Shown here: in pieces, positions 1 to 59,891 of the stretch
How the letters are laid out: the number at the start of each line of letters is the position of its first letter
Numbering within the stretch: the stretch's first letter is position 1
NCBI GenBank assembly: GCA_026709065.1
Contig: JAPOTS010000082.1
Location: forward strand, 1-59,891
Source of the DNA: Bacteroidota bacterium
GTDB lineage: Bacteria > Bacteroidota > Rhodothermia > Rhodothermales > Bin80
DNA length: 59,891 nt
Direction: 5' to 3'
Program-made: the position numbers and the translations under genes
Notes under the pieces: model-generated
What the model was told of the DNA's origin: nothing
The model's database searches: none
Seen by the model: the letters and a program-made list of their open reading frames with translations, nothing else

Positions 1-1655
1 GTGGCGGTAAATGCAGTCCGATTATTAATCTTCTCTGGAACATCCGAAATCGTTAATCTTGGCGGGGCTGCATCCCATAACGCCGTCCCAGTTTGTTGGG
101 TGCTTGGTACAGTATATAGGCCGTCGGTCGCAGCATTTTCAGCCACCGATATAACAACATTCTCATTGCCGAATGGCGTAACTGGCAACGAGTAGGTTGT
201 ACCACTACCACTCAATGTCCCTGGCTTAGCACCCGTGACGGTCACGTCACTGGCATCAAATCCCGTCACTGATTTACTAAATGAGAATACAGCCGTAAAC
301 TCAGTTCGATCATTGATCTTATCAGGAACTCCGGCTATACTTAAGGTTGGCGCAACTCCATCCCATACCGCAGTCTGTGATTGTTGTTCACTTGGCCCAG
401 TATTGGCCCCGTCGGTCACTACATCAGCATCTACCGACACGGTTACATTGGCATTTCCATGTGGGTTAATGTACATTGAGTAGCTTGCACCACTGCCTGT
501 AAGATTTGCTGGTTTAGCACCCGTAACGGTCACGTCACTCGCCGTAAACCCCGTGACAGATTCATCAAATGTGAAGTAAACCCTAAATGATGCATCCGTA
601 TTGATCTTGTCTGGCATTCCCGAAATACTCAAAGTTGGAGCGGTTTTATCCCAAAGAACTCTCGCGATGACAGGAGTGGCAGGGAATGCTAGAATTCCAT
701 GTATGGTGACCGCGTGTTTTGCCACAGAGATGAGGACATCGGATTCACCAGTTGGCGTGATCTCCATGCTATACGACTGACCCGTGCCAGTTAAAATACC
801 TTTGGTGCCACCAGTTACAGTGACATCATCTGTATCAAAAGTTGTGACCGGTTCTACAAACGTAAAAGTCACTGAAAACGGGGTTGATGAATTAATTTTT
901 TTAGGATAATTAGTGATAACATCTCTATCAACTACATACGAGGGATACGAACGAGAGAATCCGTCATAATTGCCACCAGAGGCAGTATACGTCATTGTGA
1001 TCCTTTCATTAATTGAATTATCATCAGTGAAAGGAAACACTACCAAATTCTGCTCTATCCACCAATTGTCAGGCGTGAAAGTTAAACCATTACCTTGTAT
1101 GTATATTAAACTGTTGTTGATGGAAAGATCAAGTGTCACTGTTTCAGTTGGCGGAATCGTTAAAACGACCCCGTGTACAATCGCTACGCCTTCTTCAAGA
1201 GTAGGGATTTCATGGTATATCATAGGAGTACTATATTCGTCAATGATAACCACATTCAGTTCTTTTACAATGCTATCAAACCCACCCCCTGATGCAGTAA
1301 CCTGAAGTGTTATTTGATCATTTTCGGTATCTGCATCTGCCAATATATTATAGGATACAATTTGTTCTAAATTCCAGTCAGAAGTTGTGAAAGTCAACGA
1401 TGTGCTAGACTCATCAGGAAAAATGATATCTTCCCCTACATGACCTGAAATGGTGACTGTTACTTCGTCTGCGGGTTTTTCCCCCAATCTTAATTTGAAA
1501 CTCCTTTCATCGGCTCCCCTAAACGGCTCACTATAAGTAATTGTTTCTGTGGGGTTAGTACCATTATTGATGGCAAAGGATTGAGCGAATGCATCGTTAT
1601 TCAGGATGATGCTGATGCATAGAATCACACAGAGTCTTTCCAACAAAATTTTCAT
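1..1655 (-). CDS. Secreted multi-repeat Ig-like surface protein (partial, C-terminus beyond window)
   Basis: An open frame runs leftward from an ATG at 1655 and leaves the window without a stop, so about 551 codons are visible. It begins with a signal peptide (positively charged start, hydrophobic core, cleavage near AFAQS). Two modules follow that end in ASGGG/ASGGN and have a TFTxxxW core, resembling the Calx-beta-like repeats of Rhodothermota surface proteins. At least three bacterial Ig-like modules come next, with the recurring pattern SVTGF.ASDVTVTGAKP...L.GSG..YS. They repeat about every 96 residues, and the DNA repeats with them (GGTCACGTCACT near 240 and 530). The likely role is an extracellular adhesin or surface-layer component; the enzymatic or anchoring part, if any, is not visible. 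Function is inferred from architecture only. Confidence 0.8.
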   Translation of the reverse strand, partial: MKILLERLCVILCISIILNNDAFAQSFAINNGTNPTETITYSEPFRGADERSFKLRLGEKPADEVTVTISGHVGEDIIFPDESSTSLTFTTSDWNLEQIVSYNILADADTENDQITLQVTASGGGFDSIVKELNVVIIDEYSTPMIYHEIPTLEEGVAIVHGVVLTIPPTETVTLDLSINNSLIYIQGNGLTFTPDNWWIEQNLVVFPFTDDNSINERITMTYTASGGNYDGFSRSYPSYVVDRDVITNYPKKINSSTPFSVTFTFVEPVTTFDTDDVTVTGGTKGILTGTGQSYSMEITPTGESDVLISVAKHAVTIHGILAFPATPVIARVLWDKTAPTLSISGMPDKINTDASFRVYFTFDESVTGFTASDVTVTGAKPANLTGSGASYSMYINPHGNANVTVSVDADVVTDGANTGPSEQQSQTAVWDGVAPTLSIAGVPDKINDRTEFTAVFSFSKSVTGFDASDVTVTGAKPGTLSGSGTTYSLPVTPFGNENVVISVAENAATDGLYTVPSTQQTGTALWDAAPPRLTISDVPEKINNRTAFTA

Positions 1656-1736
1656 CTCATCTTCAAATCTTGTCCAACATTATCGGCAAAATATTACAAC
1701 GAGAATCAACGCAATACTTGCGATTAATTCATTAAT

Positions 1737-1759
1737 TTTTCATCCTGTTTGGATGAAAA
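1737..1759. terminator. Perfect 9-bp stem-loop, possible bidirectional terminator
   Basis: TTTTCATCC (1737-1745) pairs with GGATGAAAA (1751-1759) across a 5-base loop. T and A runs flank the stem on either side. It lies between the tnpB element and the leftward Ig-like gene, and could end transcripts leaving the element. It could also be a chance hairpin in AT-rich DNA. Confidence 0.35.
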
Positions 1760-1852
1760 TGAAGATCACAAATAATTAAAACGAACTTCTTAATCTATTG
1801 ACATGGCGGTTGGTTCTATTTGGTTTCGTTAAAAATGTGTTAAGCTACCTTA

Positions 1853-1874
1853 GGGAATTATATACGTGAGTGCC
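1853..1874 (+). repeat. Terminal inverted repeat, left end of tnpB element
   Basis: 22 bp, exactly complementary to 3233-3254. The outer 19 bases GGGAATTATATACGTGAGT are shared with the right end of the MmeI element; its left end differs only in the first base. Confidence 0.9.
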
Positions 1875-1877
1875 ATC

Positions 1878-3227
1878 TCAGACGAACAACCCAAACGTAT
1901 CCATTTCACGTATCATAGGGGTTCCTAACGGAAACGCCCCTCCTCGTGCAGCAGCCCCAATCCCGGAGGCCAATATATTCGCAGACGAATTATAGTCCGC
2001 ATGATCCGTATAACCACACGCTATACACTTAAACTTACTCTGAGTCTTTCTATTCTCCTTACTCGTATATCCACACTTACTGCAACGCTGGCTCGTATAC
2101 TTCGGATCTACAAGAATTATCATACCTATCTTGTAGTCGCAATACTTATTGAACCTCCCCCAAGACGCATTTAAGATCACTCGGTTTAGCCCAGACTTCT
2201 GCCTTACATTTGTTCCTGGATTCTCTATCGTTCCCTTAGCAGACTTGGACATATTCTCGATCTTCAAGTCTTCTCGTATCAATACCTGCGCACGATTCGC
2301 TAACGCCCGACTATTCTGATGATCTTGATTCTTTCTCGCGTTTCTTTGTTGTCTTTTTAACTTGGAAATCTTTCTCTGAGTATCCTTATATCTGCCCGAT
2401 CCTTTCTGTTGTCTGGCCAACTTACGTTGATACCTACGAATCTTTATTTCCTTTAGGTGTGGCTTCTTGATATCCAGCATACCGCGTTCGCCTTCCGTTG
2501 AAGTCCATGCCACGTTGCACGTGTTCAGATCAATACCGATGGCAACACCGTTCTCTGTTGTTTTCAACGTTGGTATTTTATATAAGACGCTCATTTTCCA
2601 GTACCTGCCATCTTTCTTGACGGTTAGCTCAATGGGTTCTCCGTCTGGATAAGGATTGCCCCCTTTCCTACGGAACTTCATCCACCCAACTTTCTGAATA
2701 TAAACGCTATTGTCTACAATTTTGAACGCCCCTTTTGGCGCTGTAAATGAATTGTGCTGGAATCTATTATGAAACGTAGGATGCTTTCGCTTTCCTTTAA
2801 AGAATGCAATCCAAGCATCAGACTGGTTGAATAACGTAAATCGTACAATCGCAGATGAGTACTTGGATAACCAGCCTATCTCCTTCCGTAAAGACGGATA
2901 ACGGGTGATCAGGCTGAACCGTGATACATTTGGCTTATCTGATCCCGTTTCCTTTGATTGACTGTACTCTTCGTTGACTTGTCCAAGGATCACATTCCAC
3001 ACAAACCGACATGCACCACAAAGCCCAGATAATAGATTGGCTTTTTCTTGTGTACCTGGGCATAAACGGTACGTGATTCCTCTAAAGGAACTTTCTTGGC
3101 CTTTTTTGTTAGAATGTTTCTTAACAGACATGATATCAAGGTTAGTTGATGTTGTGGTAAGCAATAGGGTAGACGCTAATTCTATCCTATTGTGTCTGTT
3201 AAACATTTCCAAATAAAAAGGTTCCAT
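1878..3227 (-). CDS. tnpB: TnpB-family RNA-guided DNA endonuclease (OrfB/IS605 type)
   Basis: TnpB is a compact RuvC-type nuclease guided by an omega-RNA made from the 3' end of its own gene. The N-terminal OrfB helix-turn-helix region includes CGACRFVWN near residue 70. The RuvC catalytic set appears complete: D233 in GIDLN, E319 in LIRED and D411 in DHADYNSS. A four-cysteine zinc ribbon (CSKC...CIAC, residues 382-404) sits between the last two. The first 32 residues are atypical of the family, and a more likely start is the internal ATG at 3131 (MSVKKHSNKK); neither has a clear ribosome site. The omega-RNA would overlap the 3' end of the gene and finish at the repeat near 1853, taking its guide from DNA just below 1853. 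The protein looks intact and potentially active. Confidence 0.9.
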   Translation of the reverse strand: MEPFYLEMFNRHNRIELASTLLLTTTSTNLDIMSVKKHSNKKGQESSFRGITYRLCPGTQEKANLLSGLCGACRFVWNVILGQVNEEYSQSKETGSDKPNVSRFSLITRYPSLRKEIGWLSKYSSAIVRFTLFNQSDAWIAFFKGKRKHPTFHNRFQHNSFTAPKGAFKIVDNSVYIQKVGWMKFRRKGGNPYPDGEPIELTVKKDGRYWKMSVLYKIPTLKTTENGVAIGIDLNTCNVAWTSTEGERGMLDIKKPHLKEIKIRRYQRKLARQQKGSGRYKDTQRKISKLKRQQRNARKNQDHQNSRALANRAQVLIREDLKIENMSKSAKGTIENPGTNVRQKSGLNRVILNASWGRFNKYCDYKIGMIILVDPKYTSQRCSKCGYTSKENRKTQSKFKCIACGYTDHADYNSSANILASGIGAAARGGAFPLGTPMIREMDTFGLFV

Positions 3228-3232
3228 TCTGG

Positions 3233-3254
3233 GGCACTCACGTATATAATTCCC
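3233..3254 (-). repeat. Terminal inverted repeat, right end of tnpB element
   Basis: Perfect inverse copy of 1853-1874, ending at the outer boundary base 3254. Confidence 0.9.
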
Positions 3255-3971
3255 CTACTTTTCATAGTGCTTCACAAACTCAATACACTTGTATTGACCG
3301 AAAAAACACTCCTCTGCATAGTCAATGATCTTAGGATGTTCCTCCAACCTACAACTTCATCAGTCCTTCCAAAATGAATTCAATATTGATTGTTTCCTGG
3401 GAATTTCCGCATAGTTTGTTATTTCCAACGACCATATGGTTTTATTAGGGGCTTGATTTACAGGATTCCCGCCGTTTTGGGTAATGTTGTGTCGGATTCT
3501 GTATGATTTGTGATTGGATCAGGTGGTGTCACAACATTAGGTTAAATTTTTGAATTTCCCATGTGATTGACAAGGCAAATGCCAGACTTACAATTATGCA
3601 AAATCAAAAGTAAAATGAGTCATTCTGATGAACAATTTTTTCATCGAATCATCTTCTATAAAATGCATCCATATCAAATCCTCTCTCTTCTACCTAATAG
3701 CCCATCATTGCATGGATTCTTGGTGATCTAACCAGTGGTTTGGGCATAATTTCTTCGTTATCTGGAGCAGAGAAATTGTCAAATACAGTGAATATACATT
3801 CGCCAAGTTCTGACGATTAAGAATCCCAGTCTTTGTCTTACTTTACCTATTGGCAAGGCAAATCCATGAAGTTTTTACAGCTATTTCCTATCATTCACAA
3901 TCAAATGTAGGGCTGATCTTCGGAAACCATACACTCGGATCTTCAAGAGTCCATCTATCATTTTCAAGAAC
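3255..3971. other. Intergenic spacer with a short coding-like fragment
   Basis: No full gene is supported here. On the minus strand about 33 codons (roughly 3258-3357) read as protein-like sequence (LEEHPKIIDYAEECFF..., ending KHYEK). They stop at the very junction with the tnpB element and have in-frame stops just upstream, so this may be the tail of a decayed gene. The rest is AT-rich with nothing recognisable. Confidence 0.3.
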
Positions 3972-5111
3972 CTATAGTCGCATCACTCCAGCTTCTATCC
4001 CTGAACCAAGAATATATGCGAATACGGATTGGTCATAATGCAAATGAGTCACTCGTGTAATTGATTCTGCAATCATTTCTGGTTTAGTAGCTTCCACTAA
4101 ATTAATTGTACATCCCCCAAACCCTCCTCCCATCATTCTTGCCCCAAAAACACCCTTGAGAGACTCTGCATGCCTTACGATAAAATCCAATTCCTCACAA
4201 CTCACCTCGTAATCATCCCTTAAACTGCGATGTGACGCACTTAAATGCACTCCCAAACTATTCCAATCTAACTGCTCAATTGCATCACGAGCTTGGATCA
4301 CACGTGCATTTTCATTTAATACATGTCTGATGCGTTGACGTAAAATAGGATCCTTTAATTGACCTAAATGATGTAATTCAATATCTCGAACAGAGTGGAC
4401 TCTCGGGTATCGACTCTGAATAGTTTTTAGCGCGTTTTGACATTCTTCCCGACGCTCATTGTACTTAGAATGAGCAAGTTGTCGCTTTACCCTACTATCA
4501 ACAACACAGATTTTTATCTCTGGGCTTCCAAATGGAATATGCTCCCATTCCAATAACTGACAGTCCAATAATAATGCATGATCTGAGCGGCCAACTCTGG
4601 ATACTATTTGATCCATGATTCCACATTTGACATTCACATATTGATGTTCAACTTTTTGACCGACCTGTGCAAGTTTAAGAGGTGACATCGAGATGCCTCT
4701 CAACTCCTCCAATGCAAGACCTACCGCTATTTCTAATGCAGCAGAAGAGCTCAACCCTGCACCATCAGGGATGTCTCCTATGATCAACATCTCTACTGGA
4801 CAAGGCGGAGGTATCTCACGAATCATACCTGCAACATACGTCGCCCAATGCGCAGTTGGGATATTGGGCCATTGATTGACTTCAAATTTGATTTCCTCGT
4901 TGAAGTTCTCAGAGCGAAGATGGTATAAGTCGGAATCCACTACGCGCGCGGCAACGTAAATTGCCCGATCCAAAATCATGGGCAATACGAAGCCCTCATT
5001 GTAATCGGTATGATCCCCAATGAGATTTACTCGGCCGGGAGCACATGAGACAATCAAACCTTCTGCATTTCCCTTCCAACTCCCAAATGCATTAATTATT
5101 TTCTGATTCAT
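3972..5111 (-). CDS. galK: Galactokinase
   Basis: Phosphorylates alpha-D-galactose to galactose-1-phosphate with ATP, the first Leloir pathway step, in the cytoplasm. At 379 aa it matches the usual family length. The galactokinase signature APGRVNLIGDHTDYN lies near residues 25-39, the GHMP kinase ATP loop GLSSSAALE near 119-127, and the C-terminal GHMP motif GARMMGGGFGG near 323-333. The ATG at 5111 begins MNQKII. No other galactose gene is adjacent, so it appears to be a stand-alone unit. Confidence 0.95.
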   Translation of the reverse strand: MNQKIINAFGSWKGNAEGLIVSCAPGRVNLIGDHTDYNEGFVLPMILDRAIYVAARVVDSDLYHLRSENFNEEIKFEVNQWPNIPTAHWATYVAGMIREIPPPCPVEMLIIGDIPDGAGLSSSAALEIAVGLALEELRGISMSPLKLAQVGQKVEHQYVNVKCGIMDQIVSRVGRSDHALLLDCQLLEWEHIPFGSPEIKICVVDSRVKRQLAHSKYNERREECQNALKTIQSRYPRVHSVRDIELHHLGQLKDPILRQRIRHVLNENARVIQARDAIEQLDWNSLGVHLSASHRSLRDDYEVSCEELDFIVRHAESLKGVFGARMMGGGFGGCTINLVEATKPEMIAESITRVTHLHYDQSVFAYILGSGIEAGVMRL

Positions 5112-5387
5112 TTGCTAATTTTAACATTTCCCATGATTACCAAAATACGTCAGATTTAGTCAATCAATATGAACATGTCTCACCTCAGTTTATCAGATCA
5201 TGTTCGTAAATTGATATGCCATATGATGTCTAAATATCGCAACAGAATTCCATTAAAGGTATACAATAGAATCTCTATAAAATTCGTTACATTCGGTTGA
5301 GGTGCCAGTTCCAATACATCGTATTGTGGTATATCAAAAAACTGATCAATCATAGGGGCATCATCCTGACTCATTTACATTCCATCT

Positions 5388-6536
5388 ATGGATAATCATA
5401 AAAATATCAGTCTACTGGATCCAGACTTAGTCCGCGATCGACTCGACCCGCCTACGTTAAAGCGATTGGTAAAACAACGAAAGGTGTTTAGATCTTGGTT
5501 AAAAAACCGCAATATTGCAGTCTATAAGTATGCGCATGGATACAATTTTTTCAGTGATCCAGATCACGAACTTGTTCGTTACTGTCGTGGATTAGTGTTT
5601 GATCATACTTCAGAAAAGATTGTGGCATTCCCAATGCCAAAATTTTTTAACCATTTCAATTATGACGAGTCTGAGTTACAACAACTCATGCAAGACGGCT
5701 ATACAGTCGAAACAAAACATGATGGTAGCTGTGTTCTACTGTGGGAATTCAAAGGAGAGTGGCACTGGAGTACATTGGGTGCATTCTGGTCTGAACAGGC
5801 CGTTCATGGGCGTGACATTTTTGAGAAAGATGGAAACTACCAGAAACTTGATCCAAGTTATACCTATATGTTTGAAGTAATCCATCCTGAAAACCGAATT
5901 GTACTTGATCATGGACAACTTAAAAGCCTCGTCTATTTGTTGCAGATCCACCGAGAGACGGGCCAAGAACATTATGATCCATCCTTTGCAGAAACTATGG
6001 CTGACACTGAAATGGCTCGCTGGTATCGTCAGAAATTATCTCTCAGCGAACTCCTTGAATCTGTCGAGAATGATATCAATAAAGAAGGCTATGTGGTCAC
6101 CTTAATGGGAGAGTCTAAAATCCTACACCGGATTAAGTTTAAGACAAAATGGTATTTCAAGCAGTCCCGTACAAAAAATCTATTGGAGCTTGAGGGGTTG
6201 GTCAAAGTCGCACTCCATCATCGAGATTACGACTTCCCTTCTCAGCACAATCATGATCTCAAAATAATTGATGCCTCTGTTGTAAATCTCTCTGAGGCAG
6301 TTGATTCAGCGATCTCAGAACTGAGAAAAATTAGTTTCAGAAAAGATCAAGCAGCCCAAATCCTTGCCCTCAATCTACCGAGTTCACTTCACTCTGCATT
6401 ATTTGCAGGATTGGATTCAAAAGATACTTCAACGCATAAACTTATCCTCAAAACACTTGAAACTGAAAGTCCCTCAACGATCACCGATGCCGTGAACGTC
6501 TATACATCCACTCTGCGAAGAATTCAACACATCTGA
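5388..6536 (+). CDS. T4 Rnl1-like RNA ligase
   Basis: An ATP-dependent ligase predicted to seal 5'-phosphate and 3'-OH RNA ends through a lysine-AMP intermediate. The nucleotidyltransferase motifs are in order. Motif I is KHDGS with the adenylated lysine at about K110. An RYCRGLVFD element lies near 64-72, upstream of motif I, as in T4 Rnl1. Motif III is FEVIHPENRIV (162-172), motif IV EGYVV (233-237) and motif V KFKTKWY (250-256). The C-terminal 120 residues are helical and unassigned. No polynucleotide kinase or nuclease partner is adjacent. By analogy with the phage enzyme it may repair tRNAs cut by anticodon nucleases; that role is inference. The family call is strong, the substrate unknown. 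Confidence 0.88.
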   Translation: MDNHKNISLLDPDLVRDRLDPPTLKRLVKQRKVFRSWLKNRNIAVYKYAHGYNFFSDPDHELVRYCRGLVFDHTSEKIVAFPMPKFFNHFNYDESELQQLMQDGYTVETKHDGSCVLLWEFKGEWHWSTLGAFWSEQAVHGRDIFEKDGNYQKLDPSYTYMFEVIHPENRIVLDHGQLKSLVYLLQIHRETGQEHYDPSFAETMADTEMARWYRQKLSLSELLESVENDINKEGYVVTLMGESKILHRIKFKTKWYFKQSRTKNLLELEGLVKVALHHRDYDFPSQHNHDLKIIDASVVNLSEAVDSAISELRKISFRKDQAAQILALNLPSSLHSALFAGLDSKDTSTHKLILKTLETESPSTITDAVNVYTSTLRRIQHI

Positions 6537-6667
6537 CCTCACATTCATCCATAACTCATCATGACAAGTGATTTCGGATTCTGTCTGATCAAGTCCTTCG
6601 GATCATAAGCAATACATTTGTAGTTCATCTATAAAAATCAATATATCTAAACGCATACCTTTGATTG

Positions 6668-7825
6668 ATGGAAAGAATTTATTTATTCATTTTTATTTGC
6701 CTCCCCTTATTCATAATGGGATGCCAAATAGATGCCCAATCTCAAGAGCAAACCCCACAACTACAGCAATCGACTGTATCGGTTAATGACTCAATCACAT
6801 CTAGCAGAGAAACCGCAATCACACGTGCGGTTGACGTTGCAACCCCTGCGATTGTCAGCATCAATGTCATTGAGGTGCAACAAGTGGTATACCAGAATCC
6901 ATTTTCTGATTTTCTGCAAGATCCATTTTTTGAACAATTCTTTTCTCATCGTCAATCCAAAATCATTGAACGCCATGTACAAAGCCTCGGAAGTGGCTTT
7001 GTCATTTCTCCTGATGGGTATATCGTTACTAATCATCATGTGGCTGGCAATGCTTTAAAGGTGACGGTTTCTCTCTCAGATGGACAAACGCTAGATGCAG
7101 AACTCATTGGTGCAGACATAGCAACAGATTTAGCTCTATTAAAAGTTTCCCCAGAAGAACCCTTAGACTACTTAAATTTTTCGACATTACCTGAGCCAAT
7201 TGTAGGGGAATGGGCCATCGCATTGGGCAACCCGTTTGGCCTCTTTGAAGCGTCAGAGCCTAGTGTAACCGTTGGGGTGGTCAGTGCAGCAGAGAGAGAT
7301 CTCGGAAGCCAAGACGGTCGTTTTTTTCATGATATGATTCAAACAGATGCTGCGATCAATCGTGGTAACTCTGGCGGACCCTTAATTAATGCACTCGGCG
7401 AAGTCATCGGAGTTAATACAGTGATCTACAGTCAAACCGGTGGATCTGTCGGCTTAGGCTTTGCTGTTCCAGGTGCAAAAGCACAGCGAATCATCAATGA
7501 GCTTCGTGAAAACGGCAAAGTTGATCGCTCATATTACACAGGCATTAGTTTTGTTGAAGTCACCCCTCGCATTGCCCAGGCGTTGGATCTATCCGATACG
7601 CGTGGTATGCTCATTGCTGATGTGGATTCTGGCTCACCCGCCGAGGAAGCAGGCTTCCTGCCGTACGACCTGATTGTCGCACTTGAAAATGAGTCAATCA
7701 TTAATCAGGAAGACTATATCGCACGCCTGTATGATTTTCGACCTGGAGATTTGGTAGTCTACCATGTATTACGTAACAATCGTAAAGTGCAGTTAACGCT
7801 GCAAATCGGACGGATGGACGGGTGA
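6668..7825 (+). CDS. htrA: HtrA/Deg-family periplasmic serine protease, lipoprotein-type signal
   Basis: An envelope quality-control protease. The N-terminus is a hydrophobic export signal ending MGC, a lipobox-like site. The trypsin-like domain carries the triad: His in TNHHVAG, Asp in ATDLALL and Ser in GNSGGPL. The LGNPFG and substrate-loop elements expected of Deg proteases are present. One PDZ domain follows (about residues 285-380), so this is a one-PDZ, DegS/HtrA-like form. A TTG at 6665 directly precedes the ATG chosen here. The stop overlaps the GTG start of the next gene (GTGA), indicating translational coupling. Confidence 0.93.
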   Translation: MERIYLFIFICLPLFIMGCQIDAQSQEQTPQLQQSTVSVNDSITSSRETAITRAVDVATPAIVSINVIEVQQVVYQNPFSDFLQDPFFEQFFSHRQSKIIERHVQSLGSGFVISPDGYIVTNHHVAGNALKVTVSLSDGQTLDAELIGADIATDLALLKVSPEEPLDYLNFSTLPEPIVGEWAIALGNPFGLFEASEPSVTVGVVSAAERDLGSQDGRFFHDMIQTDAAINRGNSGGPLINALGEVIGVNTVIYSQTGGSVGLGFAVPGAKAQRIINELRENGKVDRSYYTGISFVEVTPRIAQALDLSDTRGMLIADVDSGSPAEEAGFLPYDLIVALENESIINQEDYIARLYDFRPGDLVVYHVLRNNRKVQLTLQIGRMDG

Positions 7826-8862
7826 TCAAAATCTCTCACATCCGTGATCACTGCCTGCTCCTGATAATATGCATTCTGTGTTCAGGATGTCTACCGTCTT
7901 CTTGCCGGCGGATTGAACCCCAAACCATTTCTCCCTCAGATTCGCTCTCAAGATCCATTGCTTCAAGCATCGTAGCTGATACGCTCTCTGAACCATTAAT
8001 TCTTGGACTGTCAAGACTCAAGTATCCACGTACCGTCTTGTATGGGCAATCCAATCATCTATTTGTCAGTGATACCAAAACAGGTGATATTCTGATCTTC
8101 GCATTCAATGGTGAAACTGAACACTCATTCCGAGTTCAGGGCATCAATTTTCCGTATCTCGCTGGCTGGCATAGCGATACATTGATTGTATTTGATCCAG
8201 AGACGCATCAATTTCACTCTGTCATTGACTCGTTAAGCGTTGATTCTGTCACGATCACAAATGTACCACAGAATTCATTGCAATATGCGTTAGCACACAA
8301 TTCGCATTTGTATCATAAAGCCGTCACCAGGGATTCTATTCATCTTCTTCGGAGATTTGATAGGTCAGGCACTCTCACGCACGAATTAACTCTACATGGA
8401 TCATCCTGGAAGCATGCGGGGCTCTTACGTTCTGTAGAGAATCGCCTCATTAGCTTAAGTGGATTTTATCCTCAAGCTCTCAGTTGGACTCTGGATTTAT
8501 CCCTAAAACCGGATACCCTTCGCTGGAAGGGATTTGATTCCCCAATGCTCAAACGCACCTATGCATTTGATCAAGGGCATGGACGTGGAGCTCCGCTCAT
8601 CACGAGTTCAGCAACTTGGACAGGAGATTATTGGTTCGTACTTAATCAACGTGCTGGCTGGCTTCGTGTAGATATCTATAATTCTGATGGGATGTTGAAA
8701 TACATTCTGACTGAGCATTCACCCACTTACCTTAGAAACTTTTATCCCATTGATCTTGCCGTAAAATATATTCAAGATGGATCTTATCAAATCGCAGTAG
8801 CTATTTTAGCACCCCAGCCATCTATTCACGTATACCATTGGACACCTACGCATTCAATATGA
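7822..8862 (+). CDS. Lipoprotein with beta-propeller-like repeats
   Basis: 346 aa, beginning with a lipoprotein signal whose lipobox is CSGC. The remainder is rich in short beta-strands with recurring aromatic and DxxG segments such as VSDTKTGDILIF, DRSGTLTHEL and YNSDGMLKYI, typical of 6-bladed propeller lipoproteins in Bacteroidota. It starts with GTG inside the htrA stop and its own stop overlaps the next ATG, so it is the middle gene of a three-gene coupled operon. It may sense or scaffold something in the envelope alongside HtrA; no enzymatic motif is visible. Confidence 0.7.
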   Translation: MIKISHIRDHCLLLIICILCSGCLPSSCRRIEPQTISPSDSLSRSIASSIVADTLSEPLILGLSRLKYPRTVLYGQSNHLFVSDTKTGDILIFAFNGETEHSFRVQGINFPYLAGWHSDTLIVFDPETHQFHSVIDSLSVDSVTITNVPQNSLQYALAHNSHLYHKAVTRDSIHLLRRFDRSGTLTHELTLHGSSWKHAGLLRSVENRLISLSGFYPQALSWTLDLSLKPDTLRWKGFDSPMLKRTYAFDQGHGRGAPLITSSATWTGDYWFVLNQRAGWLRVDIYNSDGMLKYILTEHSPTYLRNFYPIDLAVKYIQDGSYQIAVAILAPQPSIHVYHWTPTHSI

Positions 8863-10352
8863 CAGACAAAACAATCAATCACACACAATTAAAAACATTG
8901 GGAGATCTTCGCGCTACTTCATACAGGGTTGACTCGGTAAAAGATGAGCTCCGTCGCAATCTATTAAAGCATATAAACAATGGCCAAGAAGTGTTTCCTG
9001 GAATTTTGGGTTACGATCAAAGTGTTATTCCACAGCTTCAGAATGCGATTCTTAGCCGTCATGATATCTTACTTCTTGGGTTGCGAGGTCAAGCCAAAAG
9101 CCGTATTCTTAGATTACTGCCTCAATTTCTAGATGAATATGTTCCTACAGTCGCAGGTAGTGAGCTCAATGACAATCCATATGCTCCGATATCAAAATTT
9201 GCAAGAGATCTGATAGAGCAACAAGGTGATGATACACCTATTGCATGGATCCATCGTAGCGAACGCTATGGAGAAAAACTTGCAACCCCAGACACTTCAA
9301 TTGCAGACTTGATCGGAGATATTGACCCAATTAAAGCAGCTCATAACCGCTTGACCTACGCGGATGAGGAGGTGATTCATTTCGGGATTATTCCCAGAAC
9401 AAATCGTGGCATCTTTGCCATCAACGAACTTCCAGATCTGCAGGCACGAATACAGGTCGGGTTACTCAATATCATGGAAGAGCAAGACATTCAGATTCGT
9501 GGATTCAATGTACGCTTCCCTTTAGATCTATTGATGGTGTTCAGCGCAAACCCCGAAGATTATACCAATCGAGGAAATATCATTACCCCTCTAAAAGATC
9601 GTATTGACTGCCAAGTCTTAACGCATTATCCCAGCGATGTTGATACGGCAATGAAGATCACAGACCAAGAAGCTTGGATTGATCGTGATGGGGTGAAAGT
9701 GATCATTCCAGACTTCATTCGACAAATCATTGAGGTCATTGCATTTGAAGCGCGTGCAAGTGAATATGTGGATCAAAAATCTGGTGTCTCAGCTCGGATG
9801 ACTCGCTCAGCACTTGAAGCCCTAGTTGCCAATGCTGAACGCAGGGCGGTGCTTCATCAACAACCAAAAACATGCGTCCGTATCAGTGACTTATATTATG
9901 TAGAACCATCTTTAACTGGAAAATTAGAGCTTGTCTATGAGGGCGAACAAGAAGGCCCCCAAAAAGTCGCTAGACTTCTAATTGGGCGAGCAATTCTTAA
10001 AGTGTTTGCGAATTATTTTCCTGACCCGAATCTCAAAGGTAAAGAGCGTGAAGCCTATGGGGATATTCTTGCATGGTTTGCAAAAGGGAACACATTAACG
10101 CTTGATCCCGAATTATCAGATCAGGAGTTCAAAAAATATATAGACTCTGTTTCTGGATTAAAAGACTTCCTGAATGCCCATTTAGGTCAACCAATGGTTC
10201 CTGTTAGATATAATTGGATCATCAAAGAACTCATTCTTGAAGGCCTCCATCAAGCCTCCATGTTAGGAAAAGAACAACAGACCTATTCGGATATGATGGG
10301 TAGTATGTTAGGATCGTTAGAATCCACTTCTGAAGATGAGGACTATGAATGA
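8859..10352 (+). CDS. AAA+ ATPase of the MoxR / magnesium-chelatase I class
   Basis: A cytoplasmic AAA+ chaperone-like ATPase of 497 aa. The Walker A motif is GLRGQAKS, with alanine in place of the usual second loop glycine. Walker B is in IFAINELPDL, followed by the chelatase-type QVGLLNIMEEQDIQIRG and the sensor-1 region MVFSANPEDY. The ATG at 8859 overlaps the previous stop (ATGA); the longer frame from TTG at 8838 would lie within the lipoprotein gene. MoxR-type ATPases usually pair with a von Willebrand A protein, but none is here: the region after the stop holds only a 27-codon ORF (10346-10429) and then the MmeI transposon. Confidence 0.85.
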   Translation: MTDKTINHTQLKTLGDLRATSYRVDSVKDELRRNLLKHINNGQEVFPGILGYDQSVIPQLQNAILSRHDILLLGLRGQAKSRILRLLPQFLDEYVPTVAGSELNDNPYAPISKFARDLIEQQGDDTPIAWIHRSERYGEKLATPDTSIADLIGDIDPIKAAHNRLTYADEEVIHFGIIPRTNRGIFAINELPDLQARIQVGLLNIMEEQDIQIRGFNVRFPLDLLMVFSANPEDYTNRGNIITPLKDRIDCQVLTHYPSDVDTAMKITDQEAWIDRDGVKVIIPDFIRQIIEVIAFEARASEYVDQKSGVSARMTRSALEALVANAERRAVLHQQPKTCVRISDLYYVEPSLTGKLELVYEGEQEGPQKVARLLIGRAILKVFANYFPDPNLKGKEREAYGDILAWFAKGNTLTLDPELSDQEFKKYIDSVSGLKDFLNAHLGQPMVPVRYNWIIKELILEGLHQASMLGKEQQTYSDMMGSMLGSLESTSEDEDYE

Positions 10353-10426
10353 GACACTGCCGTCAATTAGCCTCATTTCTGTCAATCCAGATACCCTTCG
10401 GTTGCTTAATGCTAGTTTTATTGACT

Positions 10427-10434
10427 AAAAATTA
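10427..10434 (+). repeat. Target-site duplication, left copy
   Basis: AAAAATTA abuts the outer end of the left terminal repeat and is identical to 13378-13385 beyond the right end. A perfect 8-bp duplication is the footprint of DDE-transposase insertion. Confidence 0.85.
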
Positions 10435-10460
10435 AGGAATTATATACGTGAGTAACCAAG
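10435..10460 (+). repeat. Terminal inverted repeat, left end of MmeI element
   Basis: 25 of 26 bases complementary to 13352-13377. Starts AGGAATTATATACGTGAGT and continues AACCAAG. Confidence 0.92.
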
Positions 10461-10488
10461 TTTTACCGAAAGCAAGTGAAGAAACCTA

Positions 10489-13262
10489 ATGCGTCTTTCA
10501 TGGAATGAGGTCCGAATCCGAGCGAGCAAATTCTCTGAGGAATGGAGCGAGGCTGTCTACGAAAAGGGAGAAACTCAGAGTTTCTATAACGATTTTTTTG
10601 AAATCTTCGGTGTTCGGCGCCGTAGTGTTGCTCGTTATGAAGAGCATGTAGCGAAACTCAACAATCGGACCGGATTTATTGATCTGTTTTGGCCAGGTGT
10701 CCTGATGGTTGAACAGAAAAGTGCGGGTCGTGATCTCAAGGCTGCCTATGAACAGGCAGGGGAATACTTTGATAGCCTTCCAGAAAGCAAGCGTCCCCGT
10801 TATATCTTGGTGAGTGATTTTCAAACCTTTGAACTTCACGATCTGTCAGAGCGAGAAGTAGTTTCCTTTGCTCTAACAGAGTTGTCCTTCAATGTAGAAG
10901 TATTCGGCTTCATTCTTGGGGTTCAGAGTCGAACTTTTCGAGATCAGAATCCAGCGAATATCAGGGCATCTGAATTAGTTGGATGTCTGCACGATAGGCT
11001 TGAAGAAGCTGGTTATCTTGGACATGATCTGGAGCGACTCCTTGTTCGGATTGTTTTTTGTTTGTTTGGGGATGACACTGGAATTTTTGAACCCCGTGAC
11101 ATATTTCTGGACTTCATTGAGGAGCGTACCAGAGAAGATGGTCTTGATCTCGGTCCTTTGTTGATACAATTGTTTGAGATTCTTAACACACCGAAGGAGC
11201 AGCGTTCAAGTAAATTGGACGAGGATCTCAACCGATTCCCCTATATCAATGGGGACTTGTTTGAGGGTTCACTTCAAACCCCTTCGTTCGATTCCGATAT
11301 GCGCCAAGCTTTAATTGATGCTTGCATGTTCGACTGGTCAGAGATCTCTCCCGCGATCTTTGGTGCTCTGTTTCAATCGGTGATGGATCCACAGGAGCGT
11401 CGTACACATGGGGCTCATTATACAACCGAAAAGAATATCCTCAAGGTAATTGAACCACTTTTCCTAGATGATCTGCGAAGTGATTTTGATCGACTGCGAT
11501 CCCGTGGAGATACCCGAAGGCTCACAGAGCTAAGACGGTTTCATCAGAAATTGGGGCAGATGTGCTTTTTTGATCCCGCTTGCGGATGTGGCAACTTTCT
11601 CATTATTGCATATAGGGAGTTGCGCCTACTTGAGATAGAGGTTTTGAAAGAAATACGCAAGAGTCTGAGTAGAGAGGGGCAGAGAGATCTTGAAGCATCC
11701 ACCTTTCTCTGATTAACGTAGATCAATTTTTTGGCATTGAGATCAGTGAATTTCCGGTTCGTATTGCCGAGACTGCATTGTGGATGATGGACCACATCAT
11801 GAATAATCGTCTCAGTCTTGAATTCGGTGAGACATTCACTAGAATTCCGCTGGAAGCTTCACCTAGTATTATTCACGGGGATGCGCTGGAAATTGACTGG
11901 AACAATGTCCTTCCGGCGAAGAATTGTTCTTTTGTATTTGGAAACCCCCCATTTATAGGGTCTAAATATCAAAGCGAGACTCAGCGTACACAAGTGCATC
12001 GAATTTCCGCAATGGGCAGAAGAGGATCACTCGATTATGTGGCTGCATGGTTTATTAAGGCGGGAGAGTATATCGCTACGGACGGGGAAGGACGAATCGC
12101 ATTTGTAGCAACCAATTCAATTACACAGGGGGAACAGATAGGGCAGTTGTGGCCGATTCTGTTTGAGCGTTGTAGGATCGATATTTCATTTGCCCATCAA
12201 ACCTTTGCATGGGGATCGGATGCAAGGGGTAAGGCACATGTACATGTGGTCATCATTGGTCTCGACTATCAGGAACGGGTGCGGGCGGAGAAGCGTCTGT
12301 TCAGCTACCCCAATATTCAAAGTGAACCGCTTGAAAGCAATCATTCCGCACTTTCCCCGTACTTGTTTGATGCCAGTGGTCTGGTCAATCCACATCTCAT
12401 CGTTCGTTCTGAACGCCGCCCCATTAATGGGCTCAGGCAGCTGAAAACTGGCGTACAGATGATCGATAATGGCCTGCTTACCTTTCATCAGGATGAAAAA
12501 GACGCTTTTCTTGCAGCTGAGCCTCTAGCTTCTGACTACTTCCAGAAATATATTGGCGGAGATGAATTCATCAACGGTTTTTACCGATGGATACTTTATC
12601 TCAGGAACATCAAACCATCGGATTTGAGAAAATTGCCTTTAGTAGCCCAGCGAATTTCTCAGGTACGAACTTATCGTGCTACAAGTCAGCGACCAAGCAC
12701 GCGGCGAATGGCTGACTTTCCTACTCTTGTAGGTGTAGATGAACGCCTAGATACCAACTATTTAGTTATCCCAAATACAAGTTCGGAGCGCCGTGAATAC
12801 GTCCCAATGGGATACCTGAGCCCGAACGTAATTGCAAACCAGAAGCTTCGGATTTTACCCAGTGCGACTCTCGGCGAATTTGGGTTACTTACATCAGCTA
12901 TGCATATGGCGTGGATGCGCGCTGTCACGGGGCGTTTGGAGAGCCGTTACATGTATTCTGTGGGGGTCGTCTATAACACGTTTCCGTTGCCACCGACAGA
13001 TACTGATATAGCAACGCTTGAACCTCTTGCAAAAGCCATCTTAGATACTCGTGCCGCCTATCCAGATGCAACACTGGCCGATCTGTATGATCCAAACTTC
13101 ATGCCGCCAGATCTTCGTCAAGCACACCAGAAGTTGGATCAAGCGGTGGATAAACTGTACCGCCGCCAGCATTTTGATTCAGAGCGAGATCGGATTGAAT
13201 ATCTTTTCTTCCTCTACGAGAAAATGCATACGCCACTTATAGACCCTTCAAAAGCGAGATAA
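10489..13262 (+). pseudogene. MmeI-family Type IIL restriction-methyltransferase, frameshifted
   Basis: A single-chain enzyme that would methylate one strand of its site and cut downstream. Part one (10489-11714, 407 aa) holds the MmeI-like N-terminal nuclease with D65, E75 and K77 (GFIDLFWP, VEQKS), the helical spacer, and methylase motif I in FFDPACGCGNF. Part two lies in another frame to 13262 and holds the methylase NPPF motif, target-recognition domain and C-terminus. Translation jumps frame near 11705: restoring one base before CTTTCTCTGATT yields LSLINVDQFFGIEI, matching the intact paralogue at 42599-45361 (LSLIDVNQFYGIEI). A single-base deletion is the simplest explanation; a programmed shift or assembly error cannot be excluded. 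Apart from this the gene is full length and very similar to the paralogue, so the damage is recent. It is the sole cargo of the transposon around it. Confidence 0.9.
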
Positions 13263-13351
13263 GTGGATTTTCCAAAGATTCTGCTAAACCGCGGGCGTTC
13301 AGATAAAAGTAAAAAATCGAGTAAGATGCACTCTGGAAGCCTCACAATCAC

Positions 13352-13377
13352 CTTGGTTACTCACGTATATAATTCCC
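13352..13377 (-). repeat. Terminal inverted repeat, right end of MmeI element
   Basis: Inverse copy of 10435-10460, with the canonical outer GGG. Followed directly by the AAAAATTA target duplication. Confidence 0.92.
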
Positions 13378-13385
13378 AAAAATTA
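13378..13385 (+). repeat. Target-site duplication, right copy
   Basis: AAAAATTA, identical to 10427-10434. Confidence 0.85.
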
Positions 13386-13410
13386 CCGAAACCCTCCTAT
13401 GTGAGGATGA

Positions 13411-13731
13411 TTAATCGCCTTCAATTTTAGGCACGATCCTCCCGTCGGGAGTTATTTTTTCGTTAGGGGCGGGCGGGGTTCTTGGAAAATTTGAAATCGG
13501 TATATTCGGATCTCTGTCTTTGGGAACGAAATGAGAGTGATCACCATGCGGAATTTCTGCATAGTCTTTATCTCCGAACGGATTCAGAACCCATCGCATA
13601 ACAAAGAATAAGAGAATTGCAGCTAAAAAACCACCAATGATTCGGAGGCTTAGTCGTGATTTTGATACTCTCCGTTTGTTATCAGTTTGAGTATCTTCAA
13701 GTAACTCATTATGGATGTCTTGATCGTGCAT
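13411..13731 (-). CDS. Small single-pass membrane protein, unknown function
   Basis: 106 aa: a charged, cytoplasmic-looking N-terminus rich in D, Q, K and R, one strong membrane span (about residues 31-49, IIGGFLAAILLFFVMRWVL), and a proline-rich hydrophilic tail with PHGDHSHF, a possible metal-binding or periplasmic segment. It is convergent with the AAA+ gene, and the MmeI transposon inserted between their 3' ends. No family is recognised. Confidence 0.6.
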   Translation of the reverse strand: MHDQDIHNELLEDTQTDNKRRVSKSRLSLRIIGGFLAAILLFFVMRWVLNPFGDKDYAEIPHGDHSHFVPKDRDPNIPISNFPRTPPAPNEKITPDGRIVPKIEGD

Positions 13732-14172
13732 GAGTAAAGAGGTGTTTCAATTCTATACGCTTAATCAACACTCTGGTTTACAATCAACCAATTAATCTGA
13801 CGCACTTCCCAAATGCTATTCACTTCATCTTGGGGCAATTAGGCTAACCTAAATCTACTGATACACCTTCTATAAAACTACCAATAAGGTCCTGACAGAC
13901 CATAAAATTTCAAGTTGATTGGTCATTATTCATTATCTTGAGTTCATATCATTACTTTTTTGATTATATCGCTTTCAAACCGTCCCATTGGATTCCATCG
14001 TCACTATCAAAATAGATCACAGGATTTACATTATTGATCCCATCAATTCCCTTCCCTACACCCCCCTTACATTGATACCATCATAAAATGAATGGCTCAT
14101 GATAGGCGACTCCATAATCTATATGCTGGTTTTCAATACCTTCATTTCTGATTTGCAGCACCTCATTTAGTG
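13732..14172. other. AT-rich intergenic spacer
   Basis: About 440 bp between divergently transcribed genes. It presumably holds promoters for both. I see no repeat, hairpin or coding signal worth naming. Confidence 0.4.
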
Positions 14173-14919
14173 ATGCAAATCATCGTCATCATTCCAGCAT
14201 TTAACGAAGCCGAAGCAATTGGGCAAGTGATTGGAGATATCCCAGATGATCTAACATCCGAGATCGTTGTGGTCAACAATGCATCCACAGATGCAACAGA
14301 GGCCAATGCTTCAAGCGTTGGAGCTACCGTAATCGATGAATCCAGACGCGGATATGGATATGCGTGCTTGCGAGGCCTTGCCTATGTTGAGAGCCGAAAC
14401 CCTGACCTCATTGTATTTCTTGACGGAGATTATTCAGATCATTCAAATGAGATGTCCCGTTTAGTAGCTCCTATCCTTAATGGAACCCATGATTTAGTGA
14501 TAGGAAGTCGATCCAAAGGAGTTAGCGAAAAAGGCGCACTCTTATTACAAGCACGCTGGGGAAACCGTCTGGCCTGTTTGTTGATGCGTTGGATTTGGGG
14601 GGCTGAGTATAGTGACCTTGGTCCTTTCCGAGCGATTAGATATTCCTCTTTACTGAAACTTGATATGCGAGATCCAACCTATGGCTGGACAATTGAGATG
14701 CAGATTAAGGCCCATTTGGCGGGGTTAAGAATCACTGAGATTCCAGTATCTTATCGTAAACGAGTTGGAGTTTCAAAGATAACTGGGACACTAACTGGAA
14801 CTGTGAAAGCCTCAGTAAAAATCCTTGGAATGATCTTTCGGTTTGCAATGATTACCCCACGTCTGCGAAAAAAATTCGCTCGCCAATCAGATCCAACAAC
14901 CACTGAGGATCAATCATAA
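14173..14919 (+). CDS. Family 2 glycosyltransferase, dolichol-phosphate-mannose-synthase-like
   Basis: Predicted to move a sugar from a nucleotide sugar to a lipid or glycan acceptor at the inner membrane. The GT-A core is clear: IPAFNEAEAIGQVI at the N-terminus, VVVNNASTD, and the metal-binding FLDGDYSDH (DxD-like). The C-terminal third has hydrophobic segments and the basic YRKRVGVSKITGT stretch typical of DPM1-like enzymes. The frame can start at a GTG (14170), but the ATG directly after is preferred. It is monocistronic; acceptor and pathway are unknown. Confidence 0.85.
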   Translation: MQIIVIIPAFNEAEAIGQVIGDIPDDLTSEIVVVNNASTDATEANASSVGATVIDESRRGYGYACLRGLAYVESRNPDLIVFLDGDYSDHSNEMSRLVAPILNGTHDLVIGSRSKGVSEKGALLLQARWGNRLACLLMRWIWGAEYSDLGPFRAIRYSSLLKLDMRDPTYGWTIEMQIKAHLAGLRITEIPVSYRKRVGVSKITGTLTGTVKASVKILGMIFRFAMITPRLRKKFARQSDPTTTEDQS

Positions 14920-15094
14920 AGACAAGAGAATGAAATCAAATTGATAATCAACAACACTATCATGATCTTAACCTAAATGTCTATCTATCACTATGAACAC
15001 ATTGCCATTATTTCTAATTGGATCCTTTTGAATTAAACACACTAAAACGCAACAGTGGGCTTACATCTGCGTATTTCCCTATTTTACTTTTCTT

Positions 15095-16003
15095 ATGACA
15101 CACGATATTTGGTTTAACGGTGAATTAGTTCCTTACAAGGAGGCGCAAGTTCATGTCCTCTCACATGCGATCCATTATGGATCAAGCGTTTTTGAGGGCA
15201 TCCGATCCTATCAGACTGAGAAGGGAACTGCGATCTTTCGACTCGCTGAACACATTCGCCGATTGCTTGACTCAGCAACAATTCACCGTATGCAAGTTCC
15301 TTACGATCAAGCTTCCATTGAGACAGCTGCCATTGATACCCTTTCAAAAAGCAAACTCAAAGCCAGTTATATTCGTCCAGTAATCTTTCGGGGATACGGC
15401 CCAATGGGAGTAAACCCATTGAATAACCCTGTTGAAACAGCTATTGCAGTCTTTGAATGGGGACCTTATTTAGGGGAGGACTCATTTGAAGAAGGGATTG
15501 ATGTTCAGGTGTCTTCGTGGAATAGATTTGCCCCCAATACAGTACCAACACTTGCAAAGGCTGGGGGGAATTACCTCAATGCTAGCCTAGTGAAAATGGA
15601 TGCGGTTCTCAACGGGTATACAGAGGGAATCATGCTTACCACGTCTGGATATCTTGCAGAGGGAAGCGGGGAAAATTTATTTATCGTACGTGATGGAGAA
15701 TTGTACACTGCTCCAACAAGTCTTTCTATTCTCCCAGGAATTACGCGCTCAACGGTAATCCAACTAGCCACTGACGCTGGCATTCCCTTACATGAAGGGA
15801 GTATTCCTCGAGAATCACTCTACATCGCAGATGAATTGTTCTTTTCAGGTACAGCTGCTGAAATCACTCCTATTCGCTCGGTTGATAAGTATGTCATTAA
15901 AGATGGAAAACCTGGGCCTATCACCCGAAAATTACAAGAAGCTTTTCTAAAAGTTGTCAAACACGGAGTTGACCCCTATGACTGGCTTACTCCAGTTTCG
16001 TAG
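15095..16003 (+). CDS. ilvE: Branched-chain amino acid aminotransferase
   Basis: A PLP enzyme for the last step of valine, leucine and isoleucine synthesis. 302 aa, class IV aminotransferase fold. Visible marks are HAIHYGSSVFEGIRSY (substrate loop), the likely PLP lysine in TLAKAGGNYLNAS, LAEGSGENLF, and PSILPGITR-like LSILPGITR (phosphate binding). The C-terminal ELFFSGTAAEITPI is diagnostic for IlvE rather than D-amino-acid transaminase. The ATG at 15095 gives the usual N-terminus. Confidence 0.93.
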   Translation: MTHDIWFNGELVPYKEAQVHVLSHAIHYGSSVFEGIRSYQTEKGTAIFRLAEHIRRLLDSATIHRMQVPYDQASIETAAIDTLSKSKLKASYIRPVIFRGYGPMGVNPLNNPVETAIAVFEWGPYLGEDSFEEGIDVQVSSWNRFAPNTVPTLAKAGGNYLNASLVKMDAVLNGYTEGIMLTTSGYLAEGSGENLFIVRDGELYTAPTSLSILPGITRSTVIQLATDAGIPLHEGSIPRESLYIADELFFSGTAAEITPIRSVDKYVIKDGKPGPITRKLQEAFLKVVKHGVDPYDWLTPVS

Positions 16004-16214
16004 TCATTTCAGTTACTATCATTGATTTGGTGTCAGCGATGACATCAAGAACGGATTGAGCGAACTCAAAATCATGGAATTCAATAGGATACCATAAAGA
16101 AATCTGGGGATTCCAATTGCTATACCCATAAATATTGGAAATAATAGACCAAACTGTACACTGGTTTTCTGAAATAGAATTCAGTTTTGGGACTTTGTGA
16201 CCCTTGTCTTCCGA

Positions 16215-16364
16215 TCAATTAAAGCCCTTCAGCACTTCCTGATACGTCATTCCCTCGCAGCGCTCATTCGGAACAGGTTTCTCTAAAAAGTCATCCTTAG
16301 GGTTAGATGATCGCTTAGGTTCTTCCTTTGCTTGATGTGTTTTGGCACTTTCTTGATCAAAAAA
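16215..16364 (-). pseudogene. Out-of-frame C-terminal extension of the methyltransferase
   Basis: Directly past the methyltransferase stop, 49 protein-like codons continue in the other frame: FFDQESAKTHQ... then a lysine/proline-rich stretch and TYQEVLKGFN, with a stop at 16215-16217. The frame switch falls in a run of six T on the coding strand (16359-16364). One more T would fuse the tail to the upstream ...RQLEIF. It reads as a recently lost tail or a slippage-prone tract. Confidence 0.55.
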
Positions 16365-17760
16365 TCTCTAATTGACGCATTGGCTTCCCAGTGTATGGGT
16401 CATTCATTATTGGAAGCCGTGCAAATTGATTGTCAAAATAATCTTTGATTGACCATATCTGCATTCTGGGGAAAGGAACTCCTTCCACATAAATATTACT
16501 CAGTTGAGCAATCTCTCTTTTTGATCTTGGAGTATCTACTGGTTCAAGCGTTACAAAACAACCTAAAGCTGCATTATCTCGATTGATAACATGAATGAAT
16601 GCACAAAGATGATCAATGTTGAACTTGCCGCCTTTGATCTGAGCAAGAGCCAATTTAGACTCCCAATTTGATGGTTGATCAGCAATCGTCGCCCGTCCAT
16701 CTACTCCACCATCAGCAACTTGTTTTGTGTTGGGAGCAAATCCAGGCAATCTTGTAACTGCCCAGGATTCAAAATTGAAGGGCTGTTCTCTGGCTAACTT
16801 TTTAGCTTGATTTAATGTTAGTGGAATTCCATAAACTGGAACTGACGGATCACATAATCTTTTATCTCTAATCAAATCAATCGCAAAAGAAGAGATGTCA
16901 ATACCTACAAATTGCCGATTCAATTTTTTAGCAACCGCAACAGTCGTCCCGCATCCACAAAATGGATCAAGTACGATATCACCCTCTGCAGTCGAAACTT
17001 TTACAATTCTTTCCAACAAAGATTCCGGTTTTTGAGTTGGATATCCTAATCTTTCTTTTGCCATATTATTTATCGTTGGAATTCTCCAAACATCATGCAT
17101 TCTCTTTCCTAAAGGATGTGGTTTATACTTATCTTTGTAGGCATGTGGATTTTTAACAAAGTTGCTGTTTTCTATGTAAGGTTCACGTGCTTCATCTTCG
17201 TTAAAACGCCTATCAGCAAGCCCTCCAGAGTAGAAAAATATGACATCATGTTTCCTAACATGAGCACATTTGATATTTGATGTACCATTATAGTAATGCC
17301 AAATGATTTCGTTACGGAATGGAAAATTGTTTTTTTCAAAAATTTCATCCATCACAATTTTTAAATAATGACTGGCAGTTGGGTCACAATGTAAATAAAT
17401 ACTTCCAGTATCTTTTAATAAACGCTGGCACTCTTCTAATCTTTCCGCCATATAAGTTAAATAGGCAAGCATTCCACTCCTACCAAGAATCTGCTTAAAT
17501 CCATTGATTGAATTATATGCTTTTTTTGCAATTGATCTTTCATAGGATTGTAACCGTTTTTCTGCGGCAGTATCCCAGGTCCAAGTGTCATGGAAAGCTC
17601 TATATTGGGCTGTTCCATCTGTGGATCCCCTAAATAATTGGTTGTAATTTGAATCAGACTTGAACGGAGGATCCAAATAGATGAGATCAACAGATTGATC
17701 GTCCCACTTCTCCATCCAATCCAAGCAATCCCCATAATAGAGTGAGTCGGTTTTCATCAT
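16357..17760 (-). CDS. Site-specific DNA methyltransferase with C-terminal PD-(D/E)xK-like nuclease domain
   Basis: The N-terminal 300 residues form an N6-adenine/N4-cytosine methyltransferase with DPPF (residues 30-33) before the AdoMet motif DPFCGCGTTVAVAK, the beta-class order. The last 130 residues contain GFAPNTKQVADGGVDGRATI followed by ALAQIKGGK, which fits a Mrr-like D...QxK nuclease core, so one chain may modify and cleave. Alternatively it is a methylase with a vestigial nuclease domain. Its ATG overlaps the stop of the upstream fragment ORF (ATGA). The stop at 16357 appears premature because a coding tail continues in another frame after a T6 run. No separate restriction gene is adjacent. 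Confidence 0.85.
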   Translation of the reverse strand: MMKTDSLYYGDCLDWMEKWDDQSVDLIYLDPPFKSDSNYNQLFRGSTDGTAQYRAFHDTWTWDTAAEKRLQSYERSIAKKAYNSINGFKQILGRSGMLAYLTYMAERLEECQRLLKDTGSIYLHCDPTASHYLKIVMDEIFEKNNFPFRNEIIWHYYNGTSNIKCAHVRKHDVIFFYSGGLADRRFNEDEAREPYIENSNFVKNPHAYKDKYKPHPLGKRMHDVWRIPTINNMAKERLGYPTQKPESLLERIVKVSTAEGDIVLDPFCGCGTTVAVAKKLNRQFVGIDISSFAIDLIRDKRLCDPSVPVYGIPLTLNQAKKLAREQPFNFESWAVTRLPGFAPNTKQVADGGVDGRATIADQPSNWESKLALAQIKGGKFNIDHLCAFIHVINRDNAALGCFVTLEPVDTPRSKREIAQLSNIYVEGVPFPRMQIWSIKDYFDNQFARLPIMNDPYTGKPMRQLEIF

Positions 17761-18047
17761 GTTAACCCTTCCCCCACCAACTCTTTATACCGTAACTTTT
17801 TCCTTTCCATTGACAGTGTATATGCACAAAATATACAATAACCCTCTGTGCCAATAAAAGATCTCCAAGTGCTCCTTGTATCATAAATATGGTACCATCC
17901 TTTAGTTCTCTGAGAGTCATGGAGTACGCTGTTGAAATTATCTATAATCTCTACGCGTCCATGAAAAAAAGGGGATGGTCCTCGATCCCGCTGCCGAATG
18001 GGTGGGCGGTTTGAATCTATTGATTTGGCGTTCATGATAACCTGCAA
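17757..18047 (-). pseudogene. Truncated, frameshifted AAA ATPase N-terminus
   Basis: A 96-codon ORF beginning MQVIMNAKS. Residues to about 45 (RDRGPSPFFHGRVEIIDNF) resemble the N-terminal entry to accessory AAA ATPases that continue into GGT.F.IQGAPGAGKT. Here the reading frame shifts by one base in GGATGGTACC near 17890. Reading past it in the other frame gives GGTIFMIQGALG and then diverges before the Walker lysine, so both frame and P-loop are lost. The rest is not recognisable. The ORF's stop overlaps the methyltransferase start. It is probably a dead partner gene of an accessory locus, although the ORF as such could still be translated and coupled. Confidence 0.55.
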
Positions 18048-18554
18048 TTTAAGTAACTACTCTATCAGCCCGCATTGGTTCGCAATCAATGAACTCTAAT
18101 AATCTGGTACCTCGTGAGATGAGGGGTATTGAAGTATTATCAAACAGATCCACTTGAACAGTGATGCCACAAGGGGCTGCTCTTCTATTTCGTTAACTCT
18201 GGCTGATGCTCGTCAACATCATAAGAAACCTCCTGATACATCTCGTCACAATAGAGCTTTAATTTGACCTTCCAATCCTTAAACTTGTTAATCCAGCAAG
18301 TCTTCCAATCTGTTTACAGGCATCCGATTGCTGTAAAGTTTGATCTGATCCCACAATCCTCATTGAAACTATTTGAGTACAAATGCATACCAAATCGGTT
18401 ACCTCACGAAAATGCAATCTCAAATTACTCACCGCTGATCAGAGCGCTTTTTTGAATTTTATTGCAAGTTTTTTAATTTGATATACAGGCACAATAATCA
18501 ATCCTCAGCCGCTGTTTGATACGACAAACTGAAGTTCTGTAATGATTCTCATTA
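18048..18554. other. Intergenic spacer with a short coding-like fragment
   Basis: No complete gene. On the minus strand about 40 codons ending at 18185 (DWKTCWINKFKDWKVKL... to EHQPELTK) look like protein, but they have an upstream in-frame stop and no start. They may be debris from the same accessory locus. The right part is presumably the uvrB leader. Confidence 0.3.
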
Positions 18555-20639
18555 ATGTCTCTTAATCCATCTCAACACCCATTTCAATTGAGTGCTCCAT
18601 TTGAGCCATTTGGGGATCAGCCAGATGCAATCCAATCTCTGACCGACGGTGTACTTTCTGGGAAACCCCATCAGACCCTGCTAGGTGTTACAGGCTCTGG
18701 CAAAACATTTACGATCAGTAATGTAATTCGTAATTTGGGCAAGCCGACCCTTGTCATGAGCCATAATAAAACTTTGGCCGCACAGCTTTATGCTGAGTTC
18801 CGTCAATTTTTTCCCAACAATGCGGTGGAGTTTTTTATCTCTTACTACGATTATTATCAACCTGAAGCTTACATCGTCCAAAGTGATACCTACATTGAAA
18901 AAGACCTTTCCATCAATGACCGTATTGATCAATTACGGATTCGGGCAACAAGCGCATTGGTGTCTGGACGTTCAGATGTGATCGTCGTGGCGAGTGTTTC
19001 ATGTATTTTCGGGCTAGGATCACCTGCTGAATATAAATCGCACTTAGTCCAACTCGCCCCAGGTCAAAATATTGACCGCAATGACCTTCTGTTGCAACTC
19101 ATCGGAATATTTTATAAGCGAAATGATCTGGACCTTCAACCTGGTACATTTCGAGTTCGAGGAGACTCTGTTGATATCTACCCCACATATGCAGAAGGAA
19201 TCGCCTACAGAATCGTGTTTTGGGGAGATGAAATTGATGAGATGATGTCAATCAACCCAGTTTCCGGGAAAAAGATTGCACCCGAATCTGCTGCACTGAC
19301 CATATATCCTGCTCGAATATTCATGACCCCCCAAGAACAGGTTGATCGTGCTGTTGATGCAATTGAGGATGAACTCCATTGGCGTTTAGCAACCCTCAGG
19401 CAAAATGAAAAAATGCTTGAAGCTCAACGCCTTGAACAGCGCACTCTGTTTGATCTTGAGATGATTCGCGAACTCGGCTATTGCTCAGGTATTGAAAATT
19501 ATAGCCGCCACATGACAGGCCTTGCTGAGGGGCAGAGACCTTACTGCCTATTTGATTATTTTCCAGATGACTTTCTATTAGTCATTGACGAAAGCCATGC
19601 CACAATTCCTCAAATCAAAGCAATGTACAATGGGGATCGCGCTCGTAAACTCACACTCGTTGAACATGGATTTCGCTTACCCTCTGCGCTTGATAATCGC
19701 CCCATGACATTTGACGAGTTTGAAGATCAACAGAACTCAACAATCTACTTGAGTGCTACTCCAGCCGACTATGAATTACTCAAATCTGAGGGAGAGTTTG
19801 TTGAACAGGTGATTCGCCCTACTGGAATTCCAGATCCCCCCGTCTTTATTCGACCCAGTAAACATCAGATTGATGACCTTCTTGAAGAAATTCGCACAGT
19901 CAACCAACGCACAGAGCGAACTCTGATTACAACACTGACCAAACGCATGGCCGAAGATCTGACAGATTATCTAGATTCGTTTGGAGTTCGGGTTCGATAC
20001 CTACATTCCGATATTGATACTCTGACCCGCGTGGAGTTATTACGAGATCTCAGACTAGGTAACTTTGATGTTCTGGTTGGCGTGAACCTCCTCCGAGAAG
20101 GACTTGATCTGCCTGAAGTATCTTTGGTCGCAATTGTTGATGCCGATAAGGAAGGGTTTCTGCGAAGTGATCGCTCATTGATCCAAACAGCAGGTCGTGC
20201 TGCTCGAAATATAAATAGTAAAATTATTCTCTATGCTGACAAAGTCACTGGGAGCATGCAAAGGATGCTAGATGAAACATCTCGCCGTCGTACAAAACAA
20301 CTTGAGTATAATGAAAAACATGGTATCACACCAAAGACAGTCTTTAAGGATCGTTCTGAAATCCTTCGTGGAACAGTTGTCGCAGAACACAGGGAACCCA
20401 GCGGTGAAACGCCTCTGAGCTCCAATTCAGAAACAGATGTCGTCACACCTGAATTAAATGATCCACTCATCAAATTACTCTCAGATTCTGAAAAACGTGA
20501 ATTGATTAATCAGATGAATGCAGAAATGCTTGAAGCGGCTGATGCCATGGAATTTGAAAAAGCTGCAGATCTGCGCGATGCTATCACCAAAATAGAAGCA
20601 ATGATCAAAGATGGAACCAAAGAAGCGGCAAGTGATTGA
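18555..20639 (+). CDS. uvrB: Excinuclease ABC subunit B
   Basis: The damage-verifying helicase-like subunit of nucleotide excision repair. 694 aa, normal length. Walker A GVTGSGKTFT, the beta-hairpin element YYDYYQPEAY, DESH (Walker B), the YLSATPADYE motif, the C-terminal helicase motif QTAGRAARN, and a C-terminal UVR domain (MEFEKAADLRD) that binds UvrC. The N-terminus FEPFGDQPDAIQSL is canonical. The next gene, L31, begins 31 bp downstream and may be co-transcribed. Confidence 0.97.
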   Translation: MSLNPSQHPFQLSAPFEPFGDQPDAIQSLTDGVLSGKPHQTLLGVTGSGKTFTISNVIRNLGKPTLVMSHNKTLAAQLYAEFRQFFPNNAVEFFISYYDYYQPEAYIVQSDTYIEKDLSINDRIDQLRIRATSALVSGRSDVIVVASVSCIFGLGSPAEYKSHLVQLAPGQNIDRNDLLLQLIGIFYKRNDLDLQPGTFRVRGDSVDIYPTYAEGIAYRIVFWGDEIDEMMSINPVSGKKIAPESAALTIYPARIFMTPQEQVDRAVDAIEDELHWRLATLRQNEKMLEAQRLEQRTLFDLEMIRELGYCSGIENYSRHMTGLAEGQRPYCLFDYFPDDFLLVIDESHATIPQIKAMYNGDRARKLTLVEHGFRLPSALDNRPMTFDEFEDQQNSTIYLSATPADYELLKSEGEFVEQVIRPTGIPDPPVFIRPSKHQIDDLLEEIRTVNQRTERTLITTLTKRMAEDLTDYLDSFGVRVRYLHSDIDTLTRVELLRDLRLGNFDVLVGVNLLREGLDLPEVSLVAIVDADKEGFLRSDRSLIQTAGRAARNINSKIILYADKVTGSMQRMLDETSRRRTKQLEYNEKHGITPKTVFKDRSEILRGTVVAEHREPSGETPLSSNSETDVVTPELNDPLIKLLSDSEKRELINQMNAEMLEAADAMEFEKAADLRDAITKIEAMIKDGTKEAASD

Positions 20640-20670
20640 AAACAAGTTACTTATCTAATCTCAACAATTA

Positions 20671-20889
20671 ATGAAAAAAGATATTCATCCCAATTACAGT
20701 CCACTGAAAGTGCGTCTAGCGGATGGCACTGAATTTGTGACACGTTCAACCATGGACTCTGAGCAGTATAATTCAGATGTTGACAGCACAAACCACCCAT
20801 TTTATACAGGACGTCGGCAGTATGTTGATACGGCAGGACGAGTTGAAAAATTTCGTCGTCGGTACGAGAAATCTACTCCTTCCAAATAA
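20671..20889 (+). CDS. rpmE: Ribosomal protein L31, zinc-free form
   Basis: 72 aa. MKKDIHPNY at the N-terminus and HPFYTG..QYVDTAGRVEKFRRRY near the C-terminus are diagnostic of L31. The zinc-binding cysteines of the C+ form are absent; the C.C and C..C positions are replaced (LADGTEF, DSTNHPF). C- forms usually serve under zinc limitation, but in some lineages they are the only copy. It sits between uvrB and the pyrimidine phosphorylase gene. Confidence 0.93.
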   Translation: MKKDIHPNYSPLKVRLADGTEFVTRSTMDSEQYNSDVDSTNHPFYTGRRQYVDTAGRVEKFRRRYEKSTPSK

Positions 20890-20954
20890 CCATTTCGCAT
20901 TACTTTCTCGTAACTATTCACGATCCGCCTCAACTAGAGTTTAATTAATACTCC

Positions 20955-22289
20955 ATGGATGCACTGGCAATCATTAAGAAAAAGCGAGATGGACAGCGAC
21001 TCTCACGGAGTGAACTTTCATTTCTGATAGAAGGATACACTACTAAGCGTATTCCCGACTATCAGATGTCGGCTTTTCTGATGGCTTCACAGCTTCGAGG
21101 CATGTCCCCCGAAGAGACCATCGTTCTTACTGAGCTCATGTTGAAATCTGGCCGAGTCCTTGACTTCGGTGCCGAATCACTCCGCGTCATTGATAAACAC
21201 TCTACTGGTGGCGTTGGTGACTCAGTATCTATGATTCTTGCTCCCATTGTAGGTTCTTGTGGTGTCCGCATCCCAATGATATCTGGCCGAGCCCTCGGGC
21301 ACACTGGCGGAACACTGGACAAGCTGGAAGCCATTCCAGGATTGCGCACGAACCTGTCCATCTCTGAAATTTATCAACAGATTCAAGATTTAGGGGTCGT
21401 AATGATCGGTGCTACCCAAGAAATCACTCCCGCAGATCGCCTACTATATGCCCTCAGAGATGTGACAGCGAGTGTTGACTTTATCCCATTTATCACGGCC
21501 TCTATATTGAGTAAAAAACTTGCTGAGGGATTGAGTGGATTAGTTTTGGATGTAAAATCGGGCCGCGGAGCATTTATGACCGATTCAGATCAATCTCGCA
21601 AACTTGCAGAAACCTTAGTTATGGTGGGAGAATATTTTGGCATGACGACCATCGCCTTACTCACCAATATGGATCAACCTCTCGGACGAGCCATCGGGAA
21701 CTGGCTTGAGGTTGAAGAATCAATTGAATGCTTAAAAGGCCAAGGTTCTCAGGAGCTATTAGAATTATCACTCACGCTTAGTGGTGAAATGATTGCATTG
21801 GCTGGCTTAGCCGATGACCCCAGCGAAGGAATGCAGATTGCCCGTGATGCAGTAAGCTCAGGACGTGCGCTTGATTTCTTTGCGAAAATCGTATCCGCCC
21901 AAGGTGGAGATCCTAAGGTCATCACTAATCCAACGCTCCGCATGCGAAGTATAGAACCAGTAACTGTGAATCTACCCTTAGATATACATGGTTTTGTGAC
22001 TGATATTGATGCATACCAAATTGCCGAAGTTGCAAATAACCTTGGGGCTGGACGGCTCGTCATTGATGATGAGGTGGATCATGAAGCGGGGATTGTACTC
22101 CATCTCTCAGTTGGTGATCGCGTAACTCCTGGTCTACCAATCGCGAGTATTTTCGGACGAAATGCTGATCTGATTGATGCGTCCTCCCAGAAAATTCTGG
22201 ATGCGTTCCAATTATCTGAATCCCCCATTAAGAAACCTGACTTGATCATCGATCGTCTAACATCTAAGGGCTGGACTTCTGAATCCTAA
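20955..22289 (+). CDS. deoA: Thymidine / pyrimidine-nucleoside phosphorylase
   Basis: Splits pyrimidine nucleosides with phosphate to base and (deoxy)ribose-1-phosphate for salvage. 444 aa. The glycosyltransferase-3 N-terminal helical domain is followed by the phosphate-binding KHSTGGVGDSVS, the family signature SGRALGHTGGTLDKLE, and a C-terminal PYNP domain. Residues separating thymidine-specific (DeoA) from broad (Pdp) enzymes were not resolved by eye, so the symbol is provisional. Confidence 0.92.
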   Translation: MDALAIIKKKRDGQRLSRSELSFLIEGYTTKRIPDYQMSAFLMASQLRGMSPEETIVLTELMLKSGRVLDFGAESLRVIDKHSTGGVGDSVSMILAPIVGSCGVRIPMISGRALGHTGGTLDKLEAIPGLRTNLSISEIYQQIQDLGVVMIGATQEITPADRLLYALRDVTASVDFIPFITASILSKKLAEGLSGLVLDVKSGRGAFMTDSDQSRKLAETLVMVGEYFGMTTIALLTNMDQPLGRAIGNWLEVEESIECLKGQGSQELLELSLTLSGEMIALAGLADDPSEGMQIARDAVSSGRALDFFAKIVSAQGGDPKVITNPTLRMRSIEPVTVNLPLDIHGFVTDIDAYQIAEVANNLGAGRLVIDDEVDHEAGIVLHLSVGDRVTPGLPIASIFGRNADLIDASSQKILDAFQLSESPIKKPDLIIDRLTSKGWTSES

Positions 22290-22339
22290 CCTTACTCCTT
22301 TACATATCTCTTTCTCTGATTTAATTTAACTATCCTCTC

Positions 22340-23104
22340 ATGTCTCTGTGGTCGCGATTCAAACGTGCAATGCGTTCTATTTTTGGTGGAGCAATCTCAT
22401 CTCTTGAAAATCCACGATTGATTCTTGAACAAAATATTCGGGAACTCAATGATCAAGTTCCAAAAATGAATGAAAACATTGCTACCGTGAAAGCAAATGT
22501 CATCATGCTTCAAAAAGAAGAGAAGCGCCTCAACGGTAGTGTTGCAGCCTTGAGATCTAAAATTCAATCTGCGATCAATAGCGGACGCGAAGACCTCGCA
22601 CGTAAGGAAGCCATTCGATTTGAAACTGCCCAAGAAAATCTTACGAAGACACAGGAGCAACTCGTTCATGCAACTGCTGCCTATGATAAAGCACAACAAG
22701 TCAAGAAGGCATTCATGCGTGAACGGCAGCGAAAGATTGATGCTGCTCAGGAAGCCCTCCGAGCCAATGAGCGCTCCAAGTGGCAAAAAAATGTTGCCGA
22801 TACCCTTGAGCAATTTGAAGTTGGTGGGGTTGATCAGACTCATGACGAAATGATCCAGCGCATTGATGAGGAAACTGCCCGCAACGAAGCTCGTATTGAA
22901 GTCGCACTGGATTCGGTTGACGTACAATCAATGAATCTTGAGGAAGAAGCCGAAAACCTACGCGCCTCAGAAATCGTTAACCAAATGAAATTAGAAATGG
23001 GACTGAGTCAGGCTCCTCCCTCATCAAGCTCAGAACAGATTTCTGATCAGAGTGCAGAAAGTGAGGATAAGACCATGGGACGATCACGTACCTCCGAAAG
23101 TTAA
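22340..23104 (+). CDS. pspA: PspA/IM30 family membrane-stress protein
   Basis: 254 aa, almost all coiled coil. The N-terminal amphipathic start (MSLWSRFKRAMRSIFGGAISSLENPRLILEQ, given here as family-typical) and the heptad-rich body match PspA/Vipp1 proteins, which assemble on the inner membrane and protect against leakage. The tail is acidic and serine-rich, an unusual extension. It heads a run of three closely spaced genes (2-bp gap, then ATGA overlap) with two further coiled-coil proteins, suggesting a functional complex. Confidence 0.88.
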   Translation: MSLWSRFKRAMRSIFGGAISSLENPRLILEQNIRELNDQVPKMNENIATVKANVIMLQKEEKRLNGSVAALRSKIQSAINSGREDLARKEAIRFETAQENLTKTQEQLVHATAAYDKAQQVKKAFMRERQRKIDAAQEALRANERSKWQKNVADTLEQFEVGGVDQTHDEMIQRIDEETARNEARIEVALDSVDVQSMNLEEEAENLRASEIVNQMKLEMGLSQAPPSSSSEQISDQSAESEDKTMGRSRTSES

Positions 23105-23106
23105 CC

Positions 23107-23460
23107 ATGCCTGAGAAAGAACGCGCCCGCCTTAAAGAGCAATATATCAAAGAGTTACGCGAGCGTAAGCAAGCCCAAGACTCAATCAATACATTACGGA
23201 AGCGTCAGGGCATTAACCGAGCATTAAACAACATGGTCGAAACGCTGGAGAATACCACCAGTGATTCAGCCGATGACATCATGCACAATCTTGAGGCTGA
23301 AACTGCTCTCAATGAGGCACGGCTGGACATCGCGCTAGAAAATCAGGAGTCACAATCTACAGAGACCTCTTGCAACTCCTTAGATATAGACACCCCTCCA
23401 GCCATCTCAAAAACAATCGGACCACGGTTGAGATCTGACGATGTTACCGACGATTCATGA
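23107..23460 (+). CDS. Small coiled-coil protein resembling the PspA C-terminal half
   Basis: 117 aa, highly charged and helical. The segment DIMHNLEAETALNEARLDIALENQESQS mirrors EMIQRIDEETARNEARIEVALDSVDVQS of the neighbouring PspA, so this looks like a partial paralogue that kept only the C-terminal portion. It starts 2 bp after pspA stops and overlaps the next gene by ATGA. It may modulate PspA assembly; that is inference. Confidence 0.65.
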   Translation: MPEKERARLKEQYIKELRERKQAQDSINTLRKRQGINRALNNMVETLENTTSDSADDIMHNLEAETALNEARLDIALENQESQSTETSCNSLDIDTPPAISKTIGPRLRSDDVTDDS

Positions 23461-24296
23461 AAGACCGTGACATCAATTACACTCGAGAAGCATTCCTTCA
23501 TCCCTGGAATCTCTCTTTCCTGACTGTTGGAATTGGTGCTTCACTTGCCATGGGATTTATTGATGGTGGTAATTTACTCTTTCAATCACTTTTGACGGTT
23601 GTGGTCGCTACCGAGCTATTGATCCTTGGTTATACCCCACGTCAAAAGCGATTTCGTAATCTGATTCGCGCCAAACATGCTGCGATAGCTGCTAAACCGC
23701 CATCCCAACGCGAAATGTATCGACAACTCAGTCGTGTCAATCAGCGCAGATATGCGCGTCTCAAGGATTTAGAAAAGGAGTTACGTGCCAACTATGAAAA
23801 ATTCAGCTTTGCATCTCAAGGGATCTTGGAAAGTCATGCCTCAAAGATAGAGGGATTGATGAGTTCGTGTTTGAAATTGATGTTTCAACAAGAACGCTAC
23901 ACCGCCTTTGGTCAGCGTAGAAATGAACAAGAACTTGCCACAGCTATTGCTGCTCTTGAGGCTGATATTGAACATGCTTCAGAGCCACTGCGCAATATCA
24001 AGCTTCGGAGGCTCAAAGTGCTTGAACAACGATTGCAACGATTCAAGCAAAGTCAGGAACAATTAGAAATGATTGAGGCACAAGTTGCGACAATTGAAGA
24101 TGTCGTCAAATACATTCATGAGCAATCCCTCACATTAAATAATCCTGAGGAGATCACTTACCAACTTGATGTGCTCCTCTCCGAAGTTGAAGAAACCGAA
24201 GCTACCGTGTCTCAGATTGAGTCCATCTTCGTGCCTGACGAAAGTGAAGATGATTGGTCTCCTTCTTCGGCATTTTCATCTCGTACCAAAATCTGA
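23457..24296 (+). CDS. Membrane-anchored coiled-coil protein
   Basis: 279 aa. Two closely spaced hydrophobic segments (about residues 16-57) are followed by a basic stretch and a long coiled coil rich in Q, E, R and L. It is translationally coupled to the PspA-like gene upstream (ATGA). It may be the membrane partner of the PspA cluster, similar in arrangement to PspB/PspC-type partners but not homologous as far as I can see. Unknown family. Confidence 0.7.
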   Translation: MKDRDINYTREAFLHPWNLSFLTVGIGASLAMGFIDGGNLLFQSLLTVVVATELLILGYTPRQKRFRNLIRAKHAAIAAKPPSQREMYRQLSRVNQRRYARLKDLEKELRANYEKFSFASQGILESHASKIEGLMSSCLKLMFQQERYTAFGQRRNEQELATAIAALEADIEHASEPLRNIKLRRLKVLEQRLQRFKQSQEQLEMIEAQVATIEDVVKYIHEQSLTLNNPEEITYQLDVLLSEVEETEATVSQIESIFVPDESEDDWSPSSAFSSRTKI

Positions 24297-24311
24297 TCGC
24301 CTGCTTTGAGC

Positions 24312-25559
24312 ATGGCTCTCACTGTTATTGTTTCAACCCTCTTTTTGAGTGCATTTTTCTCTGGTACTGAGATTGCATTCGTTGCAGCGAATCGGTTGCG
24401 GGTAGAGATGCGTGCACGTAGAAGCGGATTTTTAGGTCGTGTCGTTACATTCTTTTTTGAATCCTCTCCCAGACTACTCACTACGACACTCGTTGGAAAC
24501 AATATCGCACTAGTCATTTTTTCTACGGTCATGGCAATCGCACTTGCTCAGCCACTGTCAGGGTTAATTCAAGGCGAGAGCCCACAAATGATTGTCCAAA
24601 CCTTGATCACGGCAATTGTGGTTCTGATTATTGGAGAGATTCTCCCAAAAACGATCATGCAAGAAACAGCCACACGCGCAGTTTTCTTTCTAGCCCTGCC
24701 GCTTGCGATGACTTACGTTATCCTGCTCCCGTTGATAGCTTTAGTAAGTTGGACATCGCAATTAATCGTTAAAGCTTTAGGTGGTTCACCTGATGGACTT
24801 ACACAGTTTTCTCGACGCGCTATGGAGCAAATGATTGAAGAGAATTTAGAACGGGGATCTATCGATCTTGATGCAGAAGAAACGGAGATGATCACCAATG
24901 TATTTGAGCTTCATGCAAAGCGTGTCAAAGAATGCATGACACCAAGAATTGATATTGCTGCGATCTCTGAAAACACCACATTAGAAGAGATGCGTCAAAA
25001 ATGTATTGATTCAGGATTTTCTAAAATTCCTGTCTACAGAGACAATATTGACACGATTGTTGGCATTGCATTTGCCTATCATTTATTTGACAATCCTGCC
25101 TCTCTAAGCGATATCGTTCAGCCTGCGCAGTTTGTACCAGAATCAAAACCTGCCAAAGAATTGCTACGACAGTTTCGAGATACTCACCGATCCATTGGTA
25201 TAGTCATTGATGAGTATGGTGGTACCGCTGGACTGATTACTCGTGAAGATCTCTTAGAAGAGTTGTTCGGAGATATTCAAGATGAATTTGACTCCGAAAG
25301 TGTCGTGATGTACAAAGAAACTCTAAACGCTCTTGTCCTCAGCGGCAACGCAGAAATAGACGAGATTAATGAGCGATTCAATCTATCGATACCCACTGGT
25401 GAATATGAAACCATTGCAGGCTATATCCTAACTCAAAGCGGGTCCATCCCATCAGAGAATGACCGTTTAGTCATTGGAGAGTACCGAATTGAAATCATCA
25501 CTGCTTACCGTAATCGCATTGAACGTATTCGGATTACACCGGTCAATGGATCATTATGA
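24312..25559 (+). CDS. CNNM/CorC-type membrane protein with CBS domains (GldE-like)
   Basis: 415 aa. An N-terminal DUF21 transmembrane domain (three to four spans up to about residue 145), a CBS pair ([10 protein letters not shown]... and the [21 protein letters not shown] signature), then a C-terminal CorC_HlyC domain. Members act in Mg2+/Co2+ homeostasis, and the GldE subgroup supports gliding machinery in Bacteroidota. A TTG two codons upstream (24306) is possible; the ATG is preferred. The stop overlaps the convergent floA stop by 6 bp. Confidence 0.88.
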
Positions 25560-26543
25560 CTTGTCGGCTACATCTTCTCCACCACTAATGGCGGTACGCA
25601 TATCAGTATCTGCTTCAATATTACGTAGATTATAATAATCCATTACGCCAAGTTGACCATTACGGAAGGCTTCTGAAATTGCTTCGGGGACCAAGGCTTC
25701 CGCCTCAACGACCCGCGCACGGGCCTCCTGAACTCGGGCTACCATCTCTTGCTCAAGTGCAACCGCAGCCGCGCGACGCTCTTCGGCTTTGGCTCTGGCA
25801 ACCTGAAGATCAGCTTCTGCTTGATCCGTCTGAAGTTTAGCCCCAATATTCTCACCCACATCAACATCTGCAATATCAATAGACAGAATCTCAAAGGCCG
25901 TCCCTGAATCCAATCCTTTGGCCAGAACGGTCTTTGAAATGATATCAGGATTTTCAAGCACGGCTGCATGAGAATCAGATGAGCCAATGGTTGAAACGAT
26001 ACCTTCCCCGACTCGGGCAATGATGGTTTCTTCCCCTGCACCACCAACCAAGCGCTCTATGTTAGCACGGACAGTGACACGCGCTATCGCTCGTAACTGA
26101 ATGCCATCTTTCGCAATAGCTGAGATTGGAGGGGTTTCGATAACCTTCGGATTGACAGAGACCTGTACAGCTTCAAAAACATCTCGTCCTGCAAGGTCAA
26201 TGGCCGTCGCACGCTCAAATGGTAAATCTATATCGGCTTTATCTGCAGAAATCAGCGCGTTGATTACTTGCTGAACATTTCCACCTGCCAAAAAATGGGC
26301 TTCCAACTTAGGAGTTTCAGCAGGAATACCTGCCTTGTGAGCTGTAATGAGGGGCTTCACAATCTGCTCCGGAGGGACCCGGCGAAGGCGCATACCCACC
26401 AAATCACGAAAGAGTTTTAAGCGAACTCCCGAGAAGATAGCGGTAATCCAGAGTCGTACAGGCACAAAGTACAACAGTGTGATGACACCAATAATAATGA
26501 TTAGAATGAGAGCAAAGCTCCCCAAGTTCAGTAAGTTTTCCAT
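25554..26543 (-). CDS. floA: Flotillin-like membrane scaffold FloA (YqfA family)
   Basis: 329 aa. One N-terminal membrane hairpin (residues 8-38), then an SPFH-like domain (residues 45-220) with [24 protein letters not shown], and an alanine/glutamate-rich helical tail. FloA organises membrane microdomains and influences fluidity and secretion. It faces the PspA cluster and the CBS protein, so a group of membrane-integrity genes is concentrated here. It follows moaC by 3 bp on the same strand. Confidence 0.93.
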
Positions 26544-26546
26544 GAA

Positions 26547-27047
26547 TTAGCCTCTTGGTTGTTTATGGGGGTGGCTGACTGAGTAACTTCCATGTACTCC
26601 ACCCTCTTTAGAAATTAACTTTATATTCGTGATACGGATTGCTTTCGAAATAGATTTACACATATCATAAATTGTCAATGAAGCCACCGAAACAGCGGTC
26701 AAAGCCTCCATCTCCACGCCTGTATTGGCATGAGTGTTAACGGTTGCCTTAATTGTAACCGAAAATGCTTCTTCATCCAATGAAAATGACAAATTCACAC
26801 TATTGATCAAGATAGGGTGACACAGGGGAATCAAACGTCCAGTTTCTTTTGCTCCCATGATTCCTGCCAACTGAGCAGAAGTAAGTACATCACCTTTGGC
26901 CACCTCGTCGTTGATCAACGCTCTAAATGCATCACTGCCTAAAAATACGACACTCTGGGCAACTGCTGTACGTACAGTGGGTGTTTTTTCCGTGATATCC
27001 ACCATCTGAACGCCCTCGTTGCCATTGAGATGCGAAAACTGTGACAT
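26547..27047 (-). CDS. moaC: Cyclic pyranopterin monophosphate synthase
   Basis: Second step of molybdenum cofactor synthesis, making cPMP from the MoaA product. 166 aa. Signatures: MVDITEK near the start, GRLIPLCHPI with the substrate-binding histidine, and TGVEMEALTAVSVASLTIYDMCK. A TTG codon directly precedes the ATG chosen. No other mo gene is in the window, so the pathway must be completed elsewhere. Confidence 0.95.
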   Translation of the reverse strand: MSQFSHLNGNEGVQMVDITEKTPTVRTAVAQSVVFLGSDAFRALINDEVAKGDVLTSAQLAGIMGAKETGRLIPLCHPILINSVNLSFSLDEEAFSVTIKATVNTHANTGVEMEALTAVSVASLTIYDMCKSISKAIRITNIKLISKEGGVHGSYSVSHPHKQPRG

Positions 27048-27574
27048 CAAAACATCTCGATATTAGGTATCATTGAGTCAATCCCCAATAAGAGATAGAT
27101 GAAGGTTGAGTTAAATCGATCCTGATATGGTTCAAAATTAAGATTTTTTTATGAAAGATAGTATATTTGAATCCAATAAATTTTTTTGGTATCCATACAA
27201 TTAACCAGTATAACATCATTCAATTAACCAATATAACATCATTGTTTGAACTGATCAATATGGATGTGGGATCCACCATCAGGGCTAAGAATTCTTTGTC
27301 GTAAATCTTTGGCCAAAGTTCATTCATTTTAGTGAATGATCAGCGAATTTTCTTTACAGAGATTCAAATCTGGATTTATATCAGTAGGCTATCAAATAAT
27401 CAAACTAATAATAAATTGGTTGAACCATATATTTAACTTTGAGAGTATATTTTTGAGACTGTATTGATTCATTGTTGTAATCAGATACCTCAGCGCAAGA
27501 TAGACTATCGTATGGATCTCTTACTTACTGAACTATTCTCTTAATTTGCTGTACACCCAGAAAACAAGCTAATA
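27048..27574. other. Long divergent intergenic region with a tandem duplication
   Basis: About 530 bp, very AT-rich, between moaC (-) and the Panacea operon (+). It contains one 23-bp tandem repeat (see separate entry). No gene is supported. Confidence 0.4.
27198..27243. repeat. Tandem 23-bp duplication, two copies
   Basis: CAATTAACCAGTATAACATC+ATT at 27198-27220 and the same unit at 27221-27243, with one mismatch (G to A). It lies about 330 bp upstream of the putative toxin-antitoxin operon. It could be a regulatory duplication or simple slippage. Confidence 0.6.
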
Positions 27575-28036
27575 ATGACTGGACCTAATGCGCTTCAGGT
27601 TGCCTCTCAGATCCTCTGGATATCAGACACTCATGGGCGACGTTTTACTCCTATGCAATTACTTAAAATTGTATACATTAGTCACGGATGGTCGCTTGGA
27701 ATTCTTTCAGAACCAATGTTTGACGATCATGTTGAGGCATGGAAATATGGTCCAGTGGTTCCAGATGTATATCATAAATATAAGCGTTTTGGATACTCAC
27801 AAATTTCGGTAAAGCTTAAGAATCAGCGAGGAATTTTTGATCAGACGATCTATTCTCTTCTTAATCGAGTTGTTAAAGTGTACGGTAAATTTGATGGTAT
27901 GTATTTATCTGGACTTACACACCAGCCGGGCACTCCGTGGGACATAACCATTAAACAATATGGAGAGGATTCTTGTATTCCCAACGATATAATTAAAGAT
28001 TATTATTCAAACTTATCATCCAGAGATGAATCATGA
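27575..28036 (+). CDS. Panacea-domain (DUF4065/SocA-like) protein, probable antitoxin
   Basis: 153 aa. The domain runs almost the full length: LQVASQILW.., then TPMQLLKIVYISHGWSL, EAWKYGPVVPDVY, and a C-terminal LSGLTHQPGTPWD. These are the hallmarks of the Panacea domain, found as the antitoxin in PanAT systems and in SocA. The last 11 bases overlap the start of a small membrane protein gene, as expected for an antitoxin-toxin operon. The role is inferred from domain and arrangement. Confidence 0.82.
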   Translation: MTGPNALQVASQILWISDTHGRRFTPMQLLKIVYISHGWSLGILSEPMFDDHVEAWKYGPVVPDVYHKYKRFGYSQISVKLKNQRGIFDQTIYSLLNRVVKVYGKFDGMYLSGLTHQPGTPWDITIKQYGEDSCIPNDIIKDYYSNLSSRDES

Positions 28037-28382
28037 CACCGATTTTCAAGGTGTTGGTATTGATCTCACTGGCCCACAGGATGTAGAGTCACACGCTCAC
28101 GCAGAACATCGACGATTATTTGAAAAAAAAGAGGCTACTCACAAAAGAAGTCAACAGTTCAAGAAAAATTTCCACTGGGTATCTCTGATAGGACTGTGGT
28201 TTGGGTTTTTAGTCATCCTTGCTTTCATTCTAGTGTGGACTTGGCATATTTTAATGCCTGAAACTCGACATTTTGTTTCAGATGTTAGGATGGATACTAT
28301 TGAGGCTGTCATTCTGTCAATTATAGGATCTTCTGCATTTACACGTTATGCTCACAATATGATCCGCAAACATAATGACTGA
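28026..28382 (+). CDS. Small membrane protein, candidate toxin partner of Panacea antitoxin
   Basis: 118 aa. A charged N-terminus with several His, Lys and Arg residues, a strong membrane segment (about residues 50-76, WVSLIGLWFGFLVILAFILV), and a weaker hydrophobic stretch near 92-105. It overlaps the antitoxin gene by 11 bp. Some PanAT toxins are small membrane-active proteins, which this would fit. No sequence family is recognised, and it could instead be an unrelated membrane protein. Confidence 0.6.
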   Translation: MNHDTDFQGVGIDLTGPQDVESHAHAEHRRLFEKKEATHKRSQQFKKNFHWVSLIGLWFGFLVILAFILVWTWHILMPETRHFVSDVRMDTIEAVILSIIGSSAFTRYAHNMIRKHND

Positions 28383-28492
28383 TCCTTTCAAAACCACATC
28401 CTCTGAATCAGTTCAATTCGTAGTAGTATCTCTCCATCAAATTCCAGAAATTTTGTTATCAGGCTCTAAATATCATCTTTATTCATTATTCA

Positions 28493-29569
28493 ATGACTCA
28501 GATACTGAATAATCTTAACATCCAAGCATTCATCTTTGGATGTGTAATTCTCGTGATTCCTATTCCAACTGTGATTGATACACAAGCTCAAATTAACTGG
28601 ATAGAAGTATTTGAGTCGGGCTCACAACGCTCCCACGAAAATGCTCTACTGCATAACCAACATCGTCACGAACAATTCCTACAGTTTAATCAACACCTCC
28701 ATGAAATGCGATTGCTTGAAATGGAGATTAGAGAAGAACGACGACAATCCACTATGCTCTCTGCACTTCAAGGTTTTTCTGGTTCGCAATACTTGATGGG
28801 AATGATGTTACTGGAGGAAGGTGGTCTTGCTAACGAAACTGACGCAGCTCGTTGGTTACACCTTTCCGCAGAGCAAGGGTTTTCTGATGCCCAAGCCGCA
28901 CTTGGACACCTTTATAGTTCAGGTGTAGGAGTTTCAAGTGATGTTACAGAGTCAGTCAAATGGTTTCAACTTGCAGCAGATCAGAATCACCATGAGGCTG
29001 AGTTTCAACTCGGCGTTGCATATTACCATGGACTAGGTGTTGTTGCAGATTCAAGTCTCTCATTGGAGTACATTCAAAATGCTGCCCAAAATGGATATCC
29101 CCAAGCACAACATTTTATGGGTCTTGTCTATTTACATGGAATACGAGTCGAAATCGATAAAGAAAAGGGAGTTGAATGGATTCAAAAAGCTCCTCCTGAA
29201 ATATGTCAAATTTTTGAAACCTGTACTTATTTAGGATTACTCCATGCTCAGGGAGAGGGAATTCCTGTCAACAACGAAAAAGCATTGTTATATTTCTCCC
29301 ATGCCAGTGATCAGATGCAAGTGCTTAATATTATGATGAGTATAGGACAGGAACTATCAATAGATGCTCATCAGACCTCCAAAAAAAACTTGGCGCTATT
29401 ATGGTTTTATCTTGCTGATGAACTTGGACATCCTACTGCCAAAATGAAAGCTGATTCATTGATTTCCACTGAATCTTCTATGAGAATTAAACGCGCTATA
29501 AGACGAAATATTATAAACTATGTTGATATATTGTTGAGCAAGACTTACATGAAAAATCAAGAGCCTTAA
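28493..29569 (+). CDS. Secreted Sel1-repeat protein
   Basis: 358 aa. An N-terminal signal segment ends near TQAQ; a polar, His- and Gln-rich helix follows; then at least four Sel1-like (TPR-type) repeats of about 36 residues, for example AARWLHLSAEQGFSDAQAAL, SVKWFQLAADQNHHEAEF and SLEYIQNAAQNGYPQAQH. Such solenoids mediate protein-protein contacts. No enzymatic domain. No operon partner is obvious. Confidence 0.85.
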   Translation: MTQILNNLNIQAFIFGCVILVIPIPTVIDTQAQINWIEVFESGSQRSHENALLHNQHRHEQFLQFNQHLHEMRLLEMEIREERRQSTMLSALQGFSGSQYLMGMMLLEEGGLANETDAARWLHLSAEQGFSDAQAALGHLYSSGVGVSSDVTESVKWFQLAADQNHHEAEFQLGVAYYHGLGVVADSSLSLEYIQNAAQNGYPQAQHFMGLVYLHGIRVEIDKEKGVEWIQKAPPEICQIFETCTYLGLLHAQGEGIPVNNEKALLYFSHASDQMQVLNIMMSIGQELSIDAHQTSKKNLALLWFYLADELGHPTAKMKADSLISTESSMRIKRAIRRNIINYVDILLSKTYMKNQEP

Positions 29570-30123
29570 TTCAATAGTACCCACCCAAGAACCCCAAATT
29601 TACCCCATTTGTATAGAGAGACATCATTTAAGCCTATTTAGGGGTATTTTTTAGCCCCCACTAACTTCTGATTCCATGTCATACGACGTTCGTAATATGC
29701 AGATATTGACGGTTAAGATTTAATATAAATTGACTAATCTATTGAGTCGTTTATAATCCACATTACATTGATTCATAAGCACAGAAATCTATATATGGAA
29801 CTAGATGATCATAATCGCATTTTCGTTCTGACCGCAAGAGATCAGTCAAGTGCACTCGTCTCCGGTACTGAATTTTCGTATCTATACCTTTATTCTATGC
29901 AACTTTACCTTGAATAATCCTTAATATGTTGTATCTTGGTAGTCATCGTTGACAATCGGTTTTGACTATTCTGATCCTCGTTAATGATTGTGCATAATAA
30001 GGTTTACTCTCGTGACGATTTGCTATTTTGAATCCGATATTTATGCGTTATAACGACTTAGATCATATTTATTCATAGTCAATCAACGGATCATTCCCTC
30101 AGAATCATTTAATCTATTTTAAT
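29570..30123. other. Intergenic spacer, no feature identified
   Basis: About 550 bp of AT-rich DNA upstream of the acyl-CoA ligase. No coding signal on either strand. A weak GGGG...CCCC hairpin near 29640 is not convincing. Confidence 0.4.
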
Positions 30124-31863
30124 ATGTCCTCTATCTCAAATCTATGTGAACTCGTGGATCATGGGCTTCAAAACTATTCAGGAATTGTTGCTTCTACCAA
30201 GCGAAAAGGGGCTTGGCACAATACTGACATAAATATATTTAGAGCCCACTTAAATGCATGCGCGGCCGGGTTCTATAGCCTTGGAGTTCGAAATGGTGAC
30301 CGCGTGGCGATTCACTCTGAAAACCGCACTGAATGGCTATTGATTGATTATGCGCTCTTATCATTAGGGGCCACGAGCGTCCCAATCTATACAACGCAAC
30401 CTCAAGAACAAATCCTATATATCTTGAAGGATGCTAATGTGTGTGGTTATGTTGTTTCCTCTAAGGGATTATATGATCGCTGTCCTCCCAATATGACGTC
30501 GGAGAGTCCGTCACTCAAATGGATCTTAGGCATTAACGATCAATTCTCTTCCGAGATGACTACGTTCTCAGATTTAATCATTCGCGGAGAAGAGCAACTT
30601 TTAAAGACCCCTGACCTAATTACCGAGAGTAAGGCCGCGGTGCAAAGTGAAGATCTTGCAACGATCTGTTACACCTCTGGCACAACTGGGCAACCAAAAG
30701 GTGTCATGCTTACCCACAGAAATTTAACCACCAATGCACTGTCGGTTGCAGATCGATTAACCTTTGATGTTCCCTGTAATGTTTTGTCCTTTCTTCCATT
30801 ATCTCATTCCTTTGAGCGAATCGCATCATTATTTTATGTATCAAAATCCTGTTCAATCTTTTTTATTGAGACACCTGATGAACTCATTGATGACATCCAG
30901 TATATCCGCCCCCGACACATGACAACCGTCCCTCGTTTGCTTGAAAAAGTACATGCAGGGGTCATCACTAGGGCAATAGAAACTAAAGGGGTTAAGGGGA
31001 TGCTTGCCCGTTGGGCATTCAACAAGGCAGAAAATTATGATGTGGAGAATCCAACATCTAGCCTGTCTGATAAGATTGCTGATTCGCTCGTTTACAAAAA
31101 AGCTCGCAGTCGAGTGTTTGGAGGAAATTTAAAAGCCATCACTAGTGGCGGTGCAGCGCTCTCTTCCAGAGTTCAATCATTTATCAATGGGCTCGGAATC
31201 TATTGCGGACAAGGATATGGGTTGACCGAAACCTCTCCCGTGATTACGTTATATGAGCAAGGAAAATTACGATCTGGTTCGGTTGGTACGCCGATTGACG
31301 GTGTGGAGGTCAATATCGCAGACGATGGTGAAATCCTGACTCGAGGCCCACATATCATGTCAGGCTATCTTAATTTACCAGATGAAACCGCGCAGACGAT
31401 TACAGAAGATGGATGGTTGCATACTGGAGATATAGGAAAAATTGACGATCAAGGGTATCTATATATCACTGACCGAAAAAAACAGCTATTTAAGCTATCA
31501 ACTGGGAAATATATTGCACCCGCACCCATTGAGGTATCCCTTGCATCAAGTGCTCTGATTGAACATGCCGTCGTATTGGGTCCAGACTTCAAGTTTTGCG
31601 CTGCACTCATCGTTGTAGACGCTGGATATGTAAAGCAAGCTTTTGGAGAATCACCAAATCATTCTTTTTTGGAACGTGAGGTTCAAACGATTATTGATCG
31701 TGTCAATGAAGGTTTACCTCCATGGGAGCAGGTCAAAAAATTCCATGTGATTACTGAACCCTTTACGATTGACGGCGGTCAGCTGACCCCTACCCTTAAA
31801 GTTCGTCGCAAAAATATCTTTACACAGTATAGTGCTGAAATTGAAGCACTCTATGCATCATGA
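30124..31863 (+). CDS. Long-chain fatty-acid/AMP-dependent acyl-CoA ligase
   Basis: Activates a carboxylic acid through an acyl-AMP intermediate to acyl-CoA at the inner membrane or cytoplasm. 579 aa. The AMP-binding P-loop YTSGTTGQPKGVMLTH, the QGYGLTETSP motif, and the LHTGDIGKIDDQGYLYITDRKKQLFKLSTGKYI linker region are all present. The form resembles the FadD15-like group (about 580-600 aa). Chain-length preference is unknown. Confidence 0.92.
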   Translation: MSSISNLCELVDHGLQNYSGIVASTKRKGAWHNTDINIFRAHLNACAAGFYSLGVRNGDRVAIHSENRTEWLLIDYALLSLGATSVPIYTTQPQEQILYILKDANVCGYVVSSKGLYDRCPPNMTSESPSLKWILGINDQFSSEMTTFSDLIIRGEEQLLKTPDLITESKAAVQSEDLATICYTSGTTGQPKGVMLTHRNLTTNALSVADRLTFDVPCNVLSFLPLSHSFERIASLFYVSKSCSIFFIETPDELIDDIQYIRPRHMTTVPRLLEKVHAGVITRAIETKGVKGMLARWAFNKAENYDVENPTSSLSDKIADSLVYKKARSRVFGGNLKAITSGGAALSSRVQSFINGLGIYCGQGYGLTETSPVITLYEQGKLRSGSVGTPIDGVEVNIADDGEILTRGPHIMSGYLNLPDETAQTITEDGWLHTGDIGKIDDQGYLYITDRKKQLFKLSTGKYIAPAPIEVSLASSALIEHAVVLGPDFKFCAALIVVDAGYVKQAFGESPNHSFLEREVQTIIDRVNEGLPPWEQVKKFHVITEPFTIDGGQLTPTLKVRRKNIFTQYSAEIEALYAS

Positions 31864-31925
31864 CTCTGATCTATTGACTTGCATCGTGATAATTACGATG
31901 ACCTTGCTCATTGATTCCTTGTTTG

Positions 31926-33497
31926 ATGCTTAACCTTACGCCGTTTGGAATCACGGTAAAGGACATCCGACAGAATGTAGTCCCTGCTGTCCTGTATGAG
32001 GATGCACTCCGACATGGACGGGGTGCTGCGATTGCACACAGCGGCGCGATTTCAATCAAGAGTGGGCAAAAAACAGGACGCAGCCCCAACGATAAGCGAA
32101 TTGTCAAAGCTCCTCCGAGCCATCAAGATATTTGGTGGGGTGCTGTCAATTTACCCATTGACCAACATACATTTGAAATTAACCGTGAACGGGCCCGTGA
32201 TTATCTCAACACCCGCGACCGTCTGTACGTCGTGGATGGTTATGCTGGTTGGAATCCAAGCTATCAAATCAAGGTCCGGGTGATATGTGAACGAGCCTAT
32301 CATGCATTGTTTATGCGTAATATGTTAATTCGACTCAGCAGTGAAGAGCTTGATGATTTTGGTACACCTGACTATGTCATCTATAATGCTGGAATGTTTC
32401 CTGCCAACCGTCACACAACGTATATGTCTTCAAAGACTAGCATAGATATATCATTCGAAGATCAGCAAATGGTGATTCTTGGGACAGAATATGCAGGAGA
32501 GATGAAAAAAGGTATCTTCACGATCATGAACTACATTTTGCCACGTCAAGGTGTGTTATCAATGCATTGTTCTGCAAACCAAGGCGAACAAGGAGATGTT
32601 TCTCTTTTTTTCGGGCTCTCTGGCACTGGTAAAACCACCTTATCGGCAGATCCACTCCGCGCACTTATCGGCGATGACGAACACGGCTGGGCCGAAGACG
32701 GAATCTTCAATATTGAGGGAGGTTGTTATGCCAAAGCAATTAATTTATCTGCCGACCAAGAACCAGAGATATACAACGCCATACGTTTTGGTACAGTACT
32801 GGAAAATGTGATCTTAGACCCTGTTACTCATGTCGTAGATTATAGCGATACTCAACTGACTCAAAATACTCGTGCATGTTTTCCGATTGAGTATATTGAT
32901 AATGCTAAAATTCCTTGTAGGGGAGGCCATCCATCAAACATTATTTTTCTTACATTTGATGCCTTTGGGGTCCTACCGCCCATCGCTCGGCTTACATCGG
33001 CTCAGGCGATGTATCACTTTATTAGTGGCTATACCGCTAAGGTTGCTGGAACAGAGGTTGGTGTCAATGAACCCGTTGCAACGTTTTCTGCCTGTTTTGG
33101 CGCGGCATTTATGGTCTGGCATCCCGCAAAATACTCTGAATTACTTGCCTCTAACATCAAGAAACATCATGTCAACACTTGGTTAATCAATACAGGATTT
33201 GTTGGAGATACAAGCGAGCGAATCAAGCTTCGCTATACACGGGCGATTATCGATGCAATCCACAGTGGTGTCCTTATTGATATTCCAACCGTTGAAGAGC
33301 CGATCTTTGGACTCTCAATTCCAGAAAAGTGCCCTGGACTACCAGATGACTTGTTGTTTCCAGAAAAGGCTTGGTCTGATAGAGAATCCTACCATGAAAT
33401 GGCTCAGCGACTCTCAATCCTGTTCGCAGACAACTTTGCCCAGTACGCCAGTAAATGTTCTTACGAAGTTCAGTCCGCTGGGCCTAAGATAGCGTAA
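31926..33497 (+). CDS. pckA: Phosphoenolpyruvate carboxykinase (ATP)
   Basis: Converts oxaloacetate and ATP to PEP and CO2, the gateway to gluconeogenesis. 523 aa. RSPNDKRIVK at the oxaloacetate site, GLSGTGKTTLSAD as the kinase P-loop, IGDDEHGWAEDGIFNIEGGCYAKAI around the metal-binding aspartates, and RGGHPSNIIFLTFDAFGVLPP. A TTG at 31911 lies upstream in frame; the ATG gives the normal N-terminus. The ATP form, rather than the GTP form, is usual in Bacteroidota. Confidence 0.96.
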   Translation: MLNLTPFGITVKDIRQNVVPAVLYEDALRHGRGAAIAHSGAISIKSGQKTGRSPNDKRIVKAPPSHQDIWWGAVNLPIDQHTFEINRERARDYLNTRDRLYVVDGYAGWNPSYQIKVRVICERAYHALFMRNMLIRLSSEELDDFGTPDYVIYNAGMFPANRHTTYMSSKTSIDISFEDQQMVILGTEYAGEMKKGIFTIMNYILPRQGVLSMHCSANQGEQGDVSLFFGLSGTGKTTLSADPLRALIGDDEHGWAEDGIFNIEGGCYAKAINLSADQEPEIYNAIRFGTVLENVILDPVTHVVDYSDTQLTQNTRACFPIEYIDNAKIPCRGGHPSNIIFLTFDAFGVLPPIARLTSAQAMYHFISGYTAKVAGTEVGVNEPVATFSACFGAAFMVWHPAKYSELLASNIKKHHVNTWLINTGFVGDTSERIKLRYTRAIIDAIHSGVLIDIPTVEEPIFGLSIPEKCPGLPDDLLFPEKAWSDRESYHEMAQRLSILFADNFAQYASKCSYEVQSAGPKIA

Positions 33498-33646
33498 GGG
33501 TCTACCGAGAGGCGCATACTGCTTCCATCAAACTACTAAAACCAATCAGAGTCGACTTGAATGACTCTCAAATTCTGACTGGTAACCTACCATTTCAGCA
33601 AAATGTACCCTCACGAATCAATACTATAACGTCTTAGACAATTGGA

Positions 33647-34417
33647 TCACTGGAGGCGCCAAACCATGAGAAACTGAGGACGAAACTCATCCATATCTTT
33701 GCTGAATCCTAACTTATTTGCCCAGTACTGCAACTCAATACCTACGTGAAATTCGTTCGGTGTATTAAATAAATTTCCAATGTCCCATACCAGCTGGGGC
33801 TGTGCTAAGACCCATGCCACATCGTTACCAGAGCCATCTTTCCAATCTACCGCACTAACATACTCCGCGTGACCCATGAAGGAGACGATTTGGCCTCCAA
33901 AATTCATGATTTTTAGCCAACTGATATCAAAGATAAATCCATTCTCACGGCGAGTCCCGTCGCTATAATCAATGATACCAGCAAAGTCCGTATTGACAAA
34001 AATAAATCCTGGTACCCGCCAAGATAGACGAACTCCTGGTAAGAATTTAAGAATATTGACATCACCATCATAATTCAGGCCACCAATGGCGGCAATATCA
34101 ATGATTGGCCCGATCTTGAGACTTGATCCCGACAGCTTTGAAAAACTCAAGGTCGGATACCACTCCCCATAAAACTCCTTGTCATTAAAACCATCATTGT
34201 CTGCATCATCCATAAAATCAATGAAGAAAAAACTGGAGCCTAATTTCCAATTCCCCGCATGCTGAAATGTTAAAATATTCGTCGCACTATACTCCCCTGA
34301 AAACGGATTTAATAAACTACCCCGCTGATAATGAAATTCCATCTGTGCAGAAGCAGTATGGGAAACAAAAAAAAGAATACAGGCAATTAAGCCAGTAAAT
34401 AATTTATATTTTTTCAT
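33647..34417 (-). CDS. Tsx-like outer-membrane channel (DUF5020 type)
   Basis: 256 aa with a cleavable signal (ends TASAQ). The mature part alternates aromatic and polar residues as in a 12-strand beta-barrel and ends with the outer-membrane C-terminal aromatic-basic motif MVWRLQ. SSFFFIDFMDDADNDG and the FxGEWYPTLSFSK region match the Tsx/OmpK nucleoside-channel family. Predicted role: passive uptake of nucleosides or similar small molecules. Substrate inferred from family only. Confidence 0.78.
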   Translation of the reverse strand: MKKYKLFTGLIACILFFVSHTASAQMEFHYQRGSLLNPFSGEYSATNILTFQHAGNWKLGSSFFFIDFMDDADNDGFNDKEFYGEWYPTLSFSKLSGSSLKIGPIIDIAAIGGLNYDGDVNILKFLPGVRLSWRVPGFIFVNTDFAGIIDYSDGTRRENGFIFDISWLKIMNFGGQIVSFMGHAEYVSAVDWKDGSGNDVAWVLAQPQLVWDIGNLFNTPNEFHVGIELQYWANKLGFSKDMDEFRPQFLMVWRLQ

Positions 34418-34442
34418 ATTTATATCAATTCAAAATTGTAAT

Positions 34443-34700
34443 TTAAACAGCCTCCACACCAGAAATCTGCGGGACAGCATGCCGAAGGGCTTGCTCAATC
34501 CCAGCTTTCATGGTCATAGTACTCATCGGGCAAGATCCGCAAGTACCAAGTAACTCTATCTCTACTACCATATCCTGTGTAATTCTGTGCACACGAACTT
34601 CGCCCCCGTCTGCGATAAGATACGGACGAATTGAATCAAGTCCATCCTCAATACGATGAAGCAGATCAGTGTCAGTATTTGGATCGTAGTGAGACATCAT
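34443..34700 (-). CDS. NifU-like (Nfu) Fe-S scaffold domain protein
   Basis: 85 aa, a stand-alone Nfu domain. The essential CGSC motif lies near residues 54-57, after IADGGEVRVH. It carries Fe-S clusters to client proteins. It lies 6 bp downstream of the mrp gene on the same strand, a common pairing of Fe-S carriers. The frame opens with two Met codons; either may be used. Confidence 0.9.
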   Translation of the reverse strand: MMSHYDPNTDTDLLHRIEDGLDSIRPYLIADGGEVRVHRITQDMVVEIELLGTCGSCPMSTMTMKAGIEQALRHAVPQISGVEAV

Positions 34701-34706
34701 CTTTTA

Positions 34707-35771
34707 CTATTGATACTCAATGACTGGAGATGACGGTGTCATGCTCTTATCAGCTAATGATACAACAATGTTGTGTGCAATGGTCCGAAATGCAAGAGCA
34801 GCAGGGTTTGTAGGAGACGATAATACAATGGGTATTCCTTCGTCACCCGAGACTCTTAATGGTTCTTCTATGGGGATCTTACCAAGTAAAGGGATTCCTG
34901 TTTCAGATGCTAACTTTTCAGCCCCCCCTTCACCAAAAATGTAATACTTTTTGTCAGGCAGTTCTTTCGGAGAAAACCATGCCATATTTTCAACAATCCC
35001 TAGGACGGGGACGTTTACTTTTTCAAACATGAGTAGTCCTTTTTTTGCATCGGCAAGTGCAACTTTCTGTGGAGTAGACGCAATAATTGCACCAGCCAAT
35101 TTAACGGTTTGGACAATCGTAAGTTGAATATCTCCCGTTCCAGGCGGTAAATCCAATATTAGAAAATCAAGATCTCCCCATTCTGCATCATTCAAGAACT
35201 GCTTGACGGCCCCCGACACCATTGGACCTCGCCAAATCACTGCCTGTGAATCATCCACCAATAACCCCATTGACAAGACATGAACCCCGTACTTGATGAT
35301 TGGAACGATCTTTCGCTGATCATTGACACGAGGTTTATCTCCTTCCAAACCAAACATGAGCGGAACGCTTGGCCCATAAATATCGGTATCTACTAGCCCG
35401 GTCTTGTACCCTTCATCGGCTAGTGCAGCAGCAATGTTGGTTGCAATCGTGCTTTTGCCTACCCCTCCTTTTCCAGATGCGATCGCGATCATGTGTTGAG
35501 CACCGAGTTCTAAGTGCCGGCCGCTCCCCCGCGAATGTACCACCTCAACGTTTACAGTCATATCCTTGCCAAATGCATGATGAATCGCCTCGGTGCAGTG
35601 CTGGATTATATTGCGCGAAAAGTCTGTGCCCGGCTGAGAGATGTTAACCTTAAATGAGATTACCTGACCCTCAATGACCATATCTCTTACTGCCCCCGAA
35701 CGGATGATATTCTGCCCTGTTTCGGGGTCGGTAATTTTGCTTAGCACTTGATAAATAGCTTTACGCTTCAT
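34707..35771 (-). CDS. mrp: Mrp/ApbC/NBP35-family Fe-S carrier ATPase
   Basis: 354 aa. An N-terminal MIP18-like (DUF59) domain with LSKITDPETGQNI, then a deviant Walker A P-loop, SGKGGVGKS, in residues about 99-107, and ILDLPPGTGDIQLT. It binds and transfers iron-sulfur clusters. The C-x-x-C expected near the C-terminus of many members is not obvious. Followed by nfu, so the pair is probably an operon for Fe-S delivery. Confidence 0.93.
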   Translation of the reverse strand: MKRKAIYQVLSKITDPETGQNIIRSGAVRDMVIEGQVISFKVNISQPGTDFSRNIIQHCTEAIHHAFGKDMTVNVEVVHSRGSGRHLELGAQHMIAIASGKGGVGKSTIATNIAAALADEGYKTGLVDTDIYGPSVPLMFGLEGDKPRVNDQRKIVPIIKYGVHVLSMGLLVDDSQAVIWRGPMVSGAVKQFLNDAEWGDLDFLILDLPPGTGDIQLTIVQTVKLAGAIIASTPQKVALADAKKGLLMFEKVNVPVLGIVENMAWFSPKELPDKKYYIFGEGGAEKLASETGIPLLGKIPIEEPLRVSGDEGIPIVLSSPTNPAALAFRTIAHNIVVSLADKSMTPSSPVIEYQ

Positions 35772-35845
35772 CTCTCTCTTAAAATACGAGTGTCAATTTA
35801 TAATGATTTTAATCAATCATAGGGATATCTTTTACAATTTAAGGC

Positions 35846-36832
35846 TTAGATTGATGATGACAAACTTAATCCTTTATACATTCTTAGAGCAACCCCGTGT
35901 GTGAGTCCCCACGGACTGATGGTAATGTAGTTTTGTCTTAGACGATTCATGATTTCCAGAAAAATCATGATTGCTGCGGGAAATACATCCGCCCTTCCGT
36001 TTAGCTTTTGGGGATCAAGTGCTAAAATATCCGCATAACTCATCTGAATGAGACAATCGGTCCAACATTGGATCTGATCACAAGACAACATCATCCTTTG
36101 GGGATCTCTCTGCTCTAAACATCTCCATGACGGACTATATTGTTCAAATTGCCCAAGAAGCTGATTATGCGTTAGCTGAAATTGTAACTCCAGAAGGAGT
36201 CGCTGAGCATCTGAGGCCCCAATTAAGAACGTTTCACCGTCATTTCCGCAAAATTCAACCCGCTTCAATGATGATCCAATATACAATCTTGCCGATTCTA
36301 GTTCGGATACCTTAGGGGGTAGGGATGAAAAATAGCGCTCTGTGATCCGAACCGAACCAATATCTATACTCACTCGATTAATAATTTTCCCATCGGATGT
36401 ACCTTCAACTAGTTCTGTAGATCCTCCCCCTATATCACAGGAAATGACATGCCCCTTGATATGGGGCAATCCTCCTAACGCCCCTTCAAAACTGATGTCG
36501 GCCTCTTGATCTCCTGATAGGATTTCATACTTCAGTCCAGTACGATGATAAACGGTCTCAATGATTGAAGAACCCGTATCACGCGATGCACTTGTGCCAG
36601 TAACGATAAATTGATCTATGTCCCACCGATCAGCGATGACCTGAAATGCGCTCAAAGCATCAATGAGGCGGTCAATCGCTTTGTCGGACAGGACTCCATT
36701 TGCATCAACACCTTCTCCCAACCGAATCATGCGATACGCCTGTTCAAGAGGAATGAGTGTTCCCTTGGAAGACCACTCAGATATGAGAAGCTTTCCAGAA
36801 TTTGTTCCAATGTCGACGGTTGCAAGCTTCAA
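35846..36832 (-). CDS. ppx: Exopolyphosphatase / pppGpp phosphatase (Ppx/GppA) family
   Basis: 328 aa, short form of the ASKHA-fold family. DIGTNSGKLLI at the N-terminus (phosphate loop 1), GTSASRD, and ISCDIGGGSTELVEG (phosphate loop 2) are present. Members hydrolyse inorganic polyphosphate or pppGpp. The C-terminal HD domain of longer Ppx proteins is absent. Substrate cannot be settled from sequence alone. Confidence 0.9.
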   Translation of the reverse strand: MKLATVDIGTNSGKLLISEWSSKGTLIPLEQAYRMIRLGEGVDANGVLSDKAIDRLIDALSAFQVIADRWDIDQFIVTGTSASRDTGSSIIETVYHRTGLKYEILSGDQEADISFEGALGGLPHIKGHVISCDIGGGSTELVEGTSDGKIINRVSIDIGSVRITERYFSSLPPKVSELESARLYIGSSLKRVEFCGNDGETFLIGASDAQRLLLELQFQLTHNQLLGQFEQYSPSWRCLEQRDPQRMMLSCDQIQCWTDCLIQMSYADILALDPQKLNGRADVFPAAIMIFLEIMNRLRQNYITISPWGLTHGVALRMYKGLSLSSSI

Positions 36833-36905
36833 CGTTTACCTGATTTGAACGACTTCTGCCATCGAAGAATAAGAATTTGATGGCAGTCGGTCATTCCAAC
36901 TAAGA

Positions 36906-38237
36906 TCATTGAACTGAGTCATCAAGAATTACAGTTGACACACCATCCATGACCGAAAACATTGCTACGCCCCATCGCTCTGGATAATCAGGCTCACTAG
37001 AATTCCAATTCTCAAATGAGTGTGAGCCGTCGGATTCATAACTTAGTGTATAGCGGCCTGGAGGCAATCTGAAAAATTGTACCTCCTTACGATTTTTTCT
37101 AGAGCCGCCAGCGTGAGCGGAACCCTCCCATGACATTTCCCATAGTACTTCCCACTCTCCTTCATTATCTTGTTGCTCTAAACGTGCGAGATCATAACCA
37201 TTATCTGGTCCAGTAATTTCCCCTAAAGCATCCACAACGATGGCTGTGGTATCTTGGGCTGTAAATGATTGAAAATGCTCTTCGTCATCGCCTACTTGGG
37301 TAAATCCAATGATAGGATCACGTTGTAGCATCCACGGATCAAATGTGCGCACTGCCTCTCGCTGGGAAGCGGCAAGACGTAATCCCCATCCATCTGGATG
37401 ATAAGGTGGGTTACCCAACCAATCGTCATAGTGATGTGTACTGTTGGTCGTAACAACTGCACGATAAACACTTGGTGGGAGGAGGCGCTGTCCTTTGAAG
37501 ACTCGATTTTCTAATGCACCTCCGGCCCAAGAGGTATTATCCCGAGTCAATTGCCAGATGACTTGGCCAGTCACGACATCTTCAATCCGAGAAAAATCAA
37601 CAGGTTGGACTTCATCGTGATCCCCTAATTGCCCAATCGCATGAATTGTAAGATCAACAGGGCTATGAACCTCAAACAAATGCTCTCTTTTTTCTTCTCT
37701 TCCCAGAGGCGTGGCATCCCACAGCTGATCATCCATTCTGTATTCAATAAACCCATCAATTGATCTTAAGGCATCTTTGTTGTTCGGAGAATGAACGATT
37801 GTTTTCCATTTTCTTTGATCCTTTTCAAATGATGCATCTGAATGCTTCAACAATTGTCCATAACTTGCGAAATTCAATCTATACTCCCCACGCTCAAGTG
37901 TCAATGAATCTTGAGTGATTGTCGCTAGGGATCCATCAAGAACCGTGTTGGGTGAATTAAGCATTGACCAGACGGTTTCCCCAGAGCTGATGTGAGTAAT
38001 CCAAGAATATGCTGCAAGCCCGTTCGCCCCGCGACGATCATCCACACTACCAACGGCATCAATCAGAACCAGTAAATTGCCCGAAACCTGAAAACTCTGT
38101 GTCGTCAACTCGTAGGGATCAATATTATCGATTGCAGTGGCCCCACGAGGTATAGGAGGGCCCGAAAAAAGCCTAAAGACAGCCAAAGTGGACATTGAGA
38201 GAACCACAATAAATAGAAGCCGGCTGTATGTGCTCAT
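36906..38237 (-). CDS. Exported protein with three degenerate beta-rich modules, unknown function
   Basis: 443 aa with an N-terminal membrane anchor or signal (residues 6-25). About 110-residue modules repeat three times. Each has a hydrophobic strand with V..DA.G or similar, a G..W.M/L core, a GG...NR turn, an L..G.Y.L strand, and (modules 2 and 3) SH....W....P..P..WG. The pattern suggests tandem beta-sandwich domains facing the periplasm. I do not recognise the family. It is convergent with nothing, and lies next to ppx on the same strand. Confidence 0.72.
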   Translation of the reverse strand: MSTYSRLLFIVVLSMSTLAVFRLFSGPPIPRGATAIDNIDPYELTTQSFQVSGNLLVLIDAVGSVDDRRGANGLAAYSWITHISSGETVWSMLNSPNTVLDGSLATITQDSLTLERGEYRLNFASYGQLLKHSDASFEKDQRKWKTIVHSPNNKDALRSIDGFIEYRMDDQLWDATPLGREEKREHLFEVHSPVDLTIHAIGQLGDHDEVQPVDFSRIEDVVTGQVIWQLTRDNTSWAGGALENRVFKGQRLLPPSVYRAVVTTNSTHHYDDWLGNPPYHPDGWGLRLAASQREAVRTFDPWMLQRDPIIGFTQVGDDEEHFQSFTAQDTTAIVVDALGEITGPDNGYDLARLEQQDNEGEWEVLWEMSWEGSAHAGGSRKNRKEVQFFRLPPGRYTLSYESDGSHSFENWNSSEPDYPERWGVAMFSVMDGVSTVILDDSVQ

Positions 38238-38791
38238 TCCATAATTGAGAAATATTCATTGATTACGAAGATTCATGCAACATTGTTGCTTAAATCACGA
38301 AAAATAGACGGTTTTCTTTAAGTTGGGGTTATTTATCCATGTTTAATTGAATTGGAGCTCATCACTGATAGACTATAAACGTTGATGCTATCACCAAAGA
38401 CATTCAAAAGGGATCCATCAATCATTGTAAAATTTCCTTGACCACTTATTGAAGGCTAAATCATGAAGAATTCTAATCCGTAAAATTATTTTTGACAAAC
38501 CACTGAACGAAACCATCCATTATGAATTTTAGTAAGTTTGGTGTATGTGACTGCTAATGAACTCAATTAAAATAGGTGTTGGATTGGTAGCAATGCATCA
38601 CATTTCTGTGTACTACTTATCACGACACGTCAAAAAACGCTCAATGACAGATCAACACTCGCCGCATTTCTATAATGGAGGCTATTGAAATTATTACTCT
38701 GATAACCTCTGAATTTGATTGATATTAAGAGACTCTATGCTTAAAGACTTATCTCTGCTTTTCTTTTACTTGTAATCTAGCTATAGGCGTT
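38238..38791. other. Divergent intergenic region, no feature identified
   Basis: About 550 bp, AT-rich, between two divergent genes. It must hold promoters for the exported protein and the phosphatase operon. No repeat or operator is clear. Confidence 0.4.
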
Positions 38792-40930
38792 TTGATCAAG
38801 CGATTGAAGTCGTGGATTCCTCCTGTTACGTTTGTCCTGTTGTTTTTTGTAACAACTGGATTTTCCTTTATCGGAGGGATCAGTGAGTCAGCTACCCTGA
38901 CCACAAAAATTCTGTATCATGCGGTGCTGAGTCTGTGCTATGTGTGCCTATGGCTATCCATAGCAAAAGCCATACAGCATCTGAGCCCCTCTCCTACTCA
39001 AATATTCTGGCAGTCCATTGTTGGGATCATGACGATTGCTAGTTTGATACTTCTTGTATTTCAGATTCAGGGTGGATTTATAGATATCAATGTACCTGCC
39101 ACTCCAATCGTATATATCAAGAGTGCTCTGTTGAATATGCTCTTTGCCACGATGGGTTTTGTTATCTTTGAGTTATTTAGTCGACTAGGGCGCTATCGAC
39201 GTACCCGTCGTAGCGAGCGTGATTGGCGCTTGCTACTGCTATGTATCGCCATCACATACATTGCGATCTCTCCATACCATCATCACTTTAATACCGACGC
39301 TCCACCATTCGCTCAGTCTCTAATTATTCTATTAGGACTCGGCGCATTGGGATCCATCATTTTCATTATTCTGAATTCAATCCGATTAGCTTGGATTATT
39401 CGCTTATCATTCAGACGGAAAATGATTTCCATCGGCTTAGGAGTCATATTGATTTGTTTGACGACGAGTGCATTATTATTAGTTTTTCGACCCGATGTGA
39501 CACAAGCCTTCATTACTGACTCTTCCTATCCAATTGATTATTTACAATTCTATAGCCTTCCACTGTTTAGCACATTCGTCCTGATGATGACCTATGGGTT
39601 TCTCTATTCAGTTACATCTGTTTTATCCCTTATTTTCCATTTACCAACGATGGGCGATTATAGACGGAGTGCGGATGAGATGGCCGCGATTCAAGGACTC
39701 AGTGTTCTGGTTCGTGAAGTGGCCGATTCCAAAAAATTATATCATTGGATTGTGTCTACCCCAGTGGACGCAGGGCCTGGAAAAGTAGCATGGCTAACCA
39801 TGAATGATTTTAAGTCTGGATCCTTACATCCCCGCATCGTTGCTTCCTACAAGATTGAAGTATCTGTAGCCAAAGAGTCATGTGATATCGTTACCATCCA
39901 TCAAGAAGCGACAAGTTCACAACAACTCATCTCTATTGATAATACTGCGACAGATTATAGAACAAAAAACAGTAAATCTCAAAAGATCATGAGCCTATTG
40001 GCAATTCCACTTGTGACCACTACAGAGGCTATAGGGACTTTGTTTGTTGCCCAAGAAATTCCTCAGGCTTTTGAGAATGATGACATTGAGTCTATAGGAC
40101 TATTTACATCCCAAGCCTCATTAGTGCTTGAAAATGCTCGCCTATTAGACGCTAAAATTGAACAAGAACGTCTGGCCAGTGAACTCTCCATTGCGCGCGA
40201 AGTCCAGCAACGACTCTTACCTCAAGAAATTCCAACACTTCCCAATTTAACGATTGCTGCCTCAAGTACGCCAGCACTTGAAGTTGGTGGAGACTATTAT
40301 GACTGGTTAGACTTAGGGAATGGAAAAATGGCGTTCATCATTGCCGATGTCTCCGGTAAAGGTACATCCGCTGCATTCTATATGGCCGAAATGCAGGGCA
40401 TTTTTCAAGGCTTAACACGGATTGCACCACAGCCCGATGCATTCATGTATCACGCCAATCAGGCCCTTGGAGCATCTCTGGAGAAAAATGTTTTTGTGAC
40501 TGCGATATATGGGATTCTTGATTACCATTCTGGTCATATTTCTTTCGCTCGTGCAGGTCATACCCCTGCGATAATCATTGATGTAAATGGAAATGCTAAA
40601 TTACTTCGATCATCTGGACTGGGTTTTGGTCTAGATCGAAGTAAATTATTTATTGATACACTGGATGTTGTACATATCAGATTTAGCCCTGGTGATTTAA
40701 TTGTGCTTTACACAGATGGTGCGATTGAAGGCCGAAATTCTCAGGGCGAAGAATTTGGATACGATCGATTGATTGACAGCATTCAATCTGCTAGATTTGA
40801 GAATGCAAAAGGGGTTCATGATGCGATATGCCAAGCGATTGACCGCTTCATGAATCCTGAAAAAAACTATGACGACTGTACATTATTGATCGTTAAGTGG
40901 CGTGGTAATGTGACCCAAATACCGACATAA
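38792..40930 (+). CDS. Membrane sensor with GAF domain and PP2C/SpoIIE phosphatase domain (RsbU-like)
   Basis: 712 aa. About seven to eight membrane spans (residues 10-280), a GAF-like domain (about 300-455), a short coiled linker, and a C-terminal PP2C-type SpoIIE phosphatase domain. VGGDYYDWLDLGNGKMAFIIADVSGKGTSAAFYMAEMQ and LYTDGAIEGRN supply the metal-binding aspartates. It would dephosphorylate a STAS anti-anti-sigma factor in response to a membrane signal. The start is a TTG (38792) with no better Met nearby, so the exact start is uncertain. It is followed by STAS and serine-kinase genes. Confidence 0.9.
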   Translation: MIKRLKSWIPPVTFVLLFFVTTGFSFIGGISESATLTTKILYHAVLSLCYVCLWLSIAKAIQHLSPSPTQIFWQSIVGIMTIASLILLVFQIQGGFIDINVPATPIVYIKSALLNMLFATMGFVIFELFSRLGRYRRTRRSERDWRLLLLCIAITYIAISPYHHHFNTDAPPFAQSLIILLGLGALGSIIFIILNSIRLAWIIRLSFRRKMISIGLGVILICLTTSALLLVFRPDVTQAFITDSSYPIDYLQFYSLPLFSTFVLMMTYGFLYSVTSVLSLIFHLPTMGDYRRSADEMAAIQGLSVLVREVADSKKLYHWIVSTPVDAGPGKVAWLTMNDFKSGSLHPRIVASYKIEVSVAKESCDIVTIHQEATSSQQLISIDNTATDYRTKNSKSQKIMSLLAIPLVTTTEAIGTLFVAQEIPQAFENDDIESIGLFTSQASLVLENARLLDAKIEQERLASELSIAREVQQRLLPQEIPTLPNLTIAASSTPALEVGGDYYDWLDLGNGKMAFIIADVSGKGTSAAFYMAEMQGIFQGLTRIAPQPDAFMYHANQALGASLEKNVFVTAIYGILDYHSGHISFARAGHTPAIIIDVNGNAKLLRSSGLGFGLDRSKLFIDTLDVVHIRFSPGDLIVLYTDGAIEGRNSQGEEFGYDRLIDSIQSARFENAKGVHDAICQAIDRFMNPEKNYDDCTLLIVKWRGNVTQIPT

Positions 40931-40982
40931 TTTAATTGTTGTAATTTCTGACTAACCCTACTCACTATTGATCCTACTGCTT

Positions 40983-41345
40983 ATGAGTAATTTTTCTGTT
41001 GCCTTCCGAGATTCAGGGATGACTACGATCCTCACCATCCGAGGAGAATTAGATGCCCATACCGCTCCCGAACTGGAATCTGCCATCAAAATGTGCAGAA
41101 ATGAAGGAAAAACACACCTCATCGTTAATGGGCATGAACTTGAATACATCTCCAGTGCTGGACTTGGAGTGTTCATGGCATTTATTGAAGAAATCCGCTC
41201 TTTGAATGGGGACATCAAGATTTGCGAACTCAAGCCCAAAATTTTTGATGTTTTTGACCTGCTAGGATTTCCAAAGATCTATCATATAGTTGAAACCGAA
41301 GAGGAGGCAATTTCTCTCTTTGAGCAAGGCATTCAACCAATTTAG
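40983..41345 (+). CDS. STAS-domain anti-sigma factor antagonist (RsbV/SpoIIAA-like)
   Basis: 120 aa. The STAS core includes LTIRGELDAHTAPELE and the phosphorylatable serine in EYISSAGLGVF (S.AGL motif). Phosphorylation by the kinase downstream would inactivate it and the phosphatase upstream would restore it. A TTG at 40968 could add five residues; the ATG is preferred. The next gene starts 11 bp later. Confidence 0.92.
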   Translation: MSNFSVAFRDSGMTTILTIRGELDAHTAPELESAIKMCRNEGKTHLIVNGHELEYISSAGLGVFMAFIEEIRSLNGDIKICELKPKIFDVFDLLGFPKIYHIVETEEEAISLFEQGIQPI

Positions 41346-41355
41346 ACGATCTGTC

Positions 41356-41793
41356 ATGGACTGTATGCCTGTTCGTCATACTCTTGTAATCCCAAGTGCT
41401 ACTCGCTACTTGACCAAGGTGCGAAAATTCATCTCTACTCATGCACTTAACGCAAACCTCAGTGACGAAGCAATATCGGAATTGAGGTTAGCTGTTGACG
41501 AGGCCTGCTCAAATGTGATTGAGCATGCGTATCAGGGCAAACCAAATGAAAAAATACATCTCACGATGACAATTGAGACAACGCGAATTATTGTTCAAAT
41601 CCGAGACCGAGGCTTCGCATTTAATGAAAACACATATCAGAAGCCAAACCTCATAAAGTTATCTCGCAATCGCAAATCTGGCGGATTTGGCGTAGATATA
41701 ATTCGCCGTCTCATGGACCAAGTTGAATATCACACAAATGGTGAGATTAACGAAATCAAGCTCATCAAAAGGATTCGCTCACACTGGGATTGA
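41356..41793 (+). CDS. RsbW-like serine kinase / anti-sigma factor
   Basis: 145 aa, HATPase_c fold. LRLAVDEACSNVIEHAY is the N-box, IRDRGFAF the G1 box and GGFGVDIIRRLMDQVEY the G2 box. It should phosphorylate the STAS protein and sequester a sigma factor when the antagonist is off. The longer frame from 41290 would overlap the STAS gene; the ATG at 41356 fits spacing and family length. The cognate sigma factor is not in the window. Its 3' end overlaps the convergent menG/ubiE gene by 29 bp. Confidence 0.9.
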   Translation: MDCMPVRHTLVIPSATRYLTKVRKFISTHALNANLSDEAISELRLAVDEACSNVIEHAYQGKPNEKIHLTMTIETTRIIVQIRDRGFAFNENTYQKPNLIKLSRNRKSGGFGVDIIRRLMDQVEYHTNGEINEIKLIKRIRSHWD

Positions 41794-42544
41794 TTTTTCC
41801 TGTTGCATATCCTGTGTAGAGAGAGACTATCCCGCATGTTAGGGGTTTTGAATTGGTGTTTGTAAACCCGCATTTTTCAAGTCTATTCAAAAGTTCTCCT
41901 CCACTTGGAAACACTCCAATTGAGTCAGGTAAGTACTCATAGGGTCCAGAAATTCCTGATATTGCACGGCCGATTCTTGGCAAGATGAATCTGGAATAAA
42001 GTTGATATAAGCCTCGGATTGGTTGGACTGAAGGCTGACTAAATTCAAGAACGACTAATGGTGCATTTGGCTTGAGTGTGCGCTCAATTGAACAGAGTCC
42101 CGCGTCAAGATTTTCAAAATTCCGAACACCAAACGCCACAATTGCAGCGTCAAAATGATTGGAAGGAAACGGAAGTTGCTCTGCTGATCCGTTAACAAAT
42201 GAAAGTGTCCCTTTAAATTTTTTAGGTACAGATTTTTGACGTGCTTCGTTTAGCATCTTCTCAGCGATATCCACACCTACAACTTCACTAGGATTGAAAC
42301 GAAGGGTTGCCAAAGCAACGTCACCCGTTCCTGTTGCGATATCAAGAATACACCTCCCTTCTAATTGACCAAGTCTGCGAATCGCTGCCTGACGCCACAA
42401 CCTATCCAACCCGAAGCTCAGAACCCGATTCAAGAAATCATAGCGCTGGGCAATTGCATTAAACATAGTTGCAACTTCAGCTTCCTTGCCCTCATTTTCT
42501 CCTACCGGTGGATAATGGCGCATGCTATCATTTAATCTCTCCAC
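41765..42544 (-). CDS. menG: Demethylmenaquinone/ubiquinone C-methyltransferase
   Basis: 259 aa. The AdoMet motif ILDIATGTGDVAL, FNAIAQRYDFLNRVLSFGLDRLWR at the N-terminus and GVRNFENLDAGL are UbiE/MenG signatures. Menaquinone is the usual quinone of this group, so it probably makes menaquinone from demethylmenaquinone. It is convergent with, and overlaps, the RsbW-like gene; the adjacent 42599-45361 gene is on the same strand. Confidence 0.93.
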   Translation of the reverse strand: MERLNDSMRHYPPVGENEGKEAEVATMFNAIAQRYDFLNRVLSFGLDRLWRQAAIRRLGQLEGRCILDIATGTGDVALATLRFNPSEVVGVDIAEKMLNEARQKSVPKKFKGTLSFVNGSAEQLPFPSNHFDAAIVAFGVRNFENLDAGLCSIERTLKPNAPLVVLEFSQPSVQPIRGLYQLYSRFILPRIGRAISGISGPYEYLPDSIGVFPSGGELLNRLEKCGFTNTNSKPLTCGIVSLYTGYATGKINPSVSESF

Positions 42545-42598
42545 AATAATAACCTCAATGGATTCCAGAACATTACTTTATATGATGCTTCACTCCCC

Positions 42599-45361
42599 TT
42601 AACTTTGTAATTGTGGTGTTTGCATTTTTTCGTAAAGCATAATCAGGTGTTCAAATCGTTCACGCTCTGAGTTGAATCCTTTGCTACGGTATAATTGATC
42701 CACTTCGCGGTCTAATTTTAGATGTGCATTTCTAAGATCGGGTGGCATCAAATCTGGATCATACAGATGGGCAAGTGTTGCATCTGGATGCTTGGCTCGC
42801 ATATCCAAGACTGATTGAGCAAGAGGCTCAAGAGATGTAAGATCAGCATTCTTGGGGGGCACTGGAAATGTATTGTATACCACTCCTATGGAGTAACGAT
42901 AGCTCGTACCCAATCGTCCTGCTACGGTTCTCATCCATGCCATATGCATCGCCGAGGTCAACAACGCAAAATCAATGAGGGTAGCATCCAAAATACATAG
43001 AACTGCATCACTTGGAATTATTGGAGGTTTAATCCAATCAATCGGCACATATTCTCGTCTATCTGAACTAACTCGTGGGATCACCAAGAACGGGTCTTCT
43101 GGAATGGTTTTTATATGATACAGCATAGGCGTATTGGCTATATTTTGTGTCGGTACGCTTTTGCTTTTTTCCCGAAATACGCGAACAGATGCCATTCGTT
43201 TACGAATATGTGGGAGTTTCGCCAGCACATTCGGTGGGACATCATGCAAAGCTAAGATCCAGCGTTTTTCCCCATGTAAAAATTCACGTGCCCCGACATA
43301 TGGGCGGATGAACGGATCTGCTTTTGGTTCCAGTGCTAAAAAATCTTCTCGCTCTTTTTCGTCAAAAATATAATGCCCACCATCTATTGGCTTTGATCCA
43401 ATAACCATTTTCTTTAACCCGTTGATGGGATCACTTTCTTCACGTACGGTAATGTTTGGATTATTCATCCTTCCTGCATCAAACAAGTACGGTGAGAGTG
43501 CTGAGTGCTGACTCTCTAAGGGCTCTCCCTGAAGATCAGGGTAACTGAATAAGCGTTTCTGTTTTGGAGCATTCTCCTTACGGTCAAGCCCCAAGATGAC
43601 CACATAGACATGCGCCTTCCCTCTCGCATCGGATCCCCATGTAAATGTTCGGTGTGCAAATGCAATCTCTAACTCATAGCGCTCAAATAGAATCGGCCAA
43701 AGCTGTGCAACCTGCTCTCCACGCGTCACAGAGTTCGTTGAAACAAAGCCAATGGAACACGATGTGTTACCGATGTATTGTCCCGCTTTCATAAACCATG
43801 CCGTAACATAATCAAGTGTTCCACCATTGGTGCGCAATGACGCAATTCGGTGCACTTGGGCTCGTTGTAATTTACTTTGATATTTTGCTCCTACAAACGG
43901 TGGATTTCCAAGTACAAATGAACACTTCTGAGGTGAGAGTATCTCTGACCAGTCCAACTCCAATGCATCGCCATGGATGATGGAGGGAGATGTCTCCAAT
44001 GGAATACGCGTATAGGTTTGTCCGAACTCCAGACTGAGCTGGGTATTCATGATGTGATCCATCATCCACAAGGCCGTCTCTGCAATCCGAACTGGAAATT
44101 CATTGATTTCAATGCCGTAGAACTGATTGACATCTATCAAGGATAAATCAGACGAATCAATTTCTGCCTGTGCGTTGGCCAGATGTTTCGCATGAATCTC
44201 TTTTAACACCAATAACTCAAGCTTTCGCAATTCTCTGTATGTAATGATCAGAAAATTCCCGCATCCACACGCTGGATCAAAGAAGATCATTTGCCCTAAT
44301 TTGTGCTGAAACTTTTTCAGCTCTGCGAGGCGGCGGGTATCTTTTCTGGATTTTAATCGATTGAACTCAGTGTATAAATCATCAAGAAAAAGTGGTGCAA
44401 TCAATTTGAGAATGTTTTTCTCTGTGGTATAATGTGCACCCTGTTCTCTGCGTTCCTGCGGATCCATCACCGATTGAAATAGTGCACCAAAAATCGCAGG
44501 TGATATAATTGACCAGTCAAATAGACATGCATCAATCAATGCTTGACGCATCTCTTGATTAAAGGAGGGGATAGAGAGAGTCCCATTGAATAACTCCCCA
44601 TTAACATAAGGGAATTGATCCAACTCTTCATCTAATGTATTGTATCGCTGATTGACTGGAGTGTTAATGACTTGGAAGATATGACTCAGAAAGGGTCCAA
44701 GATCTGGACCATCCTCACGGGTTCGACCCTCAATAAATTGAAGAAAGATATCGCGCGGTTCAAAAATCCCTGTATCATCGGCAAACAGACAAAACACGAT
44801 CCTAACAAGAAAGCGCTCAAGATCATGCCCGCGGTAACCCGACTCATCCAACAGGTCATGCAATTGCCCAACTAACTCAGAGGCTTTGATATTGGCCGGA
44901 TCCTGATCACGAAATTCGCGGCGCTCAACTCCAATGATAAAACCGAATGCTTCCACATGAGCGTGTAATTCAGAAAGAGAACATACTAGCTCCTGCCGCT
45001 GATCCAAATCGTAGAGATGGAAGCTCTGAAAATCACTTACTAAAATGTAGCGCGGACGCAGATGCTCCGCAAGCGCATCAAAGTATTCCCCAGCCTGCTC
45101 ATAGGCTTGATTCAAGTCTCGCCCCGTGCTCTTTTGTTCAACGATCAAGACCCCTGGCCAAAATAAGTCAATGAAACCCGAACGATTATCTAACTTCTTG
45201 ACATGCTGTTCGTATCGTGCGACACTCCGACGTTGAATGCCAAAGATTTCAAAAAAGGCGTTATAAAAACTCTGAGTGTCTTCTTTTTCGTAGACGGCAT
45301 TCTTCCACTGATCAGAGAACTTGGCCGCACGAGCACGAATTTCATTCCAAGATAGGCGCAT
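42599..45361 (-). CDS. MmeI-family Type IIL restriction-modification enzyme, intact
   Basis: 920 aa, essentially the length of MmeI (919). Nuclease residues D65, E75, K77 (IDLFWP.., VEQKS); helical linker; methylase motif I DPACGCGNF (362-370) and NPPF (486-489); target-recognition domain and C-terminal helical domain through DLMPPDL..AHLKLD. One polypeptide would methylate adenine on one strand and cut at a fixed distance. It is clearly paralogous to the broken copy at 10489-13262: near-identical in the nuclease and methylase blocks but divergent in the recognition domain (about residues 640-790), so the target sequence probably differs. No terminal inverted repeats flank it. Confidence 0.95.
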   Translation of the reverse strand: MRLSWNEIRARAAKFSDQWKNAVYEKEDTQSFYNAFFEIFGIQRRSVARYEQHVKKLDNRSGFIDLFWPGVLIVEQKSTGRDLNQAYEQAGEYFDALAEHLRPRYILVSDFQSFHLYDLDQRQELVCSLSELHAHVEAFGFIIGVERREFRDQDPANIKASELVGQLHDLLDESGYRGHDLERFLVRIVFCLFADDTGIFEPRDIFLQFIEGRTREDGPDLGPFLSHIFQVINTPVNQRYNTLDEELDQFPYVNGELFNGTLSIPSFNQEMRQALIDACLFDWSIISPAIFGALFQSVMDPQERREQGAHYTTEKNILKLIAPLFLDDLYTEFNRLKSRKDTRRLAELKKFQHKLGQMIFFDPACGCGNFLIITYRELRKLELLVLKEIHAKHLANAQAEIDSSDLSLIDVNQFYGIEINEFPVRIAETALWMMDHIMNTQLSLEFGQTYTRIPLETSPSIIHGDALELDWSEILSPQKCSFVLGNPPFVGAKYQSKLQRAQVHRIASLRTNGGTLDYVTAWFMKAGQYIGNTSCSIGFVSTNSVTRGEQVAQLWPILFERYELEIAFAHRTFTWGSDARGKAHVYVVILGLDRKENAPKQKRLFSYPDLQGEPLESQHSALSPYLFDAGRMNNPNITVREESDPINGLKKMVIGSKPIDGGHYIFDEKEREDFLALEPKADPFIRPYVGAREFLHGEKRWILALHDVPPNVLAKLPHIRKRMASVRVFREKSKSVPTQNIANTPMLYHIKTIPEDPFLVIPRVSSDRREYVPIDWIKPPIIPSDAVLCILDATLIDFALLTSAMHMAWMRTVAGRLGTSYRYSIGVVYNTFPVPPKNADLTSLEPLAQSVLDMRAKHPDATLAHLYDPDLMPPDLRNAHLKLDREVDQLYRSKGFNSERERFEHLIMLYEKMQTPQLQS

Positions 45362-45929
45362 TCGCTAATATATTCTTAAAAATCTTAATTATTGAACCTC
45401 TCTATCTGTGATGTGCTAAACGAAATACGCCACATAGCAGAGAAAGAATTTCCTTGAATTAGATAGTTCAACATTGCTTCAAATATACATCACAGACGGA
45501 TAATCAGTACAACGGATGAACTTGTAGAAACGATCTAATTCTCTAAGGTTCGCCATGGAGTAGCTCATTGGATATTTGATTCTTTTCTGCGATTTGAAAG
45601 CTTTCCGTTGTGCGCTCCACGATGGACCTTGATTGATAATTCGTTCGGAAAACTATATTATTGATGACAGAATCTGAAAGAACTCCTCATAATTTTTATT
45701 CCATGATCCTCTCCCAAGGAATCAATTTTCTTGCCTCAACATCTCTGAGATAAAACTCAAATGAGTACCAATCAGAACTTGGCATAGCCTGCCATATTAA
45801 AAGCTTTTCATAAACTGCTGATCCAACGGGCTGATCTACACAAAACGAATGCAAACTCTAAACAATGGACTTAATGAGGCGTTGCATTGTGATCATATTA
45901 CAAATCAATAGGCATTATTGTGATCCTCT
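45362..45929. other. Intergenic region with a small fragment ORF
   Basis: About 570 bp between the MmeI-like gene and the biotin carrier. The minus strand holds a coding-like fragment (45696-45854, listed separately). No terminal-repeat sequence of the 1853/10435 family is present. Confidence 0.4.
45696..45854 (-). pseudogene. Short coding-like fragment, unknown
   Basis: About 52 codons, opening at a TTG next to a stop and ending YLRDVEARKLIPWERIME. Residue usage (WQAMPSSDWYSFEFYLRD) looks protein-like, but no standard ATG lies at the start. It may be a decayed gene remnant next to the R-M gene, or a tiny TTG-initiated gene. I do not recognise it. Confidence 0.35.
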
Positions 45930-46427
45930 ATGACTAGAACTTTTCTTGTCGAGGTTGAAGGCGAAACCGTTAAAATTACGTTATCATCGGATGGTCTTAC
46001 TGTAATGGGACAGATTGCCGATGCCTCAATATCTGAATTAAAGTCTAATCTATATAGCCTAGTACTCAACGGGCATAGTTATCTTATTCACATGCACCCT
46101 GATGCGGATTCATTGATGACCATTGATGGGCATACAATTCGTTGTAATTTTGTAAGTGACCGCTCTAAACTGATTTCCCAATACGGTCAGCATACAGAAA
46201 GTCTTGAAATTACAACCGAACTTCGTGCCCCAATGCCCGGATTGATCACCAATATTTCTGTTGAGGCTGGCGATAGTGTCACCGAAGGCCAGGGGCTTGT
46301 CATCCTTGAAGCGATGAAAATGGAAAATGAACTACTATCTCCTTGCACAGCCACGATTCGACAAGTCCATGTTAAGAACAAAGATGCTGTGTCAATTGAT
46401 ACCCTACTAATTGAATTTGAATCATGA
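45930..46427 (+). CDS. Biotin carboxyl carrier protein (biotin/lipoyl attachment domain)
   Basis: 165 aa. The C-terminal half is a biotinyl domain: APMPGLITNISVEAGDSVTEGQGLVILEAMKMENEL with the biotinylated lysine in AMKM. The N-terminal part lacks the usual proline/alanine hinge of AccB and resembles the carrier of acyl-CoA (propionyl- or methylcrotonyl-type) carboxylases. No carboxylase subunit is adjacent; the next gene overlaps by ATGA. Confidence 0.85.
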   Translation: MTRTFLVEVEGETVKITLSSDGLTVMGQIADASISELKSNLYSLVLNGHSYLIHMHPDADSLMTIDGHTIRCNFVSDRSKLISQYGQHTESLEITTELRAPMPGLITNISVEAGDSVTEGQGLVILEAMKMENELLSPCTATIRQVHVKNKDAVSIDTLLIEFES

Positions 46428-47392
46428 AAGTACTCGTCACAGGAGCAACGGGCTTCTTGGGAAGCGAACTTGTCCATCAGCTCTTAAAATCTGGCTATCA
46501 AGTCAGAATCTATAGAAGAGAAACCTCAAAACTAGATTTGCTCAACCCTATTGAAAACGAAGTTGAACATGCCGTCGGAGATATAACGGATATTGATGCT
46601 TTGAAGCAATCAATGAAAAACACTCAAGTTGTCTTTCATGTAGCTGCCAATGTTCAAACGGGATCAAAATCTCTCACGAAGGTCAATGTTCATGGGACTG
46701 CCGCTGTTGTAGATGCGGCACGTAAATCTGGGATAGAGCGATTAGTTCATACATCCAGCATTGCCCCCATTGGACAAACTCCCGGCGGAGTTTCCGATGA
46801 ATCAACCGAGTGGCCAGATGGCGCATCAATGTGGCCCTATGCGAAAAGCAAGCATCTCGCTGAACTCGAGGTTCACAGAAGTATTGCTGAGGGCCTTGAT
46901 GCCGTGATGGTCAATCCCAGTCTAATCCTTGGGCCCGACACAAGCCACGGAAAAGTACCTCATGTATCTCACGAATTTATGCAGAAAATTCAATCTGGAA
47001 AGATCTGGCTTTATCCTAAAGGAGGGACGAATGTCGTTGATGTCGCAGATGTTGCCGCTGGACATCTTGCAGCATTAGAACATGGTAAGACGGGTGAACG
47101 ATACATTTTAGGGAGCGAGAACCTGTCTTGGCAGGATATTCTTACAATTCTTGCTATAGCCTTTGGAGTGAAGCCACCTAAATTTCGACTGCCTTATGGG
47201 ATGGCATTGATTGGAGGAACCCTAACTGATATTTGGACATCAATGACGGGTCAGGAACTAGCATTCGGACGGTCAACCGTGGAATATGTCTTTACCACTC
47301 GTTCCTATTCAAACCTTCGGGCAATCAATGACTTAGGATGTGCTTTTCGCCCCTTTACTGAAACTGCTCAGAGAATAGCAGATTTCCGTTAG
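46424..47392 (+). CDS. NAD(P)-dependent epimerase / short-chain dehydrogenase
   Basis: 322 aa. Rossmann signature VTGATGFLGSELVHQLL, then VFHVAANV and the catalytic Y..K motif YAKSKHLAE. It resembles the hopanoid-associated HpnA and dihydroflavonol reductase-like group. The ATG overlaps the biotin carrier stop (ATGA), so the two are probably co-translated, although a shared pathway is not obvious. Confidence 0.85.
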   Translation: MKVLVTGATGFLGSELVHQLLKSGYQVRIYRRETSKLDLLNPIENEVEHAVGDITDIDALKQSMKNTQVVFHVAANVQTGSKSLTKVNVHGTAAVVDAARKSGIERLVHTSSIAPIGQTPGGVSDESTEWPDGASMWPYAKSKHLAELEVHRSIAEGLDAVMVNPSLILGPDTSHGKVPHVSHEFMQKIQSGKIWLYPKGGTNVVDVADVAAGHLAALEHGKTGERYILGSENLSWQDILTILAIAFGVKPPKFRLPYGMALIGGTLTDIWTSMTGQELAFGRSTVEYVFTTRSYSNLRAINDLGCAFRPFTETAQRIADFR

Positions 47393-47398
47393 ATTATT

Positions 47399-49144
47399 CT
47401 AAGAAGATGATTGATAGCTGAGCGTTAACCTGAATGATCTTCCAGGCTCACTGAAATCACTCAAAGGGTAGGAAAAATTTCCATCAAAAATATTATGAAG
47501 TCCCATCTGAAGCGTTACCCCACCAATTTCTCTCCATTCAATTGAACAACTTGCGCTCAACCAAGACGGGGCATGAAAAACAGTCCCAAATACCTCTGGA
47601 TATACTGTAAATAAATTAAATGGACCACGGATTGTAGCATAGAACTGCATCCATGTGGACAGTTGTGACTCTTTGGATGGCTCATCTGTGTATGAAGTAT
47701 TCAAAGCTGTGGCCCAGTGAGATCCCTGTACCAGTGCCGTCATTCCAAGGATTCGAGTTTCTGTTGAGTTACGTGCAAACGTCATCACATCCACAGACCG
47801 ACGAAATCCACTCCAACCCATCCCTAAATTTACTTGTGTCACCTCTGTGTCAGTATAGGTATACCCTCCACCGGTGATGATGCGCCACTGATCGTTAACC
47901 GACCAGTTCAAAATCGTTGCCCCGCCCCAGTGCGGCTTGGTCATATCTAACCTAATTTGGTGTTCAATGACTATAGATGAAAACAGATAGCGCATATTTG
48001 CAAATATACCAGCGTCATTGACGGATGAAGAATGCAGGGCAAGCCTCTCTTTTTGGAGGGTCATCGTTTCTATATACCTGTAATAGTTAACTCCGACTTT
48101 TAGGTGTAAATTCGTCAGCGGCGCGATATGAGCATAGGTATAGCCACCCTGCTGTAAAATCTCTGAATCACTCGCTAATTTCTGGGTAGAAACCGCAGAG
48201 CTCACCTCACGAAAAAATCCATGATTATCTTCGTACTTGTAGTGGATCATCATCGCTTGCTGTTGGGCCTCTAAATCACTATATATTAGATCCTGCACCC
48301 AACCCCCACTTCCAGAGAGTTCATGGCGTGGAGCTACCTGTACTCCAACCCTAGCAGCAACCGTTCCAGATCGAACTCCTCCCAATTGTAGGCCACCACC
48401 CCCATCAAGGTAATTTTGTCCTCTATCATAGAAGCCTATCAACGTTGCTCCGACATCTGACCAATCACGGTGAAGTGTTAGCGCAGAGCTTATCTTCTGG
48501 ACTCTGGAATCGTACTCAAAAAGCGCAGATGTTGTGCGATTTTCCAATGTAGACAAATCTGCTGATGCGTTAAACCCTAAATTCAAATTAAAGGGATCAG
48601 GAACGAATTCTGCATTATTAAAGTCTGCGAATACGCTTATGGGACTGCCAATATCTATCAGTCTAATGCCTTCATAATACAGTGAACTTGGCATCAGTTG
48701 AGCATTAAACAAAGAATATTCTAAGGTGATTGCATCGACTCTGCGCGGAATCAAGTATCGAAAAATTTGTGTTAACAATCCATTTTCATCCCCCAAATAC
48801 GAGGGCCTGTATAGAAGCTCTCTCGACTTGGGAAATAATGTGATTTCAACATAAAGATCGTTTTGAATTTCGATTGACTTCTGTAATACGTCATAGCCTT
48901 CTTTGGTGATCATTAGCCGATAAGTGCCAGGGAGAACGGATGGCAATTCAAACACGCCGTCTGAATCTGACAGAGTTCCATGTAATGTTCCTTCAAGAAT
49001 GACCACCGCATCAGCTATAGCAGTCATCAATTTTGAATCTAGGATTCTTCCGTTTAACTCATAGCGCTGTTGTTGAGACTGGGCATCTACATTACTGATG
49101 AAGATCAAAAGAAATAAACTCACTGACCAGAGAATCTTCTGCAT
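47399..49144 (-). CDS. Outer-membrane beta-barrel protein with N-terminal carboxypeptidase-regulatory-like domain
   Basis: About 581 aa from the ATG at 49144 (MQKILWSV..., a good signal peptide ending NVDAQS); earlier GTG/ATG codons at 49183/49180 would add an unlikely leader. After the signal comes a CarboxypepD-reg-like beta-sandwich (LNGRILDSKLMTAIADAVVIL, LPGTYRLMITKEGY), then a long beta-strand region ending with a C-terminal aromatic (LTLSYQSSS). It resembles TonB-dependent-receptor-like proteins of Bacteroidota but is shorter and has no clear plug. Possibly a surface binding or export channel. Confidence 0.75.
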   Translation of the reverse strand: MQKILWSVSLFLLIFISNVDAQSQQQRYELNGRILDSKLMTAIADAVVILEGTLHGTLSDSDGVFELPSVLPGTYRLMITKEGYDVLQKSIEIQNDLYVEITLFPKSRELLYRPSYLGDENGLLTQIFRYLIPRRVDAITLEYSLFNAQLMPSSLYYEGIRLIDIGSPISVFADFNNAEFVPDPFNLNLGFNASADLSTLENRTTSALFEYDSRVQKISSALTLHRDWSDVGATLIGFYDRGQNYLDGGGGLQLGGVRSGTVAARVGVQVAPRHELSGSGGWVQDLIYSDLEAQQQAMMIHYKYEDNHGFFREVSSAVSTQKLASDSEILQQGGYTYAHIAPLTNLHLKVGVNYYRYIETMTLQKERLALHSSSVNDAGIFANMRYLFSSIVIEHQIRLDMTKPHWGGATILNWSVNDQWRIITGGGYTYTDTEVTQVNLGMGWSGFRRSVDVMTFARNSTETRILGMTALVQGSHWATALNTSYTDEPSKESQLSTWMQFYATIRGPFNLFTVYPEVFGTVFHAPSWLSASCSIEWREIGGVTLQMGLHNIFDGNFSYPLSDFSEPGRSFRLTLSYQSSS

Positions 49145-49235
49145 CTTGAATTGCCACAGGATCTCATTGAAATTGATCATCACACTCTGGTATAAGACAC
49201 TCCAGATAACTTATAAAAAGATTTGGATATCTGCC

Positions 49236-50189
49236 CTAATGATCAACAAATACACTATCGGTAAGCGCGTCAACAATCGTATCAATATTATGGCGAATCA
49301 TACCACTATAATCCACAGCTCTTGTAGATGCTCCTCCAAGTGCATCCCCGTAAAGAGTACCACCGATTCTGACGTTAAACCCTTTTGACCTGACTGCTTC
49401 TTGAACGGCTTCAATTCCTCGCGGCGATATTGACGACTCAACAAACATCGCTGGAATCCTTCGCTCTGCAACCATGGTCGCAAGATCCTGCACATCTTTT
49501 GCTCCGACCTCCAATGCAGTTGAGATTCCCTGTAACCCACGAACCTCAAATCCATATGCACGACCAAAATATCCGAATGCATCATGTGAAGTAACTAGAA
49601 CTCGTTTCTGTGGTGGAATCTCATACACTCTACCAAAAACATACTCTTCTGTGTCCATTAGTTTTGATTGAAAATTTGATGCCTGATCCACAAACACATC
49701 AGCCCGAGTAGAATCGATTAAGCTTAATGCGTTGGCCAGAGTAAATCCCGCCTGTGCCCATAAGTTAGCGTCAAACCAAATGTGAGGGTCGTAATTTCCC
49801 TGAAACAACTCTGATGAGATTAGCAAGCTATCATGACTGTTCACCTCTGCGACTGCCATAGTGTGGTATCCACGCTCGTTCATAGCTTGAAAAAGATCTC
49901 CCATCTTCCCTTCAAGATGAAGTCCATTGTATACAATGATGTCTGCATGACTCATTTTGGATACATCTCCTGCACTCGCTATATAGAGGTGCGGATCAAC
50001 ACCTGGTCCCATCAGTGATTCCACCGTTACCTCAGCTCCGCCAATTTGACGAGCTAAATCTGCAACGATACTAGTTGTTGCTACTATCCTGATTGTACGA
50101 TCTTGAATTGGCGTATCCAAACGATCAGGGGATGTGCATGATGTGAGGAAAAAGAATCCAATAATGTACCAAAGAAATAAACGCATCAT
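49236..50189 (-). CDS. Metal-binding (Mn/Zn-type) ABC transporter substrate-binding lipoprotein
   Basis: 317 aa, ZnuA/TroA/MntC (cluster A-I) family. Lipobox LTSC near residues 15-18. Metal-site histidines in VDPHLY and PHIWFD, HDAFGYF, and SISPRG near the end. It lacks the His-rich loop typical of zinc-specific ZnuA, favouring Mn or Fe. The permease and ATPase genes are not adjacent in the window. A DtxR-type palindrome overlaps the sequence just upstream of the start (50192-50219), so expression is probably metal-repressed. Confidence 0.88.
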   Translation of the reverse strand: MMRLFLWYIIGFFFLTSCTSPDRLDTPIQDRTIRIVATTSIVADLARQIGGAEVTVESLMGPGVDPHLYIASAGDVSKMSHADIIVYNGLHLEGKMGDLFQAMNERGYHTMAVAEVNSHDSLLISSELFQGNYDPHIWFDANLWAQAGFTLANALSLIDSTRADVFVDQASNFQSKLMDTEEYVFGRVYEIPPQKRVLVTSHDAFGYFGRAYGFEVRGLQGISTALEVGAKDVQDLATMVAERRIPAMFVESSISPRGIEAVQEAVRSKGFNVRIGGTLYGDALGGASTRAVDYSGMIRHNIDTIVDALTDSVFVDH

Positions 50190-50191
50190 GG

Positions 50192-50219
50192 TTAGGTTTT
50201 AGGCAAGCCTAAAACCTAA
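50192..50219. promoter_or_regulatory. DtxR/MntR-type operator palindrome
   Basis: A perfect inverted repeat with 13-bp arms (TTAGGTTTTAGGC, then AA, then GCCTAAAACCTAA) starting 3 bp upstream of the metal-binding lipoprotein ATG. The arms contain TTAGG...CCTAA, like the DtxR/IdeR/MntR consensus. It should bind a metal-loaded repressor and block transcription. No DtxR-family gene is in the window. Confidence 0.8.
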
Positions 50220-50742
50220 ATCTTGTCATAGTGTTCATCTTTGTTGGGTGAAAGATTGAACTTCAAAATGATGTGCCTATTGATTCACCATCAATCAACT
50301 ACCCTGACCTAAAGATACTTTTTCGGTGAGTCCTCTATTGCGAGAGTAGGCAGTCCAGTTAAGATTGGAGTGGGGCTTAATGGTTTCACCAGATTGCCTT
50401 ATGCTGTAATATAATTACGAATCCTCATATTCAGGACACTTTGCCGCGGTTGCCTGACCCGATACATATAGGTTCTTGCTGTAAGGTTCACATTAGCGAT
50501 GGATACGTGACTAAGTGGTGCCTGACTTTGCCAATAATTGCTAGAAACAAGCAGGGTGGAATGAAGATATTTGAAAAATTAGAGGGAAGAAGTTTTAGTT
50601 CAACAACTTGGGCGTTCAACTATATAGAGGTCTCTATTTATAATGAAAGGTTAGATGACTGATTTCAGTAGAATATTGACAGAAATTTCCGCCACATATG
50701 TAACCTTAAAGTGCCCTACTTCAAGATTCTTTTGTTTGAAAA
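50220..50742. other. Intergenic spacer upstream of metal-binding lipoprotein gene
   Basis: About 520 bp. It holds the promoter region of the lipoprotein gene and otherwise only a doubtful 73-codon ORF (50441-50662, +) with no recognisable domain. Confidence 0.4.
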
Positions 50743-51885
50743 CTAGTTTTCGCCCCATTCGGAATTGTGTAGATCCATTACTGAGCGCGAAATCAAATCA
50801 ATTCGTTGCAAGCCACTGACCGAAAGGGAGTAATTCTCGCCGCTACCACGAACTAACCCATTGGTTAGGTATTGATAGGGGATTGGTGAGGGTTCAAGTA
50901 TCCTCAGCTTCGGGGTGTTGACGATCTCGTCAGATGGCTCAAATTTCAGAGGTAAGCCCGAATTGGCAAACGTAATTTTCCATGAACTGCCCATTTCAAG
51001 GGGTGGTCCATACTCAGGATGCCACCCCTTCAATTCTTCACACAACCATGGATATCTCCACAGCAAGTCTGGGAGTGTTGGACCTGCTGAAATCGCGACT
51101 TCAAATGCACCACGCTCCCGCTGAATAAATTCAGGTATAGTCAGATCTGGATTATCTTGAAGTTCGAAATATAAGCGCTCAATATCAATCCCTGCAAGAT
51201 TAAGCCCATTGTAGAGTTGATGATAATTGGGTGCCATATTTTTTTTATGATCATCATACCAGTTATTGAATGCCTCGCTAAGCATTAGATTTAACTCTAA
51301 ATGCAAATGTGCACGACTCCGGTTAATGCCTCTTCCAGTATAGCCCATAATCCCGATAATGTCTCCTTGATTAACCCGATCTCCGATTTCTACGGAAATA
51401 CTACCAAGGTGAGCATAGAGACTATAATAAGGTGACTGGTCCCACCAATGCTCAATGACAATGTAGAGACCATAATTTGAACGCCCTGAGTGGGAACTCA
51501 CATATACGACCTCGCCATCTGTAATTGCCCAAATCTCATCCAATGGAGTCCCCCTACGGTCACGTTTCAATGGACGCACATCAATTCCTTCGTGAAATCG
51601 GCTATACACCGTTCCATGTCTCGTGTGACGAACATTTCGAACAAAGCCGTACTTACCTGCAGTCCAGCCCGGCTGCTCGTTAGGTTTTGGTTGACGGTAG
51701 GTGCCCATAAAGAAATCCGGGCCACCCCCACTAAACAGGGCATCATTTGCAGTCGGTAATATGATAGAAATGTTTGAATCGTCCTGTGCCGAAATATCAT
51801 AGCCCATCAAATGAACGATCATCGCACCAAGAAGACTCAAAAAAACCGTCTTGATGTTTAGTTGAAACATCTCTGCCATGGTCAT
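50743..51885 (-). CDS. M23-family peptidase (LysM-less, exported)
   Basis: 380 aa with a signal segment (residues 12-33). The M23 core carries HEGIDV (H..D), SLYAHLG and HLHLEL, giving the zinc ligands H, D and H. It is followed by a C-terminal beta domain without the catalytic set. Predicted role: cell-wall (peptidoglycan) cross-link hydrolysis or envelope modelling in the periplasm. The next gene downstream on the same strand lies across a 500-bp gap. Confidence 0.85.
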   Translation of the reverse strand: MTMAEMFQLNIKTVFLSLLGAMIVHLMGYDISAQDDSNISIILPTANDALFSGGGPDFFMGTYRQPKPNEQPGWTAGKYGFVRNVRHTRHGTVYSRFHEGIDVRPLKRDRRGTPLDEIWAITDGEVVYVSSHSGRSNYGLYIVIEHWWDQSPYYSLYAHLGSISVEIGDRVNQGDIIGIMGYTGRGINRSRAHLHLELNLMLSEAFNNWYDDHKKNMAPNYHQLYNGLNLAGIDIERLYFELQDNPDLTIPEFIQRERGAFEVAISAGPTLPDLLWRYPWLCEELKGWHPEYGPPLEMGSSWKITFANSGLPLKFEPSDEIVNTPKLRILEPSPIPYQYLTNGLVRGSGENYSLSVSGLQRIDLISRSVMDLHNSEWGEN

Positions 51886-51924
51886 AGCAGAATTCCAATG
51901 TGATCAAAAGAGGCAGAGATCATT

Positions 51925-52494
51925 TTATGCCGAATAGACTGGATAATTTGCCTCTACATTGTTCCTTGCAATCTCCGAAAGACGACGTTTCAAGAGACTT
52001 CTCCTAAATGCACTAATATGATCAATAAAAAGAGTACCTTCAATATGATCATACTCATGCTGTATGACACGAGCTAATAGACTATCAACTGTAATCGTCT
52101 GCTGACTAAAGGATTGATCTTGATACGTAATTTCTATTGAAGCAGGTCGTTTGACATATTCCTTGATCTCTGGAATTGAGAGACAGCCCTCTTCAAACTC
52201 ATCTTCATCATCGGACTCCCATATGATCTCAGGATTAATGAAAATCATCGGCTGCTCTGGTAATGTCTCGTGCTCTTCTGGAATGAGATCTTCAATGAGC
52301 GGGGAAATATCAACCACAAATAGACGGATTGGATGTCCCACTTGGGGGGCAGCTAAGCCAATTCCCTCCGCATTACCCATAGTCATAATCATATCTTGAA
52401 TCAATTGACGTACCTCAGGAGTAATTGATTCAATACGTTCGGTTTTGCGACGAAGAACAGGTTGCCCAATCAAGTGAATTGGGAGGATCGGCAT
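51925..52494 (-). CDS. def: Peptide deformylase
   Basis: Removes the formyl group from nascent N-terminal fMet. 189 aa. Motif 1 GIGLAAPQVG, motif 2 EEGCLSIPEI with the metal-binding Cys, motif 3 VIQHEYDHIEG with the metal-binding His pair. Its ATG shares a base with the stop of the upstream DUF411 gene (TAATG), so both are probably expressed together. Confidence 0.97.
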   Translation of the reverse strand: MPILPIHLIGQPVLRRKTERIESITPEVRQLIQDMIMTMGNAEGIGLAAPQVGHPIRLFVVDISPLIEDLIPEEHETLPEQPMIFINPEIIWESDDEDEFEEGCLSIPEIKEYVKRPASIEITYQDQSFSQQTITVDSLLARVIQHEYDHIEGTLFIDHISAFRRSLLKRRLSEIARNNVEANYPVYSA

Positions 52495-52970
52495 TACTGG
52501 ATTGGCTGAATATGTGCGTACACACCCGTCGTATCTGTGTTATCAAAAGTGACAACATCATACGACTGTGCATTAGGTCCTTCCATGCCCAGAGATCCTA
52601 TCGGCATTCCTGGAACGGCAATTCCTAAAATATTAGGCTTTTCTTTCAACAGTCGTGTTACTTGATTAAGTGGCACATGCCCCTCAATCACATATTCATC
52701 AATGACAGCAGTATGACATGAATGAGCATTTCGGGGTACACCTAATTGAGCCTTCAATGTGTACATATCCCGCATATTAATGGATTTCACACTGAATCCT
52801 GCTTCTTCCATATGCTCCACCCACTTAACACAGCAACCGCACGTTCTAGATTTATAGACGACCATTTCTGTTGGGGCATCCTGATCACTTGGGGCAAGAG
52901 CAAAGCCTAATGCAATCACTGCACATAAACCAACTCCCCCAATAACGATGAATAGAATTCGTTTAATCAT
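52494..52970 (-). CDS. DUF411 copper-associated CxxC protein
   Basis: 158 aa with an N-terminal membrane anchor/signal (residues 5-22). SRTCGCCVKW is the metal-binding CxCC-type motif, with HSCHTAVIDEYVIEGHVP further along, a DUF411 signature. Family members are linked to copper handling. The ATG at 52970 has a GGAG-like element upstream; the GTG at 52979 is less likely. It overlaps def by one base. Confidence 0.85.
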   Translation of the reverse strand: MIKRILFIVIGGVGLCAVIALGFALAPSDQDAPTEMVVYKSRTCGCCVKWVEHMEEAGFSVKSINMRDMYTLKAQLGVPRNAHSCHTAVIDEYVIEGHVPLNQVTRLLKEKPNILGIAVPGMPIGSLGMEGPNAQSYDVVTFDNTDTTGVYAHIQPIQ

Positions 52971-53341
52971 TAAGTACACCTCTCCGTACTTTTCGTGCTA
53001 AATCATAAGAAACATCAAGATTGCCCGAACACAAGCCCCAAACCCAACAACGCACCGACTGTTCTTTACAAGTAAGACCGACGAATAAGGGGTTATATTT
53101 TGAAACTCTGACAATGCCATAGAACGATAATCTGTCCTTAATAATGCTATATCTCAGCAATTGAGTGATCCTAGTTTGGTGGTGCAGCCAACATCTATGC
53201 AACAAAGCATTCCAGAAACTGATGAACGTTTCCAAGTAAGATCTTGAACCACCATGTAATAAAAAAAGAACCATGTATTTTAGAGTCTTTTCAAGAAACT
53301 TGGCTATGTTAAGCTTCGCACTTCCATGAAGATTCTACCTC
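52971..53341. other. Spacer with doubtful ORF
   Basis: The minus-strand frame 52963-53274 (103 codons) overlaps the DUF411 start and shows no domain, signal or sensible composition. I see no supported gene here. Confidence 0.4.
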
Positions 53342-54223
53342 CTACTCAAGTAAAGACTCATAAGTTGAAAGGCGAGACGGATCTGCATCGGCAAGAAGAT
53401 CATAAGCCTGTGTTCGTTCCTGTGAATCTTCAAAAATTCCAACTAACTCAAGATTTTTTGTTCCAAAAAAAATGTCAAAAACATATTGCCTAGATTGATC
53501 TTCATACAACTCATACATCGTCTGCAATATCTCTAATACCTTAATTCGTGCAGTATCTTGATCTGTCGTAAATAAATCCAATGCCTCAATATGATATTGA
53601 AAGTAGACCTGCCGAAGCGGGCGCATGCGCGGACTCGTCATCTGATCCACAATACTTGCCCGCCCACTGACATCAATCGTACCCCATCCAACCGCATTAC
53701 TCGCCACCCCAAGTTGCTGAATTCGCTTCGCCGTCTGGAAATGCTCCTCTCCACCAAATTCGCTAAAGGAGTCATAATCATATCCTAACATTAAATAAGC
53801 ATAATAATCTAATACGGTAGTCAAGGCATCAAATCGCTCTATCTCAAAAATTAAGGGAGATCCCTGAGAATAACCGAAACTCCATTCAGAGTCATTGATT
53901 TGCAATAAAGGAGTCTTTGCCATGGTACCATATATGGGGCGAGTGCTATTCAAAATCAACTGTGTACGAAACGAAGTCAATGTGATATTCTCTTGAAAAA
54001 TCACTTGGAGTGAGCATTCAATTAACTCATGAGGCTCAAACCGATCCTCTGTCCAATTATTATTATTAAAATAATCTTCAATCTCCTCTTTGAGATCATC
54101 TAGAAATTCAAATCCAGACCCCTCCAACTGCCTATAATTGATCTGGACCGTACATCGAAACTCACGCGCCTCAGCAATGCAAACACACCCTGCCAAGATA
54201 GCAATAAAGAATAATCTACGCAT
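53342..54223 (-). CDS. DUF4835 family protein
   Basis: 293 aa with signal sequence (MRRLFFIAILAGCVCIAEA). REFRCTVQINYRQLEGS at the mature start and LMLGYDYDSFSEFGGEEHF are hallmarks of DUF4835, a family seen essentially only in Bacteroidota and relatives and often next to priA/dfp-type genes. Function unknown; exported. It supports the lineage assignment. Confidence 0.88.
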   Translation of the reverse strand: MRRLFFIAILAGCVCIAEAREFRCTVQINYRQLEGSGFEFLDDLKEEIEDYFNNNNWTEDRFEPHELIECSLQVIFQENITLTSFRTQLILNSTRPIYGTMAKTPLLQINDSEWSFGYSQGSPLIFEIERFDALTTVLDYYAYLMLGYDYDSFSEFGGEEHFQTAKRIQQLGVASNAVGWGTIDVSGRASIVDQMTSPRMRPLRQVYFQYHIEALDLFTTDQDTARIKVLEILQTMYELYEDQSRQYVFDIFFGTKNLELVGIFEDSQERTQAYDLLADADPSRLSTYESLLE

Positions 54224-54553
54224 CAATGATCCAACAGCAGGTCAGTGTATAGAGAGAATCTGCAAATCTGAATTAATCTAGTCACAAGGTTGTTCACAAC
54301 GTATGGATGGCATCCAATATGAACAGAATGATTCTACATATCTCAAATCTTTAACCTACCAGATCACATTATGTGCCTCGTGATTCATCAAACTTCTGAG
54401 AAACAGGATGCTGACCATGCTACATTACAGAATTCTCATTATGCGAACATGAATCATGACCTTTGACTACAAGGTCGTTCGTCTAAAGGCAATCAATCTA
54501 TCGCATGATGCTGGTATTGATTGATGGTTCAAGAAAGAGTTTTAGTTCTACAT
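54224..54553. other. Intergenic spacer, no feature identified
   Basis: About 330 bp, AT-rich, between two minus-strand genes. Nothing convincing on either strand. Confidence 0.4.
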
Positions 54554-55867
54554 CTACATTAACCAGGGATCTCGCATTTCCCTAGTGAGAAGTTGATTAG
54601 CCTCTTCATCATGAAATTTTTCATTTACAGAATCAAACTCAAGTGTTTTTTCAAGTCGCATACAAATCTCGCTAGTTAAACATGCCACCGATGAGCTGTG
54701 TCCGATTTCAACATCGCAAATTGGAAGACTGCGAGTCTTTACACAGTTCAAAAAATCTCTCCGATGATCATCACTGTGGTACAAGCGAGTATCACTGGGT
54801 TTCATTTCCATTGTTAATAGGCGTTCGTCTGAGGCCCAGAGATCACCTCGGCTGACACCAATCCATCCGTCTGTACCTATGAATTGGATCATTCCATCAT
54901 GGGGTCCCTCTTTTTTAATGATAGGAGGATGGTTGCCATACATGAGTGTAAGTTCATCCTCATCCGCATCTAAGGCATGGACTATCTTGTCTGGTGCCAT
55001 CCGATCAAGTCCGAGTCCCCACAGTGAAATATCAAAGTTATGAGCTCCCCAATCGGCAACATGGCCAGCCGAATAAGGTCTCCATGCCCGCCAGGCCTCT
55101 GCTTCGGTATTGTATCCTCCACTGACTCGTTCATGATGATAGGGAGCAGATGGTGCGTTACCAAGCCACAGATCATACAACAATCCATCTGGGATTGGTT
55201 CGGCAACTGAGTGAGGAAAAGGTCGCGAAATGCCACCAACTTGAGCATAAACTTTTTGAATTTCTCCGATGTATCCGTTTCTGACCAATTCACATGCGTA
55301 TCGGAAACGCTGATCTGAGCGTTGTTGGCTACCAGTCTGGAAGATGACATCATATTCTCTTACCGCTTTGACCATTAATCTACCTTCATGTATGGTTCGC
55401 GATAGTGGCTTCTCACTGTACATATCTTTCCCCGCTCTCGCAGCAGCGACAGTCATGTAACCGTGCCAATGATCTGGGAGTGCTAAGCAGACAGCGTCTA
55501 TATCTTCTCGCTCTAATACCTGCCAAAAAAACTCATATCCATCACAGCCATTATAATGAGACATTGAGCTATTGGAAGCATAAGTAGACTCAACATATTC
55601 CCGAGCGGGCTCACGTCCTCTAAGGCCACTTCCTGCGTAATTATCTCCAGCACGATTCACATCACATACCGCTAATACCTGAACATCTGGCTTAGCAATA
55701 AACCCCTCCAAGTTGTACATTCCCATACTACCCATTCCAATAAATCCCATTGTAATTCGGTCACTAGGAGCAGGGCGAGGGCCTCGTCCCATTGCTGATG
55801 CAGGTATAATAAACGGAAGCGCACTTGCACGCCCCACAGTTTTTAAAAAATTACGACGACTGATCAT
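54554..55867 (-). CDS. Tat-exported Gfo/Idh/MocA-family oxidoreductase
   Basis: 437 aa. Twin-arginine signal SRRNFLKTVGR at the N-terminus. Rossmann fold with MGFIGMGSMG and AVCDVN. SEKPLS contains the catalytic lysine typical of the family, and GHVADWGAHNFDISLWGLG is the C-terminal substrate motif. Likely dehydrogenates a sugar or inositol-like compound in the periplasm. It is divergent from 55927 with a 59-bp gap. Confidence 0.9.
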   Translation of the reverse strand: MISRRNFLKTVGRASALPFIIPASAMGRGPRPAPSDRITMGFIGMGSMGMYNLEGFIAKPDVQVLAVCDVNRAGDNYAGSGLRGREPAREYVESTYASNSSMSHYNGCDGYEFFWQVLEREDIDAVCLALPDHWHGYMTVAAARAGKDMYSEKPLSRTIHEGRLMVKAVREYDVIFQTGSQQRSDQRFRYACELVRNGYIGEIQKVYAQVGGISRPFPHSVAEPIPDGLLYDLWLGNAPSAPYHHERVSGGYNTEAEAWRAWRPYSAGHVADWGAHNFDISLWGLGLDRMAPDKIVHALDADEDELTLMYGNHPPIIKKEGPHDGMIQFIGTDGWIGVSRGDLWASDERLLTMEMKPSDTRLYHSDDHRRDFLNCVKTRSLPICDVEIGHSSSVACLTSEICMRLEKTLEFDSVNEKFHDEEANQLLTREMRDPWLM

Positions 55868-55926
55868 TCTGTAATGATGTTTAGTTACAAGTTCCTATAA
55901 TCTAAACATTTTTTTCAAAATTACCA

Positions 55927-56627
55927 ATGAATGATTTATTTTCTACTTTCCTTTTGACTAATCTCCATGATCATCTATGGATTCATGGATTGGATCCAGT
56001 AGTCCACGGAATCTATGAGGGTTGGATTCCCGTCACCATCAGCGAAGCTGAGAATCAGTGGATCATAGATGTTCCCATCAAATATGAACGGCTCAAAGCG
56101 GAGACCACATGTACTTTAAATGCAGAGGGAAATGTGAGCATCAGCGGGCTTTATTCCCTGCAGGGGAGAGTGCCGAAGGCACAATCAAACTTAGCTCATC
56201 TTCAACGGCATCTTCAGAACTGACACTATCTGGAGGATTCCTTAGCACTTGTGCTGACAGTAGAAATCCATGCCCTACCTTCGCTACTGGACAAACGGGG
56301 TGGGTGCGGTTTCAGACTGACAGTCCAACATGGTCTGTGAGTATTTCGCCGACTTCGATATCCCCTGGAGCTCTCGCACGAGGTACAGCTGTGGATTGGA
56401 CATGGATTATTGGATACTATGGGGCCATGGGGTAAGGATTTATGCTTCAAACAGCCGAGATGCCTTCCTTCACAGAGTCTGCAAGTATCTATCAGGATAC
56501 CGATGGGTGGAGGCATCTATTTCTTGGCGGGGAATTTAGGGTAAACAAAGACGATGGATGGCAATCAAGAACCAATCAGGAAGCGCCTTTCACGGGGTCA
56601 AGTACGGTTACGCTCATGTGTGGATGA
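55927..56627 (+). pseudogene. Disrupted hypothetical gene
   Basis: A 98-codon ORF starts at 55927 (IHGLDPVVHGIYEGW..., beta-rich) and is sensible to about SLQG near 56166. It then degenerates, whereas another frame continues as ESAEGTIKLSSSSTASSEL and on to 56435, where a TAA interrupts it. The same frame reopens to 56627 (SIYQDTDGWRHLFLGGEF). A frameshift and one nonsense codon would explain all three. No family recognised; Thr/Ser-rich extracellular composition. Confidence 0.45.
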
Positions 56628-56812
56628 CCTATCAATCCACCTTCTACGAGTTCAATGCGATGCATCATGGAAATCAATCATAAAAATGACGGGTAACCAA
56701 AGCCAGAATCAATTTATATCGACCTGATTTATTTGAAGCCGTGCACCTATTTGAACGATTTTCCGTTCTTCAAATTTATGGAAATTTATACATATTTACG
56801 AAATATCTTTTT

Positions 56813-56983
56813 TCATGGTTTACCAGAGTTCAAATACAACTCAATAGCGTCTTTGGCATTGATCAGAACTTCATCTATTGAACTGCCACCAACATGGAGC
56901 CCCTTGAGTGCAGGTGCATTGGCATAAAATCCGTTCCAGTCCTCCTCAACATAGATGGTAACAGTTATATCTTACTGTCTCAT
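56813..56983 (-). pseudogene. Decayed HicB-like antitoxin
   Basis: The frame reads MRQ-stop-DITVTIYVEED, then GFYANAPALKGLHVGGSSIDEVLINAKDAIELYL, ending SGKP. This matches the HicB-like domain, which binds the HicA mRNA interferase in type II toxin-antitoxin systems. The fourth codon is TAA where TAT (Tyr) would be expected, and no ATG, GTG or TTG follows it soon after. The C-terminus is short. No hicA is adjacent. It looks like a dead antitoxin. Confidence 0.7.
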
Positions 56984-57106
56984 AATAGTGAATAATGGCT
57001 GATTTAATAGCGAATGTTCAAATCAATGAGTAATTAGTTGACTTATTCAAAATATTATCTAGTTTGGATCAAGATTATCGGGGAGAGATCAAATCCTATC
57101 TCAAAT

Positions 57107-58129
57107 TCAATCGTCATTGATGGATATATCCATTTTGGAGGCAATTTTTGTTGCAAGAGATTTAAAATCTCTTTTCGCATCAAGGACTGCATTAGCATGT
57201 GCACCAATAGCCCCATCTGCAGATGTTAGGTTGAAAATAGGTTTACGGCGTTCCTGAGCCATAGGAATCAAACTACGATAATGCTTTACCGTTGCAATAC
57301 AATGCTCCATAGTTGATGTTGTATTTTCATTCGTATTCTCATCTAATACAAATTCGCGGTAAATCTCTGGCATGCGCTTGACCCACTTATCATACGCTTT
57401 GACGGGGCGATCCAATCGTACACTGTGTTGCTGACATAAATATCCGATAGGCATCATCAGCCCGCAGGGGAATTGAGGCTGATTTATTGTATTCCCCTCG
57501 TCACTCTCTTTCCAGTTGTCTAATCTTTTTTGCCACAGACTTTTCCATGTTCTGAGAGTCGGGCCAAGATTCTTCAATCCCTGGAGAGAATAGAGATCTG
57601 CTGCCATCGGGATGACAACATAGTCAGTGACAATGAGTGCCGACCGGTTGATTGCTCCCAGATTGGGCCCAATATCAATCAAAAGAATATCTGCATGAAC
57701 TTGTTGAATGGCCATCTGCATTACATGCCAAAATGAACTAAGAATACGCATAGGACGGTACAAGTTCGTGTCTGCCATACTTAATGGCCATTCTTGGGAT
57801 AGAATACTTTCAAAGTCTGATAATCTCATATCACCTGGAAGAAGATAAAGATCAGATGTAATGTTCTTTAAAACAGGTTCCTTGATATCTCCTATGCCGG
57901 CTAACGGGTTTACACAATTGTAAATGGTAGAGCCAATATCTTGCTGATCCCAAATTTCTTCAATCTCATCTTCATTCAAGAATGCTGCGGTTAGATTAGA
58001 CTGAGGGTCAAGATCGATAATTACCACCCGCTTCTGCAGGGTAGCAAACATCCAAGCAAGATGGTAAATCATAGTAGTTTTACCCACACCGCCTTTATTG
58101 TTAAAAAAGGTTAGAATAGATGCATTCAT
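57107..58129 (-). CDS. ParA/Soj-type partition ATPase
   Basis: 340 aa from the ATG at 58129 that overlaps the upstream stop (ATGA). Deviant Walker A FFNNKGGVGKTT, then VVIIDLDPQSNLTAAF and LLIDIGPNLGAINRSAL. A C-terminal region of about 130 residues has no equivalent in short ParA proteins. No parB or centromere-like repeats are adjacent. Coupled to an AlbA_2 protein, it may act in accessory DNA maintenance or defence rather than chromosome segregation. Confidence 0.85.
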   Translation of the reverse strand: MNASILTFFNNKGGVGKTTMIYHLAWMFATLQKRVVIIDLDPQSNLTAAFLNEDEIEEIWDQQDIGSTIYNCVNPLAGIGDIKEPVLKNITSDLYLLPGDMRLSDFESILSQEWPLSMADTNLYRPMRILSSFWHVMQMAIQQVHADILLIDIGPNLGAINRSALIVTDYVVIPMAADLYSLQGLKNLGPTLRTWKSLWQKRLDNWKESDEGNTINQPQFPCGLMMPIGYLCQQHSVRLDRPVKAYDKWVKRMPEIYREFVLDENTNENTTSTMEHCIATVKHYRSLIPMAQERRKPIFNLTSADGAIGAHANAVLDAKRDFKSLATKIASKMDISINDD

Positions 58130-59334
58130 GTTTTTGCTGGTAGAACACATAGAACGACACTATGATTAACCTCAAACTGGATTTCGGGATTGCCATTTTT
58201 TTTCATGGCTCTTCTGGCAATATCTATACCACGCCCAAATGCCTGAACGAATCCGAAGGTTTTTAATACATCACATAGATTTGGATTTCGATAATCGGTA
58301 ATACCAGATGTACCAAAGTTCTCGGGCGTAACATCACCATAGGGCCCACCAGGACTAGTAATTTCAATACGATCGTTGAACCAGTAGACTCGTACTGGTG
58401 CATTCGAATCTTCGTAGCTTCTATGAAGAACCGCATTGTAGAGAATTTGCTGGAGAGCAGCGGGTGGATAGATGAATTCTCTATTATGAACAGGACCAGA
58501 TGTCACATCAATTGCAGTACGGTTGTGAGCCATAAGTTTTTCTTCCACTCGGTTTAACATCTGAACGATCGAACCTTCGGCTTTGCATTCATCTATGACA
58601 GGGTCAGATAACTCAAGTCCATCAATACGCAAAAACTGTATATAAGCTCCCCATAAAAAATCCTGAGGAACTTTACCAATCGAAAGTAATCCCACCAAGC
58701 TAGGCGTAGTATCGGTAGGAGATACCGTAAATTTGCATGACGCTAGCCGTTCTTCATAGGTTCTTTGGTTGCCAGTCAAAACATCTTCTGCAAAGGCGGC
58801 AGGAAGATATTCATTGATAAAAATTGTTTGAGATAAATCTGAGATCCTACTTAATGGAATCTTGCTCAGATCAAAAGGTAAATTCTTCTTTCTCCGCTTT
58901 TCATTCAGAATTCGTTCCTCCTGTTGATTAGCAATTGAACGCCTTGGTCCAGTTCGTATCCAAATACGTCCATCATATTTTACTGGAGGCATATCAGAAG
59001 GCATGACTGTTACAATAGCCATTTCAGCTCCGTTGAGGAGTCGTTTCTCCACAGTAAGAACGGGTAATGGGAGAATATTGCCGTCAGTCTTCATGTCGGA
59101 CAAGTTCCTCAGGAGATCATCTGAGACAGAAAGATTTGATGGTGAACCATCATCTTCAGCACCAATGAACAACAGACCAGGCAAGTTGTGATTACCAATG
59201 TCATTCGCAAAAGCACAAACGGCTTGCCGGGCAGTTTTAGATATAGATTTTCCGAAAGAACGTTTCCGTTCAACTCGGTCAGATTCAATATCTGTTAAGA
59301 GGTTTTCAAGTTCGGAATCAGTCAAACGCTCCAT
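58126..59334 (-). CDS. AlbA_2/Schlafen-type DNA-binding protein with GHKL-like C-terminus
   Basis: 402 aa. The N-terminal AlbA_2 domain (residues 15-130) has ESDRVERKRSF near the start, NDIGNHNLPGLLFIGAEDDG and WIRTGPRRSIANQQEE. The middle is helical. The C-terminal HATPase_c_4-like region has LQQILYNAVLHRSYEDSNAPVRVYWF, ITSPGG and GRGIDIARRAM. Often annotated as RecG-like or transcriptional regulator. It is translated immediately before the ParA-type ATPase. Its role in this pair is unknown; phage defence or mobile-element regulation are candidates. Confidence 0.85.
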   Translation of the reverse strand: MERLTDSELENLLTDIESDRVERKRSFGKSISKTARQAVCAFANDIGNHNLPGLLFIGAEDDGSPSNLSVSDDLLRNLSDMKTDGNILPLPVLTVEKRLLNGAEMAIVTVMPSDMPPVKYDGRIWIRTGPRRSIANQQEERILNEKRRKKNLPFDLSKIPLSRISDLSQTIFINEYLPAAFAEDVLTGNQRTYEERLASCKFTVSPTDTTPSLVGLLSIGKVPQDFLWGAYIQFLRIDGLELSDPVIDECKAEGSIVQMLNRVEEKLMAHNRTAIDVTSGPVHNREFIYPPAALQQILYNAVLHRSYEDSNAPVRVYWFNDRIEITSPGGPYGDVTPENFGTSGITDYRNPNLCDVLKTFGFVQAFGRGIDIARRAMKKNGNPEIQFEVNHSVVLCVLPAKT

Positions 59335-59626
59335 AGATGCAATCTAAGTTAAATATTCGATGGTTCTACCACCATTTGTGTGGAATTGATTAATTTAGAT
59401 TTCACAAAATTCTTTGATTAATGTTTGATACCTATTTAAAATTTGCGATACATCAGTGGGTAAAGCTTAGAAGAAGGGGATAGACGATAGAGCTTAAATG
59501 AGGTTCAGAAAGGATTGACATGGTATACTAGGTTTATCCCTCATCACTTTATCATCTTATTTAACATTTAGTCGGCATGGCATCACACTGGGTGGTGTCG
59601 GAAATTGGGTAAGATACTTCCAAATC
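59335..59626. other. Intergenic region upstream of AlbA_2 gene
   Basis: About 290 bp holding the promoter of the AlbA_2/ParA operon on the left. The plus-strand frame just before 59627 (ITLGGVGNWVRYFQI) may be the degraded start of the transposase remnant listed next. Confidence 0.35.
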
Positions 59627-59775
59627 ATGTGCGAAGATCCATGTAACGCTTCAGACGATGAAAAGCTCCGATGTCCGCATTGTAGTGAGGAGTGTCCTAG
59701 ACACGATCATCGTAAGCGTACATGGCGACATTGAATCTATGTGATTACAGTACGAAAGTGGTGGCGAACCCTTGA
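59627..59775 (+). pseudogene. ISL3-family transposase N-terminal remnant
   Basis: The frame from ATG at 59627 reads KLRCPHCSEECPRHDHRKRTWRH and then stops. Adding one base after CAT continues as LNLCDYSTKVVANP. The CPHC..., HDHR, WRHLNLC pattern is the zinc-ribbon N-terminus of ISL3-type transposases. It is frameshifted and lacks the catalytic domain, so it is a remnant. ISL3 elements make 8-bp target duplications, as seen at the two repeat-bounded elements in this window, but no matching terminal repeat is found next to this remnant. Confidence 0.6.
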
Positions 59776-59849
59776 CATTAACTTTAAAACTCAATCCTAA
59801 ATTTCCGCGTAGCTAAAGTTCACTTCAATCTTTTATTAATATGGCTTAC

Positions 59850-59876
59850 ACCCCCTATTTTTTGGGGGTTTTTTAT
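59850..59876 (+). terminator. Rho-independent terminator
   Basis: ACCCCC (59850-59855) pairs with GGGGGT (59864-59869), with a loop of TATTTTTT and a following T run. It could end a plus-strand transcript near the right edge. Confidence 0.7.
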
Positions 59877-59891
59877 TGATATTCATTATTT

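What the first reader, a model, noticed from the sequence alone, without database searches (positions are those of the whole stretch)
1853..3254. A tnpB gene sits inside a DDE-style inverted-repeat element instead of an IS605/IS607 element
Perfect 22-bp terminal repeats at 1853-1874 and 3233-3254 bound the tnpB ORF almost to the base. IS200/IS605 elements have subterminal hairpins and no target duplication, and IS607 ends are different again. Here 8-bp flanks CTACCTTA and CTACTTTT (6/8) suggest an older insertion by a DDE enzyme. The tnpB catalytic residues appear intact. If mobilised by a DDE transposase, the usual link between TnpB target motif and insertion site is broken, which raises the question of what the guide does for this element.
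Basis: partly seen in the sequence, partly recalled or inferred. Interest (0 to 1): 0.82.

Follow-up and report, generated by a model that had tools for sequence, protein, structure and literature searches.

The report
TnpB nuclease carried by IS1595-type transposon
A small RNA-guided DNA-cutting gene (tnpB) rides in a cassette with the ends of an ordinary cut-and-paste (IS1595-type) transposon, and its insertion sites almost always carry a G exactly one target-duplication length (8 bp) from the element, which is where the RNA-guided cutter would need its recognition motif to re-cut the empty site and keep the element in place.

Summary
The 1402-bp tnpB element has perfect 22-bp TIRs. A second copy in the genome (2 of 1402 bases different) has a perfect 8-bp target duplication. 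The same ends recur about 20 times in this genome, including around an MmeI-type restriction-modification cassette in this window (10435-13377), and in sister genomes they bound intact IS1595-family DDE transposases. The tnpB element is therefore a transposase-less IS1595 passenger cassette, found in this Rhodothermaceae genus and, with similar ends, in Gamma- and Alphaproteobacteria.

The link is displaced by the duplication. In 20 of 20 tnpB elements with identified ends and duplication, the base just outside the 8-bp duplication on the tnpB-5' side is G (window clade: mostly ATG). On the other side it is 4 of 20, and beside transposase-bearing elements 6 of 14. That G lies directly 5' of the predicted guide target in the empty site. 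The RNA scaffold at the tnpB 3' end shows strong covariation and includes the TIR. Most likely TnpB re-cuts the empty site, so only TAM-flanked insertions persist. No cutting was tested.

The parts
3233..3254 (-). Left end (tnpB 5' side): 22-bp terminal inverted repeat GGGAATTATATACGTGAGTGCC, read on the minus strand
   Evidence: genome-wide copies; 1/22 different from the end of a resident broken IS1595 transposase element
1853..1874 (-). Right end: perfect inverted copy of the left end; also predicted 3' end of the omega-RNA scaffold
3255..3262 (.). Target duplication copy on the left-end side (CTACTTTT on +, AAAAGTAG on tnpB strand)
   Evidence: 6/8 match to 1845-1852 in this copy; perfect in the C69 copy and in most relatives
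1845..1852 (.). Target duplication copy on the right-end side (CTACCTTA on +, TAAGGTAG on tnpB strand); predicted first 8 nt of the guide
   Evidence: sequence; TSD sequences differ between copies, so they cannot be scaffold
3263..3266 (-). Putative TAM (TATG on the tnpB strand), directly outside the left target duplication
   Evidence: G at this position in 20/20 tnpB elements with identified TIR and TSD; NATG in 8 of 9 copies of the window clade, TG in 9 of 9
1833..1852 (-). Predicted guide (about 20 nt: TSD plus right flank, TAAGGTAGCTTAACACATTT)
   Evidence: inference from IS200/IS605 TnpB rule that the guide starts at the element boundary (PMC10711439)
1878..3227 (-). tnpB, 449 aa, RuvC triad D/E/D and zinc ribbon intact
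1853..2082 (-). Region analysed as 3' omega-RNA scaffold (overlaps the tnpB 3' end and the right TIR); compensatory changes in 11 of 19 tested pairs
1917..1941 (-). Conserved hairpin AGGGGCGTTTCCGTTAGGAACCCCT of the scaffold
   Evidence: helices 2 and 3
1862..1900 (-). Terminal hairpin: right arm in the TIR (1862-1867), left arm in tnpB codons (1895-1900); the arms change together between TIR types
   Evidence: helix 4
10435..13377 (+). Second cassette with the same ends and perfect 8-bp duplication AAAAATTA (10427-10434 / 13378-13385), carrying an MmeI-type IIG restriction-modification gene split into two ORFs (10489-11712 and 11778-13262)

Best explanation
The element is a non-autonomous IS1595-family cassette (a passenger-only mobile insertion cassette). 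It is moved in trans by IS1595 DDE transposases that recognise its GGGAATTATATA... inverted ends and make 8-bp AT-rich target duplications. Its cargo is an apparently intact TnpB with its omega-RNA; the RNA scaffold runs through the tnpB 3' end and the right TIR. The guide starts at the element boundary, so it consists of the duplication plus the right flank. In the empty site (before insertion or after precise loss) the guide target is preceded directly by the bases that sit just outside the left duplication, and those bases act as the TAM (G at the last position; ATG in this clade). TnpB would therefore cut the empty allele, and repair from an element-bearing copy would restore the element. 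Insertions that happen not to have a TAM there get no such protection and are lost, which would explain why nearly all surviving tnpB copies have the G. Shown here: ends, duplications, matching transposase elements, RNA covariation, G at -9. Inferred: mobilisation in trans, guide start, TAM function, cutting, retention by homing.
For: TIR and TSD. IS1595 transposases (NF033547, PF12762) inside elements with the same end family, near-perfect TIR and 8-bp TSD in sister genomes. Window ends differ by 1 of 22 from a resident broken transposase element and from an intact one in G005. The tnpB elements are 1086-1430 bp, too short to hold a transposase as well. G at -9: 20/20 on the tnpB-5' side against 4/20 read inward on the other side of the same insertions (Fisher 1.5e-7), 6/14 beside transposase elements (1.7e-4), 13/36 over all ends of non-tnpB elements (1.5e-6). 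Of 34 left ends accepted with up to 3 mismatches, 33 have G. The second base follows the TnpB clade: T in 9/9 of the window clade, A or G in the five sister-clade copies. RNA covariation: 96% of cells paired, 11 pairs with double changes, 0/500 shuffles as high, and it collapses when slid by 1-3 columns. Catalytic residues present. One insertion lies inside a peptidase-like gene; removing the element and one TSD copy restores a frame that aligns over 288 aa, with equal lengths on both sides, to uninterrupted homologues.
Against: No cutting, small RNA or transposition was measured. The resident transposase copies found in this genome look broken. The window copy's own TSD is only 6/8 although its body is 99.86% identical to a copy with a perfect TSD. 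The motif common to all clades is a single G, short for a TAM. Element boundaries were set by TIR/TSD matching, and one left end (L123) is ambiguous by 1 bp and shows G only in the alternative register. The clade-specific motif rests on few sites per clade.
Confidence: 0.78

Rival explanations
1. The G is a target preference of the IS1595 transposase itself that distinguishes the two ends of the element; TnpB is an idle passenger.
For: Transposase-bearing elements show some G/C enrichment next to the duplication (21 of 28 sides), so the transposase may well prefer a G or C there.
Against: Transposase elements of the same end family have G on the gene-5' side in only 6/14 and inward on the other side in 4/14; tnpB elements have 20/20 and 4/20. 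tnpB elements with different TIR types and in three bacterial groups share the G. The second base follows TnpB clade. RNA structure is maintained by compensatory changes.
Confidence: 0.12
2. TnpB does not act after insertion but takes part in target choice: a TnpB-omega-RNA complex bound at a TAM brings the transposase to a site 8 bp away.
For: Nearly all tnpB copies have the motif in exactly one register and orientation; this does not need very strong selection against TAM-less copies.
Against: The guide comes from the old flank and differs from the new site, so only PAM-like scanning without guide pairing could work; no such activity is known to me for TnpB, and no dedicated coupling gene is in the element.
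Confidence: 0.07
3. Degraded IS605/IS607 element whose inverted ends arose by chance or by nested insertion of another repeat.
For: The TnpB itself is closer to the IS200/IS605 than to the IS607 model of NCBIfam.
Against: TIR plus mostly perfect, variable 8-bp duplications in many independent copies and the same ends around transposases and restriction genes exclude it.
Confidence: 0.01

Closest known systems
IS1595 family (DDE_Tnp_IS1595, ISXO2-like) and transposase-less passenger cassettes of DDE elements (MIC / tIS)
   Same: End family, 8-bp AT-rich target duplication, transposases of the same end family in sister genomes, passenger genes between the ends. That IS1595 members can carry passenger genes is also from my own knowledge.
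   Different: Cargo is an RNA-guided nuclease with its guide RNA; no paper in the held library that treats TnpB as cargo of an IS1595 or other bacterial DDE element was found.
IS200/IS605 TnpB with omega-RNA (ISDra2 type)
   Same: TnpB fold family, RuvC triad, scaffold at the gene 3' end, and a guide that would start at the element boundary (PMC10711439 for the boundary rule).
   Different: No Y1 transposase, no subterminal-hairpin transposition ends; true TIR and 8-bp duplication; motif 8 bp away from the left end instead of touching it.
Fanzor1/Fanzor2* in eukaryotic DDE transposons (PMC10711439, PMC3627910)
   Same: TnpB-type nuclease captured by cut-and-paste transposons with TIR and TSD; TIR folded into the guide-RNA scaffold.
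   Different: Fanzors are reported to absorb the TSD into the scaffold. Here the TSD differs between insertions, so it should be the start of the guide, and the motif sits outside the TSD.
IS607 TnpB
   Same: A TnpB working with a transposition chemistry other than Y1.
   Different: IS607 recombines at matching dinucleotides and takes the first flanking base into its scaffold (PMC10711439); no 8-bp duplication.

Membership tests
IS1595 family, non-autonomous member | Terminal inverted repeats shared with elements that encode an IS1595 transposase | tested here: met
   Window ends 1/22 from a broken resident transposase element and from the intact element L160; transposases NF033547 / PF12762
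IS1595 family, non-autonomous member | 8-bp target duplication | tested here: met
   Perfect in the C69 copy and in most relatives, 6/8 in the window copy
IS1595 family, autonomous member | Encodes its own DDE transposase | tested here: not met
   Only tnpB between the ends
IS200/IS605 | Y1 TnpA transposase | tested here: not met
   No second gene in the 1402-bp element
IS200/IS605 | No terminal inverted repeats and no target duplication | tested here: not met
   Perfect 22-bp TIR and 8-bp duplications
IS607 | Serine recombinase, dinucleotide crossover, no long duplication | tested here: not met
   No recombinase gene in the element; 8-bp variable duplications
TnpB RNA-guided nuclease | OrfB_IS605 and TNB domains with intact RuvC D-E-D | tested here: met
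TnpB RNA-guided nuclease | Structured omega-RNA at the 3' end of the gene | tested here: met
   Covariation; expression not tested
TnpB RNA-guided nuclease | Motif directly 5' of the guide target | tested here: met
   G in 20/20 in the empty-site register, by comparison only; recognition by the protein was not tested
TnpB RNA-guided nuclease | Guided DNA cutting | not testable with these tools
   needs an assay
Fanzor-type DDE passenger | Target duplication is part of the RNA scaffold | tested here: not met
   TSDs differ in sequence between copies

The most novel reading that the evidence does not exclude
TnpB bound at its TAM actively steers a DDE transposase to insert 8 bp away, so the motif is a targeting signal and not a survival filter: a guide-independent use of TnpB in target choice.
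Probability: 0.08. Interest if true: 0.95.

Novelty: new variant of a known kind. Interest (0 to 1): 0.85.

Why it matters
In IS605 elements the transposase's own target motif is also the TnpB TAM, so one cannot tell whether TnpB keeps insertions alive or whether the motif is there only because the transposase needs it. Here the transposase does not require the motif (transposase-bearing relatives lack it in more than half of cases), yet tnpB insertions nearly all have it, at the offset that the duplication demands. That is a natural experiment for the homing/retention role of TnpB and a third way, besides IS607 and Fanzor, of fitting a guide RNA to a transposase. It predicts TAMs from flanks with an 8-bp offset, so mining that looks only at the bases touching the element would miss these systems. 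Other cassettes of the same end family carry restriction-modification genes, also DNA-cutting genes that can penalise loss, which suggests a common need of cut-and-paste cargo.

Tried and rejected
IS605/IS607 remnant: rejected on TIR, TSD and shared ends. Transposase target preference as sole cause of the G: tested with 14 transposase elements and 4 other-cargo elements, not supported. First automatic boundary search on transposase loci failed for most because passenger genes put the right end beyond the 1.5-kb flank; longer stretches solved it. Left ends accepted with 4 mismatches gave several spurious sites (for example L049, L069, L079, L129, L218) and are excluded from the 33-of-34 count. 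One left end with 3 mismatches in that list (L190 at 1228) is probably also spurious; its duplication-verified end at 1420 has G too. One distant TnpB element with other ends (L203, TIR GGCTCATATTTAG) has A outside its duplication and was not counted, because it does not belong to the GGG end family. Other tnpB-like hits in G000 are fragments and were not used. Literature searches for TnpB with IS1595, DDE/TSD or mobile insertion cassettes found no paper on such an element, though the library is incomplete. The 39-bp palindromes with one full end (L026:7472-7510, L028:8876-8914) show no TSD and were left aside. No structure prediction was run, since sequence already settles the family.

Full report
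What was checked. The two 22-bp arms at 1853-1874 and 3233-3254 are perfect inverted copies and lie within a few bases of the tnpB ORF at 1878-3227 minus. The protein carries OrfB_IS605, HTH_OrfB_IS605 and Cas12f1-like_TNB domains and is a guided TnpB by NCBIfam, closer to the IS200/IS605 than the IS607 model. Its RuvC acidic residues align with those of ISDra2 TnpB.

The ends belong to a family. The 22-mer occurs 21 times with up to 3 mismatches in the window's genome, against none for the reversed control. GGGAATTATATA occurs in all ten genomes of the genus, against a single control hit. Near matches to a longer form are confined to this genus and three other genera of its family among 114 genomes of the order. 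In this genome the ends bound a second tnpB copy (C69:38814-40215, 2 of 1402 bases different) and an MmeI-type restriction-modification gene in this very window (10435-13377). Single ends lie beside a methyltransferase gene, AAA ATPase genes and degenerate tnpB and transposase genes.

The mover. PF12762 transposases occur in nine of ten genus genomes. Fourteen elements have transposase, near-perfect TIR and 8-bp duplication. The four transposases scanned hit the IS1595 family model NF033547, and several elements carry a DNA methyltransferase or restriction gene behind the transposase. tnpB elements are 1.1-1.4 kb, which leaves no room for a transposase. Their ends often match a transposase element of the genus at 19-21 of 22 positions; the window ends are 1 base from a broken resident element and from an intact one in G005, while a few other tnpB elements match less well. 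So the tnpB element is best described as a non-autonomous IS1595 cassette. That it moves in trans is inferred.

Target duplications. Nineteen tnpB elements have a duplication with 0 or 1 mismatch in 8; the window copy has 2. In one case the element interrupts a peptidase-like gene, and removing the element plus one duplication copy restores a frame that aligns over 288 residues with equal lengths on both sides to uninterrupted homologues.

The displaced motif. The set was assembled by TIR and TSD only. The base just outside the left duplication is G in 20 of 20 tnpB elements; on the right side the same distance gives A7 C4 G4 T5, that is 4 of 20 G when read inward (Fisher 1.5e-7). Transposase elements give 6 of 14 on the gene-5' side and 4 of 14 on the other. 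Over all non-tnpB ends it is 13 of 36, p = 1.5e-6 against the tnpB left ends. With left ends that lack a verifiable duplication added, 33 of 34 have G; the exception L123 can be read with G if the end is moved by one base. A distant TnpB element with another kind of end (L203) has A and lies outside this family. Beyond the G, the window clade (G000, G001, G002) has T at the next position in 9 of 9 and A before it in 8 of 9 (NATG), whereas the five sister-clade copies from G004, G007 and G008 have G or A there. The motif thus seems to follow the nuclease lineage, although the number of sites per clade is small.

Why that position. If the guide begins at the element boundary, as in IS200/IS605 TnpBs (PMC10711439), it begins with the duplication. 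In the empty site the duplication exists once and is preceded by the bases that lie outside the left copy after insertion. The G is therefore directly 5' of the guide target, the normal TAM register. In the inserted allele the element separates them, so the inserted copy should be safe. This is my inference; no cutting was measured.

The RNA. An alignment of 16 element 3' ends gives a consensus fold with 17 of 44 pairs changed on both sides. For the 19 pairs of the four key helices, 96.1% of cells pair, 11 pairs have double changes, no shuffle of 500 reaches these values, and sliding by 1-3 columns destroys the signal. The shuffle control ignores relatedness; the slide control does not. The last hairpin uses the TIR as its right arm and tnpB codons as its left arm, and the arms change together when the TIR type changes. 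The TIR is thus probably part of the scaffold. The duplication cannot be, because its sequence differs from copy to copy. This differs from Fanzors in eukaryotic DDE transposons, where the TSD is reported as scaffold (PMC10711439).

Distribution. Related tnpB elements with GGG-type ends, most with 8-bp duplications, occur in Gammaproteobacteria and Alphaproteobacteria MAGs, many with isolate names that suggest sponge or reef samples; I did not check the sampling data. Transposases were not examined in those genomes.

Most likely mechanism. IS1595 cut-and-paste transposition spreads the cassette; TnpB cuts TAM-bearing empty alleles and recombination with the sister copy restores the element; insertions without a TAM are lost. 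Restriction-modification cargo in the same end family could serve the same end by addiction (speculation). The rival in which the transposase alone prefers G is disfavoured by the controls. The rival in which TnpB steers insertion cannot be excluded by sequence data.

Limits. MAG contigs often end inside these elements. Resident transposases in the window's genome look broken. The window copy's own duplication is 6/8 despite a nearly identical sister copy with a perfect one, which is unexplained. The literature library lacks most subscription papers, so absence of a report is not proof of novelty.

Noticed in passing
window 10435-13377: Second cassette with the same ends and a perfect 8-bp duplication (AAAAATTA) carrying an MmeI-type IIG restriction-modification gene in two ORFs, probably by frameshift near 11,712.
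   Followed up: partly
L160, L163, L164, L168, L171, L174, L176 and others: Intact IS1595 transposase elements in the sister genomes that carry further genes behind the transposase, several of them DNA methyltransferase/restriction-like, with perfect or near-perfect TIRs and TSDs.
   Followed up: partly
window 1845-1852 and 3255-3262: The window tnpB copy has 2 differences in its 8-bp duplication although its 1402-bp body differs at only 2 positions from a copy with a perfect duplication; gene conversion, homing replacement or assembly error could explain it.
   Followed up: no
L026:7472-7510 and L028:8876-8914: 39-bp palindromes made of one full end and a partial inverted end, without target duplication; possibly minimal MITE-like relics.
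   Followed up: no
L063 (G005), L069 and L064 (G003): The same tnpB insertion site appears in two species, suggesting long retention; in G003 the left and right flanks lie on different contigs joined to other copies (recombination or misassembly).
   Followed up: no
L033, L034, L035, L040, L044: AAA_16-like ATPase genes next to ends of this family, possibly another recurrent cargo.
   Followed up: no
L084, L086 versus L078, L082 (G002): Very similar TnpBs in one genome sit in different TIR types, so the cargo seems to be repackaged in ends for different transposases.
   Followed up: no
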